A stretch of DNA of 64,000 nucleotides from Desulfuromonas sp. CSMB_57. Lineage in GTDB: Bacteria; Desulfobacterota; Desulfuromonadia; Desulfuromonadales; Syntrophotaleaceae. Shown here in pieces: positions 1 through 64,000 of this stretch (position 1 is its first letter; each line of letters opens with the position of its first letter). Both the position numbers and the translations under genes were made by a program. The stretch lies in contig NZ_JAFCIY020000022.1 of NCBI RefSeq assembly GCF_020194955.2, positions 62,001 to 126,000 on the forward strand, in the 5' to 3' direction. The notes under the pieces are model-generated. The model worked only from the letters and a program-made list of their open reading frames with translations, had not been told where the DNA came from and did no database searches.

Positions 1-347
1 GATTTCAGACCGGCCTTGGAGCGCCTTACGGTGTAATCTTCGAGGAGTTCCCCGATGGCCATGATGAACACGACTTCCCCGGCCGCAAACAGCTCCCCGA
101 CCGCCACGCAGGCGATGACGGCAATGGAAATAAGCAGACCGGCCCGGACATTTCCGTGAAAGACAAGTTTGCGAAAGCTGTTTACGATGACCGGTGCACC
201 TGAGATGAGAATGGCGCCCCAGGCGGGATCCAGCCCCATCAGGGTAAGGTCGGTGGCGATGCTCAACAAGAGGAAAAGGCCGGAAATCGCGGTCAGAATC
301 ATGGTCCGTTTTTCCTCGTCTGCCCTTACTGCCTTGAGAAAACTCAT
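1..347 (-). CDS. Heavy-metal P1B-type ATPase, N-terminal part (runs off left edge)
   Basis: Only 115 N-terminal residues are visible. The protein begins MSFLKAVRADEEKR, has several hydrophobic segments (about 15-38, 43-58, 67-100) and reaches GELLEDYTVRRSKAGLK, the stretch leading into the actuator domain of Cd/Zn/Co-type P1B ATPases (family knowledge). There is no N-terminal HMA CxxC domain. The start at 347 has AGGAG about 8 nt upstream. It lies 135 nt downstream of a MarR regulator on the same strand and is probably co-transcribed with it. The phosphorylation site and the metal-binding CPx motif lie outside the window, so the metal cannot be named. Confidence 0.85.
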   Translation of the reverse strand, partial: MSFLKAVRADEEKRTMILTAISGLFLLLSIATDLTLMGLDPAWGAILISGAPVIVNSFRKLVFHGNVRAGLLISIAVIACVAVGELFAAGEVVFIMAIGELLEDYTVRRSKAGLK

Positions 348-482
348 AAGAGGCTCCTGTCCCGAACGGCCGGCCAGATTGCGGCGCCGGAAAATGTTAA
401 TGGTTGTCATTTTCAATCTAGGCGCGGAGCATGACGATATCAGGAAACTTTTCTCCCCGCCTTCTCATCGTAGGAAGTTGGT

Positions 483-905
483 TTAGAACTGTTGAACCAG
501 ACGTTCCAGATACCCTTTCAGGCTGTCCAGTTCATCGTCGCCGAAGGACGCCGTGATCTCGGCGGTAAGCAGACAATGCATCTGGTGGTGCTCTTCGAAC
601 TGTTCGCGCCCAAGTTCGGTAAGAACAATGACATAGGAACGGCGGTCCGTGGGATGAGGCTGACGGGCGACCAGGCCGTCTCTTTCCAGCCGGTCAACCA
701 TGACGGTCAGGGTGCCGGTGGTAATGCCCATCTTTTCGGCCAGCTCTTTCATGCGCAGCCGTTCGTGGTGGCCGATAATTTCCACCGCATGCATCTGGGC
801 CGTCGACAGGCCGCTTTTCCGGACCACTTCCTGCTCCCAGGAGGAGATTTTGTCATACAGCTCAATGAGGATTTGCGAAAGCTCAACCTGTCTCTGATCT
901 GCCAT
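483..905 (-). CDS. MarR-family transcriptional regulator
   Basis: 140 residues beginning MADQRQVELSQ. The winged-helix core is clear: the recognition-helix region MKELAEKMGITTGTLTVMVD and the wing LERDGLVARQPHPTDRRS (about residues 50-100), flanked by dimerisation helices, with the usual MarR length. A longer reading frame to an ATG at 953 exists, but that codon lies upstream of the -10 element described here, so 905 is preferred; AAAAAGG precedes it. The gene is upstream of the P1B ATPase at 1-347 and probably controls it and itself. The ligand is unknown. Confidence 0.85.
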   Translation of the reverse strand: MADQRQVELSQILIELYDKISSWEQEVVRKSGLSTAQMHAVEIIGHHERLRMKELAEKMGITTGTLTVMVDRLERDGLVARQPHPTDRRSYVIVLTELGREQFEEHHQMHCLLTAEITASFGDDELDSLKGYLERLVQQF

Positions 906-929
906 GGCGCGCCTTTTTGAAGATTTGGT

Positions 930-972
930 TTGATTTTCAAGCAATCTAACCATGGTATAGCTTGAGAGTCAA
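930..972. promoter_or_regulatory. Paired TTGA-N3-TCAA sites, candidate MarR operator
   Basis: Two perfect 11-bp inverted repeats, TTGATTTTCAA (930-940) and TTGAGAGTCAA (962-972), have starts 32 bp apart, close to three helical turns. A further short palindrome, ACCATGGT, lies between them. The right site covers the -35 hexamer and the left lies just past the -10, as expected for an autorepressed MarR gene. Operator function is inferred. Confidence 0.55.
944..972 (-). promoter_or_regulatory. Sigma70-type promoter of the marR-ATPase unit
   Basis: On the minus strand TTGACT (972-967), a 17-nt spacer and TTAGAT (949-944). The predicted start is near 937, about 30 nt upstream of the MarR start codon at 905. 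Confidence 0.55.
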
Positions 973-1076
973 ATAAAAATTGCGCCATTTTTCCAGCCAT
1001 TCCCAAAATGGTCCAGGGACCTTCTCGCCAGAGGTGGTGTCCCGTGGGCAATGGCGCAGGCGGCCCGCCGAGCGAT

Positions 1077-3776
1077 TCAATCCCCTGGCGATTCGGTCCG
1101 GTCGTTTGGCTTGCCTTGGCCAAGGACTCGGCAGATCAGCTTTCGCATCTCGTCCAGCAGCAAAACGCTGGATGCCGCCGTGGTCGCTACCAGCCAATCG
1201 GCAGCAGACAAGGCTGTGGTTCCGAATATCAGCTGGGCCATGGGCCAGTGGACGACCACACCCTGCAGCAGGACAACACCACCCAGGGCGAGCCAGAGCT
1301 TGCGGTTGCGCAGAAAGTTGGCGTTGAAAGTGGTTTGATGTTCTGCCCGAGCGTTAAAGACGTTAAAAAACTGGAACAACACAAAGGTCGTGAAAGCCAT
1401 GGTGACGGCGTAGGCCGAATCGCCCCGGTGCAGACTGCGCACAAACACCGCCAGGGTGCCGGCCATCATGATGAGGCCATAAAACATCAACCTCAGGAGG
1501 CGTCCGGCGGGAAGGATCTGGGTGCCCGGTGTGCGGGGCGGTTCCCCCATCAATCCGGGGCGGGCGGGTTCGACCCCCAGGGTCATGGCCGGCGGTCCGT
1601 CCATGATAATGTTGATCCAAAGCAGTTGAATGGCGTTGAAAGGGACCGGCAGGCCCAGCAAGGTGGCACTGAGGACCGTGAGAATGGCGGCAATGTTGGT
1701 GGACAGCTGAAAGCGTACGAACTTGAGGATGTTGTCATAGATCAGTCGCCCCTCCTCCACGGCATGGACAATCGTGGCGAAATTGTCATCCGTCAGGACC
1801 AGCGTCGCTGCCTCCTTGGCCACCGCGCTGCCGGTGATGCCCATGGCGATGCCAATGTCTGCCGCCTTGAGGGCCGGCGCATCGTTGACCCCGTCGCCGG
1901 TCATGGCCGTGATGTGGCCGTCGGCCTTGAGGGCCTTGACGATCTTCACCTTGTGCTGCGGTGCGACCCGTGCGAAAACCGCAATATGGGGCAGGGCCCG
2001 GCGCAGTTCCGCATCGGTCATGAGGTCCAGGTCGGCACCCGTCGTCACCTCGCCATGGAGCCCGAGTTCGCGGGCGATGGCCGCTGCAGTGACTTTGTGA
2101 TCGCCGGTGATCATCTTGACCTGTATGCCCGCCTCACGGCACCGGGTAATGGCTTGTGCCGCTTCCCGTCGCGGCGGATCCATGAGGCCGACCAATCCCA
2201 AAAAAGTCCAGTCCCTGGTCCATTGCCAAAGATCGTCGGCTGGATCGAAGTCCCGCCCGGGGATCTCTCGCCAGGCCACGGCCAGGACCCGCAGGGCCTG
2301 CTGGGCCAAAGCCTCATTCTCGGTGCGGACCGAGGTCCGCACTTCTTCCCCCAGGGGCATCGGACCTTTATGGGTGAGAAAGTGCCCGACATGGTTTAAA
2401 AGTACATCGGGCGCCCCTTTGACATACATGTCCACCATGTCACCCCGATGATGAAAGGTGGCCATGAACTTGTGTTCCGAATCAAAGGGGATCTCGGCGA
2501 TTCGAGGGTGGCGGTGCTGTTCGACCAGAGGATCGAGGCCGCCTTTCTCGGCCAGAACGTAGAGGGCCCCTTCCGTCGGATCGCCGATGAGCCGGCCATC
2601 GCGCACCCGCGATTCGTTGCACAAGGCCGCCGCCAGCAGCAATGGCGTCAGGAGTTGGCGGTCGCAACCCGATATACTGCCTTCGAGTCCGTAACCCTGG
2701 CCGGTGACCGCAAAGCGATGCCCGGCGCACCAGCCCGCGCGCGCCGTCATCTGGTTGAGGGTGAGGGTTCCCGTCTTGTCGGTGCAGATGACCGTGGTCG
2801 AGCCCAGCGTCTCCACGGCCGCCAGTTTTTTCAGGATGGCCCGTTTGCGGCCCATGCGCCACATGCCGACGGCCAGAGTCACAGTCACCACCGCCGGCAG
2901 TCCTTCGGGCACCGCCGCGACGGCAAGGGCTACCGAAGTCATGGCCGCATCCATCCAATTCGCCCCGCGCGCCATGACGAGGGTGAAAATGACCAGGACC
3001 ACGGCCCCGGCAATGGCGGCCAGGCGTTTGCCGAGGACGTCGAGCTGCTTCTGAAGCGGGGTTGGTGATTCCGGCGCCTGGGCGATCATGTCGGCCAGAC
3101 CGCCCATGGCCGTATGCATGCCGGTGTCGGTGACCAGCATCGTGCCCCGGCCGCGGGTCACCACCGTATTCATGAACAACATGTTGTTGCGGTCACCCAG
3201 GGCCAGTGTTTCCTGATGCAGGGCCGCGTTCGACTTCCCTACGGCATGGGATTCTCCGGTTAGAGCCGATTCTTGGACCTCCAGGCTGTGTCCCTCAACC
3301 AATCGACCGTCGGCCGGCACCCGTTCCCCCGCTTCGAGCAGGACGATATCGCCCGGCACCAGCAGTGTCGCGTCCAATTCGTGCATTCGGCCATCTCGCC
3401 GGACCCGGGCGCGTGTCGCCAACATGCCTTTCAATGCCGTCAGGGTCTGCTCGGCCCGGTGTTCCTGGTAAAAACCGAGGGTTGCGTTCAGCACTACGAC
3501 GATGAGGATGACGACCGCGTCCTTGGCCGCTCCGATACCCAGGGACAGCACGGCAGCAAGCAGCAGAACCATGACCAGCAAACTTTTGAATTGATCCAGA
3601 AATTTGCGCCAAAGGGGGCGCGGAACCGCCTCTCGCAGCCGATTTTCGCCAAGGCGGGCCAGTCGTGCGCCGGCTTCTTCCGAGGACAGACCCAGGACGG
3701 CATCGGAAGCCAGAGCGGATAGGGCCTCCGTCGCGGAAAGGGCATGCCACACTCTTGTTTCGGGGCCGTTATTCAT
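1077..3776 (-). CDS. P2A-type cation (Ca2+) translocating ATPase
   Basis: 899 residues from MNNGPETRVWHALS. The start at 3776 is preferred over ATGs further upstream because AAGGA lies 7 nt before it and because upstream starts run closer to or into secF. An N-terminal cation-ATPase domain is followed by TGES (173-176), PEGLP (290-294), the phosphorylation motif DKTGT (Asp333), TGDGVNDAP (626-634) and a C-terminal transmembrane bundle. In M5 the SERCA Glu771 position reads NIAAI, so Glu is replaced by Ala, while M4 Glu291 and M6 Asn722/Asp726 (NIIMD) are kept. This resembles one-site PMCA/LMCA1-type pumps. Ca2+ export is inferred; another divalent cation is possible. Confidence 0.88.
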   Translation of the reverse strand: MNNGPETRVWHALSATEALSALASDAVLGLSSEEAGARLARLGENRLREAVPRPLWRKFLDQFKSLLVMVLLLAAVLSLGIGAAKDAVVILIVVVLNATLGFYQEHRAEQTLTALKGMLATRARVRRDGRMHELDATLLVPGDIVLLEAGERVPADGRLVEGHSLEVQESALTGESHAVGKSNAALHQETLALGDRNNMLFMNTVVTRGRGTMLVTDTGMHTAMGGLADMIAQAPESPTPLQKQLDVLGKRLAAIAGAVVLVIFTLVMARGANWMDAAMTSVALAVAAVPEGLPAVVTVTLAVGMWRMGRKRAILKKLAAVETLGSTTVICTDKTGTLTLNQMTARAGWCAGHRFAVTGQGYGLEGSISGCDRQLLTPLLLAAALCNESRVRDGRLIGDPTEGALYVLAEKGGLDPLVEQHRHPRIAEIPFDSEHKFMATFHHRGDMVDMYVKGAPDVLLNHVGHFLTHKGPMPLGEEVRTSVRTENEALAQQALRVLAVAWREIPGRDFDPADDLWQWTRDWTFLGLVGLMDPPRREAAQAITRCREAGIQVKMITGDHKVTAAAIARELGLHGEVTTGADLDLMTDAELRRALPHIAVFARVAPQHKVKIVKALKADGHITAMTGDGVNDAPALKAADIGIAMGITGSAVAKEAATLVLTDDNFATIVHAVEEGRLIYDNILKFVRFQLSTNIAAILTVLSATLLGLPVPFNAIQLLWINIIMDGPPAMTLGVEPARPGLMGEPPRTPGTQILPAGRLLRLMFYGLIMMAGTLAVFVRSLHRGDSAYAVTMAFTTFVLFQFFNVFNARAEHQTTFNANFLRNRKLWLALGGVVLLQGVVVHWPMAQLIFGTTALSAADWLVATTAASSVLLLDEMRKLICRVLGQGKPNDRTESPGD

Positions 3777-3825
3777 GGGGGCATTCCTTGTCATTGGGTG
3801 ATGGGGAGGAAAGGATTGCATATTT

Positions 3826-4734
3826 TTATTCCGGTTTCTGCGGAACATGTTTTTCCCACCACAAAACCAAGGCGCTCGCCACGAAAACCGAGGAGTAAGT
3901 ACCGGCAATAATTCCGATCAGCATGGCGAAAGCAAAGTTGTTGATAACGGTTCCGCCGAAAAAAAACAGAGCTGCAACCACCAGAAGGGTCGTTCCTGAA
4001 GTGAGAATGGTCCGGGAAAGGGTTTCATTGAGGCTCCGGTTCACCAGCCCGGCAAAACCCTCTGCCGGATTGTGGCTGCGGTTCTCACGGATACGATCAT
4101 AGATGACGATGGTGTCGTTCAAAGAATAGCCGATGATGGTCAAAAAGGCTGCAATGCTGGTCAGATCGAGCTCCCTGTTGAAAAGAGAAAAGAATCCAAG
4201 GGTTATGAGTACGTCATGCATCAAGGCCACGACCGCACCAACGGCAAAGCGGAATTCAAAGCGCCAGGAAATATAGAGCAGGGTGCCGCCGATGGCATAA
4301 ACAAGGGCTAACAGCCCATTTTTCTTCAGATCTCGACCGACTTGAGAACCCACCATCTCGGTGCGGCGGAGTTCCACTTTGCCCTTGCCGAAGGCAGATT
4401 GCAGGGCCAAATCCACCGCTTGGGCCATGGGTTGCAGTTCCCCATCGGTTTGCTGCGCCCTGATCAAAAACTCGTTGGCATCATTGCCGATTTGCTGCAC
4501 GGTAAAAGAGCCCAGCGGCAATCCCTGCAAAGCCTGTCGAATCTCGGCAGCTTCCGTTTTTTGGCTGAACTGGACCTGGATCAGGGTTCCGCCGGCGAAG
4601 TCGATGCCGTACTTGAATCCGCCCTTGGCGACCAGGGAGACAAGTCCGGCCAGGATGATGATCAGAGAGACGCAAATCGCCAACCGGTTTCGGCCGACGA
4701 AGTCAATATTCGTTTCAGGTTTGACTATTTGCAT
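3826..4734 (-). CDS. secF: Protein translocase subunit SecF
   Basis: 302 residues from MQIVKPETNIDFVGRNRLA, a normal SecF length. TM1 is at about 15-35, followed by GIDFAGGTLIQVQFS, a periplasmic domain, and five C-terminal membrane segments including the conserved GYSLNDTIVIYDRIREN. SecF works with SecD as an RND-fold, proton-driven partner of SecYEG. AGGAAAGGCAGG lies upstream of the chosen start. Normally secF follows yajC-secD, but no SecD coding sequence is visible in the roughly 900 bp upstream. The gene lies 49 nt upstream of the P2A ATPase on the same strand and may be co-transcribed with it. Confidence 0.92.
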   Translation of the reverse strand: MQIVKPETNIDFVGRNRLAICVSLIIILAGLVSLVAKGGFKYGIDFAGGTLIQVQFSQKTEAAEIRQALQGLPLGSFTVQQIGNDANEFLIRAQQTDGELQPMAQAVDLALQSAFGKGKVELRRTEMVGSQVGRDLKKNGLLALVYAIGGTLLYISWRFEFRFAVGAVVALMHDVLITLGFFSLFNRELDLTSIAAFLTIIGYSLNDTIVIYDRIRENRSHNPAEGFAGLVNRSLNETLSRTILTSGTTLLVVAALFFFGGTVINNFAFAMLIGIIAGTYSSVFVASALVLWWEKHVPQKPE

Positions 4735-4924
4735 GATGCGTACCTGCCTTTCCTGTGGCAAAACGATAGGCCTGCACCTCGGCGCACCCGGACCTGCCAT
4801 GCGCGCCCGGTACGCCGAGAGGCCGTAACCATGGCGTGAAAAGCCGTAAAAACAACCTCTGCAACCGAGCCAAACTCCTGGCTGCATTCAGGTTATTGCC
4901 AATGGGAGGTTGTGTTTGGCGGGC

Positions 4925-5278
4925 TCAGACGCAAGGGGGTGGTCGGGGCAGAACAGGCGAGAAATGGACGACGGCAGGAAGCGCAGGGCGGTCCTGGTTT
5001 TCGCGACGGACCCGGGAACAGCAGGGTGAGGGGAAACAACGGATGAAGTTGGGAAGAACCGGCTGAGGCGGGGTGAGCGGCTGGTTATTTGGCGGGGACG
5101 GCTGTCCCGTGGTAGCGACGATTTCCGGGACGATATCGGGAGCGGACAGGGAATCGGTGGTTTGGAACGATCCGTTCCAGAGGTCTCCGGTCGGGCAGCC
5201 AGTGCAGAAAAGTGCCAACAAAAGCCAGAACCAGAGGAACCTTCGAAGCCGGCTTTTGTGCGGATCGACGCGTTTCAT
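4925..5278 (-). CDS. Possible small proline-rich lipoprotein
   Basis: A 117-codon frame with a lipoprotein-like N terminus: basic MKRVDPHKSRLRR, a hydrophobic run FLWFWLLLALF and a lipobox-like CTGC (the Cys at -3 is unusual). The rest is Pro/Ser/Thr-rich with no recognised domain. There is no good ribosome binding site, and codon-level support is weak. It is on the same strand as secF, 190 nt upstream of it. It could equally be a chance frame. Confidence 0.35.
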   Translation of the reverse strand: MKRVDPHKSRLRRFLWFWLLLALFCTGCPTGDLWNGSFQTTDSLSAPDIVPEIVATTGQPSPPNNQPLTPPQPVLPNFIRCFPSPCCSRVRRENQDRPALPAVVHFSPVLPRPPPCV

Positions 5279-5631
5279 ATTTGGTTACGACACCGCACCC
5301 TTTTTTGAAGACAACCGCGCCATACGGAAAGTTTCTGCATAGCGGATCCATACAGCATTCGCGTCAAAAAATCCATGGAATATATTTATGGCAGCCGGCC
5401 GCGCCTGTCGCGCAAAAGGCGGTCTCGGCTGGAAGGTCCCGACCATTTCCGGACAGGATTGCGGCGCCGGCCATGACGAGGATCAAATCGCCTCCATTGC
5501 CGCTAGCGTCGCCCATATTCGTAGTTTGGTTGTTGGCCAGCACTGCCCCGTTTCGCGTCCCGCGAGGCCCAAAAAGGGCCCTGTAGATCAAGCTGGCAGG
5601 GCTTGGGAATTTATTGGGAGCAGGTCGAGAT
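5279..5631. other. Intergenic stretch, no gene recognised
   Basis: About 350 bp between the histidine-kinase stop and the doubtful lipoprotein. The only structure seen is a short hairpin (GGCCC, 5-nt loop, GGGCC) near 5570-5582 with no T-run outside the loop. Confidence 0.5.
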
Positions 5632-7029
5632 TCAGAACTTGTTTGCCGTTTCCATGCCATGCATGGGAAGCGAAAGCTTCGCCTGTGTCCCTCCGTTGAC
5701 CACGCTGGAGACGGAAATCTCCCCGCCATGTGCGTGAACAATCGATTGAACCAGGCTCAGACCAAGGCCGTTTCCTGGTGTGGAACGGCTTTGGTCTCCC
5801 CTGAAAAACCGATCGTAGATGCGGGGCAAATCCTCTGCCGGGATACCCGGGCCGTTATCGGCTATCGCTACAACCAGGCTCCCATTCTCAACGAAGCTTA
5901 AAACCTCCACGGCTCCGCCCTGTTGGGTAAATTTGATGGCGTTGTCCAGCAAATTGGCCAGCGCACGCTGCAAGCAACTCCGATCGCCACGCACTATCAG
6001 GGGCGCTTCGGGAACCCTGGTGGTCAACGTGATCTCCTTGTCCTGGGCGACGGAGGAATACAATTCCGCCACATCCAGAACCATTTCCTTCATATCGACA
6101 GGATCGTGGGCCAGGGGTCGCAGCCCGGCGTCGGTCGCGGCGATTTCCAGCATGATGTTGATGGTGCCGACCAGTCGGTCGCACTCTTCAACAACCGCTC
6201 CTGCCATATCGCGATATTCCTCAATGTTTTGATCTCCGGTGAGGGAGGTCTCCGCCAGACCGCGCATGCGGGTTACGGGGCTGCGCAGATCGTGGGCTAC
6301 ATTGTTGGTGACGTTCTGCAGCTCGCCGAACAGGGATTGAATTCGATCCTGCATGCGGTTGAAGGAATGGGTCAGATTCCTTATCTCCTCACTGCCGCCA
6401 CGCAGGACGATGCGTTGCGACAGATCGCCCCGACTCATCTGGTCGGCACCACGGCGGACCCGTTGAATGCCGCTCAGGGCATTTTTGGCGGCATAAAATC
6501 CGATAAGGATGCCGGCCAGCAGCATGACTGCAAAAGAGAGGTAAAACACCCGGCGAAAGTCTTTCAGGAGGTGTTCGTCATCACTGAGCATCTTGCCGAA
6601 CTGAATGAGGTGGCCGTCTCCCAGTTCCTGGAAAAAAATGCGCACCCTGTGGGGATTCCCGGGCAGGTAGATCGTCTTGAATCGTTCACGGCGCTCTGTC
6701 TCCAACTGCCGGGTATGCTCCGGGAGACCGTCCCAGCGACTGAGATCGGATGCGGCAACCACCTCGAATGCCGGTGAATAGACGCGGATGAAAACGTTTT
6801 CGTCTCCCTCGCCTTGCGTCTCGAGAAATATTTCTCGCCTAAGTCCCTCGAGCCCGCTTTCCCGATAGATATCCACGCATTCACTGCCATCACCACGGAA
6901 TTCCGTATCGATCCGCTGGAGCAGACTGGCCTCCAGGTTGTTGTCGATCATCTCGAAAACAGCCAGCGACAGGATTGCAAAGAGCAGCGTATAGAAAAAG
7001 GTCAGGCGAGCTGAAAGGGTGCGAAACAT
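5632..7029 (-). CDS. HAMP-containing sensor histidine kinase
   Basis: 465 residues from MFRTLSARLTFFYTLL. TM1 (about 9-28) is followed by a periplasmic sensor region of about 130 residues, TM2 (VFYLSFAVMLLAGILIGFY) and HAMP. HisKA has NVAHDLRSPVTRMRG, with the phospho-accepting His near residue 246. The HATPase_c boxes are all present: N box NLLDNAIKF, G1 IADNGPGIP, F box, and G2 PGNGLGLSLV. It starts one base after the stop of the response regulator, so the two are translationally coupled. The layout resembles CusS/QseC-type kinases. The signal is unknown. Confidence 0.9.
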   Translation of the reverse strand: MFRTLSARLTFFYTLLFAILSLAVFEMIDNNLEASLLQRIDTEFRGDGSECVDIYRESGLEGLRREIFLETQGEGDENVFIRVYSPAFEVVAASDLSRWDGLPEHTRQLETERRERFKTIYLPGNPHRVRIFFQELGDGHLIQFGKMLSDDEHLLKDFRRVFYLSFAVMLLAGILIGFYAAKNALSGIQRVRRGADQMSRGDLSQRIVLRGGSEEIRNLTHSFNRMQDRIQSLFGELQNVTNNVAHDLRSPVTRMRGLAETSLTGDQNIEEYRDMAGAVVEECDRLVGTINIMLEIAATDAGLRPLAHDPVDMKEMVLDVAELYSSVAQDKEITLTTRVPEAPLIVRGDRSCLQRALANLLDNAIKFTQQGGAVEVLSFVENGSLVVAIADNGPGIPAEDLPRIYDRFFRGDQSRSTPGNGLGLSLVQSIVHAHGGEISVSSVVNGGTQAKLSLPMHGMETANKF

Positions 7030-7030
7030 G

Positions 7031-7708
7031 CTACTTCTTATCTTCAAGGAGATACCCGGCACCGCGTACCGTATGAATCAGCTTGCGGAATTGCGGCAAA
7101 TCGATCTTGTCGCGCAGGCGGCAGATGCGGGATTCGACGACATTGCTTTCCGGGTCGAAATTATAGTCCCAAACATGTTCCATGAGCATGGTCTTGGAAA
7201 CGACTCGGCCCTCGTTGCGCATGAGGTAGGCCAGCAGGGAAAACTCCCGCTGCTGCAGTTCGATTTCCAGGTCCCCGCGGAAAACCTTGCGCCGGACCAG
7301 ATCCAGGGTCAGGTCGGCGACGGTCAGGGTGGCTGGTTGCTCACGGGCCTGGCTTCGCCTGAATAGCGCCTGGACACGGGTCAACAGTTCGGTAAAGGCG
7401 AAGGGCTTGACCAGGTAATCGTCACCGCCGGTCTGCAAGCCGCGCACCCGGTCATCAACGGTCGTTTTGGCGCTTAACACCAGAATCGGCGTATTGATGC
7501 GTTGCCGGCGCAGTCGCTCGATCAGGGTCAACCCGTCGAGTTTGGGCAGCATGATATCGACTACGGCAACGTCATAACGGCCTTCCTGGGCCATAAACAG
7601 CCCTTCCATGCCGTCGGCGGCACTGTCTACCCTAAACCCCGCCTGGGTAAACCCTTTCTTGATGAACTGTGCCGTTCGCGCATCGTCTTCCACCAGCAGA
7701 ATTCGCAT
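7031..7708 (-). CDS. OmpR-family response regulator
   Basis: 225 residues. The receiver domain has the acidic pair D8/D9, the phospho-acceptor Asp51 (VVDIMLP) and the switch Lys in YLVKPF. It is joined to an OmpR/PhoB winged helix (about 127-222) ending HTVRGAGYLLEDKK. Closest in style to CusR/CopR-type regulators. It is the first gene of a pair with the kinase at 5632-7029. The target genes are not evident; the nearest upstream same-strand gene is the LTA-synthase-like enzyme, 150 nt away. Confidence 0.92.
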   Translation of the reverse strand: MRILLVEDDARTAQFIKKGFTQAGFRVDSAADGMEGLFMAQEGRYDVAVVDIMLPKLDGLTLIERLRRQRINTPILVLSAKTTVDDRVRGLQTGGDDYLVKPFAFTELLTRVQALFRRSQAREQPATLTVADLTLDLVRRKVFRGDLEIELQQREFSLLAYLMRNEGRVVSKTMLMEHVWDYNFDPESNVVESRICRLRDKIDLPQFRKLIHTVRGAGYLLEDKK

Positions 7709-7858
7709 CCCATCCCCTCGTCATCCAGATTCTGTCGACGGCCAAAGGGACGAGAACAACCCGAAAACGCTCCGCCCCCACGGCACCTGATTGTATTTCC
7801 TCCTGCCAAAGATTGCAAAGAGGGAATGACGACGGGCTCTGGCACGCCGGGCCGCGGT

Positions 7859-9916
7859 TCACTTCACTGCGCCTCCAACCTTGCCGGCCAGGCTATGGAC
7901 GCCGTTCAGACGGACCTCCGCCAGAGAATGGTCGCCGAGGGCATACTGTTGTTTTCGGTAAGCCAGGCTGGGCCAGAGCGCGGTGGCGAGGGCATCTTTG
8001 ATCAGCTCCTGGTCCATTTCGCGGACTGGCATGAGCTTCCCGGAACTGAAGCTGAACTGCTGCGCCGGTTTATCGGCCGCATGCACCACCACCTGATTGC
8101 CGCGCATATAGGCATGGGTCGATCCGTATTGCATGATGGCCCGGCCGGGAAATTCTTTGGGGAGTCGCAGCAGATCATGACCGGGCATGGGATGCTCGGA
8201 ACTCAGGCCCATCATGGACAACAGGGTTGGCGCCAGATCCGCCTGGCTGGCGATCTTGGGGTACTCGGCGGGGTCGACGGAACCGCCGAGAATCAGCCCC
8301 GGGATATGAAAGTGTTCTATGGGGATCAGGCTGGGCCCCTTGACGACATCGTCGTGATCGGCGACCACCAGGAACAGGGTGTTGTCCCAATAGTCCGACG
8401 CCCGGGCTTTGCGGAAAAATTCACCCAGGGCATAGTCGGCATAACGGATCGCGTTGGCAACCGTGCCCCGTTCCGTCGTCGGATTCGTTGCCGGGTTGTC
8501 CGGAATGTCGTAGGGGGAATGGTTGGATGAGGTAAAGACCAGGGCAAAAAATGGTGTATCGCCGTGGCGGGTGAATTCCTCGTCGGCCCGCCGGAACAGA
8601 TCGCCATCCGAAACGCCCCAGGTGCCGCGAAAATTCGGGGCCGGATAATCGTTTTCGTCAATGACTCTGTCAAAGCCGTTGGCCAGCAGAAATCCGCGCA
8701 TGTTATCGAAATGACTCTCCCCTCCATAGATGAAATCATTTTGGTAACCAGCTTCCTTAAATATGCGGGCGATGGTGAAAAAGTTGCTTTGGGCCAGTCC
8801 CAGTTTGACCACGCTGCGCGCCGGGCTGGGAAAGAAGCCGGTCGTGACGGCTTCTATTCCCCGAATGGAGCGGGTGCCCGTCGCGTAAAGCTGCTTGAAC
8901 CACAGACCCTGCCCGGCCAGTTGGTCAAGTTGGGGGGTATAGGACTTGCCGCCGAGAGCGCCTACATACTGCGCCCCCAGGCTTTCCTCCAGGATGATAA
9001 CCAGGTTCATGGGCCGCCGGCGTAGGGCCACGGCTGTTTGCCGATGCAGGGTCGGAATCTCGTCGGAGACGAAAGCGCTCGGGGGCAGTTGCATCCCGCG
9101 CCGTATGCGCTGGACGATTTCTTCATCCTCCATCTGCGGATAGATCCTGTTTTTGCCATTCTCGTCCTTCAGGCGGTAGATGGCATATAGGACCGAGTAG
9201 GCGGAATTGAGACACAGTTCGTTGACCAGGTGATCGCTGGAAAATGCCGCCGTACTGGGGTTGGCGGGGCGATGGTCGAAACTGTTGCGCCCGCCGATGA
9301 GCAGCAGGCAAAGCACCAGGGGAAAAACCACCAGACGTTTGCCGAGGCCCCACCGCGCCACCGGTACGACGGGCACCCGAAAGAGCCTGCGAACGCCGAA
9401 GAGCACTGCGGTTGTCAACAGCAGGGCGAACAGAAGCTGGATTCTGAAACCGCCCCAGATGGTCAGGGCGACCTCCTTGGGATGGTTGAGGTATTCGACA
9501 AAGATCCGGTTGGGACGAACATCGTATTGCAGGATAAAGGGCGGGGTGGCCGCCTCCATGAAGACCATGAAGACGAGCCAGAAGGACAGCCAGGCCGCGG
9601 AAATTTTCTGACCAAGGGAGCTTCTGTTCAGAAGTGTGGGAAACAGCAAGAGCCCCAAGGCGATGGGCATCAGCAGGTAGCAGATCAGAATCAGGTCCAT
9701 GCGAATGCCGTAGCCGAGCACCTTCCAGACTCCGTCGACGGTCGCAACCCGCGGCCATTGCCAGATAACCAGACCGAAGCGTGCCAGGCTAAGGAGCCAA
9801 AGGGCCACCCCCAGAAATTTCACAAGGGGGAGCAACGGGCCGGCTGTTTTGGCCACTACAGAAGAAAAACGAGCGAACAGCTTGGGAGAATAATCGAACA
9901 GTGACAGTGGCGACAT
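7859..9916 (-). CDS. LTA synthase-family membrane phosphatase/sulfatase-fold protein
   Basis: 685 residues. Five hydrophobic segments in the first ~230 residues are followed by an extracytoplasmic alkaline-phosphatase/sulfatase-superfamily domain (MNLVIILEESLGAQYVGALG, then TGTRSIRGIEAVTTG, VVADHDDVV, IPIEHFHIPG). In the LtaS/OpgB-like family a Thr in GTRT is the usual nucleophile; here the residue is Ser (about 350). The metal-ligand motifs look intact. Family members transfer glycerol-phosphate or phosphoethanolamine-like groups onto envelope polymers. No LTA is expected in a Gram-negative, so the substrate is open. The start has GAGGAAAG upstream. Confidence 0.82.
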   Translation of the reverse strand: MSPLSLFDYSPKLFARFSSVVAKTAGPLLPLVKFLGVALWLLSLARFGLVIWQWPRVATVDGVWKVLGYGIRMDLILICYLLMPIALGLLLFPTLLNRSSLGQKISAAWLSFWLVFMVFMEAATPPFILQYDVRPNRIFVEYLNHPKEVALTIWGGFRIQLLFALLLTTAVLFGVRRLFRVPVVPVARWGLGKRLVVFPLVLCLLLIGGRNSFDHRPANPSTAAFSSDHLVNELCLNSAYSVLYAIYRLKDENGKNRIYPQMEDEEIVQRIRRGMQLPPSAFVSDEIPTLHRQTAVALRRRPMNLVIILEESLGAQYVGALGGKSYTPQLDQLAGQGLWFKQLYATGTRSIRGIEAVTTGFFPSPARSVVKLGLAQSNFFTIARIFKEAGYQNDFIYGGESHFDNMRGFLLANGFDRVIDENDYPAPNFRGTWGVSDGDLFRRADEEFTRHGDTPFFALVFTSSNHSPYDIPDNPATNPTTERGTVANAIRYADYALGEFFRKARASDYWDNTLFLVVADHDDVVKGPSLIPIEHFHIPGLILGGSVDPAEYPKIASQADLAPTLLSMMGLSSEHPMPGHDLLRLPKEFPGRAIMQYGSTHAYMRGNQVVVHAADKPAQQFSFSSGKLMPVREMDQELIKDALATALWPSLAYRKQQYALGDHSLAEVRLNGVHSLAGKVGGAVK

Positions 9917-10451
9917 GATGATCTTTCCTCACAAGGAAACGAGCGAACACCGATGGAATGCTTTGCGGGAACCATAAACGCACCCGATCCGGAAGGGGCG
10001 ACCAACGCAGGAGGATAGCAAAGCAAAGTGACCTCAAGATGACGGCGAGATTACCCTTTGGTCATCTTGGTTCGGAGCCGGCACGCAGGACCCACGTGCA
10101 GCGGAGTGCGGATGGCGTGGCTGCCCCGATGGCCATGTTAGAGGTAACTATAAGAAAAGCCGAAGGCACTTACGGCCGTTCCGGGTCCATATCCCTCACC
10201 GGGGATTACCCTGGCCAACAATTCCGACCCTCGGCAATTTTATGCGGGTTTTGGAGTTTTTTTACTGAAGGCCAGACGGCCGAGATGACGGCAAGATTCC
10301 GCAACGAAATGGTGTTATGTCTGAGACATATCGGAAGGGAGGTGGCTTGGAATCAGGAAAAGTGAAAAAGGTACGATTGCAATCAAGCAAGCTTGCCCGG
10401 CGGCAGGTCCCTTCTCCACGGAATAACTTGTGGGTTCCGTGAGGGGGGCGG
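9917..10451. other. 535-bp stretch without a convincing gene
   Basis: No frame here shows a known domain, a good ribosome binding site or coding-like composition. It holds a perfect 9-bp inverted repeat (CAAGATGAC 10035-10043 / GTCATCTTG 10061-10069) and an imperfectly repeated GATGACGGC(G/A)AGATT (near 10039 and 10284). It may be decayed DNA flanking the phage-type regulator island. Confidence 0.45.
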
Positions 10452-10904
10452 CTATGCCCGGCCTTGCGATCCCATTGGCTTTTTCTTTTGGCGGCAGGTG
10501 AGCCAGGCCGTCATGATTTCAGCTTCGACACGCTTACGTTCATCTTCAGGCAGGTCGCGCAACATTTCCATGATGGCCGCCTCCTCGGCAGTGAGCTGAA
10601 AGGGGCCCCTGCCGGTTCGCATCGGCGCGTCGGCGATAACCATTCCCTCCAATTCCGAGCCCGGTGGAGCCGCCTCGGGATTACCCCTTGGGGGTCGCAT
10701 TTCTCCTGTTCCGAGCTTGAGCCACTCGAAACTTACGTTCGCGAGTGCGGCGATTCTGGCGATGCTGCCATCCGGCACGCAACCCCGTTTGCGCCAGGTG
10801 CTGCCGGCTGCAGTGGAAAAACCAGATATTCTCAACATTTCCGCCATGTTTCTGGCGCCGAGGGCTTGGATCATCCTGGAAATTATCTGATCAACAGTTG
10901 TCAT
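10452..10904 (-). CDS. CI-like phage repressor (HTH only)
   Basis: 150 residues from MTTVDQIISRMIQALGARN. The first ~70 residues fit the Phage_CI_repr helix-turn-helix family (MAEMLRISGFSTAAGSTWRKRG, then VPDGSIARIAALANVSFEWL). The C-terminal ~80 residues have no S24/LexA-type peptidase motif, so it is not an obviously self-cleaving repressor. A TTG two codons upstream (10910) is an alternative start; neither has a strong ribosome binding site. It is divergent from the small gene at 11060 across a palindrome-rich region, the classic layout of a phage genetic switch. Confidence 0.7.
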   Translation of the reverse strand: MTTVDQIISRMIQALGARNMAEMLRISGFSTAAGSTWRKRGCVPDGSIARIAALANVSFEWLKLGTGEMRPPRGNPEAAPPGSELEGMVIADAPMRTGRGPFQLTAEEAAIMEMLRDLPEDERKRVEAEIMTAWLTCRQKKKPMGSQGRA

Positions 10905-10977
10905 GTTCAAGGTATTTCTATTGACAAGCTAACAAAAGATAGTTATTGTTGAAAAAAATAATTAATGCAACACGACC

Positions 10978-11012
10978 AATGATGCCACACATTTTTCTAA
11001 ATTCGCATCATT
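10978..11012. promoter_or_regulatory. Long-spaced inverted repeat, candidate operator
   Basis: Perfect 8-bp arms AATGATGC (10978-10985) and GCATCATT (11005-11012) separated by 19 nt, in the AT-rich divergent region between the CI-like repressor and the small gene at 11060. A repressor operator is inferred. Confidence 0.45.
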
Positions 11013-11019
11013 TCCAAAA

Positions 11020-11035
11020 ATGTCAGCACTGACAT
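11020..11035. promoter_or_regulatory. 16-bp palindrome, candidate operator
   Basis: ATGTCAG-CA-CTGACAT is a perfect palindrome apart from its 2-nt centre, 25 nt upstream of the start of the small gene at 11060. Likely bound by the CI-like protein or by the product of the 11060 gene (inference). Confidence 0.5.
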
Positions 11036-11059
11036 TAACAACAACTAGGGGTTTCCGCA

Positions 11060-11311
11060 ATGAAATTCACTCCCGCCGTACAGGTTGATTCGCCTGCCAC
11101 CGCTGCAGCGGTTCGACGCCGCTACGGGTCGGTACGGGAGTTCTGTCGGCAGGTCGCCGTGCATCCCGATACTTTTTACCTCGCTTTGCGCGGCAAGCGG
11201 GGCAGAATTCGCAGGGACAGCAATGCGGCACGGATTCTTAAACGGTTGGAAGCGGAGGGCTTGCTGGTTCGGGGCCTGGAAATGACCCCGCCCCTGGCCA
11301 AAGGCCTGTGA
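11060..11311 (+). CDS. Small phage-type DNA-binding protein (Cro/Ner- or BcepMu gp16-like)
   Basis: 83 residues. The middle (RRRYGSVREFCRQVAVHPDTFYLALRGKRGR, about 20-50) reads as a helix-turn-helix with a basic tail, of the kind seen in phage early regulators such as BcepMu gp16-type proteins. Assignment is by pattern only. It is transcribed away from the CI-like repressor, so it may act as its antagonist. No other phage structural or replication genes lie nearby, so the pair may be a remnant or a domesticated switch. Confidence 0.6.
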   Translation: MKFTPAVQVDSPATAAAVRRRYGSVREFCRQVAVHPDTFYLALRGKRGRIRRDSNAARILKRLEAEGLLVRGLEMTPPLAKGL

Positions 11312-11424
11312 GGAGCATCGGGTGGCTTGCCTGTTTCAGGCCAAACAGTGGATGAAGAGGTGCCGAACTTTTCGGTGCCGCAGTCTTGGTCAGGCAGCGG
11401 GCCGAAGGCTACGGGGGAAATATT

Positions 11425-11613
11425 ATGTTGATCGTTGTTTGCATGTTTTGCCAGTCAACCTATGCCCACAAACCTGGTCGTGGTGTGTCGGGCATCTCCC
11501 ATGGCGTGTGCCCGATCTGCGAACCGTTTGCCTTGGAATGGCTCGAGGGGGGGAGGCCGGTTGCCACCGATTGGCCGCTGCAAAAACGGATAATACCCCC
11601 GGCGGGGGGATGA
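11425..11613 (+). CDS. Small zinc-ribbon-like protein
   Basis: 62 residues from MLIVVCMFCQSTYAHKPGRG. Two CxxC pairs (CMFC at 6-9 and CPIC at about 31-34) around GVSGISHGVCP suggest one bound zinc. GGGGGA lies about 6 nt before the ATG. Similar short proteins with a GVSHxxCPxC signature occur in sulfur/metal-reducing delta-proteobacteria (recollection, not a search). Function unknown. It lies 113 nt downstream of the small DNA-binding gene and converges on the large receptor gene. Confidence 0.6.
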   Translation: MLIVVCMFCQSTYAHKPGRGVSGISHGVCPICEPFALEWLEGGRPVATDWPLQKRIIPPAGG

Positions 11614-11698
11614 GAAAGAAGGACCACCGGTTTGCCGACGCAGAAAATATTCAGCTGCGACCAGCGGCTACGGGAAAGCAGGACCCTGCAGCCGTCCT

Positions 11699-14600
11699 TC
11701 ACACGGGCCAAGACGATTCGCCCTGCTCTTCGCTCGTCAGTCCATCCTGCCGTTGCAGACGGCCGAGCAATTCTTGAATGACGGCAAGGGGTTGGGGACG
11801 GCCGAAGTAATACCCCTGGGCCAACTCGCAGTTCTGATTGATGAGAAAAGCCGCTTGTTCGGCGGTTTCCACCCCTTCCGCCACCACCTTTATGCCCAGG
11901 CTCTGGGCCATGCGAATGATGGTGGTGACCAGGATCGCATCCTGCTGGCTGTGACAGACCTGTTCCAGGAAGGCGCGATCGATTTTCAGCTTGTCGATGC
12001 GGAACCGTTTCAGGTAGCTGAGGCTGGAATAGCCGGTGCCGAAGTCATCGAGGATCAGGCCGACACCGATGTCCTTGAGGGCATTCATGACTCTTTCCAC
12101 GGATGTCGAGCTCTCCAGGAAGATGCTTTCCGTCACTTCCAACTCCAGTTGCTGCGGCGGCAGGGCATAGTATCTGAGCATGCGGGCGACAAAATCCGGA
12201 AAATCGGTCTGAAACAGCTGCCTTGGAGAGACGTTGACCGAAACCGGCAGGGGCGGCAGGCCGAGTTGATGCCAGGTCCTCATATCCCGGCAGGCATGCT
12301 GCAGCACGCGCTGGCCGAGGGATACGATGAGGTTGGATTCCTCGGCCACGGCAATGAACTCGCCGGGTGGGATCAGGCCTCTCTCCGGGTGGCGCCAGCG
12401 CACCAACGCCTCCATGCCGGCCATGCGTGTTTCCGGCAGGCGGATGATGGGCTGATAGTGCACTTCCAGTTCATCGTTTAACAGGGCCTGGCGCAATTCC
12501 TTTTCGACGGTCAGTCGGTGCTGGATCCGCCGGTTGATCTCCTGGTGGAAAAACTGCACGTTGTTACGGCCGGATTCCTTGGCGAAATACATGGCGGCGT
12601 CGGCATGTTCGAACAGGGTGGCGAAGTCGCGGCCATCCTCCGGGAACATGGCGATGCCCATGCTGGCACTGATGGCATGGAACGTGTCGTCAAGTTTGAA
12701 GCGGGGTTCGAAACAGAGCAGAACCTTTTGAATCAAGGCGCTGACGGCGCCGTTTTCCTGCAGGTCGGTGAACAGGATGATGAATTCATCGCCGCCGATG
12801 CGACATACCGTGTCGCCGGCACGGACGGCGCCCTTGAGCCGACCGGCCACTTCGCATAACAGCTGATCCCCCAGTCGGTGTCCGTGGGTATCGTTGATGG
12901 CTTTGAAGCTGTCCAGATCCAGGACGCACAGGGCCAGCCGGGTGTGGGTGCGCAGGGCGTGATGGCTGGCTTGCTCGAAGCGTTCGGCAAACAGGGTGCG
13001 GTTGGCCAGGCCGGTCAACTGGTCGTGGTGGGCCAGGGCGGCGATTTTTTCCTGGTACTGCTTCTGCTCGGCGATGAAACGGGCCTGTTGCACATTCTGG
13101 TAGGCCGAAAGGGACAGTTGTCTGGCCAGGGTGTACAGAGCCTGGGCCACCTTCGTGAACTGGTCCCGGGACATGACGGGAAGTTCCCGAAATGCTTCGG
13201 CCATCCGCTCCTCATCCCCGCCGATTTTCCGGGCGTAGGACCTAATCTGGTCCTCGGTGTGGCTGGGGTCGCGAACCTGGCCGACCAGCCAGTTGGCAAG
13301 ATGGCGGCCGTCGACGAGAATGGCGGCGCCGGCGTCCCAGAGACCGGCGCTGAGGCAGCGCGCAATGGTCGGCCCCCGTTCGGAGGGTTTACCAAGTTCA
13401 GCATCGGAGCGTCGGCAATTGGCGCGCCCCGTTTCGGTTCGGCGCACGAAGTCCTTGCAAAGGCGGCAGAAATTGCTCGGCGCGGTGATGGGGGTGCCGT
13501 CCGGCGCGACAATCATCGCGCCGACACCGGTGGCCTGTGCGAAATCGTCCTGCAGGCGCTGGATGTCCTGCAGGTTGAAAAGCTCCTCGAAAGTGATGGT
13601 CGCGGCGCTCTCTTCGAGGGGACGGGTCAGGGCCAGGATGCGTTTTTCCAGGGCTTCCTCGGCCCGTTTCTTGTCCGTGACGTCATGGACAATGGAATAG
13701 AGCAGGGAGCGGTCGGCCACCTGTACCGGACCGCTGAAGACTTCCACGTCACGCACCGAACCGTCGGCCCGGCGATGGCGAAACGTGAAGGAGCCCTTTT
13801 CCTGGCGCTGGGCACGGGCCATTTCGGCCCGAATTTCGCCGGGAGTCAGGGTATTGATGTCGGCCATATTTTTATGGATGAGTTCTTCCCGGCGCCAGCC
13901 GTACCAGGCGAACGCCGCCGGGTTGGCATCGACCACGGCACCGGCGGCGGGATCGATGACCAGCATCACGGCATGGTTGTTCTCGAACAGGTTGCGATAG
14001 CGGGCTTCGCTTTCGGCCAGCTGTTTTTCCATCTGCTTGCGTTCCGTGATGTCGATGATGATGCCTTCGATGGCCTCCGCGACGTCGTCCTCGGCAAAAA
14101 CCCCGATGCCCTGCTCCCAAACCCAGCGTTCGGCGCCGCCGGCGGTACGAATGCGGAATTCGATCTGAAAGTGTTGCCTTGCCTGCAGGGCCGCCTGCAC
14201 CGATTGCCAGACTTGCCGACGGTCGTCCGGATGGATGATGTCGATGTAGAACCCCTGGAGTTCTTCCGGTGAATAGCCGGTCAGGGCGCGGCAGCCCTCG
14301 CTGATGAACTCCATGGTCCAGTTGGCATCGTTGCGGCAGCGGTAGGCCATGCCGGGCAGGTTGCCCATCCAGTTGGAGAGTTGCCTTTCGTTTTCCCGCA
14401 GGGCTTGTTCCGCCTGCTTGCGGGCGGAGATATCCAGGGCGGTGAAAGTCACACCCTTGGACCAGTCCGTCGGATCCAGGGGCGTGGAGGCCAACAGGAT
14501 ATGGATGATGGCGCCGTCCCTGCGTCGCCAGCGGGTTTCGACGACCCCTGTGCCCAGTTCGCTGATCTGTTCATACTTTTCCCTGCCGACGCGATCGTAT

Positions 14601-17600
14601 TCTTCCGTTGACGGGTAAAGCATGCGTGCGCTTCGGCCGACGAGTTCCTCCTCCCCATAGCCGGTCATTTCGCAGATGCGCCGGTTCACTTCCTGGAAAA
14701 CCCGGTCCTTGACCACGCCGATCCCCGTCGGGGCCACGCGGAACACGCTCTGCAGGCGTTCTTCGCCGGCGCGGAGTTCGATCTCCGCCTGCTTGCGGTC
14801 GGTGATATCCAGATGGGTGCCGGCCATCCAGAGGGGTTGGCCATCCTCGGTCCACTTCGCCACCTTGCCGCGATCCAGGATCCAAATCCAGTGGCCCTGC
14901 CGGTGCCGCATGCGGACTTCGCATTCGTAGTATTCGGTTTCGCCGCCGAAATGGCGTTCCAGGGCGTCACCAGTCCGTTGGCGGTCATCAGGATGGAGCA
15001 GGTTCTCCCAGGTTGCAATGCTGATCGGTGCCAGTTCCGCCAAGGAGTAACCGATCATTTCGGCCCAGCGCTCGTTGAACCGGGTCTCGCCGGTTTGCAC
15101 GTTCCATTCCCAGGTGCCTACCCCCGTGCCCCACAGGACCTGGGCCAGGCGTTGGCGTTCTTCCTGCAACTGCTGCCGTTGCCGATAGGCCTCCGTCACA
15201 TCGCGAAACACCAGGACGGCGCCGATGACGACCCCCGACAAGTCGCGAATGGGGGCACAGCTGTCGGCGATGTGGTATTCCGTGCCGTCGCGACGGATGA
15301 GCACCGTGTGGTTGGCCAGATCGACGGACACCCCGTCACGCAGGGACAGGGTGGCCGGGTTGTCCACCACGGCTCGGGTTTCGGCATGGACGATGTGGAA
15401 GATCTCCTCCATGGGACGGCCCGCGGCATCGGTTTCATCCCAGCCCGTCAGTTCGGCAGCCACCCGGTTGAGGCTGACGACCCGTCCGGCGGAATCGGTG
15501 CTGATGACCCCGTCGCCGATGGAGGCCAGGGTCGCCGCCAGGCGCTGCTCGCTTTGCCGCAAGGCTTGCTCGGCCTGTTTGCGGTGGGTGATATCGGTAA
15601 AAACCGTGGCAAAGCGACCGGGGCTGGGTTGATAGGCATGAATCAGGAAATACCGGCCCAACTGGCTGGAGAACTGCTCGAAGCTGACGGAACCGCCCTG
15701 CACGGCGATTTTTCCGAAGGTTTCGATGAATACGGACTCGGTGCCGGGCAATACCTCGGTGACCCGGCGCCCGAGAATGTTGGCCGTCCGCAATCCGGTG
15801 TGGGTTTCGAAAGCCGGGTTGGCTTCCAGAAAAATGTAATCCACCGGGCGACCGTCTTCATCCAGCAGGATCTCGTGGAGGGCCACGGCGGACACGGCAT
15901 GTTCCACCAACAGACGATATTTTTCCTCCCGGTCCCGCAATTCCTGCCGCTGTCGATAGGCCTCCGTCACATCGCGAAACACCAGGACGGCGCCGATGAC
16001 GGCGCCTGACAGATCGCGGATGGGCGCGCAGCTGTCGGCGATGTGGTATTCCGCGCCGTCGCGACGGATGAGCACCGTGTGGTTGGCCAGATCGACGGAC
16101 ACCCCGTCACGCAGGGACAGGGTAGCCGGATTGTCCGCCACGGCTCGGGTTTCGGCATGGACGATGTGGAAGATCTCTTCGATGGGGCGGCCCGCGGCTT
16201 CGGTTTCGTTCCAGCCCGTCAGTTCGGAAGCCACCCGGTTGAGGCTGACGACCCGTCCGGCGGCATCGGTGCTGATGACCCCGTCGCCGATGGAAGCCAG
16301 GGTCGCCGCCAGGCGCTGCTCGCTTTGCCGCAAGGCGGTCTGTTGAGTGCGTAGGCCTGCGTCGGTGCGACGCAGCCAAAGGATCATCAGGCCCAGCGAT
16401 GCTGCCAGGATGACCGCGGCGGCAGAGCCTCCCAGGGTCGCCAGTTGATGAAAAGCCCGCTTGTCGGGCGTGATGTCGGTCATGACCAAAAGCCGGCCGA
16501 CCTCCTTGCCGCCGGCATCCATCAAGGGGCTGGCGGCAACGCGCCAGGTGCCGCTGCCCTGAGTCACCTCGCCATGGGTCCTGGAAAAGTCGTGGCCGAC
16601 GACGGAAGGGTGATCGGCGAAGGGCAGAAAGACATCGGGCAAACGACCTTGGGAAGCATAGGCGATGGCGCCGTGGGGCAGCCGCGCCCAATCGGCGTGC
16701 CGGCCGCCATGCGTCATGGAGGCCTCCCATTGCCGCTGCTTCAGGAATTTTTTATGCAGGACCACGGCCAGGTGGCTGCCGGACTGGATGTGCCGTTCAT
16801 GGAGGATTTCCGCCAGATCTTTACCGAGTTCCACAAAACCCAGCAACCTGTTTTGCACCACCACGGGCTGGACGACCCGCAATGTCAGGTCGCCGATCTG
16901 GCCGATTTCGATGCCGGAGACAGCCTTGCCGGTGCGTTCGGCTTCCTGCAGGGTAAAGCGGTCTATCCGGTCATCCTTGAGATCGGGCTGGTGGAGACGC
17001 AACAGCGCCGTGCGATCCGGATTGATGAAGGTGAAATGCGTCAGGCTGTTGGTCTGGCGCATGGTGTCGAACACGTCCTGCAATTCGGCGCGCAGGCGGC
17101 GGCCGTCCGCATGGTGGAAGGCTTGCACCACCCGCGGGTCCGTCGCCATGGATTGGAGTGCCGTGGCAAGGGCGGTGGAGTGGTTTTTCAGATCCACCTG
17201 CAGTTCGCCGGCAATCGCAGCCTGCAGGGAATCCAATCTACGGCTGGTGGCCGCCTGGTATTGGACCCACAGCAACCCGCCGGCGCCTGCCACGAGCAGC
17301 ACCACCATGGTGGTCAGGGGCGGCAGCATCCGCCGCAGGACGGGTTTCGGCTTTGTCTCAGCACGGCGCAAGGCCGCCAGCGCCAGCAACATGCCGATGA
17401 GCAGCATCTGGGTCAGCCCCACGGGCACGGCGGCTTTGCCGGCGACCTCCCATTTCCAGGTACGGGCTTCCGTATCGATGGCCAGGAGGGCAAGGATGCG
17501 GCCGGTTCGGGGATCCCGCAAGGGAACACAGGCGCTGACGAAGGTGCCCCATCGATCCGAAAAGGGTCCCGCCACGGCGGGTCGGCCGGCATGCCATGCT

Positions 17601-17992
17601 TGGCGGAACTCTACCGGGGCTTCCGCATAGGGTGTGCCCGCGGGGGCTTCTTCCGCATGCCCGACGGGGCTGTCATCGACCAGTATGAACAGCGCGCCAT
17701 CGGGTTTGGCACCCATGAGATAGAGAAACCGATAGCGGGGGTTGGACTGTCTGAGCGTCGCAAACCTGGCCTTGAGTTCCAGATATTCCGGTTTTTCCAG
17801 GTCGGAACTGTCGCCGTCAAGAGCCATGATTTGGTTGAGGGTGACGGACTTGGCGACAATTTCGGTCTGCTGGAGCAGGGCGGTGCGCAGTTCATGGTCC
17901 GCTCGCATGGTCAGCCACCAGGTGCACACCGCCCCAAGCAGGATAAGAGTGGCTTGGGCGATCGCGATGGATTTTTTCGTTTTTATCGTCAT
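11699..17992 (-). CDS. Giant membrane multi-PAS / PocR / GGDEF / EAL c-di-GMP receptor
   Basis: 2097 residues from MTIKTKKSIAIAQATL. Order (approximate residues): TM1 8-28 and an extracytoplasmic sensor; membrane segments near 195-240; a second, cache-like extracytoplasmic sensor; a TM at 517-547; a long series of PAS/PAC modules (about 550-1460); a PocR ligand-binding domain (1464-1620) with CRLCKDF and a nearby Cys; GGDEF (motif RIGGDEF near 1732, with I-site RxxD five residues before it); and EAL (MEALVRW near 1859, with ELEVTES, DDFGTGYSSL and VAEGVET). Both catalytic motif sets are intact, so it could make and/or degrade c-di-GMP. PAS copies at about 552-680 and 809-937 are nearly identical. 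It may follow the DGC gene upstream on the same strand. Confidence 0.9.
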   Translation of the reverse strand: MTIKTKKSIAIAQATLILLGAVCTWWLTMRADHELRTALLQQTEIVAKSVTLNQIMALDGDSSDLEKPEYLELKARFATLRQSNPRYRFLYLMGAKPDGALFILVDDSPVGHAEEAPAGTPYAEAPVEFRQAWHAGRPAVAGPFSDRWGTFVSACVPLRDPRTGRILALLAIDTEARTWKWEVAGKAAVPVGLTQMLLIGMLLALAALRRAETKPKPVLRRMLPPLTTMVVLLVAGAGGLLWVQYQAATSRRLDSLQAAIAGELQVDLKNHSTALATALQSMATDPRVVQAFHHADGRRLRAELQDVFDTMRQTNSLTHFTFINPDRTALLRLHQPDLKDDRIDRFTLQEAERTGKAVSGIEIGQIGDLTLRVVQPVVVQNRLLGFVELGKDLAEILHERHIQSGSHLAVVLHKKFLKQRQWEASMTHGGRHADWARLPHGAIAYASQGRLPDVFLPFADHPSVVGHDFSRTHGEVTQGSGTWRVAASPLMDAGGKEVGRLLVMTDITPDKRAFHQLATLGGSAAAVILAASLGLMILWLRRTDAGLRTQQTALRQSEQRLAATLASIGDGVISTDAAGRVVSLNRVASELTGWNETEAAGRPIEEIFHIVHAETRAVADNPATLSLRDGVSVDLANHTVLIRRDGAEYHIADSCAPIRDLSGAVIGAVLVFRDVTEAYRQRQELRDREEKYRLLVEHAVSAVALHEILLDEDGRPVDYIFLEANPAFETHTGLRTANILGRRVTEVLPGTESVFIETFGKIAVQGGSVSFEQFSSQLGRYFLIHAYQPSPGRFATVFTDITHRKQAEQALRQSEQRLAATLASIGDGVISTDSAGRVVSLNRVAAELTGWDETDAAGRPMEEIFHIVHAETRAVVDNPATLSLRDGVSVDLANHTVLIRRDGTEYHIADSCAPIRDLSGVVIGAVLVFRDVTEAYRQRQQLQEERQRLAQVLWGTGVGTWEWNVQTGETRFNERWAEMIGYSLAELAPISIATWENLLHPDDRQRTGDALERHFGGETEYYECEVRMRHRQGHWIWILDRGKVAKWTEDGQPLWMAGTHLDITDRKQAEIELRAGEERLQSVFRVAPTGIGVVKDRVFQEVNRRICEMTGYGEEELVGRSARMLYPSTEEYDRVGREKYEQISELGTGVVETRWRRRDGAIIHILLASTPLDPTDWSKGVTFTALDISARKQAEQALRENERQLSNWMGNLPGMAYRCRNDANWTMEFISEGCRALTGYSPEELQGFYIDIIHPDDRRQVWQSVQAALQARQHFQIEFRIRTAGGAERWVWEQGIGVFAEDDVAEAIEGIIIDITERKQMEKQLAESEARYRNLFENNHAVMLVIDPAAGAVVDANPAAFAWYGWRREELIHKNMADINTLTPGEIRAEMARAQRQEKGSFTFRHRRADGSVRDVEVFSGPVQVADRSLLYSIVHDVTDKKRAEEALEKRILALTRPLEESAATITFEELFNLQDIQRLQDDFAQATGVGAMIVAPDGTPITAPSNFCRLCKDFVRRTETGRANCRRSDAELGKPSERGPTIARCLSAGLWDAGAAILVDGRHLANWLVGQVRDPSHTEDQIRSYARKIGGDEERMAEAFRELPVMSRDQFTKVAQALYTLARQLSLSAYQNVQQARFIAEQKQYQEKIAALAHHDQLTGLANRTLFAERFEQASHHALRTHTRLALCVLDLDSFKAINDTHGHRLGDQLLCEVAGRLKGAVRAGDTVCRIGGDEFIILFTDLQENGAVSALIQKVLLCFEPRFKLDDTFHAISASMGIAMFPEDGRDFATLFEHADAAMYFAKESGRNNVQFFHQEINRRIQHRLTVEKELRQALLNDELEVHYQPIIRLPETRMAGMEALVRWRHPERGLIPPGEFIAVAEESNLIVSLGQRVLQHACRDMRTWHQLGLPPLPVSVNVSPRQLFQTDFPDFVARMLRYYALPPQQLELEVTESIFLESSTSVERVMNALKDIGVGLILDDFGTGYSSLSYLKRFRIDKLKIDRAFLEQVCHSQQDAILVTTIIRMAQSLGIKVVAEGVETAEQAAFLINQNCELAQGYYFGRPQPLAVIQELLGRLQRQDGLTSEEQGESSWPV
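15180..15565 (-). repeat. Internal PAS duplication, copy 2
   Basis: Nearly identical to 15951-16336 at a constant offset of 771 bp (257 codons), with only scattered substitutions. Encodes the PAS module whose core reads SIGDGVISTDSAGRVVSLNR. Confidence 0.85.
15951..16336 (-). repeat. Internal PAS duplication, copy 1
   Basis: Partner of 15180-15565. Encodes the corresponding module with SIGDGVISTDAAGRVVSLNR, immediately after the last membrane segment of the receptor. Confidence 0.85.
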
Positions 17993-18029
17993 TCCAGCAG
18001 GCTCCGGCCCAAGCGAAAGGTATTGTGTG

Positions 18030-18986
18030 TCAGATTGTGGAAGAAAAAACCTCGACCCGATCGCGACCCTGGTTCTTCGCGACATAGAGCGCCAGGTCGG
18101 CTTGTTTGATCAGTTCTTCCCGGGAAAGCTGGGGGGCATATCCGCCGACGCCGGCGCTGACCGTAATCCGATAGTCATTGCCCAGCAGGTTTCGGTCGGC
18201 CAGTTCCGAGCGGATTCGTTCGGCAAACCGGCGCGCCTCCGCGACCGTCGTGTTCGGTAACAGGGCGATGAATTCCTCCCCGCCGAACCGCGCCGAAAGA
18301 TCCGATTTGCGGCCGTGTTTTTTTAACAGTTCGGCAAAGTACTGCAGCACCCGGTCGCCGGCATCATGGCCGAAGCGATCATTGATGTGTTTGAAATGAT
18401 CCAGGTCGAACAAAACCAGGGCAAAGGATGGGTTACCGTGGGTGGCTTCCTCCAGGGTATCCTGCAGACGTTCCATGAAATAGCGGCGATTGGGCAGGTC
18501 GGTCAGCGGGTCTGTGCGGGAAATATGTTGGATTTCGCTGTAAGCCGACTGCAACTCCCGATGTTTTTGGGCCAACTGCATGTTCATGCCGGCCATTTCG
18601 TTGGTCAGTTGCGAAAGGGTGTTTAAAGCCTGGTCTTCTGAAATATTCAACCTCTCACCGCACACCAGAACGCCCTTCTCTACGGGCAGGGTCACGCAGC
18701 GGAAATAATGATTGGCGTGTTTCAGTCGCAATACCTGGGTCGGCAGGGCTGAAGGCCGGTTGCCGGGAAGGGCCAGCAGGCTGTCTCCGGGCACGGTCAG
18801 CAGATCATTGAACCGTCGGTTGTCCAGATCGATGGCGTGAGGGAAGAGGTCGGCGAAGGCCTGGTTCCAGGCTTGCAGCACCCCGGCGTCATCCAGACAG
18901 ACCAGGAAAGTGTATTGCAGGGCTCGGAACAGCGGTTCCAGGACTTCGGAGTCGGAATCGATCCATGAACCGAGATTGAATGTCAT
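18030..18986 (-). CDS. PAS-GGDEF diguanylate cyclase
   Basis: 318 residues from MTFNLGSWIDSDSEVLEPL. An N-terminal PAS-like domain (about 15-125) and a short coiled linker (LSQLTNEMAGMNMQLAQKHR) lead to a GGDEF domain with active site RFGGEEF (GGEEF at 234-238) and product-inhibition I-site RKSD five residues before it. It should make c-di-GMP from two GTP. The start codon overlaps the stop of the B12-binding gene as ATGA (4 nt), so translation is coupled. No membrane segment, so cytoplasmic. The partner gene suggests control by a cobalamin-bound sensor. Confidence 0.9.
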   Translation of the reverse strand: MTFNLGSWIDSDSEVLEPLFRALQYTFLVCLDDAGVLQAWNQAFADLFPHAIDLDNRRFNDLLTVPGDSLLALPGNRPSALPTQVLRLKHANHYFRCVTLPVEKGVLVCGERLNISEDQALNTLSQLTNEMAGMNMQLAQKHRELQSAYSEIQHISRTDPLTDLPNRRYFMERLQDTLEEATHGNPSFALVLFDLDHFKHINDRFGHDAGDRVLQYFAELLKKHGRKSDLSARFGGEEFIALLPNTTVAEARRFAERIRSELADRNLLGNDYRITVSAGVGGYAPQLSREELIKQADLALYVAKNQGRDRVEVFSSTI

Positions 18987-20080
18987 GCTCCATCCCACCA
19001 TTGTTGCAGCAGGTTGCGGGCCGCCGCACAGTTGTCGGCATAGCCATCCGCGCCCAGGGTTTGCTGCAATCGGTCGCTCAAGCGAAACACCTGGCCTCCG
19101 ACCAGGGTGCGGGGACGCTGGTCGCAAGGCAGGTTTTTGACGCCGTGGAGGATTTTTTTGACGTGGCGGAGGTTGAAGGGCATGGCGATGGACAGGGCCA
19201 GCACCTTAGGCTGTTCCGATTGCACCAGGTTCAACAAGTCTGTTCGCGGCGTGTTGGCGCCCAGAAAGACGGTTTTCCAGCCATCGAGTTCCAGGGCGTT
19301 GGCGACCATCCAGGCTCCGATTTCATGAAATTCATTGGGTGCAGCGGTGATCACCACCTTGCCTTTAAGCGTCGGCGGAGGGTTCAGCAGGGGGTAGATG
19401 GAAGCCAGCAGTCGCATGACGATGGCGGAGGCCAGATGCTCCTTGGCGACGGAAATCCGACCGGTTTCCCAGTCCCGGCCGATGCGGTACATGGCGGGCT
19501 GGATGATTTCCAGGTAGAGCCGGTCCAGGCTGCCGGATCGTTCCAGCAGGTTGCGGCTCAGGCGAAAGCACTCCTTGAAGTCGCCGTCCAGCAGGTGGCG
19601 GTAAAAAACTGCTTCATCGGAGTCGTCATCTCGGCTCTGTGCCCCCGACTCCGGATAAGGCTTGGCCAGTTCGAGGAACAGATCATGATTTTGAAGTAAA
19701 AATTCGTATATGTTCACCACGCTGCCGGCTTCTTCCGCGAGGCAACCACGCAGGGCGTCGACCCAGGCCTCGAGCTCCACCAGAAAATAATCGGCACTGA
19801 AACCGTGACTCATGTAGGCGCGGTATACCCAGGGGACCATGCGTACCAACATGTCGTAGGCCTGAAATTCGAATACGTTGGCCATGAAATCAAAATGGTA
19901 GCGGTGGTTGTCGAACATCATCTGCTGCGGGTTGCCACCCAATAGCTGCGGCAGATCGGTCCGGTCGAGAAGGGTTTGGTTCACCTGCTCGAGGAGAGCC
20001 TCGCCATGGCGCAGGTATGCGGCCAGAGCTTCAGGCGCAACCGGGGTAAGATTTTCGGTTTTGCGCAGCAGCTTCTCCAA
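18983..20080 (-). CDS. Cobalamin-binding sensor protein with Wx9EH motif
   Basis: 365 residues using TTG at 20080, chosen because AAGGAGG lies 5 nt upstream of it; a longer frame to 20098 would put that ribosome binding site inside the gene. An uncharacterised N-terminal ~170 residues are followed by the four-helix cap (about 170-230) with W204-x9-E214-H215, and a B12-binding Rossmann domain with E249-F-H251-E-I-G254. The Wx9EH and ExHxxG pairing is that of AdoCbl photoreceptors CarH/LitR (family knowledge), but no MerR HTH is present. The diguanylate cyclase overlaps its 3' end. A light- or B12-responsive partner for the cyclase is inferred. Confidence 0.82.
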   Translation of the reverse strand: MEKLLRKTENLTPVAPEALAAYLRHGEALLEQVNQTLLDRTDLPQLLGGNPQQMMFDNHRYHFDFMANVFEFQAYDMLVRMVPWVYRAYMSHGFSADYFLVELEAWVDALRGCLAEEAGSVVNIYEFLLQNHDLFLELAKPYPESGAQSRDDDSDEAVFYRHLLDGDFKECFRLSRNLLERSGSLDRLYLEIIQPAMYRIGRDWETGRISVAKEHLASAIVMRLLASIYPLLNPPPTLKGKVVITAAPNEFHEIGAWMVANALELDGWKTVFLGANTPRTDLLNLVQSEQPKVLALSIAMPFNLRHVKKILHGVKNLPCDQRPRTLVGGQVFRLSDRLQQTLGADGYADNCAAARNLLQQWWDGA

Positions 20081-20129
20081 GGAGTCCTCCTTTTGCAATC
20101 AATCAAAAATGGCAGGCGGCCAAGATTGA

Positions 20130-20158
20130 AGTTTAGCTAAATGCAAAAATAATGTCAT
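20130..20158 (-). promoter_or_regulatory. Candidate promoter of the B12-sensor/DGC operon
   Basis: Minus strand ATGACA (20158-20153), a 17-nt spacer and TAAACT (20135-20130), in an AT-rich stretch about 50 nt upstream of the TTG start. Confidence 0.4.
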
Positions 20159-20247
20159 ATTTTTTAAAATTAAAAATTATCTTTGGGATAAAACCAAGGG
20201 GCAAGGACATAGCTGGAACAATGGGGAAGGGCGGCAGGCAATATTCA

Positions 20248-20282
20248 GGGCGTCGCCGGCAAAAAAGCCACCGGCGGCGCCC
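20248..20282 (-). terminator. GC-rich hairpin after the fasciclin gene
   Basis: Twelve-base arms GGGCGTCGCCGG and CCGGCGGCGCCC surround a loop that contains six T residues on the minus strand. An alternative shorter hairpin would place those T residues as a tail. Probable but imperfect intrinsic terminator. Confidence 0.4.
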
Positions 20283-20349
20283 GCTTACAGAAGATCGACG
20301 TGCCCCGTTGCGGGGTCTCGTACCCTTGATGAGGGGGGAGATGTTGGTG

Positions 20350-20778
20350 TCAGGCCGTGGTTTCGTACCAACCGGAGTGTTGCGGCAGGAACACATTGTC
20401 AATAATGTGAATGACGCCGTTGCTGCATTCGATGTCCGGTTCGACGATGTGCGCGTTGTCGATCATGATTTCATTTTCGTCCAGATAGACCGACAGGGAT
20501 TTGCCCATTTCGGTGATCAGGGTAAATACATTGGTTGCATCAAGTTCGGCGGCGGCGCGTTTTTCGCCGACCAGGTGGTACTGCAGGATCGAAACCAACT
20601 TGTCCTTGTCGGCCAGGATGGCATCGACGTTAACCCTGTTGAAGGCCTCATCCGTGGGGGCGAAAAAGGTGAAGGCGCCCGGTTTCTTCAGGGTTTCGGT
20701 CAGGCCCGCGGCCTTGATGGCGGCGGCCAGGATTTTCATCGAGCTGTTGGCCTCGATGGTTTCCAGAATGGAGAGCAT
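20350..20778 (-). CDS. Fasciclin (FAS1) domain protein
   Basis: 142 residues forming one FAS1 domain: TFFAPTDEAFNRV (H1-type box, about 37-49), LVSILQYHLVGEK in the middle and the C-terminal IECSNGVIHIIDNVFLP (H2-type box). There is no signal peptide or membrane segment, so it is predicted cytoplasmic, unlike most secreted FAS1 proteins. AAGGAG lies 6 nt before the start. It follows the rubrerythrin gene by 90 nt on the same strand and could share its promoter. Function unknown; FAS1 domains usually mediate adhesion or protein interaction. Confidence 0.85.
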   Translation of the reverse strand: MLSILETIEANSSMKILAAAIKAAGLTETLKKPGAFTFFAPTDEAFNRVNVDAILADKDKLVSILQYHLVGEKRAAAELDATNVFTLITEMGKSLSVYLDENEIMIDNAHIVEPDIECSNGVIHIIDNVFLPQHSGWYETTA

Positions 20779-20868
20779 GAGAACTCCTTTCCCCCTTGCG
20801 GGGCTTGGATGGTTAGGGGTGGCTAGGGGTGAAAAGACGCGGTTGCCTCAGGTGCCGGCCGCGAAGGA

Positions 20869-21441
20869 TCAGTAATTTTCACCCAGCAGTTCGAAATGGG
20901 CCTGGGGATGGGCGCAGGCCGGACATTCCACCGGGGCTTCCTGGCCCTGGTGCAGATAGCCGCAATTGCGGCAGCGCCAGACAACCGCTTCATCCCGCTT
21001 GAAGACCCGGCCTTCACGGATATTGCCCAGCAGGGCCCGATAGCGCTTTTCATGCTGCTTTTCGGCCACGGCGATGGCCATGAAAATATCGGCGATATCC
21101 TTGTAGCCCTCCTCCCTGGCGATTTTGGCGAAGCCGGGATACATCTGGGTATGTTCGTAGTTCTCACCCCCCGCGGCCTCCTCCAGGTTGGTGGCGGTAT
21201 CGCCGATGATGCCGGCGGGAAAGGCCGCGCAGATTTCCACTTCACCGCCTTCCAGGAGTTTGAACAGACGCTTGGCATGTTCCTTCTCCTGGTTGGCGGT
21301 TTCCTCGAAAATGTCGGCAATCTGGACGAACCCCTCTTTTTTGGCCTGACTGGAAAAATAGGAGTAGCGGTTGCGGGCCTGGGATTCTCCGGCAAAGGCG
21401 GTCAGGATATTTTTTTCGGTCTTGCTTCCTTTGAGGCTCAT
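20869..21441 (-). CDS. Rubrerythrin
   Basis: 190 residues from [20 protein letters not shown], with AGGGAG upstream. The N-terminal ferritin-like diiron domain shows the ligand motifs in [24 protein letters not shown] and AEKQHEKRY. The C-terminal rubredoxin-like domain has two Cys pairs (CRNCGY and CPAC). This is the standard order and length. Rubrerythrin reduces hydrogen peroxide in anaerobes using electrons from rubredoxin or NAD(P)H partners. It lies near the nirBD/hcp stress block but on its own promoter. Confidence 0.93.
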
Positions 21442-21586
21442 GACTGCTCCCTTTCTGCAGGGGTTGCGGTTGTGCGGAGTGAAAAGATGTTTAATGCAAT
21501 TTAAATGATATGGAACATTTTTCAATGGGCACGGCCTGTTTTGTCCAGCGGAATGTTCTACCTCGAGTAAAAATTTTATAGGAATA

Positions 21587-21615
21587 ATTACTATCAAGCT
21601 TTGGTCTGTTGTCAA
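21587..21615 (-). promoter_or_regulatory. Candidate rubrerythrin promoter
   Basis: Minus strand consensus TTGACA (21615-21610), a 17-nt spacer and AGTAAT (21592-21587). Predicted leader of about 140 nt. No clear PerR or Fur box was recognised. Confidence 0.45.
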
Positions 21616-21834
21616 GACCTGCTCAAGGCATTGCCTTCCTCCCTACCGCACCGCTGGTGAGTGCCGACCTTGCAATCGCCGATTTTTTTTAGGAAAGACA
21701 TCCAGGCGGCTTGGTGGAGAGGCCTGCCAGACGTCCTTACCGAGTTCCCCGCCGGCGCCGCCATCAGTCCAGCGGTGCTTAAGGACTGGAAATCAACCTT
21801 TGTTTTGTTTTTCTGTCCGGTTTTCCGCCGAAAA
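21616..21834. other. Divergent intergenic region, no gene
   Basis: Between the rubrerythrin promoter and the FNR-type box of nirBD. A short minus-strand frame exists (21612-21848) but has no domain or ribosome binding site. Confidence 0.5.
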
Positions 21835-21883
21835 TTGATCCGTATCAAAAACTGAAGGGTTCATAGCCTTTACCCTGAGAAAA
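21835..21883 (+). promoter_or_regulatory. FNR-type box and -10 of the nirBD promoter
   Basis: Perfect FNR consensus TTGATCCGTATCAA at 21835-21848 (centre 21841.5), followed by a -10 TACCCT at 21871-21876. The predicted start near 21883 puts the box at -41.5, the class II activator position. The leader to the nirBD ATG is about 140 nt and has two hairpins (GGATGG/CCATCC, and CATCCG-N7-CGGATG). The binder may be FNR or an HcpR-like relative. Confidence 0.7.
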
Positions 21884-22022
21884 AGGAGGTTTCCGGCACC
21901 AGGATGGTCGTCCGTGCCGCCATCCCTCCATCTGTTTGCATCCGGCCCGCTCGGATGGACGTTGACGAATGACTCTCAAGGCCCGGAAAGCGGTGGGCCG
22001 CAGCAAAGGGAAAGGAATTCCT

Positions 22023-24938
22023 ATGGCGGAAAATATAATTATTGTCGGCAATGGCATGGTGGGGCACCGTTTCTGCGAAGAACTGATCGAGCGGGGCCTG
22101 GCGGCAAAAAACCGGGTGATCGTCTTTGGCGGCGAACCCCGCCCTGCCTACGACCGGGTGCAGCTTTCCACCTGGTTCGCCGCGGAGAACGTGGATCTTA
22201 CCCTGCAGGATGCCGCCTGGTATCGCGACCACGGCATCGAACTCAACCTCGGCGACCCGGTGGTCGCCATCGACCGCGAAAAGCGCACCGTCACCACCGC
22301 CTCGGGACGCAGCCAGGCTTACGATAAGCTGGTGCTCGCCACCGGCTCCTCGGCCTTCATGCCGCCCATGCCGGGGATGGATCGCACCGGGGTGTTCGCC
22401 TACCGCACCATCGAGGATCTGGAGGCGATTGCCGCCTACAGCCGACAGGTATCCAGGGTCGCCGTCATCGGCGGCGGGCTGCTGGGTCTGGAAGCGGCCA
22501 AAGCCTGCATCGATCTCGGACTTAAGACCAGCGTCGTGGAGATGGCGCCCCGCCTCATGCCCCGCCAGCTCGACGACCGGGGCGCGGCGGTGTTGTGCGA
22601 AGCGATTGAACGGCTCGGCATCGAGGTCCTTACCGGCGTGGCCACCACCGGCATCGAGGGCGACGCAACGGTTACCGGCATCGGCTGCCGTGATCGCGAA
22701 GCCATCCCGGTGGAGATGGTGGTGGTGTCCGCCGGCATCGTGCCCAACGACAAGCTGGCCCGCCACTGCGGCCTGGAGGTCGGCCGGCGTGCCGGCATCG
22801 TGGTCAACGGCAACCTGCAGACCAGCGACCCACGAATCTACGCCATTGGCGAATGCGCCCTGTTCGAAGGTATGATCTACGGCCTGGTGGCTCCCGGCTA
22901 CGAGATGGCCCGGGTGGTCGCCGCCCGTTTCGACGGCGAGGAAAAGGAATTCACCGGCTTCGACATGTCCACCAAGCTCAAGCTGCTCGGCCTCGACGTG
23001 GCCTCTTTGGGCAACCCCTTCGACGACAACCCGGACAACCGGGTGGTGGAGGTGCACGACACCGTCACCGGCATCTACAAGCGCATGGTCATCGATCCCG
23101 GTGGCAAGAAGCTGCTCGGCGCCATCCTGGTGGGCGACGCCGAGCCCTACGGCATGCTGTCCCTCTACGTCAAGGGCAACAAGGATCTGCCGGAGCAGCC
23201 CCAGTCCCTGATCGTCAAGGGTGGTGCCGGCGCCGGGCCGGCCATCGACTCCCTGGAGGAAGAGGACATCATCTGCTCCTGCAACAACGTCACCTTCGGC
23301 ACCCTCTGCAACGCCATCGAGGTGCAGGAGCTGCGCACCGTGGACCAGATTTCCAAAGCCACCAAGGCCGGCACCGGCTGCGGCGGCTGCCTGCCCATGG
23401 TCAAGGCGGTGCTCAAACACCAACTGGCCAAGGCCGGCATCGAGATGGACAATGCGATCTGCGAGCATTTCCGCTATTCCCGCCAGGATCTGCTGCACAT
23501 CGTCAAGGTCAAAAAGATCCGCAGCTTCGAAGATCTGCTGAGGCAGTACGGCCAGGGCGCCGGCTGTGCGGTGTGCAAGACCACGGCGGCCTCCATTTTC
23601 GCCTCCCTCTGGCACGAGTACATCCTCGACCACGCCCATCTGCAGGACACCAACGATCGCTACCTGGGCAACATTCAACGCAACGGTACCTATTCGGTGA
23701 TCCCCCGCTCCCCCGGCGGCGAGCTCACCCCCGAGCAGTTGATCGCCATGGGCGAGGTGGCCAGGGAGTTCAACCTGTACACCAAGCTCACCGGCAGCCA
23801 GCGGGTGGCCCTGTTCGGTGTCCATCTGGAGGATCTGCCCAGGGTCTGGGCCAAACTGGGCGAAGTGGGACTGGAATCCGGCCATGCCTACGCCAAGGGA
23901 CTGCGCATGGTGAAAAGCTGCGTCGGCGACTCCTGGTGCCGCATGGGCATGGGCCCCTCCGTCGATTTCGCCATCGAACTGGAGAACCGCTACAAGGGTC
24001 TGCGCTCGCCGCACAAGCTCAAGGCGGCGGTCTCCGGTTGCACCCGCGAGTGCGCCGAGGCGATCTGCAAGGACTTTGGCCTGATCGCCACGGAAAACGG
24101 CTGGAATCTCTATGTCGGCGGCAACGGCGGCGCCTTCCCGCGCCATGCCGATCTGCTGGCCACCGACCTGGACCGTGCAACGGCCATCCGCACCATCGAC
24201 CGCTACCTGATGTACTACACCCGCACCGCCGACAAGCTGGAGCGTACCTCGACCTGGCTGGAAAACCTCGATGGCGGAGTGGAGAAGCTGAAAAAGGTCA
24301 TCATCGAAGACTCCCTCGGCATTTGCGCCGAGCTGGAAGCGGACCTGCAGCGGCACCTGGCCAAGCAGCACGACGAGTGGGCCGTCACCCTCGGCAGGCC
24401 GGAACAGTTAAAGTCATTCCGCCACTTCGCCAACGCCGACGGCAAGGATCCGGTGCAACTGGTCACCGTGCGCGGCCAGATTCGGCCGGAAATGTGGTTG
24501 AAGGAATACCCCGTGCCCGACCTGGAGCCGGAAGTGCTGGCAGGTCCCCGGGAGTGGGTCAGGCTCGGTCGGGCCTCGGCGGTGCCCGAGAACGGCGGCG
24601 CCACCTTCCGGTATGGCCACCATCAGATCGCCGTGTTCCATTTCGCCCAGCGGGGCCAGTGGTATGCCTGCCAGAATCTGTGCCCTCACAAACAGGAGAT
24701 GGTCCTCTCCCGCGGCCTGCTCGGCGATACTGCCGGCATTCCGCAGATAACCTGCCCGATGCACAAGAAGTCCTTCTCGTTGCAGGATGGAAACAGCATC
24801 AACGACGAAATCTACGCCATCCAAACCTTCGAGGTGAAGGTGGAAGGCGAGGACCTGCTCGTCAAGCTGCCCTCTCAGGCAAACCTCGACCGGCTTCATG
24901 CTTGCGACCCGGAGGCGACCTGCACCTGTTTTGCCTGA
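22023..24938 (+). CDS. nirBD: NirB-NirD fusion: NADH-dependent assimilatory/detoxifying nitrite reductase
   Basis: 971 residues from MAENIIIVGNGMVGHRFCEE, with AAGGA 6 nt upstream. In order: an FAD/NADH oxidoreductase domain (GNGMVG 8-13, VIGGGLLGLEAAK near 150); a BFD-like [2Fe-2S] region (CSCNN, GTGCGGCLP near 418-455); sulfite/nitrite reductase half-domains with siroheme/[4Fe-4S] ligands in SCVGDSWC (about 632-639) and SGCTREC (about 671-675); then a C-terminal NirD Rieske-type domain (about 855-960) with CPH and CPMH ligands intact. It would reduce nitrite to ammonium with NADH in the cytoplasm. Fusion of NirD to NirB is unusual, and retention of all four Rieske ligands contrasts with E. 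coli NirD. Confidence 0.92.
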   Translation: MAENIIIVGNGMVGHRFCEELIERGLAAKNRVIVFGGEPRPAYDRVQLSTWFAAENVDLTLQDAAWYRDHGIELNLGDPVVAIDREKRTVTTASGRSQAYDKLVLATGSSAFMPPMPGMDRTGVFAYRTIEDLEAIAAYSRQVSRVAVIGGGLLGLEAAKACIDLGLKTSVVEMAPRLMPRQLDDRGAAVLCEAIERLGIEVLTGVATTGIEGDATVTGIGCRDREAIPVEMVVVSAGIVPNDKLARHCGLEVGRRAGIVVNGNLQTSDPRIYAIGECALFEGMIYGLVAPGYEMARVVAARFDGEEKEFTGFDMSTKLKLLGLDVASLGNPFDDNPDNRVVEVHDTVTGIYKRMVIDPGGKKLLGAILVGDAEPYGMLSLYVKGNKDLPEQPQSLIVKGGAGAGPAIDSLEEEDIICSCNNVTFGTLCNAIEVQELRTVDQISKATKAGTGCGGCLPMVKAVLKHQLAKAGIEMDNAICEHFRYSRQDLLHIVKVKKIRSFEDLLRQYGQGAGCAVCKTTAASIFASLWHEYILDHAHLQDTNDRYLGNIQRNGTYSVIPRSPGGELTPEQLIAMGEVAREFNLYTKLTGSQRVALFGVHLEDLPRVWAKLGEVGLESGHAYAKGLRMVKSCVGDSWCRMGMGPSVDFAIELENRYKGLRSPHKLKAAVSGCTRECAEAICKDFGLIATENGWNLYVGGNGGAFPRHADLLATDLDRATAIRTIDRYLMYYTRTADKLERTSTWLENLDGGVEKLKKVIIEDSLGICAELEADLQRHLAKQHDEWAVTLGRPEQLKSFRHFANADGKDPVQLVTVRGQIRPEMWLKEYPVPDLEPEVLAGPREWVRLGRASAVPENGGATFRYGHHQIAVFHFAQRGQWYACQNLCPHKQEMVLSRGLLGDTAGIPQITCPMHKKSFSLQDGNSINDEIYAIQTFEVKVEGEDLLVKLPSQANLDRLHACDPEATCTCFA

Positions 24939-24971
24939 ACATGCTGGAGTTTTGATCTGTCGGAAAAATTA

Positions 24972-25002
24972 GTTGACAGGAAGGTTCTTGTCAACGGATA
25001 GT
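24972..25002 (+). promoter_or_regulatory. Promoter overlapped by a palindrome, upstream of the PAS gene
   Basis: Inverted repeat GTTGACA-N10-TGTCAAC (24972-24995) whose left arm contains a consensus -35 TTGACA (24973-24978). An 18-nt spacer leads to GATAGT (24997-25002). A regulator binding here would block the promoter; its identity is unknown. Confidence 0.5.
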
Positions 25003-25049
25003 AAAACGCCGTTTGCCGGCTAATTAATCTTGAACCTGGGAGGAACAGT

Positions 25050-25391
25050 ATGAGCGATGTCAACACCGTATGGGACAACCTGAACACCGCCGTGATCGTA
25101 TCGGACCCTGATTTCAAAGTGACGTACGCCAATCAACGCGCGTACACGCTGTTCGACGAGTTGAAAATTGCCGGGTTGGAAGTGGGTAAAAACATGGCCG
25201 CCTGTCACAAGCCGGAAACCATGGTCAAGATGAAAGGCATCTACCAGGATTTCGCGGACAAGAAAATCAAGATCAACTACCTGACCATGGACGGCCCGGA
25301 AGGGACCCTGACCATCGTCAATGTGCCCTTCTATGTCGGCGATGTTCTGGGCGGCGTGGTGGAAATGGTTTTTGAAGGGTCCCTGGCCTGA
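25050..25391 (+). CDS. Stand-alone PAS-domain protein
   Basis: 113 residues that are essentially one PAS fold: NLNTAVIVSDPDFKVTYANQRA (N-terminal cap and first strands), ACHKPETMVKM, then GTLTIVNVPFYVGDVLGGVVEMVFE (C-terminal sheet). There is no output domain and no transmembrane segment. GGGAGGAACAGT precedes the ATG. It lies between nirBD and the convergent hcp gene and ends at a strong terminator. It might sense or carry a signal (heme, flavin or ligand) for another protein; the sequence does not say which. Confidence 0.85.
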   Translation: MSDVNTVWDNLNTAVIVSDPDFKVTYANQRAYTLFDELKIAGLEVGKNMAACHKPETMVKMKGIYQDFADKKIKINYLTMDGPEGTLTIVNVPFYVGDVLGGVVEMVFEGSLA

Positions 25392-25421
25392 AGCTGACCC
25401 CCGGCAAGGAGTTTTCAACGC

Positions 25422-25465
25422 AAAGGAACGGCCCGCCCCTTATTCGGGGCGGGCCGTTCCTTTTT
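25422..25465 (+). terminator. Strong intrinsic terminator after the PAS gene
   Basis: Perfect 18-bp stem (25422-25439 with 25446-25463), 6-nt loop TTATTC, ending in a run of five T. The AAAGG start of the stem gives some bidirectional character. Confidence 0.9.
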
Positions 25466-25513
25466 GGCCGTGGCGTGCCGGCACGAAGCCGCTATGGGCC
25501 GGATGACATGGGC

Positions 25514-25548
25514 AAAAAAAGCCGGCGGCAGGGTGACCTGCCGCCGGC
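25514..25548 (-). terminator. Strong intrinsic terminator of hcp
   Basis: Minus strand: 12-bp perfect stem GCCGGCGGCAGG / CCTGCCGCCGGC, 4-nt loop, followed by seven T (25520-25514). Confidence 0.92.
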
Positions 25549-25574
25549 GGTGTTGGATGTTGGAGTCTGTCCCC

Positions 25575-27242
25575 TTAGCCGAGGATGGCCTTGAGGTCTT
25601 CGGCCGGAGTGGAGATGGGGGCGATCTGGTAGTTCTCCACCAGGAAGTTGAGCACGTTGGGGGTCACGAAGGCCGGCAGGCTCGGACCCAGTTTGATGTT
25701 TTTGATGCCCAGGTGCAGCAGGGTCAGCAGGATGACCACCGCCTTCTGCTCGTACCAGGACAGGATCATGGACAGCGGCAGGTCGTTGACGCCGCACTCG
25801 AAGGCGCCCGCCAGGGCCACGGCGATCTGGATGGCGCTGTAGGCGTCGTTGCATTGGCCCACGTCCAGCAGCCGCGGGATGCCGCCGATATCGCCGAAGT
25901 CCAGCTTGTTGAAGCGGTATTTGCCGCAGGCCAATGTCAGGATGACGCAGTCCTTGGGCACCTGCTCGGCGAACTCGGTGTAGTAGTTGCGGCCCGGTTT
26001 GGCACCGTCGCAGCCGCCGATGAGGAAGAAGTGCTTGACCGCGCCGGCCTTGACCGCCTCGATGACCTTGTCGGCCACGCCCAGCACGGCATTGTGGCCG
26101 AAGCCGACCAGGATCTCCTGGCCCGGTGCTTCCGGCAGGTCGGGACAGGCCAGGGCGCGCTCGATGACTTCCGAGAAATCCCAGCCGTCGATGTGCCGGA
26201 CGTCCGGCCAGGCGGTGCAGCCCCAGGTGAACAGGCGGTCCTTGTAGGCCTCGGCCGGCTTCTGGATGCAGTTGGTGTTGAAGATGATGGCGCCGGGGAA
26301 CTGAGGCAGTTCCTTGGCCTGGTCCTGCCAGGCACCGCCGAAGTTGCCGACCAGGTGGGCATACTTCTTGAGGCCGGGGTAGCCGTGGGCCGGCAGCATT
26401 TCACCGTGGGTATAGATGTTGATGCCCTTGCCCTCGGTCTGCTTGAGGAGTTCCTCGAGCATCTTCAGGTCGTGGCCGGAAACCAGGATGCCCTTGCCGG
26501 CGCGGGTGCCGAGCTGGACCTTGGTGGGCACCGGATGGCCGTAGTGTTCGACATGGCCGGCGTTCAGCAGGCCCATGACGGTGAGGTTGTGCTTGCCGCA
26601 TTCCAGGGCCAGGTTGACGAAATCCATCAGGCCCAGGGACGGGTCGCAGGTGGCGGCCAGGGCGCGGTAGTAGAAATCGGTGACCTCGTCGTCGGTCTTG
26701 CCGAGGATCTGGGCGTGCTCGGAATAGGCCGCCATGCCCTTGAGGCCGTAGATGAGGATCTCGACGGCGGAGCGCACGTCGGCGTCGTCATGCAGTGTTT
26801 CGATGCCGTGTTCCTGGCCCTGCTTGACCAGGTCCCCGGCCGGTTTCCAGGCGGTGGGTCCGGCGGCGGCACTTTCGCCGCAACAGCCGAACAGAGCTTT
26901 CAGCTTGCCGAAGATGGAGGTGCTCGGCTCCTTGCCGCCGGCCTGGCGATACATTTCGCGAGCCTTTTCCTTCATCTGGTAGCACTGGCCGATGAGTTTC
27001 TCCAGCCGTGCCGGATCGAAGTCGACGTTGGTGACGGTGGCGAACAGCGCCTCGTACAGAAATTTGTCGAGTTCGGCATTCTTGGCGCCCATTTTACGAG
27101 CTTCGCTGGCATAGCAGGCGAGGCCGCGCAGTCCGTAAAGCAGGTTGTCCTGCAGGGCTGCGACATCCGGCAGTTTGCCGCAAACGCCGCTTACGGTGCA
27201 TCCGGTTCCCTTGGCAGCCTGTTCACATTGACGACAAAGCAT
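25575..27242 (-). CDS. hcp: Hybrid cluster protein (hydroxylamine reductase / NO reductase)
   Basis: 555 residues. The N terminus MLCRQCEQAAKGTGCTVSG puts four Cys at 3, 6, 15 and 21, the spacing of class I Hcp from strict anaerobes that binds a [4Fe-4S] cubane. Conserved hybrid-cluster residues are visible in ECGKHNL, NTNCIQKP, GCTAWPDVRH and VGQCNDAYSA. AAGGAGG lies 8 nt before the start. Hcp removes nitric oxide and hydroxylamine, by-products of nitrite reduction, in the cytoplasm. No Hcr reductase gene is adjacent. Its promoter carries an FNR/HcpR-type box like that of nirBD. Confidence 0.95.
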   Translation of the reverse strand: MLCRQCEQAAKGTGCTVSGVCGKLPDVAALQDNLLYGLRGLACYASEARKMGAKNAELDKFLYEALFATVTNVDFDPARLEKLIGQCYQMKEKAREMYRQAGGKEPSTSIFGKLKALFGCCGESAAAGPTAWKPAGDLVKQGQEHGIETLHDDADVRSAVEILIYGLKGMAAYSEHAQILGKTDDEVTDFYYRALAATCDPSLGLMDFVNLALECGKHNLTVMGLLNAGHVEHYGHPVPTKVQLGTRAGKGILVSGHDLKMLEELLKQTEGKGINIYTHGEMLPAHGYPGLKKYAHLVGNFGGAWQDQAKELPQFPGAIIFNTNCIQKPAEAYKDRLFTWGCTAWPDVRHIDGWDFSEVIERALACPDLPEAPGQEILVGFGHNAVLGVADKVIEAVKAGAVKHFFLIGGCDGAKPGRNYYTEFAEQVPKDCVILTLACGKYRFNKLDFGDIGGIPRLLDVGQCNDAYSAIQIAVALAGAFECGVNDLPLSMILSWYEQKAVVILLTLLHLGIKNIKLGPSLPAFVTPNVLNFLVENYQIAPISTPAEDLKAILG

Positions 27243-27288
27243 GATTTTCCTCCTTGAAGGTTGGTGGATGGTATGTTGCGTCGGGATC

Positions 27289-27337
27289 TGGTACGACCTT
27301 ACCCTGGATTGGCGGGTGGCTTCTTGACGGGAATCAA
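27289..27337 (-). promoter_or_regulatory. FNR/HcpR-type box and -10 of the hcp promoter
   Basis: Box TTGATTCCCGTCAA read on the minus strand (27337-27324, centre 27330.5): one FNR half (TTGAT) and one HcpR-like half (GTCAA). A -10 TAAGGT lies at 27301-27296, giving a start near 27289 and a box at -41.5. Same geometry as nirBD. Confidence 0.6.
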
Positions 27338-27398
27338 TTTTGGCCGTTTTTCATCCCTTGCCCGTACCAAGTTTATCAAAGTACGACGGATTGCAACC

Positions 27399-28115
27399 TC
27401 AGCCGCCCGATTCTTTCAGGCTGTGCCGGAGGGCTTCCAGCAGCGTGTCCTGAAAGGTCTGCCAGCTCTGCGGGTCGGACAAAGGATAGTTCTGGTTGAC
27501 TTCCAGTTCGATGCCGAGGTAGGCATCCGGGTCGAATTCCCTGCGCAGGGCGGTGACCAGGGCATCGGCGTTGCCGCGATAGGGGTAGTTTCGGCGCACC
27601 CGCAACCCGGGGGCGAGGCGTCCCAGGGTCGCCTGCAGAAGCGTGCAGAAGGCGCGCTCGACCGGCCGGGCCGGATCGTACAGCAGGCCGAGATCGGCAT
27701 TGCGGGCCACCCCGTGCCAAACCGGGGTGAAGGAGTGCACCGACAGATGCAGCACCCGGTGGCCGGCGGCACCGAGACGGGCGACGGTGGCCCGCGCCTC
27801 GTCCCAATAGGGGGTGTGGTAGCGCTGCAGCAATTCGGCCCGCTCCCCTGCCGGCAGGTTGCGGGTCAGTGCGGACCACAGGGTGCGGCTGCGGGGAGAG
27901 CGATTGGCGTCGAGGAGCAGGCGGGTGATGGTGGTGGCCAGCAACGGTGCAGCCAATTCTTGCGCCAGTTTCCGGGCCAGAGGCAGGATGCCGATATCGT
28001 ACCCGCGATGGCTGGCCAGCAGGGTCTGCGCGTCGGCGAACAGGGCCTGATAGGGAGCCGGTATCTGGTTGCCGGCGTGTTCGCAGCTGACAAACACTGC
28101 CCAGTGATCGGTCAT
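27399..28115 (-). CDS. N-formylglutamate amidohydrolase-family protein
   Basis: 238 residues from MTDHWAVFVSCEHAGNQIP. The N-terminal SCEHAGNQIP and RGYDIG stretches, a LSVHSFTPV in the middle and the GIELEVNQNY end match the N-formylglutamate amidohydrolase family, zinc-dependent hydrolases of the carboxypeptidase fold. AAGGA lies 8 nt upstream. The start overlaps the GCS2 ligase stop (ATGA), and it is the last gene of a four-gene operon. There are no histidine-degradation genes nearby, so in this setting it more likely cleaves an amide or peptide made by the two ligases than formylglutamate (inference). Confidence 0.85.
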   Translation of the reverse strand: MTDHWAVFVSCEHAGNQIPAPYQALFADAQTLLASHRGYDIGILPLARKLAQELAAPLLATTITRLLLDANRSPRSRTLWSALTRNLPAGERAELLQRYHTPYWDEARATVARLGAAGHRVLHLSVHSFTPVWHGVARNADLGLLYDPARPVERAFCTLLQATLGRLAPGLRVRRNYPYRGNADALVTALRREFDPDAYLGIELEVNQNYPLSDPQSWQTFQDTLLEALRHSLKESGG

Positions 28116-29428
28116 GGTTCGATCCTTGTTGGTGGTTGATGGTTGTTTTGCGCCGGGCCGGCCGGTTGTCGGAAGCTTTCGGACGGCGCTGGAAACAGGC
28201 GGTTGGTCGCCAGACAGGCGCACAATTCCCCATAAACGGACCGTAAGCCGGCCGGATCGGGATGTTCGCCGACGGCGTTCAGCAGTCGGCGGGCGAGGGG
28301 CCCCTGTTCCAGCATGACCCGCAACGGTTCCCGGACTTCCTGGAAGTCCTCGGGATGCTCCCCGTCCAGGGTGGCGACCAGATGCGACCAGAGTTCGCCG
28401 GCGGTGCCGGCAGAGGCGGGAAAGCCGAAGGCCGCCAGGTAGGCCGGATCGTCCAGGCGGGCCTGCTCACCCTGGTGAATGGTGCGCGCCAGCAGGGTCG
28501 CGAGGGGGGCGACGGGCCAGGCTTTTTGGACGGCCAGGGGTTGCCAGCGTTCTTCGACCAGGGCGCGCAGCACGGCCGCAACGGCCGTCAGGACGGCCTG
28601 GTCGGCGAGGGGACATTCCTGCACGTCGAGCAGCCGGATTTCGATGGTGCTGCGCTGGAATCGGGCAATGGCGCCGCGGGAGTTGAGCCATTCATGGCGC
28701 AGGAGCCTTTCCCCGTCGAAGGGCGCGATGGCGCGGTACATGGGTTGCAAGATCCGGCGGCGATAGTCCCGCCGGGTGAAAACCGCTTCGGGAATGATCG
28801 CGCCGGCGATGAGCGGCAGACGTTTCTGGTTCTGCTGGTAGACCAGCAGGCGCGTATCCAGGGCGGTGCTGAAACGCCCTTCGACAAAGGGCGAACTGGC
28901 CGCCAGGGCCGGCAGGATGGGTAACAACAAGCGCACGGCGGCATGCAGACGGCCGAATTCTTCATCCCCCGAAAAGGGTAGATTGAGATGGCAGCTCTGC
29001 AGATTGGTCCAGCCGTGACCGCGACAATCGAAAATCCGATGGTAGGCCTGATAAATTGCCTTGTCGCCATGGGGCCAAAGGCGGGCTTCGGTGTGAGGGG
29101 CCATCCAGGGATGCATGGCCGTCGGCATCAGGCAGGCATCCAGGCCGGCCAGTTCCCGGTTGACCTCGGTGACCGCGGCCCCGAACCGGCCGGCCAGTCC
29201 GTCCAGGGTGGCGACCGGGCCGTTGGTTTTCAACTCCAGGACATGCAATGCCAGTTCGTTGGACCAGCGCAGGGGGCCGCAGATCCGTTCCCTGGTGGGT
29301 CGGCCGCGGCGATCCGTGAGCAGGTGGTCGGCCAGCGGCAGGATCGCCAGGGTGTCGCGGCGCACGATCATATATTCCAGTTCAACGCCGAAGCCCTGAA
29401 AAAGATGTAGCGGCCGGGAACGGTTCAT
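28112..29428 (-). CDS. GCS2-family carboxylate-amine ligase
   Basis: 438 residues from MNRSRPLHLFQGFGVELEYM. The opening GVELEYMIV, the conserved HxNLP in QSCHLNLPFSGDE, SSPFVEGRF, and RSTIEIRLLDVQECP are hallmarks of the glutamate-cysteine ligase family 2 fold (glutamine-synthetase-like amidoligases). The ATG overlaps the stop of the ATP-grasp gene as ATGA, and the 3' end overlaps the amidohydrolase in the same way. It should join an amine to a carboxylate using ATP. The pairing with an ATP-grasp ligase argues against plain glutathione synthesis. Upstream extension of the frame is only a shadow of the ATP-grasp gene. Confidence 0.85.
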   Translation of the reverse strand: MNRSRPLHLFQGFGVELEYMIVRRDTLAILPLADHLLTDRRGRPTRERICGPLRWSNELALHVLELKTNGPVATLDGLAGRFGAAVTEVNRELAGLDACLMPTAMHPWMAPHTEARLWPHGDKAIYQAYHRIFDCRGHGWTNLQSCHLNLPFSGDEEFGRLHAAVRLLLPILPALAASSPFVEGRFSTALDTRLLVYQQNQKRLPLIAGAIIPEAVFTRRDYRRRILQPMYRAIAPFDGERLLRHEWLNSRGAIARFQRSTIEIRLLDVQECPLADQAVLTAVAAVLRALVEERWQPLAVQKAWPVAPLATLLARTIHQGEQARLDDPAYLAAFGFPASAGTAGELWSHLVATLDGEHPEDFQEVREPLRVMLEQGPLARRLLNAVGEHPDPAGLRSVYGELCACLATNRLFPAPSESFRQPAGPAQNNHQPPTRIEP

Positions 29429-30909
29429 CGTCTCGGTATCCCCTTTTGCTTTTCCACGCGCCGCATCAGGCCCTGCATGATGCGCAAGTAGAGTTCCTCC
29501 TGCAACACCGCATCCTCGATGCCGGCATCGATGTTGGGATTGTCGTTGATCTCCATCACCAGCACGCGCGCGCCGATCTGTTTCAGGTCCACCCCGTAGA
29601 GTCCGTTGCCGACCAGGTTGGCCGCCCGCAGGGCGGTGCCGATCACGGTCGCCGGCACCTGGGTGAGAGACACGGTGTCCGCCGGACCCTCGTCCTGCTT
29701 GCGGCCGTCGGCGGAACGCCGCAGAATTTGCCAGTGCCCCTCCGCCATGTGGTAGCGACAGGCAAACAGGGGCTTGCGGTCGAAGATGCCGATGCGCCAA
29801 TCGAAGGCGGTGGGCAGATATTGTTGTGCGAGGATCAGGTCCGAATGGTGAAGCAGGCGTCGCATCTGGCAGCCCAAGTCCTCGGGGCTGTCGACCCGGA
29901 CGACCCCGCGGGAAAAGGCGCTGTCCGGCTGTTTGAGAACGCAGGGCAGGCCCAGGGCATCCAGTACCGGCTGCAGCAGGGGGCGCTGCACAATCAGGGT
30001 CTGCGGCGTGGCGATGTGATGCCGCTGCAGAAGTTCCGCCAGAAACACCTTGTTGGTGCATTTGAGAATGGAATCGGGATCGTCGATCACCACCAGTCCT
30101 TCGGCGGCCGCCCGACGGGCGAAACGGTAGGTGTAATGATTGACGCTGGTGGTTTCGCGGATGAACAGGGCATCGAATTCCGCCAGCCGGCCGAAATCTT
30201 CCCGACCGATGCATTCGGCGGCGAAACCGACCTCTTCGGCGGCATGCAGGAATTGTCGCAGAGCTTTGCTGTTGGATGGAGGTTCGCTGGCGTCGGCATC
30301 CACCAGGATGGCGAGATCGAACCGTGCGCTGCTGCGGCGTGGGGCACGGGGTTCCAGCCCCTGGAAGTATTCCCGGGCCCGGGCGATGACGAAGTCGCGA
30401 TGCTCTTCGGGAATCTCGCTGGCGGCGATGGGGGCGAGATGCAGCAACCGCCACTTGCCGTGTCGGACGCTCCAGCCGAAGGAGGCGCGCAGGAAGGGCG
30501 CCGGAAACAGGCGGAACAACTGCTGGCTGAGGCGGTCATAGCGTTTGGCAAGGTTGCGTCCCAGGTAGATGCTGAGGTCGAATTCGGTGGAGCGGATGGG
30601 CTTGAGGCTGCTTTGGATCAGATCGTCCAGGTCGTCGGCGGCGATGCGGAGGATGCTGGAGGATTTGAGATCCTGGATGGCGGCCACCTTCGGCAGGGGT
30701 TTGTGGCCGCGGGCTTCAGCCAGCAGGGAGACGTAGTAGCCGAGGCTTTGGTAGCGGTAGGAGCGACACAGGTTGAAAACCCGCAGGCCACGTCGCTCAA
30801 TAAACCGCGACTCGTTCAGGTAGCGGCGGGCCGCCACCAGTTCCACGCCCTCTATCTGCAAAGGCCAGGCGCGCGGGTTGTCCACCACAATTATCGCATC
30901 AGTGTTCAT
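29425..30909 (-). CDS. RimK-like ATP-grasp ligase with N-terminal RLAN domain
   Basis: 494 residues from MNTDAIIVVDNPRAWPLQIEG. The N-terminal ~170 residues (RRYLNESRFIERRGLRVFNLCRSYRYQSLGYYVSLLAEARG and onward) match the RLAN domain found ahead of some RimK-like ligases. A pre-ATP-grasp region is followed by the ATP-grasp domain (about 290-490) with CVLKQPDSAFSRGVV and the Mg-binding MEINDNPNID. It overlaps the preceding peptidase gene by 11 nt. Family members add glutamate or other amino acids to a carboxyl group through an acyl-phosphate. The acceptor here is unknown. Confidence 0.88.
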   Translation of the reverse strand: MNTDAIIVVDNPRAWPLQIEGVELVAARRYLNESRFIERRGLRVFNLCRSYRYQSLGYYVSLLAEARGHKPLPKVAAIQDLKSSSILRIAADDLDDLIQSSLKPIRSTEFDLSIYLGRNLAKRYDRLSQQLFRLFPAPFLRASFGWSVRHGKWRLLHLAPIAASEIPEEHRDFVIARAREYFQGLEPRAPRRSSARFDLAILVDADASEPPSNSKALRQFLHAAEEVGFAAECIGREDFGRLAEFDALFIRETTSVNHYTYRFARRAAAEGLVVIDDPDSILKCTNKVFLAELLQRHHIATPQTLIVQRPLLQPVLDALGLPCVLKQPDSAFSRGVVRVDSPEDLGCQMRRLLHHSDLILAQQYLPTAFDWRIGIFDRKPLFACRYHMAEGHWQILRRSADGRKQDEGPADTVSLTQVPATVIGTALRAANLVGNGLYGVDLKQIGARVLVMEINDNPNIDAGIEDAVLQEELYLRIMQGLMRRVEKQKGIPRR

Positions 30910-31627
30910 GACCGACCTGTTTGCGGCGTGGTTGGAGGACGAGGAGGTTGGCGTCATAAGTCAGGACCCCAAGCAGAATGGAACACAGTACCCTCTCGAT
31001 GGGAACCTGGTAGATCTGCCCGGGAGCAACCGGATTGGGCAGCAGGGGATCCGCCACGGACATGAGGCGCTGGTCCTGATGATAGCCGCACAGCACCACG
31101 AAGTGTCCGGATGGTTCTCCGCGCAGGTCGTCGTAGTCGCAGTGCGGTCCGTGCTCACGTGGGGTTCGATACAGGTAGGTGGCGCTCAAACCGGTGATGA
31201 TGGGCACACCCTGTTTGACGTAGCGGCGGATCAGGCTCAGGGTCAGATCCTCCATGCGCAGCTCGCCGCCCAAGTCGAGAAATTTTAGATAGCCGGCCGT
31301 GGCGGCCTGCAGGCGGGGATCCTGTTTGAACTCCAGTTGGGCCTGCAATCGCTCCTTGAGGTCAGGTCCGCCGGGGCGCAGCCAAGTGGGATCGAACAGC
31401 TGCAGTTTATAGGTGTAAATCCGCGCCCGATAGCCGCGCTGCAGGGCGTGGCAGGCCAGCAATACCGCCAGGGTCCCGCCGCTGGCCAGCATCGGCACTT
31501 CCCGGATCACCCGGTCCAGGGGCAGATCATCTCCGAAAAAGCGATAAACAGCCTGCAGGCAGGTGGGGCCGCAGGTGGTGTCGTCCGGTTGCGGGGAAAT
31601 CTCAAAAGGCAGATGGACCTGGGCCAT
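30899..31627 (-). CDS. C39-like cysteine peptidase family protein
   Basis: 242 residues from MAQVHLPFEISPQPDDTTCG. The papain-fold triad is visible: Cys19 in TTCGPTCLQ, His in SGHFVVLCGY (about 188) and Asp in SVADPLL (about 204). There is no signal peptide, transporter or membrane segment, so it is a cytoplasmic stand-alone domain rather than a bacteriocin exporter. It is the first gene of the four-gene cluster, overlapping the ATP-grasp gene. It may trim or transfer the amide/peptide product of the two ligases (inference). The ribosome binding site is weak (CAGG). Confidence 0.82.
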   Translation of the reverse strand: MAQVHLPFEISPQPDDTTCGPTCLQAVYRFFGDDLPLDRVIREVPMLASGGTLAVLLACHALQRGYRARIYTYKLQLFDPTWLRPGGPDLKERLQAQLEFKQDPRLQAATAGYLKFLDLGGELRMEDLTLSLIRRYVKQGVPIITGLSATYLYRTPREHGPHCDYDDLRGEPSGHFVVLCGYHQDQRLMSVADPLLPNPVAPGQIYQVPIERVLCSILLGVLTYDANLLVLQPRRKQVGHEH

Positions 31628-31898
31628 GGTGTGGACCTGTGATCGGGCTTGTCCGAAAAGGTGATGGGGTGCTCCTGCCGCGGACCTTCTTTTTAGTGTA
31701 GCAAATCCGCCGCAGCTTCGCCGGGCCGGGGCGCAAAACGGGCGGCTGGTGGATCCGCCAGCGGCTGTCCGAGGGGAAATCATGCGCTGTGGCTTTCGTC
31801 CTGGCGCGGATTCTGTTAGAGTACCCGGCAGGGGATGACTCTGGGGGTGCCCAAACAATGCGGGACCGGTCTGAGTCCGGATGGAAAGGATTGGATGG

Positions 31899-32672
31899 AT
31901 GTTGAGATGGTGTGGCGTGTTGGTGGGATTGATGCTGTTGGGGGGGTGTGCGGGCTCCGGCGACCAGATGCGCCGCTTGAGTACCGAGAATGAGCGACTG
32001 CAGACCGAGCTCGCTTTGGCCCGCGGCAATATTCAGGAACTGCACCAGGAAAGATCCGCTTTGCAGGACAAGGTGGCCTCCTTGACCCGCCTGTCGAGCA
32101 CCCTGGAACGGGAAAAGTCCATCCGCGTCGAAGAAACCGGCAAGTTGCGCCGCACCATGCGGACGTTTGTCAAGGAACAGCTGGATGTGCTGCGGATCTT
32201 TTCTCAGAACGAGGATTTTTTCGACTATCTGGGGGCGGAACTCGTCAATCGTGAGTTCAGCGGCAAGGACGCGTTGGTGCTCATCGATGGGGCGCACCGT
32301 CTGCCGGCGCGGGGAACCTTGCTGGGGGTGAGGGGATTTTTCATCACGCCCTGCCGGTTTCGGTTGCTGATACTGCGGGGGACGGGCTCCCAGTGGCGCG
32401 TGGCCGGGGAGTCACCGCAGTTGGAGGTGCGACAAATCGGCTCGCGGCAGGTCGACCTCGAGGTTCCGTTACCCGTCGAAGCGGGCGACGTACTGGCCTA
32501 TGCCTTCAGTACCCCGGTCGGGGTTCCCTATGACGAGGGAACGGGCGGCACCATCGCCGTGGATGTCGGTAACGCGAATCTGAAGGCCGGGCGCCTGTTG
32601 GAGGTGACGGTGCCGACCGCCACCCGCGGGGCCCGGGCCTATTCCATCGGTGCCTATGGTTTGTTTGACTGA
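31899..32672 (+). CDS. Coiled-coil lipoprotein of unknown function
   Basis: 257 residues. The start at 31899 is preferred because AAGGA lies 8 nt before it; an ATG six codons upstream has no ribosome binding site. A signal peptide MLRWCGVLVGLMLLGGC with lipobox LGGC is followed by a charged coiled coil (about 25-90) and a predicted beta-rich domain (about 120-257). No known domain was recognised. It is divergent from the amidoligase cluster, with about 270 bp between them. Predicted anchored to a membrane and facing the periplasm. Confidence 0.75.
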   Translation: MLRWCGVLVGLMLLGGCAGSGDQMRRLSTENERLQTELALARGNIQELHQERSALQDKVASLTRLSSTLEREKSIRVEETGKLRRTMRTFVKEQLDVLRIFSQNEDFFDYLGAELVNREFSGKDALVLIDGAHRLPARGTLLGVRGFFITPCRFRLLILRGTGSQWRVAGESPQLEVRQIGSRQVDLEVPLPVEAGDVLAYAFSTPVGVPYDEGTGGTIAVDVGNANLKAGRLLEVTVPTATRGARAYSIGAYGLFD

Positions 32673-32699
32673 CCCCAAACAATTAATCGCATCAGGTAT

Positions 32700-34190
32700 T
32701 CAGCGGTTCCCCGTCCTGCTGGCCGATACCGCCCGTTTGAAGGCCCAGGCTTCGATCTTTTTGATCTGCTCCGCCATGGTGATGGACAGGGGCACGGTAC
32801 GGCCGATAGCCTCCATGACATCCTGCTGGGTCAGGGTTCGGTTTTGGGCCAGGCACTCGAAGACGGCGCTGGCTACGGCCTGTTCGATTTCCGCGCCGGA
32901 AAAGCCCTTGGCCGAGTGCGCCAGCATGGAGAGGGAAAAGTCGTCGGCGGCAAAGCCGCGCCGTTGCAGGTGGATGCGGAAAATGGCCTCACGCTCCGGT
33001 ACCTCCGGCAGGGCCACGTAGAAGATCTCGTCGAACCGACCTTTGCGGAGGATTTCCGCCGGCAGCATTTCGATGGCGTTGGCGGTGGCGGCGACAAACA
33101 CCGCGGCCCGCTTTTCCTGCATCCAGGTGAGGAAATAGCCGAGGACGCGCGATGCGGCTCCACCTTCGGCCTTGAACCCCTGATTGGAAATGCCGGCTTC
33201 AATCTCATCGATCCACAATACGCAGGGCGCCAGGGACTCCGCGGTTCGCAGCGCCTGCCGCAGGCTGCTTTCCGGCGATCCGTAGGTGCCCTCGTAGACG
33301 GTCGCCATGTCCAATCTTACCAGCGGCAGGCGCCAGCGGGCGGCGATGGCCTTGACGAACAGGCTTTTGCCGCAGCCGCTGATGCCCATGATCAGGACCC
33401 CTTTGGGCAGGTTGCGACCGGCGGCCAGATCATCGGCGCCGAAGGCCCGCTCCCGTTTGGCCAACCACTCCTTGAGATTTTCCATGCCCCCCACCTGCGC
33501 CGCGGCGGGATCGTTGTCGACGAATTCCATGATGCCGGTCTTCTGCAGGATCTGCTTTTTGGTCCGGAACAGGGAAGCGACCAGTTGGTCCAATTGGGCT
33601 TCGCGCTGCAGGCGGGTCAGGCGCATGGCATGGCGCAGATCGGACAGATCCAGCCCCTGGGTTGCCAGCACCAGGCGATCGATATCCGCACTGCTCTGCA
33701 CGATTTTCTGCAGCAGCGGATCCTTGTCGCGGCGTTCCTGAAAAAAACTCCGGAGTTCGGCCCGATCCGGCAGGGCATGTTCGAAGAGCAGAAAAGACTT
33801 CTCCAGAGCGCCGGGCAGGTTGGCCTCGTGGCCCAGGAAAATGAAGGTTTTGGGGGCATCGCCGGGCTGGTCGGCGGCCTCGAGGAGGAGACGCTGCAGA
33901 TAGGGCTGGTCGTGCCAGAACCAGTGCATGTCCTTAAAGACGAACACCCGCCGCCCGGTTTGCGCCAAGGCCCAGTTCAAAGCCGCCAGAGGCTCTTTGG
34001 TTTCGGCCACTTCGGGAAAACCACGGGTGCAGGTCCAGGTCACGGGCTCGGGCAGGGACGGCAGCCCCTGGCGCATGCAGCGGGCAATCAGTTCTTCGCT
34101 GCGGGCTTCGTTGGCGGTGCGCAGAAAAAGCAACGGAGCGCCGGCGGCGATCTGTCGCGCCAGGGTGGCGGCATCGATGGGTTCCTGCAT
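32700..34190 (-). CDS. AAA+ ATPase, Ycf46-like
   Basis: 496 residues from MQEPIDAATLARQIAAGAPL, with AGGAG 8 nt upstream. The N-terminal ~230 residues are helical and typical of Ycf46-type proteins (RVFVFKDMHWFW, FLGHEANLPGALEKSF). The AAA+ module follows: Walker A GISGCGKS (268-275), Walker B CVLWIDEIE (near 322), an arginine-finger region ILRKGRFDEIFYVALPE, and sensor 2 in the GFSGAEIEQAV lid. Ycf46-like proteins are linked to carbon or photosynthesis regulation in cyanobacteria; the role in this type of organism is unknown. It converges with the lipoprotein gene. Confidence 0.85.
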   Translation of the reverse strand: MQEPIDAATLARQIAAGAPLLFLRTANEARSEELIARCMRQGLPSLPEPVTWTCTRGFPEVAETKEPLAALNWALAQTGRRVFVFKDMHWFWHDQPYLQRLLLEAADQPGDAPKTFIFLGHEANLPGALEKSFLLFEHALPDRAELRSFFQERRDKDPLLQKIVQSSADIDRLVLATQGLDLSDLRHAMRLTRLQREAQLDQLVASLFRTKKQILQKTGIMEFVDNDPAAAQVGGMENLKEWLAKRERAFGADDLAAGRNLPKGVLIMGISGCGKSLFVKAIAARWRLPLVRLDMATVYEGTYGSPESSLRQALRTAESLAPCVLWIDEIEAGISNQGFKAEGGAASRVLGYFLTWMQEKRAAVFVAATANAIEMLPAEILRKGRFDEIFYVALPEVPEREAIFRIHLQRRGFAADDFSLSMLAHSAKGFSGAEIEQAVASAVFECLAQNRTLTQQDVMEAIGRTVPLSITMAEQIKKIEAWAFKRAVSASRTGNR

Positions 34191-34593
34191 GGACTTTCTC
34201 CTGGCAAGAGGCGAGAGGAAGCGTGGGAAAACGCACCATAACCTAATGGTCGGCAAATGTCCATGCGAGCCCCGCTAAGCCGCTGGCCGGAGCTGCTGAG
34301 TTTTCTTGCATTATCGGCTGAAATACGCTAGTTTCCGTGCGGAAAAGGCCTGTCGTGCCGTGCTGCAGCCCGGTTTGGCGGTGGCCGGTCGGGGGCCTCC
34401 GTGTCTCGCCCCGAAAAGGGCTGTTTGCCGATCCGATTGGTTTCTCCCACGGTTCCGAATCCGCCTGTCAGGCGGCCAACCAAGGCCCGGCGCCCATGCC
34501 GGGGGTGTTGGCGGGATCGGTCCCTGTCGACAGCAGGCGGTTCGGTCATGAGGCATTGCCCATTGCACACACTTGTCACCACTCGAGGATTCC
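34191..34593. other. Divergent intergenic region upstream of proS
   Basis: About 400 bp between the AAA+ ATPase start and proS. No convincing gene, T-box or clear promoter pair was recognised; only short overlapping frames without ribosome binding sites. Confidence 0.5.
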
Positions 34594-36306
34594 ATGCGCT
34601 ATTCGGACTATCTGTTGCCCACCCTCAAGGAAACTCCGGCCGATGCCGAGGTCATCAGTCATCAGCTCATGCTGCGGGCGGGAATGATTCGCAAACTGGC
34701 GGCAGGCATCTATAATTATCTGCCCATGGGTTTGCGGGCCGTCCGCAAGGTCGAACAGATCGTTCGCGAGGAGATGAACCGTGCCGGGGCCATCGAACTG
34801 CTGATGCCCATGGTCGTGCCGGCGGAGCTGTGGCAGGAGTCGGGGCGCTGGGAGCAGTATGGCAAGGAGTTGTTGCGTTTTACCGATCGCAAGGAATCCG
34901 ATTTCTGTCTCGGCCCGACCCATGAGGAAGTGATTACCGATCTGGTGCGGGGCACGGTGCGTTCCTACCGCCAACTGCCCCTCAATCTGTACCAGATACA
35001 GAGCAAGTTCCGGGATGAAATCCGGCCGCGGTTCGGTCTCATGCGCGGCCGCGAGTTTATCATGAAGGATGCCTATTCCTTCGACTTGGACGAGGCCGGC
35101 GCCGATCTGGCCTATGAAAAGATGTATCAGGCCTATCGGCGCATCTTCGAACGCTGCGGTCTGAAATTCAGGGCGGTCGAGGCCGACACCGGCAATATCG
35201 GCGGCAGTTCTTCCCACGAGTTCATGGTGCTGGCGGAGTCCGGGGAAGATGCTATTGTTTCATGCAGCGGTTGCGAATACGCGGCCAATGTGGAGAAAGC
35301 CGAATTGGCGGCCGGAACACCATCCTTTTCGGAACCGCAGACCGAATTGGTCAAGGTTCCCACTCCGGGGCGTCGCACCATCGAAGAGGTGGCGGCCTTT
35401 CTGCGGGTCGGGGTCGACCGGTTGGTTAAAACGCTCATCGTCCAGACCGATGGCGGCGAAATCCTGGCGGTGCTGTTGCGCGGCGATCACGAGTTGAACG
35501 ACATCAAACTTTGCCGTCTGCTGGGATGCAATGAAGTGCAGTTGGCCGATGACGAAACCGTATCCCGGACCACCGGTGCGCCGGTTGGATTTGCCGGGCC
35601 CATCGGCCTCAAACTGCGGGTGCTGGCGGACCATGCGGTGGCCGGAATGGTCGATTTCATCACCGGCGCCAACCAGGACGACATGCATTTTACCGGGGTC
35701 AGTTGGGGTCGTGATTGTGCCGCGCCGACCTTCGCCGATTTGCGATTGGCCAAGGCCGGCGATGCCTGTCCGCGTTGCGGTGCGTCCCTGGAGTTGTGGC
35801 GTGGCATCGAGGTAGGGCATGTTTTCAAGCTCGGTACCAAGTATTCCGCCGCCCTCGGGGCGACGGTGCTGGACGATCAGGGCCAGGAGCGGGAACTGTT
35901 CATGGGCTGTTACGGCATCGGCGTCGGCCGGACCGTCGCCGCGGCCATCGAACAGAACCACGACCGGAACGGCATCGTGTTTCCGCTGCCCATCGCCCCT
36001 TTCCAGGTGTTGATCACCGTGGTCAATCCCCGCGAGGAAGAGGTGCTGGCGGCGGCCAACGATCTGTATCGGCAACTCGAGGCGGCGGGAATCGAAGTGC
36101 TCCTGGACGATCGGGATGAACGGCCGGGCAGCAAATTCAAGGATGCCGACCTGATTGGCATTCCCCTGCGAGTAACCGTCGGCAGTCGGGGGTTGGCGGA
36201 GGGCGCGGTGGAACTGCAGGAGCGGGCCTCCGGACAGCGGACCATGCTGCCGATGGCCGATGCGGCGCGGTTGCTGGCCGAGCAGGTGCGCGCCGTCCTC
36301 GGCTGA
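34594..36306 (+). CDS. proS: Prolyl-tRNA synthetase (bacterial type, with editing domain)
   Basis: 570 residues from [20 protein letters not shown], with CGAGGA just upstream. Class II catalytic motifs are present: motif 2 around [26 protein letters not shown] (about 140-165) and motif 3 [17 protein letters not shown] (about 440-456). Between them sits the insertion/editing domain (about 225-410, including CSGCEY and CPRCG pairs), as in bacterial-type ProRS. The C-terminal anticodon-binding domain ends near 565. The enzyme charges tRNA-Pro. It heads a plus-strand run of genes through rlmB. Confidence 0.96.
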
Positions 36307-36368
36307 GGGGGGGCCGGCGACAGGATGGGTGGCCGGAACCTGGGGCTGGGCAGAATACGGGACAGGCT

Positions 36369-37604
36369 ATGAATAAAATCAATATCGACGGCAGCGGGCG
36401 CCTGGAACTGCCCCTTTACGTTTTCAAAGAGTTGGGTAATACGCCTCTGGAGCTGGTGTGTCACTCCAATGCCCACCTGCTGTTTTCCAATGTCGACAGC
36501 GGCTTTCAACTGGCCGGGGTTTTGGGGGAAATCGCCGTAGTCGATATTCTCTCCTTCCTGAACATGTTCCGAAAGACCGGGCAACTGGTATTCAACCTGC
36601 AGGGCGGCCGTAAGATTGTCGGTTTCCAGCAGGGGGAGATCGTCAGCGCCGACAGCACCTTTCCGGACGAGGATATCTGCGCCATCCTCGTTGAGCAAGG
36701 CAAGCTGGAGTTGGAGCGGTTGCCCAAGCTGCGGCAATTGGTGGCGAACCAGGGCGGTTGCGGCCGGATTTTGGTGGAAAAGGGCCTGATTGCCGCCAAG
36801 GATTTGTGGCTGGCCACCCGGTTGCAAGTGGAGACCATCGTTTTTAACCTGTTCGGTCAGAATCAGGGCACCTTCTTTTTCCTGGAGAAGGAACCGGAAA
36901 AGGAAAAAATGGTGCGCCTGTCCATGAATGCCCAGAATCTGATCATGGAAGGCCTGCGACGGGTCGATGAACGGGCCCTTTTCATGCGTCTGATCCGCTC
37001 CTTCGATGCCATCCCCAGGCTGGTGGAAAATGCCGTAGGCGCCGCCACGGAGGAGGAAGCCCGTTTGCTGGCCATTATCGAACCGGGCAACCTCAATGTG
37101 CGCAATGTGCTGCGACGCTGCGGCATGACGGAGTTCGAGGGGTTGCGCCTGCTCTATGAGTTGCTTAACCGAGGTGCGGTGCGCATGGAACCGCCGCCGA
37201 ACATGGCGGTAGCCGGCGATTTGGGCGAAATTTTATTGGTTTTCAATGGCGCCCTGACGGCTCTCTATCGTCGCATCATCGTTAAGAATCCTCGTTTCAA
37301 CGAGGAGGTCAACCACTTCCTGCTGGCCATGCCGGCGCCCTTTTCCCTGGTTTTCCAGGATGCGGAGTTGCGTGAGGACGGGGCGGTGGACGGCCGCCGG
37401 GTGCTGAGCAACCTGGCCGGGATGCAGGACCAGGATAAGCGACGGTTGCTCGCGGAAGCCTTGAGCGAGTTGATCTATATGGAGTGCATGGCGGCCCAGC
37501 GCGATCTGGATAGCGCGGAAGCGGCCAAGCTGATTCAGAAAGTGCAGGAAGTTCCCCGGCGGGTGAAAAAACTGCTGGTTAAAAAACAGTTTTCCGAAGG
37601 CTAG
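36369..37604 (+). CDS. DUF4388 (PATAN) domain protein
   Basis: 411 residues. An N-terminal ~40-residue segment (MNKINIDGSGRLELPLYVF, AbrB-like in flavour) is followed by a PATAN/DUF4388 domain (about 50-160: DILSFLNMFRKTGQLVFNLQGGRKIVGFQQGEIVSA). A helical C-terminal region has a winged-helix-like stretch (NVRNVLRRCGMTEFEGLRLLYELLNRGAV). PATAN domains occur in gliding-motility, pili and c-di-GMP-linked proteins (family knowledge). It sits between proS and pyrF with short gaps. Function in this genome is not known. Confidence 0.8.
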   Translation: MNKINIDGSGRLELPLYVFKELGNTPLELVCHSNAHLLFSNVDSGFQLAGVLGEIAVVDILSFLNMFRKTGQLVFNLQGGRKIVGFQQGEIVSADSTFPDEDICAILVEQGKLELERLPKLRQLVANQGGCGRILVEKGLIAAKDLWLATRLQVETIVFNLFGQNQGTFFFLEKEPEKEKMVRLSMNAQNLIMEGLRRVDERALFMRLIRSFDAIPRLVENAVGAATEEEARLLAIIEPGNLNVRNVLRRCGMTEFEGLRLLYELLNRGAVRMEPPPNMAVAGDLGEILLVFNGALTALYRRIIVKNPRFNEEVNHFLLAMPAPFSLVFQDAELREDGAVDGRRVLSNLAGMQDQDKRRLLAEALSELIYMECMAAQRDLDSAEAAKLIQKVQEVPRRVKKLLVKKQFSEG

Positions 37605-37608
37605 AATA

Positions 37609-38340
37609 ATGATTCAAGATGCTCGAGAACGTCTGATCTTTGCCCTGGACGTGGACAGCCTTGACGAAGCCGGTCGCTGGGTACGTTTGCTGCGCGACCA
37701 GGTCGGCATCTTCAAGGTCGGCAAGCAACTGTTCACCCGCTGCGGCCCGGACGTGGTGCGCATGATCCGGGAGCAGGGCGGTGAGGTTTTTCTGGATCTC
37801 AAATTCCACGATATCCCCAATACCGTGGCCTGCGCGGCGGTGGAGGCCGGCCGGTTGGGGGTAAGGATGTTCAATGTTCACGCCTTGGGCGGAGCCGCCA
37901 TGATGGAACAGGCGGCCGCTGCGGTGAAGGAACAGGCTGCCGGCGGTTCGGCCAAGGCGCTGCTGCTTGGCGTCACGATTCTCACTTCCTCCAGCGATAT
38001 GACTTTGCGCGAAGTCGGCATCGAGCGACCCGTTTCCGAAATGGTGCCGCTGCTGGCCTCCCTGGCCTGCCGCTCCGGTCTCGACGGGGTGGTGGCCTCG
38101 CCCCTTGAAGTCGGGCTGATCCGGCAATTGTGCGGTCCGGATTTCGCCATCGTAACGCCCGGGGTGCGCCCCGATTTTGCGGCCCGGAACGATCAGTGCC
38201 GCACCATGACGCCGGCCGGGGCCATCGCCGCCGGCGCCGATTACCTGGTGGTGGGGCGACCCATCTCCCAAGCCCCGGATCCGCTGGAAGCCGCGGAGCG
38301 CATCGTGGCGGAAATGGCTGCCGCCCTTGAAGGGCGCTGA
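37609..38340 (+). CDS. pyrF: Orotidine 5'-phosphate decarboxylase
   Basis: 243 residues. The TIM-barrel active site LDLKFHDIPNTV carries Asp63, Lys65 and Asp68; FALDVDS lies near the start, and the C-terminal phosphate grip TPGVRPD is followed by ADYLVVGRPI. This is the last step of UMP synthesis. The ATG is 4 nt after the stop of the PATAN gene. The TGA stop overlaps the ATG of rlmB by one base (TGATG), so the two are coupled. Confidence 0.96.
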   Translation: MIQDARERLIFALDVDSLDEAGRWVRLLRDQVGIFKVGKQLFTRCGPDVVRMIREQGGEVFLDLKFHDIPNTVACAAVEAGRLGVRMFNVHALGGAAMMEQAAAAVKEQAAGGSAKALLLGVTILTSSSDMTLREVGIERPVSEMVPLLASLACRSGLDGVVASPLEVGLIRQLCGPDFAIVTPGVRPDFAARNDQCRTMTPAGAIAAGADYLVVGRPISQAPDPLEAAERIVAEMAAALEGR

Positions 38341-39095
38341 TGGCCACCCTGGAGCTCATCTACGGCATCAATCCGGTGGTTGAAGCCCTCGCCGGGCGGC
38401 ATCGCCGCCCCGTGGAACTGCTGGTCGCGGAAGGTCCTTCGCCGCGCCTGCAGGAGTTGCTGCGAGCGGCCGAGGTTGGCGGGGTGACGGTGCGGCGCGT
38501 GGAGCGTCGCGAGTTGGATCGTTGCGCCGGTCACGGCCGTCATCAGGGCGTGGCGCTTAAGGTTGAGCCCTTTGCCTACCAGGACCTCGAAGACGCTCTG
38601 CAGGCCTGGCGCGACTCGGGTGGACCGGCTCTGTTCCTGGTGCTGGACGGCATTACCGATCCGCACAACCTGGGAGCGCTGTTGCGTACGGCCGAGGCGG
38701 CGGGCTGCCACGGTGTCATCGTGCCGAAGGACCGGGCCTGCCCGGTCACGGCCGTGGTGGACAAGACCTCCGCCGGGGCGCTGGCCCATATCCGACTTTG
38801 CCAGGTGACCAATCTGGCCCGCTGTCTGGACCAGCTCAAGCAGGCCGGGGTCTGGGTGTACGGCCTGGCCGGGGAAGTGGGGGCGCAACCCCTTCATGCC
38901 GCCGATCTGACCGGGCACGTTGCCTTGGTGGTCGGCAGTGAAGGCAGCGGGTTGCGGCCCAACGTACGCAGCCACTGCGATGCCCTGCTCGCCATTCCCA
39001 TGCGCGGGTCCGTGGCGTCCCTCAACGCCTCGGTAGCTGCGGGAATCGCCCTGTTCGAGTGCGTGCGGCAGCAAAGTTCCATGGCCGCCGGCTGA
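38340..39095 (+). CDS. rlmB: 23S rRNA (guanosine-2'-O)-methyltransferase RlmB
   Basis: 251 residues. An N-terminal L30e-like RNA-binding domain (IYGINPVVEALAGRHRRPVELLV) precedes a SPOUT catalytic domain with motif 1 DGITDPHNLGALLRTAEA, motif 2 LVVGSEGSGLRP and motif 3 IPMRGSVASLNASVAAGI. It methylates G2251 of 23S rRNA in E. coli. It is translationally coupled to pyrF and is the last protein gene before the tRNA-tuf operon. RlmB and TrmH-type enzymes are close relatives; length and the N-terminal domain favour RlmB. Confidence 0.9.
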   Translation: MATLELIYGINPVVEALAGRHRRPVELLVAEGPSPRLQELLRAAEVGGVTVRRVERRELDRCAGHGRHQGVALKVEPFAYQDLEDALQAWRDSGGPALFLVLDGITDPHNLGALLRTAEAAGCHGVIVPKDRACPVTAVVDKTSAGALAHIRLCQVTNLARCLDQLKQAGVWVYGLAGEVGAQPLHAADLTGHVALVVGSEGSGLRPNVRSHCDALLAIPMRGSVASLNASVAAGIALFECVRQQSSMAAG

Positions 39096-39142
39096 CACGT
39101 TGCATCGAACGCATCGTGACCGGAGGTGGTTGCAGAAACAGG

Positions 39143-39172
39143 TTGACAAGCACCGGCCTCCGGATCTATACA
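39143..39172 (+). promoter_or_regulatory. Upstream candidate promoter of the tRNA-tuf operon
   Basis: TTGACA (39143-39148), 18-nt spacer, TATACA (39167-39172). It would start near 39180. Confidence 0.45.
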
Positions 39173-39208
39173 TGCGCAAGTCACGCCGCCGGGCCATGCA
39201 TTTTGTGC

Positions 39209-39237
39209 TTGCATTTTACGGTCGATGGGTTTATAAA
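39209..39237 (+). promoter_or_regulatory. Main candidate promoter of the tRNA-tuf operon
   Basis: TTGCAT (39209-39214), 17-nt spacer, TATAAA (39232-39237). The predicted start near 39244 is about 10 nt before the first tRNA. Confidence 0.65.
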
Positions 39238-39253
39238 GCCCATCTGTGCTTGG

Positions 39254-39329
39254 GCTGGCGTAGCTCAACAGGTAGAGCAGCTGACTTGTAATCAGCAGGT
39301 TGCGGGTTCAATTCCTGTCGCCAGCTCCA
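39254..39329 (+). tRNA. tRNA-Thr (anticodon TGT)
   Basis: Full cloverleaf: acceptor GCTGGCG pairs with CGCCAGC, D arm TAGCTC...GAGC, anticodon stem GCTGA/TCAGC with loop CTTGTAA, T arm GGTTCAATTCC. CCA is encoded. First of four tRNAs ahead of tuf1. Confidence 0.95.
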
Positions 39330-39375
39330 GAAGCAAGGGGAGCAATCCTCTTTGACAATAAAAAGCGCATCTCCT

Positions 39376-39460
39376 GGAGGGGTTCCCGAGCGGCCAAAGG
39401 GATCAGACTGTAAATCTGACGTCGTAGACTTCGGAGGTTCGAATCCTCCCCCCTCCACCA
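39376..39460 (+). tRNA. tRNA-Tyr (anticodon GTA)
   Basis: Class II tRNA of 85 nt with a long variable arm (GTCGTAGACTTC). Acceptor GGAGGGG pairs with CCCCTCC; anticodon loop CTGTAAA; T loop GTTCGAATC; CCA encoded. Confidence 0.95.
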
Positions 39461-39579
39461 TTTAAATACTTGCCGGATGATGTCGCGGTTGCAGGATGCC
39501 AGGAGGCAAAAGCCAGACGGACTGGACCTGTGGCGCGGATGAGTCCAAAAGATGTTTCAGAACGGAATGTGCTGTCAGG

Positions 39580-39656
39580 GCGGGAGTAGCTCAGTTGGCT
39601 AGAGCATCAGCCTTCCAAGCTGAGGGTCGCGGGTTCGAATCCCGTTTCCCGCTCCA
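39580..39656 (+). tRNA. tRNA-Gly (anticodon TCC)
   Basis: Acceptor GCGGGAG pairs with TTCCCGC (one G-T). Anticodon stem TCAGC/GCTGA with loop CTTCCAA. T arm GGGTTCGAATCCC; CCA encoded. Confidence 0.95.
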
Positions 39657-39694
39657 GATTATAGGCCGATTCCGCGCGGTTGCAGGTGAATTAA

Positions 39695-39770
<76 letters not shown>

Positions 39771-39873
39771 TTTACGGCAACGGCGATTTTTGCGTTTACA
39801 TTCCCCGGTACCGTCGACCTTGTGCGGCGGCCAACGAAAAAGCACTTAATCGCATAAAGGGAGGTTGATCAAG

Positions 39874-41064
<1,191 letters not shown>

Positions 41065-41124
41065 TAGCCTGGACGGACTTGCTTCGCCCGCCGCCGGCGG
41101 GCGAAGCGGTTAAGGAACGGATCT

Positions 41125-41274
41125 ATGCGGGACATCATCACTCTGGCATGCACCGAGTGCAAGCAGCGTAACTACACGACGACAAAAAACAAAAAAACCA
41201 AGCCTGAGCGTCTCGAGTTCAGCAAGTACTGCCGTTTCTGCAAGAAGCACACTGCGCATCGGGAAACGAAGTAG
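41125..41274 (+). CDS. rpmG: Ribosomal protein L33
   Basis: 49 residues ([20 protein letters not shown] to [10 protein letters not shown]). CTEC and CRFC pairs form a zinc site, so this is the zinc-binding form of L33, a large-subunit protein near the E site. AAGGAA lies about 9 nt before the ATG. It sits between tuf1 and tRNA-Trp, a common order. Confidence 0.95.
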
Positions 41275-41328
41275 TCATCAATACGACTGACACGGGGGCG
41301 CTCGCGCGCCAAGTCAGTTTCGACGTGC

Positions 41329-41405
41329 AGGCCAGTAGCTCTAATGGCTAGAGCACCGGTCTCCAAAACCGGGTGTTGGGGGTTCGAGTCCCTCCTGGCC
41401 TGCCA
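41329..41405 (+). tRNA. tRNA-Trp (anticodon CCA)
   Basis: Acceptor AGGCCAG pairs with CTGGCCT. Anticodon stem CCGGT/ACCGG with loop CTCCAAA. T arm GGGGTTCGAGTCCC-like; CCA encoded. It lies immediately upstream of secE. Confidence 0.95.
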
Positions 41406-41429
41406 TTTTCATATCGCATTGGAGTGCCC

Positions 41430-41618
41430 GTGATCGGCAAATGCATTGATTTTCTCCGCCATGTCAGAACCGAGCTCGGCAAGGTGACCTGGCCGACACG
41501 GAAAGACGCCTACGGATCGACCTGCGCGGTCATTGTGCTGGTACTGATCATGGCGGTCTTTTTATGGGCTGTCGATTTGCTGTTGTCGACGGGGATCAAG
41601 ACGCTGCTTGGCGGCTAG
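41430..41618 (+). CDS. secE: Preprotein translocase subunit SecE
   Basis: 62 residues starting at GTG 41430 (GGAG 5 nt upstream). FLRHVRTELGKVTWPTRKDA is the conserved amphipathic and cytosolic hinge segment of short SecE proteins, followed by one membrane helix (CAVIVLVLIMAVFLWAVDLLL). It clamps SecY in the SecYEG channel. A longer frame runs back into the tRNA-Trp gene and is not coding. nusG follows 19 nt later. Confidence 0.95.
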   Translation: MIGKCIDFLRHVRTELGKVTWPTRKDAYGSTCAVIVLVLIMAVFLWAVDLLLSTGIKTLLGG

Positions 41619-41637
41619 CGGTGAAAGAAAGCAGAGC

Positions 41638-42171
41638 ATGGGAATGAAGTGGTACGGGGTACATACCTATTCGGGATTTGAGAACAAGGTCAAACTGAAT
41701 CTCGAAGAGCGCATCCGGGCGATGGGGCTAGAGGAGTTGTTCGGCGAAATCCTCATCCCCTCCGAGACGGTCGTGGAGATGAAGAAGGGGGAGAAGAAAA
41801 CCTCCACCCGGAAATTTTTCCCCGGCTACATCCTCGTACAGATGGAATTGAACAACGAAACCTGGCATGTCGTCAAAGATACTCCGAAGGTTACCGGTTT
41901 CGTTGGTGGCGGAGTGACGCCGCCCTCCATTCCCGACGAAGATGTGGCGAAAATCACCGCTCGGATGGAAGAGGATGTCGAACGTCCCAAACCCAAGGTT
42001 GCCTTCGAGGTCGGTGAAACCGTACGCGTGGTCGACGGGCCCTTTCTGAATTTCACCGGTGTGGTGGAAGATGTGAAGCCCGACAAGGGAAAGTTGAAGG
42101 TCATGGTCAGTATTTTCGGCCGTGTAACTCCCGTCGAACTCGAGTTTATACAGGTCGAAAAAACCAGCTGA
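41638..42171 (+). CDS. nusG: Transcription termination/antitermination factor NusG
   Basis: 177 residues from MGMKWYGVHTYSGFENKVKL. The NGN domain (1-115) is followed by a KOW domain (about 122-177) with VGETVRVVDGPFLNFTGVVE. It binds RNA polymerase and couples it to Rho or ribosomal S10. An ATG two codons on (41644) is an alternative start. It lies in the conserved secE-nusG-rplK order. Confidence 0.96.
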   Translation: MGMKWYGVHTYSGFENKVKLNLEERIRAMGLEELFGEILIPSETVVEMKKGEKKTSTRKFFPGYILVQMELNNETWHVVKDTPKVTGFVGGGVTPPSIPDEDVAKITARMEEDVERPKPKVAFEVGETVRVVDGPFLNFTGVVEDVKPDKGKLKVMVSIFGRVTPVELEFIQVEKTS

Positions 42172-42208
42172 CGCTGGCTTATAACGCAATTGTGTCAAGG
42201 AGCTGCTC

Positions 42209-42631
42209 ATGGCCAAAAAGGTTGTTGGAATGATAAAATTGCAGATTCCTGCCGGCAAGGCCAACCCTTCGCCGCCGGTCGGCCCCGCGCTGGGACAGCA
42301 CGGGGTCAACATCATGGAATTCTGCAAGGCGTTCAATGCCAAGACCCAGAATCAGGAAGGGATGATTACGCCGGTAGTGATCACCGTCTACGCGGACCGG
42401 TCATTTTCTTTTATCACCAAAACTCCGCCCGCTGCGGTGCTGTTGTTGAAGGCGGCCAAGATCGACAAAGGGTCCGCGATTCCCAACAAGAACAAGGTCG
42501 GCAAGGTCACCAAGGCCCAGGTTCGGGAAATTGCCGAATTGAAAATGCCCGACCTCAATGCCTTCGATATCGAAGCCGCGGTGCGTACCGTTGAAGGTAC
42601 TGCTCGAAGCATGGGGCTTGAAATCGTCTAA
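42209..42631 (+). CDS. rplK: Ribosomal protein L11
   Basis: 140 residues. The proline-rich N-terminal domain [20 protein letters not shown] is the thiostrepton/EF-G contact surface. The C-terminal RNA-binding domain binds the GTPase-associated region of 23S rRNA. AAGGAG lies upstream of the ATG. It is followed by rplA with a 27-nt gap. Confidence 0.97.
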
Positions 42632-42658
42632 CTTTCTGGCAGGATCTGGAGAACGCCA

Positions 42659-43360
42659 ATGTCCATAGGAAAGCAGCATAAAGAAGCAAAGGCCAAGATT
42701 GACCGGTCGCGCGCCTATCCCATCGAGGAGGCGGTTGCGCTGGTGAAGGACGCGGCCTACGCCAAATTCGATGAAACCGTTGAAGTGTCCATTCGCCTCG
42801 GGGTCGATCCGCGTAAAGCCGATCAGATGGTTCGCGGCGCGGTAGTCCTTCCCAACGGTCTGGGTAAAACCGTTCGCGTTCTGGTTTTCGCCAAGGGCGA
42901 GAAGGCTCTTGAAGCTCGCGATGCCGGTGCCGACTATGTTGGTGCGGATGATCTGGTCGAAAAAATCCAGGGCGGGTGGTTCGATTTCGATACCGCCATC
43001 GCCACTCCGGACATGATGGGTACCGTCGGCAAGATCGGCCGGTTGCTTGGGCCCCGCGGCTTGATGCCCAACCCCAAGGTCGGTACGGTCACTTTCGAAG
43101 TCGGCCGGGCGGTGTCCGAAGCGAAGTCGGGCAAGGTTGAATACCGGGTGGAGAAAGCCGGGATTGTGCATGCCCCCGTCGGCAAGGCTTCTTTTGAGGT
43201 GGAAAAACTGCAGGAGAATGTCGTTTCTCTGCTGGATGCCCTGATCAAGGCCAAGCCGGCCACCTCGAAGGGCACCTACTTGAAGAAGATTTGCATTACC
43301 AGCACCATGGGACCAGGGGTGGTTGTCGACATTCCCAGTCTGCAGGCCCTGGTCAAGTAA
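42659..43360 (+). CDS. rplA: Ribosomal protein L1
   Basis: 233 residues. The two-domain L1 fold includes [15 protein letters not shown] and the terminal [19 protein letters not shown]. It forms the mobile L1 stalk at the E site and in many bacteria represses its own operon by binding mRNA. A specific L1-binding leader was not resolved here. About 230 nt of leader RNA separate it from rplJ. Confidence 0.97.
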
Positions 43361-43384
43361 TGGCATTGAGAATAACCATCGCGT

Positions 43385-43416
43385 AGCCGGCCTGCTCAAC
43401 AATGAGCAGGTCGGCT
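43385..43416 (+). promoter_or_regulatory. Stable hairpin between rplA and rplJ
   Basis: 14-base arms (43385-43398 and 43403-43416) with a 4-nt ACAA loop and a single G-T pair. No T-run follows, so it is more likely a processing or pausing element than a terminator. Confidence 0.55.
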
Positions 43417-43439
43417 CATTGCGCCTTATCATAAATCCA

Positions 43440-43500
43440 GGTCAAAGACAGCAGGCACTCCCGTTTAATGGCTTTCGCCGCCTGCCGAGGCCCATGGAAC
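43440..43500 (+). ncRNA. Ribosomal protein L10 leader (cis-regulatory RNA)
   Basis: AAAGACAGCAGGC, then TTTAATGG, then GCCTGCCGAGG, with GCAGGC (43451-43456) pairing with GCCTGC (43480-43485). This is the pattern of the L10 leader that L10(L12)4 binds to repress rplJL translation (family knowledge). It ends about 90 nt before the rplJ ATG. Confidence 0.8.
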
Positions 43501-43588
43501 CGATGGACTATCCCTCGTCTCCCTCTGGGGCCCGTGACTGGAACATTGAGCCACAAGTGGCCGAAATTCTAAGAAAGGAGGAGAGACG

Positions 43589-44107
43589 ATGAAAAAAGAA
43601 GGCAAAGTCCAAATGGTGGCCGATATCGCTGCCAAATTGGCGGACTGCAAGGCGGCCTTTCTGGCCGATTACCGCGGTTTGAGCGTCGAGCAGGTTGAAC
43701 AGTTGCGTGCGGAATTGCGTGCGGCCGGCGTGGAATACCGCGTCATCAAGAACACCCTGTTGCGTCTGGCCGCCAAGGGCACCGGGATCGAGTGTCTGTC
43801 CGGGCAATTGGTCGGACCGACGGCCGTGGCCCTGGTCCGCAACGATCCGGTTGCTCCGGCCAAGGTTCTGGTCGAATTTGCCAAGAAATGCCAGGCCTTC
43901 GAACTCAAGGCGGGTGCCTTAGGTGGCAAAGTATTGTCTGTGACGGACATTCAAGCCCTGGCGGAACTGCCGAGTCGCGAAGTGCTGCTCGCCAAGATGC
44001 TGGGCTCCATGAATGCGCCGGTCACCAATTTCGTCGGCGTTCTGGCAGCTGTGCCTCGTTCCCTGGTTCAGGTGCTGGCCGCAATTCAGGACCAAAAGGC
44101 CGCCTGA
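43589..44107 (+). CDS. rplJ: Ribosomal protein L10
   Basis: 172 residues ([20 protein letters not shown] at the start; [20 protein letters not shown]). It anchors L7/L12 dimers on the ribosome through its C-terminal helix. AAGGAGGAGAGACG gives a strong ribosome binding site. It is controlled by the L10 leader upstream and followed by rplL. Confidence 0.97.
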
Positions 44108-44173
44108 AAATCCATTTTCACTTAAAAGCTTCCATCCGTTTTGCTGCGGATGACTCTACGGAGGTTTATTCCC

Positions 44174-44560
44174 ATGGCTGATATCACCAAAGAGCAAGTT
44201 GTTGCCTTTATCGAAAGCATGACCGTTCTGGAACTGTCCGAATTGGTCAAGGAACTCGAAGATAAATTCGGCGTTTCCGCCGCCGCTCCGGTTGCCGCCA
44301 TGGCTATGCCGGCGGCCGGTGCCGCTGCTGCCGCCCCGGTCGAGGAAAAGGATGAATTCGACGTCATCCTGGCCAGCGCCGGCGAAAAGAAAATCAACGT
44401 TATCAAGGTTGTTCGTGCTGCTACCGGTCTGGGCCTGAAAGAGGCCAAGGACCTGGTCGATGGCGCTCCGCAGACCCTCAAGGAAGCGGTGGCCAAGGCT
44501 GAAGCCGAAGAACTCAAAAAGCAGCTCGAAGAAGCCGGCGCGACGGTCGAGCTCAAGTAG
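44174..44560 (+). CDS. rplL: Ribosomal protein L7/L12
   Basis: 128 residues from [20 protein letters not shown]. The N-terminal dimerisation domain and an Ala/Pro-rich hinge (about 38-58) lead to the C-terminal domain with [20 protein letters not shown], which contacts translation factors. GGAGG lies about 8 nt before the ATG; an in-frame ATG 33 nt upstream is not used by other family members. Confidence 0.97.
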
Positions 44561-44583
44561 TTCCCCAATTACAGCGATGCCCT

Positions 44584-44623
44584 TAGCCAAGGCCGCTCTG
44601 TGCGGCCTTGGCTATTCTGCTTT
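44584..44623 (+). terminator. Attenuator-like hairpin between rplL and rpoB
   Basis: Perfect 13-bp stem (44584-44596 with 44602-44614), loop TCTGT, followed by a mixed TTCTGCTTT tail. It is placed like the partial terminator that sets the rplL:rpoB ratio in E. coli. Confidence 0.75.
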
Positions 44624-44652
44624 CGTCAGCGATCTCAGCCAAAGGAGAAAAC

Positions 44653-48759
<4,107 letters not shown>

Positions 48760-48798
48760 CATTCAACAGCATCATCCATCCCGTTAGGAGGGTGTGTT

Positions 48799-51700
48799 TT
48801 GGAAGATATCTTTAGCCTTTTTGAACGACCGAAAGATCCTTTGAGTTTCAACGCCATCCGGTTGTCCCTGGTGTCTCCGGAGAAGATCCGGGAACGGTCC
48901 TTTGGTGAAGTGAAAAAACCCGAGACCATCAACTACCGCACGTTCAAGCCGGAGCGCGACGGGCTGTTCTGCGCCAAGATTTTTGGTCCGACCAAGGATT
49001 ACGAGTGCAACTGCGGCAAATACAAGCGCATGAAGCATCGCGGCATCGTCTGCGAAAAATGCGGTGTCGAGGTCATTCCCAGCAAGGTGCGCCGCGAGCG
49101 GCTCGGGCATATCGATCTGGCCTGCCCGGTGGCTCATATCTGGTTCCTCAAGTCCCTGCCGTCGCGCATTTCCACTTTGCTGGACATGACCCTCAAGGAA
49201 GTGGAGCGGATTCTATACTTCGAAGCATATATCGTCGTCGATCCGGGCGATACGCCGCTGTTCAAGGGGCAGTTGCTGACGGACGACAAATATGCCGAGA
49301 TGATGGATGAATATGCCGGCCAGTTCGTGGCCAGCATGGGTGCGGAAGCCATTCGGGATTACCTCCTCGCCATCGATGTCGATGAGCTGTCCGTGTCCCT
49401 GCGTCAGGAGATGAACGAAGCCGCCAGCGAAGCTAAGCGCAAGAAGATCGCCAAGCGGCTCAAGGTGGTGGATGCCTTCAAATACAGCGGTAATCGTCCC
49501 GAATGGATGATTCTCGAAACCATCCCGGTGCTGCCGCCCGAGTTGCGGCCTCTGGTGCCGCTGGATGGCGGCCGTTTTGCGACCTCGGATCTGAACGATT
49601 TGTATCGCCGGGTCATCAACCGCAACAACCGCCTGAAGCGTCTCATGGAGCTGAGGGCGCCGGAAGTCATCATCCGCAATGAGAAACGGATGCTGCAGGA
49701 AGCGGTCGATGCCCTGTTCGACAACGGGCGGCGTGGTCGGGCCATCACCGGTCCGAACAAGCGTCCCTTGAAATCCCTGTCCGACATGCTCAAGGGCAAG
49801 GGTGGCCGTTTCCGCCAGAACCTGCTGGGAAAACGCGTCGACTACTCCGGACGTTCGGTTATTGTCGTCGGTCCGGAACTGAAACTGCATCAATGCGGTC
49901 TGCCGAAAAAGATGGCTCTGGAACTCTTCAAGCCGTTCATTTACAACAAGCTTGAGGAGCGCGGGTACTGCACCACCATCAAGAGCGCCAAGAAGATGGT
50001 GGAAAAGGAGAAGGCCGAGGTCTGGGATGTGCTTGAAGAGGTGATCAAGGAACATCCGGTCATGCTCAACCGCGCACCGACCCTGCATCGCCTGGGCATT
50101 CAGGCTTTCGAGCCGGTGCTCATCGAAGGCAAGGCCATCCAGTTGCATCCCCTGGTCTGCACCGCCTTCAACGCCGACTTCGACGGTGACCAGATGGCGG
50201 TGCATCTGCCGCTGTCCATCGAAAGCCAGATCGAGACCCGGGTGTTGATGATGTCCACCAACAACATCCTGTCGCCGGCCCACGGCAAGCCGATCATCGT
50301 GCCCTCTCAGGACATGATCCTGGGTCTGTACTATATGACCCGCGAACGTTCGTTTGCCCGGGGAGAAGGCAAGGTCATGGCCTCGCGGGACGAAGTGCGC
50401 ATGGCCTATGACGCCGGTGAGGTCGATTTGCAGGCGCGCCTTAAAGTGCGCATGTCGCGGGTGCTCGGCGAAGCCCCGCAGCTCATTGAAACGACCGTGG
50501 GGCGGGTATTGCTGCGCGATATCGTGACCGAGGTCATTCCCTTCGAGCATATCAATCAGGTGCTGGGGAAAAAACAGGTGGCGAATCTTATCGATGTCTG
50601 CTTCCGCCTGGCCGGCAACAAGGAAACGGTCATCCTGGCGGATCGCCTCAAGGAGACCGGCTACCGCTTCTCGACCCTGGCCGGCATCTCCATTTGCCTG
50701 GACGACATGGTCATCCCCGAAACCAAGGACACCTTCATGACCAAGGCGGTTTCCGAGGTGACGGAGATCCAGCGGCAGTACACTGAAGGTCTGATCACCG
50801 ACGGGGAACGCTACAACAAGGTCATCGATATCTGGGCCAAGTGCACCGAGGATATCGCCCAGACCATGCTCGAAACCCTTTCCAAGGATGAAGTCGTCAG
50901 CCCTTCCGGTGAAACGGTGAAGGTGCCTTCCTTCAACTCCATCCATATGATGGCGGACTCCGGAGCCCGCGGCAGCGCCCAGCAGATCCGTCAGTTGGCG
51001 GGGATGCGCGGTCTGATGGCCAAACCGTCGGGGGAAATCATCGAAACCCCGATTACGGCCAACTTCCGTGAGGGGTTGACGGTTCTGCAGTACTTCATTT
51101 CCACCCACGGTGCCCGCAAGGGTCTTGCCGATACGGCTCTGAAGACCGCCAACTCCGGTTACTTGACCCGGCGTCTGGTCGACGTGGCGCAGGATGCCAT
51201 TATTACGGAGCAGGATTGCGGTACCCTGGACGGGATTCTCATGTCCGCTCTGACTGAAGGCGGGGAAGTCATCGAACGCCTGGGCGATCGCATTCTCGGT
51301 CGTGCCGCCCTCGAAGACGTGCTGGATCCGGTTACCGGCGAAGTCCTGGTGGAAGCCAACCAAGACCTCGATGAAAACCTGGTGCAGCGGATTGAGGACG
51401 CCGGCATCGAAAAGCTTAAAATCAGATCGGTACTGACCTGCCAGAGTCCGCGGGGCATCTGCGCGACCTGCTACGGTCGCGACCTGGCCCGCGGACACCT
51501 GGTCAACCTCGGCGAGGCGGTCGGCGTCATCGCCGCCCAATCCATCGGCGAACCGGGCACCCAGTTGACCATGCGGACCTTCCACATCGGCGGTACCGCT
51601 TCGCGGCGAGCCGAACAGACCAGCCTTGAAGCCCGCTTCGACGGCCAACTCAAGTACCTGAATCTGAACTGGGTTGTGGACAACGACGGGCACCACGTGG

Positions 51701-52983
51701 TCATGAACCGGAACGCCGAAATCGCCGTGGTCGACGAGACCGGCCGCGAGCGGGAGCGCTACGGGGTCGTGTACGGTGCGCGTTTGCGCATCGGCCCGGA
51801 TGGCGCGGTCCGTAGCGGGGCCCTGCTGGCCGAGTGGGACCCGTACACCATGCCGATCCTGACGGAAATCGCCGGCCGGATTCGTTATGGTGACATCATC
51901 GAAGGCGTCACCATGGAGGAGCAACTCGATGATGTAACGGGCTTGTCCCGGAAGGTCATCATCGAGTCCAAGGGGGCCGACAAGCGGCCGCGCATCACCC
52001 TCAAGGACGAGGAGGGACGCACCGTCAAACTTCCCAATGGTGCTCCGGCGCGCTACATGCTGCCGGTGGGAGCGAACATCGTCGCCATCGAGGACGAGAT
52101 GGCCAGTGCCGGTGCCATTCTCGCCAAGATTCCCCGCGAGACCACCAAAACCAAGGACATTACCGGTGGTCTGCCGCGCGTTGCCGAGCTTTTCGAAGCC
52201 CGCAAGCCCAAGGAGTATGCCATTATCGCCGAAATCGACGGGATCGTCGCCTTTGGCAAGGACTCCAAGGGCAAGCGCAAGGTCATCGTGACCCCTGATA
52301 TCGGTGAACCGAAGGAATACCTGATTCCCAAGGGCAAACACATCAGCGTCCATGAGGGCGATCATGTGAAAGCCGGTGAAGCATTGATGGACGGTTCCAG
52401 CAACCCCCATGATATCCTCCGGGTACTGGGTGAAAAGGACCTGGCCAAATACCTGGTCGACGAAGTGCAGGAGGTCTACCGTCTGCAGGGCGTCAAGATC
52501 AACGACAAACATATCGAGGTGATCGTGCGCCAGATGCTGCGCCGGGTGCGCATCAAGGAGCCGGGCAATACCCGGTTCCTGGTGGACGATCAGGTGGAAC
52601 GCTGGGAGTTCGAAACCGAAAACCAGCGAGTGCTGGCCGAAGGCGGCATGCCTGCCGTGGGTGAACCGTTGATGTTGGGGATCACCAAGGCCTCGCTGTC
52701 GACGGAGTCCTTCATTTCGGCGGCTTCTTTCCAGGAAACCACCAAGGTCCTGACCCAGGCCGCCATTGAGGGCAAGGTCGACTATCTGCGCGGCCTCAAG
52801 GAAAACGTCATCATGGGCCGCCTGATTCCGGCGGGTACCGGCATTTCAAAGTATCGCAGTGCCAAGTTGCTCATCGAGGATCCCGTCGAACCGGAAGAGG
52901 TGTTCCCCTTGGAGGGCGACGAAGAGGAAGAGCTGGAAGGTGACGAACTGCTGCTGGAAAGCGAGGCGGACAACCAGGAATAA
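48799..52983 (+). CDS. rpoC: RNA polymerase subunit beta'
   Basis: 1394 residues with a TTG start at 48799, chosen for AGGAGG 7 nt upstream and for the family N terminus [17 protein letters not shown]. Zinc site 1 is CNCGKY...CEKCG (about 70-88); the catalytic Mg2+ loop is [10 protein letters not shown]; zinc site 2 is [15 protein letters not shown]; and the C-terminal tail is acidic ([12 protein letters not shown]). With beta it forms the active centre. The str operon promoter follows within 40 nt. Confidence 0.98.
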
Positions 52984-53021
52984 TGCCAGAAACAAGCCGG
53001 CGTGTGCGCCGGAAATAAAGC

Positions 53022-53050
53022 TTGACATTGTCTACGCGGATTGATAATGT
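53022..53050 (+). promoter_or_regulatory. Promoter of the str operon
   Basis: TTGACA (53022-53027), 17-nt spacer, TAATGT (53045-53050); a GATAAT two bases earlier is an alternative -10. The leader holds a hairpin AGCGGG...CCCGCT near 53053-53071. Confidence 0.65.
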
Positions 53051-53125
53051 GAGCGGGTTTTTCGCCCGCTAAATCCTAGTGGTTCTTTTTTAACTTAAGG
53101 TATTGTGATTTCGGGAGTTAAGTAG

Positions 53126-53497
53126 ATGCCGACCATCAATCAGTTGATTCGCAAGGGACGCGAAAAGAAGATCCGCAAGTCCACTGCGCCGGCGCTCAAA
53201 GGTAATCCCCAGAAGCGCGGGGTGTGCACGAGGGTTTATACCACCACCCCTAAAAAGCCCAACTCCGCGCTCCGTAAGGTTGCGCGTGTGCGTCTGACCA
53301 ATGGGATCGTGGTTACGTCCTATATTCCGGGTGTCGGCCATAACCTGCAGGAGCACTCCGTTGTGCTCATTCGCGGGGGGCGCGTCAAGGACCTTCCGGG
53401 TGTGCGCTACCATATTGTGCGCGGCACCCTGGATTTGGCGGGAGTCAAGGATCGCAAGCAGGCCCGATCCAAGTATGGCGCGAAGCGTCCCAAGTAG
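53126..53497 (+). CDS. rpsL: Ribosomal protein S12
   Basis: 123 residues. [20 protein letters not shown] and [17 protein letters not shown] carry the Lys residues (about 43 and 88) at the streptomycin-sensitive type. S12 lines the decoding centre. First gene of rpsL-rpsG-fusA-tuf. Confidence 0.98.
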
Positions 53498-53519
53498 CCC
53501 AGGAGCGTGAGGGGAAACC

Positions 53520-53990
53520 ATGCCGAGAAGAAGAGAGATAGCGAAGAGGGTCATCCTTCCGGATCCCAAATATAATGATCGAATGGTGGCCAAGTTCATC
53601 AATGCGATCATGCTCCAAGGCAAGAAAAGCACGGCTGAGGGGATTGTTTACGGCGCGTTCGATTTGTTGGCCGAGCGTTCCGGCGAAAATGCGCTCGAGG
53701 TTTTCAAGAAGGCCCTCGATAACGTACGGCCGGTGCTGGAAGTCAAGTCGCGTCGTGTCGGTGGTTCCACTTATCAGGTGCCTGTCGAAATTCGGGCCGA
53801 CCGCCGCAATGCGCTGGGGATTCGCTGGTTGATCAACTATGCCCGCGGGCGTGGAGAGAAAACCATGCAGGAGCGTCTGGCCGGCGAGTTGCTCGATGCC
53901 GCCAATAATCGCGGTTCAACGGTGAAGAAAAAAGAAGATACGCACCGCATGGCCGAGGCCAACAAGGCGTTTGCCCATTACCGCTGGTAG
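53520..53990 (+). CDS. rpsG: Ribosomal protein S7
   Basis: 156 residues ([20 protein letters not shown] at the start; [20 protein letters not shown] in the middle). Primary binder that nucleates the 30S head near the E and P sites, and translational repressor of the str operon in E. coli. GTGAGGGG precedes the ATG. It lies 22 nt after rpsL. Confidence 0.98.
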
Positions 53991-54026
53991 TATTCATCCA
54001 GTCTTCAAGGAAGGAAGAAGTTCGTT

Positions 54027-56105
<2,079 letters not shown>

Positions 56106-56131
56106 TAGCCCGAATTTCAGGAGGAAGCTTC

Positions 56132-57322
<1,191 letters not shown>

Positions 57323-57333
57323 AGGAAAACACC

Positions 57334-57642
57334 ATGCAAAGCCAGAAAATCAGAATCCGTTTGAAGGCTTACGATCATAAATTGCTCGATCTTTCGGTGC
57401 ATGAAATCGTCGATACCGCCAAGCGTACCGGGGCACGGGTCGCCGGGCCGATTCCACTGCCGACGGTTATCAACAAGTATTGCGTTCTGCGTGGTCCCCA
57501 CGTGGACAAAAAGAGCCGCGAGCAATTTGAAATGCGCACCCACAAGCGGTTGCTGGATATCGTTGAGCCGACCCAGCAGACGGTCGACGCGCTGATGAAG
57601 CTCGACCTGTCCGCCGGCGTCGATGTTGAAATCAAGCTTTAA
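57334..57642 (+). CDS. rpsJ: Ribosomal protein S10
   Basis: 102 residues ([20 protein letters not shown]). [14 protein letters not shown] and [16 protein letters not shown] are conserved S10 segments. It acts in the 30S head and also as NusE in antitermination with NusB and NusG. First gene of the S10 block, without a clear promoter of its own after tuf2. Confidence 0.98.
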
Positions 57643-57673
57643 ATCACATATTTGAGCGTTAAGGGAACACACC

Positions 57674-58309
57674 ATGGTGAAGGGAATCTTGGGTAAGAAG
57701 CTGGGTATGACCCAGGTCTTTGCTGCAGACGGGAAACGCATCCCGGTTACGGTCGTGCAGGCCGGACCCTGTGTGGTTCTGCAGCGGAAGACTGTGGAAA
57801 CTGACGGCTACAATGCCCTTCAGTTGGGTTTTGGTCAAAAAGCGGCGCAGCGGACCAACCAGCCTGCGATGGGCCACTTCAAGAAGGCGGGTCAGGGGGC
57901 TTTTCAGTACCTGCGCGAGCTGGATGTCGAAGGTATCGATGAGCATCAGGTCGGCGATGAGATTACCTGCGACGGGCTCTTTGCGGCCGGCGAATTGGTC
58001 GATGTCAGCGGGACCAGCAAAGGCAAGGGCTTTCAGGGCGTCATCAAGCGTTGGAACTTCTCGGGTGGCCGCAATACCCATGGTTCCATGTTTCACCGTC
58101 GCCCTGGCTCCATCGGCTGCAGCGCTTGGCCTTCACGGGTGTTCAAGGGCAAGAAGATGGCCGGCCAGATGGGCAACCGGAAGGTGACCACTCAGGGCCT
58201 CGAAGTTATTGATGTACGAGCCGGCGAGAACTTGATTCTCATCAAAGGAGCTGTTCCGGGCGCGGCCAACGGGCTGGTTGTAATCCGGAAAAGCCGCAAG
58301 GCGAAATAG
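57674..58309 (+). CDS. rplC: Ribosomal protein L3
   Basis: 211 residues ([20 protein letters not shown]). The loop [20 protein letters not shown] reaches toward the peptidyl transferase centre. AAGGGAAC lies upstream of the ATG. Early assembly protein of the 50S subunit. Confidence 0.98.
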
Positions 58310-58342
58310 CGGCTCCGTACTCAGATATCCTGGAGAAAGACC

Positions 58343-58963
58343 ATGGCTAAGATTGCAGTATATGATATAAACCGGAATCAGGTGGCGGAACGTGAATTGT
58401 CCGACCTGGTATTCAATACCGAGGTCAAGGAATACTTGATTCACGATATGGTGCGTTATCAGCTGGCGGCACGCCGCCAGGGTACCGCAGCCTGCAAAAA
58501 CCGCACGGCCGTGGCGGGTGGCGGTCGTAAACCGTACCGTCAAAAAGGCACCGGCAATGCCCGTCAGGGAAGTTCAAGGGCCCCCAACCATGTCGGTGGC
58601 GGCATTGTTTTCGGTCCGACGCCGCGCAGCTATGCCTTCAAGCTCAATAAAAAGGTCAAAAAAGCAGCTTTGCGGTCGGCCCTGTCGGCCCGCTACAAGG
58701 AAGAGCGCCTGGCCGTGCTGAATGAGATTGCCCTTGAGGCCATCAGCACCAAGCAGTTCGTTCAGGTTCTGGATCGCTTTGGTCTGGACAAGGTGCTGTT
58801 CGTGGTCGAAGGCGACAATCTGAACCTTGAACTTTCGGCGCGGAATCTGCCGAACGTTAAGGTTCTGAAGGCTGAAGGGGTTAATGTTTACGACCTGATG
58901 CACTACCCCAACCTGGTTTTGACCGATGGGGCTGTAGACCAGTTGGAAGGAGTGTTAGCCTGA
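58343..58963 (+). CDS. rplD: Ribosomal protein L4
   Basis: 206 residues. The extended loop [20 protein letters not shown] followed by [14 protein letters not shown] lines the exit tunnel. In E. coli L4 also represses the S10 operon; no such leader was identified here. Its TGA overlaps the rplW ATG by one base. Confidence 0.98.
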
Positions 58964-59250
58964 TGAAACCGTTGCATGAAATTCTGAAGCGGCCGTTGGT
59001 GACCGAAAAAACCGTTCAACAGGAGGGCGGTCCGCAGGTAATCGCCTTCGAAGTTGGTCGTTTGGCCAACAAACTTGAAATCAAGCAGGCTGTTGAAAAA
59101 GCTTTCGATGTCAAGGTGAGGACCGTTAACACCATCCTCGTCGCCGGTAAGGTCAAGCGGGTTGGGCGCAATATCGGCAAGCGCTCCAATTGGAAGAAGG
59201 CCTATGTTACCCTGGCCGAGGGCAGCAAGATCGACCTGTTCGGTGTTTAA
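58963..59250 (+). CDS. rplW: Ribosomal protein L23
   Basis: 95 residues ([20 protein letters not shown]). It sits at the tunnel exit and is the docking site for trigger factor and SRP. Translationally coupled to rplD through TGATG. Confidence 0.98.
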   Translation: MKPLHEILKRPLVTEKTVQQEGGPQVIAFEVGRLANKLEIKQAVEKAFDVKVRTVNTILVAGKVKRVGRNIGKRSNWKKAYVTLAEGSKIDLFGV

Positions 59251-59283
59251 TCAGGTGCAATCAAGTCATACGGAGTAACGAAA

Positions 59284-60105
59284 ATGGCAATCAAAAAATT
59301 CAAGCCGACCTCACCCGGCCGCCGCCATATGACGTCGGCCGATTTTAGCGATATAACCGCGGCCAAGCCTGAGAAAACCCTGGTTGAAAAACTCGATCGT
59401 TCGGGGGGCCGGAACAATGCCGGTCGCATCACCAAACGTCACACCGGTGGTGGGCATAAACGCAAGTACCGACTGATCGATTTTCGGCGGGAAAAGAAAG
59501 AGATTCCGGCCAAGGTCGTGAGCATCGAGTATGACCCGAACCGGTCCGCTCGCATCGCCCTGGTTTGCTACTCCGATGGCGAAAAGCGTTATATCCTGGC
59601 GCCCGTCGGCTTGCGCGTTGGCGATACGGTCGTGGCCAGTGCCGATGCCGACATCAAGCCTGGCAATGCCATGGCCATCCGCTCTATTCCCCTTGGTACC
59701 TGGGTGCACAATGTGGAACTCAAGGTGGGCAAGGGTGGACAGTTGGCACGCAGCGCCGGGACCTATGCCATGATTGCCGCCAAGGAAGGCAAGTACGCCC
59801 AGTTGCGGTTACCTTCCGGTGAAGTGCGGTTGGTGTTGCAGGACTGCTGCGCCACGGTGGGACAGGTCGGTAACATTCACCATGAAAATGTCAAAATGGG
59901 CAAGGCCGGGCGTAATCGCTGGCTGGGCAAGCGTCCGCAATCTCGCGGCGTCGCCATGAACCCGGTCGACCATCCGCACGGCGGCGGCGAAGGCAAGAGT
60001 TCCGGCGGTCGTCATCCGGTCACGCCGTGGGGCGTGCCGACCAAGGGTTACAAGACTCGTGTCAACAAGCGCACCAGTCGTTTCATTGTGCGTCGTAAAA
60101 AATAA
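59284..60105 (+). CDS. rplB: Ribosomal protein L2
   Basis: 273 residues ([20 protein letters not shown]). [20 protein letters not shown] contains the conserved His near the peptidyl transferase centre. Needed for subunit association and tRNA binding. Confidence 0.98.
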
Positions 60106-60131
60106 GAACTGTTGAAATAGAGGAGATCACT

Positions 60132-60407
60132 GTGGCTAGATCGATCAAAAAAGGGCCGTACATCGAGGAGAGCCTGCTTCGGAAGATTGATACCGAAGGG
60201 GGCGCCGGTTCCAAAAAGGTTGTGAAGACCTGGTCTCGGCGATCGACCATTATCCCCGAATTCGTTGGATACACCTTCGCCGTTCACAACGGGAAGAAGT
60301 TTATCCCGGTGTTCGTGACGGAAAACATGGTAGGGCATAAGCTTGGCGAATTCGCTCCCACGCGCACCTACTATGGACATGGTGCCGATAAGAAGAGTAA
60401 AAAATAG
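60132..60407 (+). CDS. rpsS: Ribosomal protein S19
   Basis: 91 residues with a GTG start after [29 protein letters not shown] and [17 protein letters not shown] are conserved. Located in the 30S head with S13. Confidence 0.97.
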
Positions 60408-60437
60408 CCGAGCGTTTTCGCGAAGGAGTAGCAATAC

Positions 60438-60770
60438 ATGGAAGCCAGGGCCCAGCTCAGATATGCGCGACTGTCCCCGAGAAAGACCCGCTTGGTGGTT
60501 GATATGGTGCGGGGCAAAGGGGTTCAGGAAGCACTGAACATTCTCAACTTTTCTCCGCAGAAAGCGGCCGGCGTGGTTTCGAAACTGGTCAGTTCTGCCG
60601 TGGCCAACGCCGAACAAAAGGGGATCGCCGATGTCGATCGCCTGGTGGTTGCGACGATTACCGTGGATCAGGGGCCGGCACTGAAGCGCTTCATGCCGCG
60701 TGCCCAGGGCCGGGCAACCAAAATTCGCAAACCCACCAGCCATATCACCGTGGTACTGAACGAAAAATAA
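60438..60770 (+). CDS. rplV: Ribosomal protein L22
   Basis: 110 residues ([20 protein letters not shown]). The beta-hairpin region [20 protein letters not shown] lines the exit tunnel and is the macrolide-linked loop; it looks unaltered. Confidence 0.98.
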
Positions 60771-60791
60771 AAATTAAAGGGAGGTGATGAT

Positions 60792-61427
60792 TTGGGCCAG
60801 AAAGTTCATCCAGTAGGATTTAGATTGGGGGTCGTGAAGACCTGGGGATCTCGTTGGTATGCCGAGGGCGATTACTCGAAACTCGTGCATGAGGATGCCA
60901 AACTGCGGGACTACCTGAAAAAACGGCTTTATCATGCCGGAATTTCCAAAATTGACTTGGAACGCGCCGCAAATAAAGCTAAAATCAACATCTTTGCCGC
61001 ACGTCCCGGGATTATTATCGGCAAGAAGGGTGCAGAGGTTGAAGCCCTGAAAAAGGATCTGGCCCGCATCACCGATAAAGAAGTTTTCATCAATATCCAG
61101 GAAGTGCGCAAGCCTGAAATCGATGCCCAGTTGGTGGCTGAAAATGTGGCCTTGCAACTGGAGCGCCGCGTTGCCTTCCGGCGCGCCATGAAAAAAGCGG
61201 TCAGCATGGCTTTGAAATTCGGCGCCCAGGGTATCAAGGTGAATTGTAGTGGTCGTCTTGGCGGCGCAGAGATGAGCCGTACGGAATGGTACCGAGAAGG
61301 CCGGGTGCCTCTGCATACGCTTCGCGCGGATATCGATTACGGCTTTGCCGAAGCCAAGACTACCTACGGGATCATAGGCGTCAAGGTCCTGATCTTCAAG
61401 GGCGAAGTCTTGTCCCAGGAGCAGTAA
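60792..61427 (+). CDS. rpsC: Ribosomal protein S3
   Basis: 211 residues with a TTG start (GGGAGGTGATGAT upstream; family N terminus [20 protein letters not shown]). The KH domain has [18 protein letters not shown]. It lines the mRNA entry channel. Confidence 0.97.
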
Positions 61428-61453
61428 AGGGAACCGGATAGGAGTTATTTGCC

Positions 61454-61879
61454 ATGTTAATGCCCAAGAAGGTTAAACATAGAAAACAGTTTACGGGCCG
61501 GATGACCGGGACCGCAACCCGTGGGACCGAGTTGAATTTCGGTGATTTTGGTTTGAAAGCCGTGGAGTGCGGGTGGCTTTCTTCGCGGCAGATCGAGTCG
61601 GCCCGTCGTGCCATGACGAGGCACGTCAAGCGCGGGGGAAAAATCTGGATTCGGATTTTCCCTGATAAGCCGTTGACCCGGAAGCCCGCTGAAACACGTA
61701 TGGGCAAAGGGAAAGGTTCCCCTGAGAGCTGGGTGGCGGTTATTCGGCCTGGCATGATGCTGTATGAAATGCAGGGTGTGACCGCGGAAATCGCCTGTGA
61801 GGCCCTGCGGCTGGCCGCACACAAGCTGCCGGTAAAGACCAAGATTGTTGTCAGGGAGGATGCGGGTCATGAAGGCTAA
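61454..61879 (+). CDS. rplP: Ribosomal protein L16
   Basis: 141 residues ([20 protein letters not shown]). [20 protein letters not shown] and [14 protein letters not shown] are conserved. Positions A-site tRNA on the 50S subunit. It overlaps rpmC by 11 nt. Confidence 0.98.
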
Positions 61880-62057
61880 CGAGTTGCGCGAACTGAGCGT
61901 GGACGATCTGGAAAAAAAGGTTCAGGATCTGAACCGGGAACTGTTCAATCTCAAGTTCCAAATGGCAGCTGGTCAGTTGGAGAGTAGCGCCCGGTTGCCG
62001 AAGACGCGTCGGGATATCGCACGGGCAATGACCATCTTGCGTGAGAAGCGCGGCTAA
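61869..62057 (+). CDS. rpmC: Ribosomal protein L29
   Basis: 62 residues from [20 protein letters not shown], using the ATG at 61869 with GGAGG about 10 nt upstream. An earlier in-frame ATG would lie deeper inside rplP and does not match the family start. Tunnel-exit protein next to L23. Confidence 0.96.
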
Positions 62058-62077
62058 AGGGGCGTGGGAGGAATTCA

Positions 62078-62344
62078 ATGAAACAGGTTCGTGGTAATCG
62101 TAAGACCCGCGTCGGGATCGTCGTCAGCGACAAGATGGACAAGACCGTAGTGGTGAAAGTCGACCAGTTGGTCCTGCATCCGGTCTATAAAAAATATATC
62201 AAGCGTCGGGTGACCTTCAAAGCCCATGATGAAGAGAATCGCTGTAATGTCGGCGATAAGGTGGCGGTGGTCGAAACGCGGCCGCTCTCTCGCGATAAAC
62301 GGTGGCGGGTCAGGGAAATCCTTGAAAAGAACGTTATTCTGTAG
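62078..62344 (+). CDS. rpsQ: Ribosomal protein S17
   Basis: 88 residues ([20 protein letters not shown]). OB-fold primary binder of 16S r[23 protein letters not shown] is conserved. GGGAGGAATTCA upstream. Confidence 0.98.
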
Positions 62345-62356
62345 GAGAAACTAGTC

Positions 62357-62725
62357 ATGATACAGATGCAGACGATGCTTGATGTCGCAGACAATTCCGG
62401 AGCCCGGAAGCTTTGCTGCATCAAGGTGCTTGGTGGCTCCAAGCGGAAATATGCCGGGCTTGGAGATATCATCATCTGCTCCGTCAAGGAGGCCCTGCCT
62501 AATTCCCGTGTCAAAAAAGGGGATGTGGTGCGAGCGGTTATCGTCCGGACTGCCAAGGAGGTTCCTCGGGCTGACGGGTCGGCGATCCGTTTCGACAAGA
62601 ACTCTGCCGTAGTGGTCAATCCTGCCGGTGAGCCTGTCGGGACTCGTATTTTCGGTCCGGTTGCCAGAGAACTTCGTGCCAAGCGGTTCATGAAGATCGT
62701 ATCGCTGGCCCCTGAAGTGCTCTAA
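62357..62725 (+). CDS. rplN: Ribosomal protein L14
   Basis: 122 residues ([20 protein letters not shown]). Conserved [20 protein letters not shown] and [10 protein letters not shown]. Forms an intersubunit bridge with 16S rRNA. Confidence 0.98.
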
Positions 62726-62748
62726 GAAACCGGTAGTGGGAGATAACA

Positions 62749-63078
62749 ATGGCAGCGAAAAAGTTACACGTTAAAAAAGGCGACCTGGTCAGAATCACCG
62801 CCGGCAAGGAAAAAGGCAAGTCCGGCCAGGTGATCCGGGTCTTCACGGATAAGGGTCGGGTTGTTGTCGAAAACCTGAATATGGTAAAACGGCATACGCG
62901 ACCCGGACGAAGCAATGCCCAGGGTGGCATTGTTGAAAAGGAAGCTCCGTTGGATGTCTCGAACGTTGCTCTGGTGTGCGGTGCCTGCAATCAGCCGACC
63001 CGTACCGGCATGCGCTTCCTGGAAGACGGCAGCAAGGTGCGCTATTGCAAAAAGTGCAACGAGATCGTGGATAAATAA
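62749..63078 (+). CDS. rplX: Ribosomal protein L24
   Basis: 109 residues. The KOW motif VKKGDLVRITAGKEKGKSGQ is followed by a C-terminal zinc-ribbon-like pair CGAC ... CKKC. Initiates 50S assembly near the tunnel exit. Confidence 0.98.
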   Translation: MAAKKLHVKKGDLVRITAGKEKGKSGQVIRVFTDKGRVVVENLNMVKRHTRPGRSNAQGGIVEKEAPLDVSNVALVCGACNQPTRTGMRFLEDGSKVRYCKKCNEIVDK

Positions 63079-63090
63079 CGGAGGATTTCC

Positions 63091-63645
63091 ATGGGTGCAA
63101 GACTGAAAGAAAAATACCAGACTGAAATCGCGCCGCGGTTGGCCGTCGATCTCCAGCTGAAAAACGTGATGGAAGTACCCCGGATCGAAAAGGTGGTCGT
63201 CAATATGGGCCTCGGTGAAGCGATTCAGAATATCAAAATTCTGGAATCGGCCGTCGAGGAACTGGGGCGTATCACCGGGCAGAAACCGGTGGTAACCAAG
63301 GCAAAGAAATCCATCGCGCAGTTCAAGCTGCGTGAGGGCATGCCTATCGGCTGCATGGTCACATTGCGCAGGGACCGGGCCTATGAATTCCTGGATCGTC
63401 TCATCAATGTAGCTTTGCCGCGGGTGCGCGATTTTAAAGGGGTTTCCCGTAAAGGATTCGACGGTCGCGGAAATTACACCCTTGGCGTGCGTGAGCAGTT
63501 GATTTTTCCCGAAATCGACTTGGAAAAAATTGATAAGCTCAAAGGGCTCAACGTGACCATTGTGACCACGGCCAAAAATGACGAAGAAGGCCGTGCTCTG
63601 CTGGCCGCCATCGGCATGCCCTTTACCAAAAAAGCTCAGAGCTAG
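63091..63645 (+). CDS. rplE: Ribosomal protein L5
   Basis: 184 residues. [19 protein letters not shown] and [19 protein letters not shown] are conserved. Binds 5S rRNA and contacts P-site tRNA. CGGAGGATTTCC upstream. Confidence 0.98.
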
Positions 63646-63656
63646 GGGAGGACGTC

Positions 63657-63842
63657 GTGGCCAAAAAATCGATGATGATCAAAGCGGGCCGGAAGCAGAA
63701 ATTTCAGGTTCGTCAATATAATCGCTGCCCCCTTTGCGGGCGGCCGAGAGCTTATTACCGCAAATTTGATATGTGCCGTATTTGCCTGCGCAAGCTTGCG
63801 CTTGAAGGCAAACTTCCCGGCGTAATCAAATCCAGTTGGTAA
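63657..63842 (+). CDS. rpsN: Ribosomal protein S14, zinc-binding (type Z)
   Basis: 61 residues with a GTG start (GGGGAGGACGTC upstream). The short form with two Cys pairs, [20 protein letters not shown], is the zinc-dependent version of S14. No zinc-free paralogue lies in the window. Confidence 0.97.
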
Positions 63843-63861
63843 TCAGTAAGGAGTTGCATCC

Positions 63862-64000
63862 ATGGCAATGACAGATCCCGTCGCCGATATGCTGACCCGG
63901 ATTCGTAATGCGGGCCTGGCTAAGCACCAGAAGTGTGATATCCCCAGTTCCACTCTCAAAGAGGCGCTGGCGGTGGTGCTGAAGGATCTCGGCTATATTC
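63862..64000 (+). CDS. rpsH: Ribosomal protein S8, N-terminal part (runs off right edge)
   Basis: 46 codons visible. [20 protein letters not shown] is the standard S8 N terminus. AAGGAG lies upstream of the ATG at 63862. It continues the spc order rplE-rpsN-rpsH. Confidence 0.96.

Follow-up and report, generated by a model that had tools for sequence, protein, structure and literature searches.

Conserved gene neighbourhoods that bring together an RLAN-RimK ligase, a GCS2 ligase and a peptidase were reportedly predicted by Iyer and colleagues in 2009, with peptide-like metabolites or tags as their products. The window analysed here, a stretch of 64,000 nucleotides from Desulfuromonas sp. CSMB_57, carries an operon that is rated as a probable member of this already predicted kind and not as a new kind of system. 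Full-text literature searches found no paper on the cluster and no biochemical characterisation of it. The present analysis measures the co-occurrence of the genes, the conservation of their overlaps, the separability of the FGase gene and the occurrence of EgtC-like neighbours, and adds structure models. The 2009 study (Iyer, Abhiman, Maxwell Burroughs and Aravind, Mol Biosyst 5:1636) is cited in PMC4431377 and PMC8939145.

The operon comprises four overlapping genes on the minus strand between positions 27399 and 31627, and the coordinates and overlaps of 11, 4 and 4 nt reported in the initial annotation hold exactly. The gene transcribed first encodes a C39-like (papain-fold) cysteine peptidase or hydrolase of 242 aa (31627-30899), followed by an RLAN-RimK ATP-grasp ligase of 494 aa (30909-29425). 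The third gene specifies a GCS2-family carboxylate-amine ligase of a distinct subfamily (29428-28112; 438 aa) and the fourth an FGase-family hydrolase resembling N-formylglutamate amidohydrolase (28115-27399; 238 aa). The C39 and RLAN genes share an 11-nt overlap at 30899-30909, and the RLAN/GCS2 (29425-29428) and GCS2/FGase (28112-28115) junctions are ATGA 4-nt stop/start overlaps. An in-frame ATG at 30957 offers an alternative start for the RLAN-RimK gene, giving a protein of 510 aa. As none of the four proteins reaches an NCBIfam cut-off, the names glutathione synthetase, RimK, YbdK and HutG are not earned, and the corresponding single-gene annotations are rejected. Directly downstream, on the same strand, lies an Hcp (hydroxylamine reductase) gene (25575-27242); this adjacency does not recur beyond the window's own family, where 5 loci show it, and is therefore probably lineage-specific.

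In the RLAN-RimK ligase, an RLAN domain (Pfam E-value of 1.1e-46) is fused to a RimK-type ATP-grasp domain (3.2e-5). In the 510-aa form, RLAN occupies approximately residues 43-191, with the pre-ATP-grasp and ATP-grasp regions extending from there to the C-terminus. A profile of the family (A2) matches LysX (3vpd, 1.8e-10) and RimK (7qyr, 6.5e-10), and the AlphaFold2 model (pLDDT 87.7) resembles RimK, LysX/ArgX and Ddl in fold. These matches span only about 300 columns, so the RLAN domain itself has no separate fold match. The protein retains D370/R372, D441, K443, E453 and N455; its C-terminal half has the fold and catalytic core of RimK, LysX and ArgX. It differs from them in the additional RLAN domain, in its operon context and in equivalog scores far below the cut-offs: the ligase half leans to LysX/RimK at about 50 bits, which is below cut-off, and reaches 21.9 bits against the 331 set for the RimK equivalog PRK10446. 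In one locus (L162), an N-terminal extension of the RLAN protein that had the appearance of a fusion was rejected, as it results from reading the C39 gene in a wrong frame.

The GCS2 protein is recognized by Pfam GCS2 at 4.4e-27. Its AlphaFold2 model (pLDDT 92.6) is closest in fold to YbdK (1tt4/1r8g, TM-score up to 0.82 by target length), then to the plant glutamate-cysteine ligase 2gwc, with a distant similarity to Dop/PafA. Across 40 sequences many polar and charged residues are invariant, namely E16, E18, N57, E58, R166, R193, N249, R251, R259, E263, D268, Q270 and E271, with one unreadable letter set aside at positions 16 and 18. The fold is therefore shared with YbdK and the glutamate-cysteine ligases, but the sequence identity is approximately 13-17% and the scores lie far under the family cut-offs. 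Among the NCBIfam models the protein leans to YbdK and glutamate-cysteine ligase (GCL) at about 44 bits, the best being gshA_cyan_rel with 44.5 bits against a cut-off of 176.4. A second GCS2 protein of the same genome (G000:C31) scores 387 bits with the plant-type glutamate-cysteine ligase family (cut-off 463), and the operon protein lies far below it on all families of this enzyme. No glutathione synthetase over cut-off was found in the genome, the best GSH-S_ATP match reaching 20.3 bits against a cut-off of 23. The low GCL scores and the separate canonical-type enzyme speak against ordinary glutathione synthesis and support the earlier reading of a dedicated system. Nor was the converse case encountered, in which the GCS2 protein alone makes gamma-glutamylcysteine and the other genes are unrelated; judged by sequence, G000:C31 appears the better candidate for that reaction.

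The two hydrolases can be placed in their families in the same manner. The C39-like protein matches Pfam Peptidase_C39_2 at 4e-10, the query for the Pfam and NCBIfam scans being some 15 residues short at the C-terminus and in the right frame, and its profile (A4) matches solved C39 domains in the PDB (3k8u, 4.2e-6). Residues Q13, C19, H175 and D193 are retained in every complete sequence (39 sequences) and are predicted to form the active site. The Cys-His-Asp triad and the glutamine thereby stand in C39-like positions, as in Peptidase C39 and C39_2. Unlike Peptidase C39, the operon protein is soluble and stand-alone, is not fused to an ABC transporter and has no double-glycine substrate nearby; no signal peptide or membrane segment was apparent on inspection by eye. 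The FGase protein (Pfam FGase, 1e-25) is similar throughout to 2odf (profile A5, 6.4e-41), and E12, H13, H36, H127, R138, E203 and E205 are invariant in 32 sequences. It therefore shares the conserved E/H/R residues of the family that includes 2odf and the deformylase HutG. It differs from HutG itself in scoring 27.9 bits against an equivalog cut-off of 278.75, and no histidine-degradation context was seen, in agreement with the earlier remark that genes of that pathway are lacking nearby; a role in histidine metabolism is thus not supported.

The C39, RLAN-RimK and GCS2 genes form a trio that behaves as a unit across genomes. Among 58 genomes of the window's family and order, the C39 protein (A4), the GCS2 subfamily (A3) and the operon-type RLAN protein occur in an identical set of 15. 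The A3 profile separates the operon GCS2 subfamily (598-658 bits) from every other GCS2 match (26 bits at most) in these genomes, and GCS2 genes without the operon occur, as such weak matches, in many genomes of the order. In 80 GTDB loci with an RLAN alignment, the trio is present in 73 and all four genes in 47, in identical order, with some of the incomplete loci truncated where the contig stops. The 80 loci are the best of at least 576 relatives and come from many phyla, and the proportion with the trio is accordingly valid for close relatives of the query, not for all RLAN proteins. The genes thus do co-occur elsewhere, so that the rare co-occurrence named in the initial annotation as a refutation was not encountered, and the grouping of the RLAN-RimK gene with a GCS2 ligase and a papain-fold peptidase gene in the same direction is conserved across genomes. 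The recurrence of the gene order in distant phyla and the perfect co-occurrence of the core in the 58 relatives indicate that the cluster is more than chance.

The overlaps between the genes are also widespread. With start codons picked by script, the RLAN/GCS2 junction is an overlap at 68 of the 80 loci, 45 of them with exactly 4 nt; the same holds for the C39/RLAN junction at 43 of 81 loci and for GCS2/FGase at 42 of 60. Gene-tree distances are correlated between C39 and RLAN (rho 0.57), C39 and GCS2 (0.44) and RLAN and GCS2 (0.60), against permutation maxima of 0.24-0.27; the values with FGase are 0.32-0.52. This correlation partly reflects shared species history. Sixteen phylum-level labels are represented among the loci, and in the Chlamydiota locus (L062) C39 was not found; the trio is common to about fifteen bacterial phyla. 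The RLAN tree, a quick one, groups partially by phylum, with interleaved rows labelled Myxococcota, Thermodesulfobacteriota, Acidobacteriota and Planctomycetota, and contains 26 phylum changes where at least 15 are needed. The interleaving is compatible with some transfer and is no proof of it, metagenome-assembled genomes making up the majority of the rows. In the window's own phylum, RLAN was found in 14 of 297 sampled genomes: the window's own, ten of the operon type and three stand-alone or fused. One locus of this sampling (L174:4991-8630, genome G282) has an RLAN gene split over two frames and no C39 gene was found in it; either the operon is decaying there or the assembly is at fault. 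The full operon is present in L112, a metagenome record that bears the title Klebsiella pneumoniae; L112 groups with the gammaproteobacterial loci L056 and L069, and its label is probably wrong. Cultured carriers include Nitrosomonas communis, Blastopirellula marina and Rufibacter glacialis.

The FGase gene follows a different distribution. It is not beside the trio in 26 of the 80 loci (about a third). A search of 31 genomes, picked mostly where FGase had not been seen beside the trio, gave a match in 13 and none in 18; in a few of the 13 the gene does adjoin the trio and had been missed in the first gene calling. Among the 58 relatives, strong A5 matches occur in all 15 trio genomes and in five further genomes without the trio. 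A common neighbour was sought in these five and not found: the adjacent genes, in different genomes, encode MauG, MscS, a proteasome-beta-like protein, a DnaJ-like protein and a periplasmic binding protein. In one such locus (L158:7667-9271), the FGase homologue adjoins a possibly Anbu-like protein that matches proteasome-beta weakly. FGase is a separable accessory to the C39/RLAN-RimK/GCS2 core. The initial description of four genes as a dedicated system therefore stands as regards a self-contained ligase-plus-hydrolase unit with conserved catalytic residues, and is to be amended to a three-gene core with a separable FGase in place of an obligate set of four.

Beyond these four genes, the surroundings of the operon are idiosyncratic between loci. 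When the flanking ORFs of all loci were clustered, no additional family proved widely recurrent on the operon strand. A Pfam scan of flanking genes on the same strand, 65 on either side, returned mostly singletons, the exceptions being Hcp in the window's own family (5) and MscS (4), with no recurrent partner or transporter in the flanks. No conserved small ORF in sense orientation, which might serve as precursor, tag or carrier, was found within 1.5 kb of the operon, and hence no candidate graspetide precursor; those small ORFs that do recur run antisense to C39, Hcp or neighbours. Genes for MscS channels adjoin the operon on its downstream side in four loci (L025, L027, L031 and L042) and follow FGase in L156; an osmolyte role drawn from these neighbours was set aside as they are too rare.

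A GATase_4 protein is encoded beside the operon, on the opposite strand, in 5 of the 80 loci (L056, L065, L069, L077 and L112), which fall in two separate RLAN clades. Its nearest PDB match is 3mdn, followed by the amidohydrolase EgtC. With a profile (A8) built from these five adjacent proteins, strong matches (>398 bits) were obtained in 7 of 50 operon genomes, five of the seven being the adjacent ones. The 58 relatives gave weak partial matches only, nearly all inside large open frames, and the EgtC-like hydrolase is therefore not universal. In ergothioneine synthesis, EgtC takes off a gamma-glutamyl group, and the EgtC-like neighbours accordingly hint at gamma-glutamyl chemistry and at nothing further.

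The current proposal, held with moderate confidence, is that the cytosolic core and the optional FGase constitute one pathway that both assembles a glutamyl-type amide and turns it over, the amide being most likely a small metabolite akin to a short peptide. In favour of a single pathway are the shared distribution and order of the trio, the conserved overlaps, the correlated gene trees, the intact active-site residues, the folds of the two ligases and flanks that hold no recurrent partner. The GCS2 protein would use ATP to activate a carboxylate, typically for its family the gamma-carboxyl of glutamate, and couple it to an amine. The RLAN-RimK ligase may then form a second ATP-dependent amide on this product, with the RLAN domain aiding substrate binding. 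The C39-like thiol hydrolase would trim or cut an amide, either in the intermediate or in the product. In loci that have it, FGase may take off an N-acyl or amide group beside a glutamate-like carboxylate, in recycling or editing. A metabolite is favoured over the alternatives because of the absence of a tag or precursor gene, the chemistry of the GCS2 family and the EgtC-like neighbours. Several points speak against the proposal: RimK-like ligases often modify proteins (S6, LysW), so that the target may be a protein encoded elsewhere; the EgtC-like neighbours are confined to 5 of 80 loci, from which profile A8 was itself built; and the C39-like hydrolase and FGase might act on unrelated compounds. 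Stated more broadly, and held with somewhat firmer confidence as fairly likely, the trio would yield a glutamyl-amide compound not yet described, or a reversible protein tag, in about fifteen phyla, with FGase and, in some lineages, the EgtC-like proteins as interchangeable recycling enzymes. This compact, self-contained and widespread pathway of two ATP-dependent ligases and two hydrolases is a good target in the search for a new and common metabolite or protein modification of bacteria. Because its core genes co-occur perfectly and some carriers are in culture, the operon can be tested directly.

The GCS2 or RLAN-RimK enzyme could instead add glutamyl or other residues to a protein, with C39 and FGase processing or removing the tag. 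Such tagging has parallels in RimK acting on S6, the pupylation ligase with Pup and the TTLL enzymes on tubulin. The nearest solved relatives of the ligase half, RimK and LysX/ArgX, act on proteins, the extra N-terminal RLAN domain could recognize one, and GCS2 is distantly similar in fold to Dop/PafA, but this last likeness extends to the glutamine-synthetase-like superfamily as a whole. Near the operon, no small gene for a tag or carrier was found to be co-conserved, and no proteasome-like or protease partner recurs in its flanks, leaving a protein tag on the doubtful side; the absence of such a gene makes the analysis lean towards a metabolite. A glutathione-like thiol pathway, in which gamma-glutamylcysteine or a close analogue would come from GCS2 and RLAN-RimK would attach a third residue in place of GshB, appears improbable. 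It would account for the GCS2 and ATP-grasp folds, which are those of glutathione synthesis, for a genome with a GCL-type gene and no GshB over cut-off, and for the EgtC-like hydrolases beside some operons. It is at odds with the position of the operon GCS2 far under every NCBIfam GCL cut-off, with the separate GCL-type enzyme, and with the weakly matching GCS2 genes that occur without the operon in many genomes of the order.

Very improbable is a RiPP or graspetide pathway, with the ATP-grasp enzyme introducing cross-links into a ribosomal precursor whose leader is cleaved off by the C39 peptidase. Both activities are known elsewhere: in many RiPP systems the double-glycine leader is cut by a C39 peptidase, and graspetides are products of ATP-grasp enzymes (PMC8939145). 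At this operon no conserved small ORF was found that could encode the precursor, the recurrent ones being antisense, and no ABC transporter recurs beside it on its strand. Neither GCS2 nor FGase is known to belong to graspetide loci.

RLAN-RimK proteins also occur outside the operon. The two other RLAN genomes among the 58 relatives (G044 and G052) encode GNAT-RLAN-RimK fusions with none of the other operon genes nearby. Fusions of this type, lacking C39, GCS2 and FGase in the vicinity, were observed at L033:7371-9410, L035:7041-9077 and L173:7492-9450, and are a second, stand-alone use of RLAN-RimK. A plasmid collection contained distant or stand-alone relatives (Pseudomonas; Azospirillum and others) and one partial operon in Legionella adelaidensis, which comprises RLAN-RimK, GCS2 and FGase, its RLAN gene beginning at the record edge. 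A stand-alone RLAN-RimK gene on a Pseudomonas aeruginosa plasmid record (L175:7917-9506) lies near gamma-glutamyltransferase, asparaginase and Glu/Asp transporter genes and is probably a homologue of PA1345, which is listed with an upstream Cpx site (PMC12802237). No relatives of the operon were found in annotated phages. Viral contigs (L188-L196) encode ATP-grasp ligases that are 36-43% identical to the RimK half of the window's protein, mostly without RLAN. The presence of portal, baseplate wedge and ribonucleotide reductase genes suggests that L188 and L193 are true phages. The ATP-grasp gene of L192 and L193 is overlapped by a gene for a GNAT acetyltransferase directly upstream of it.
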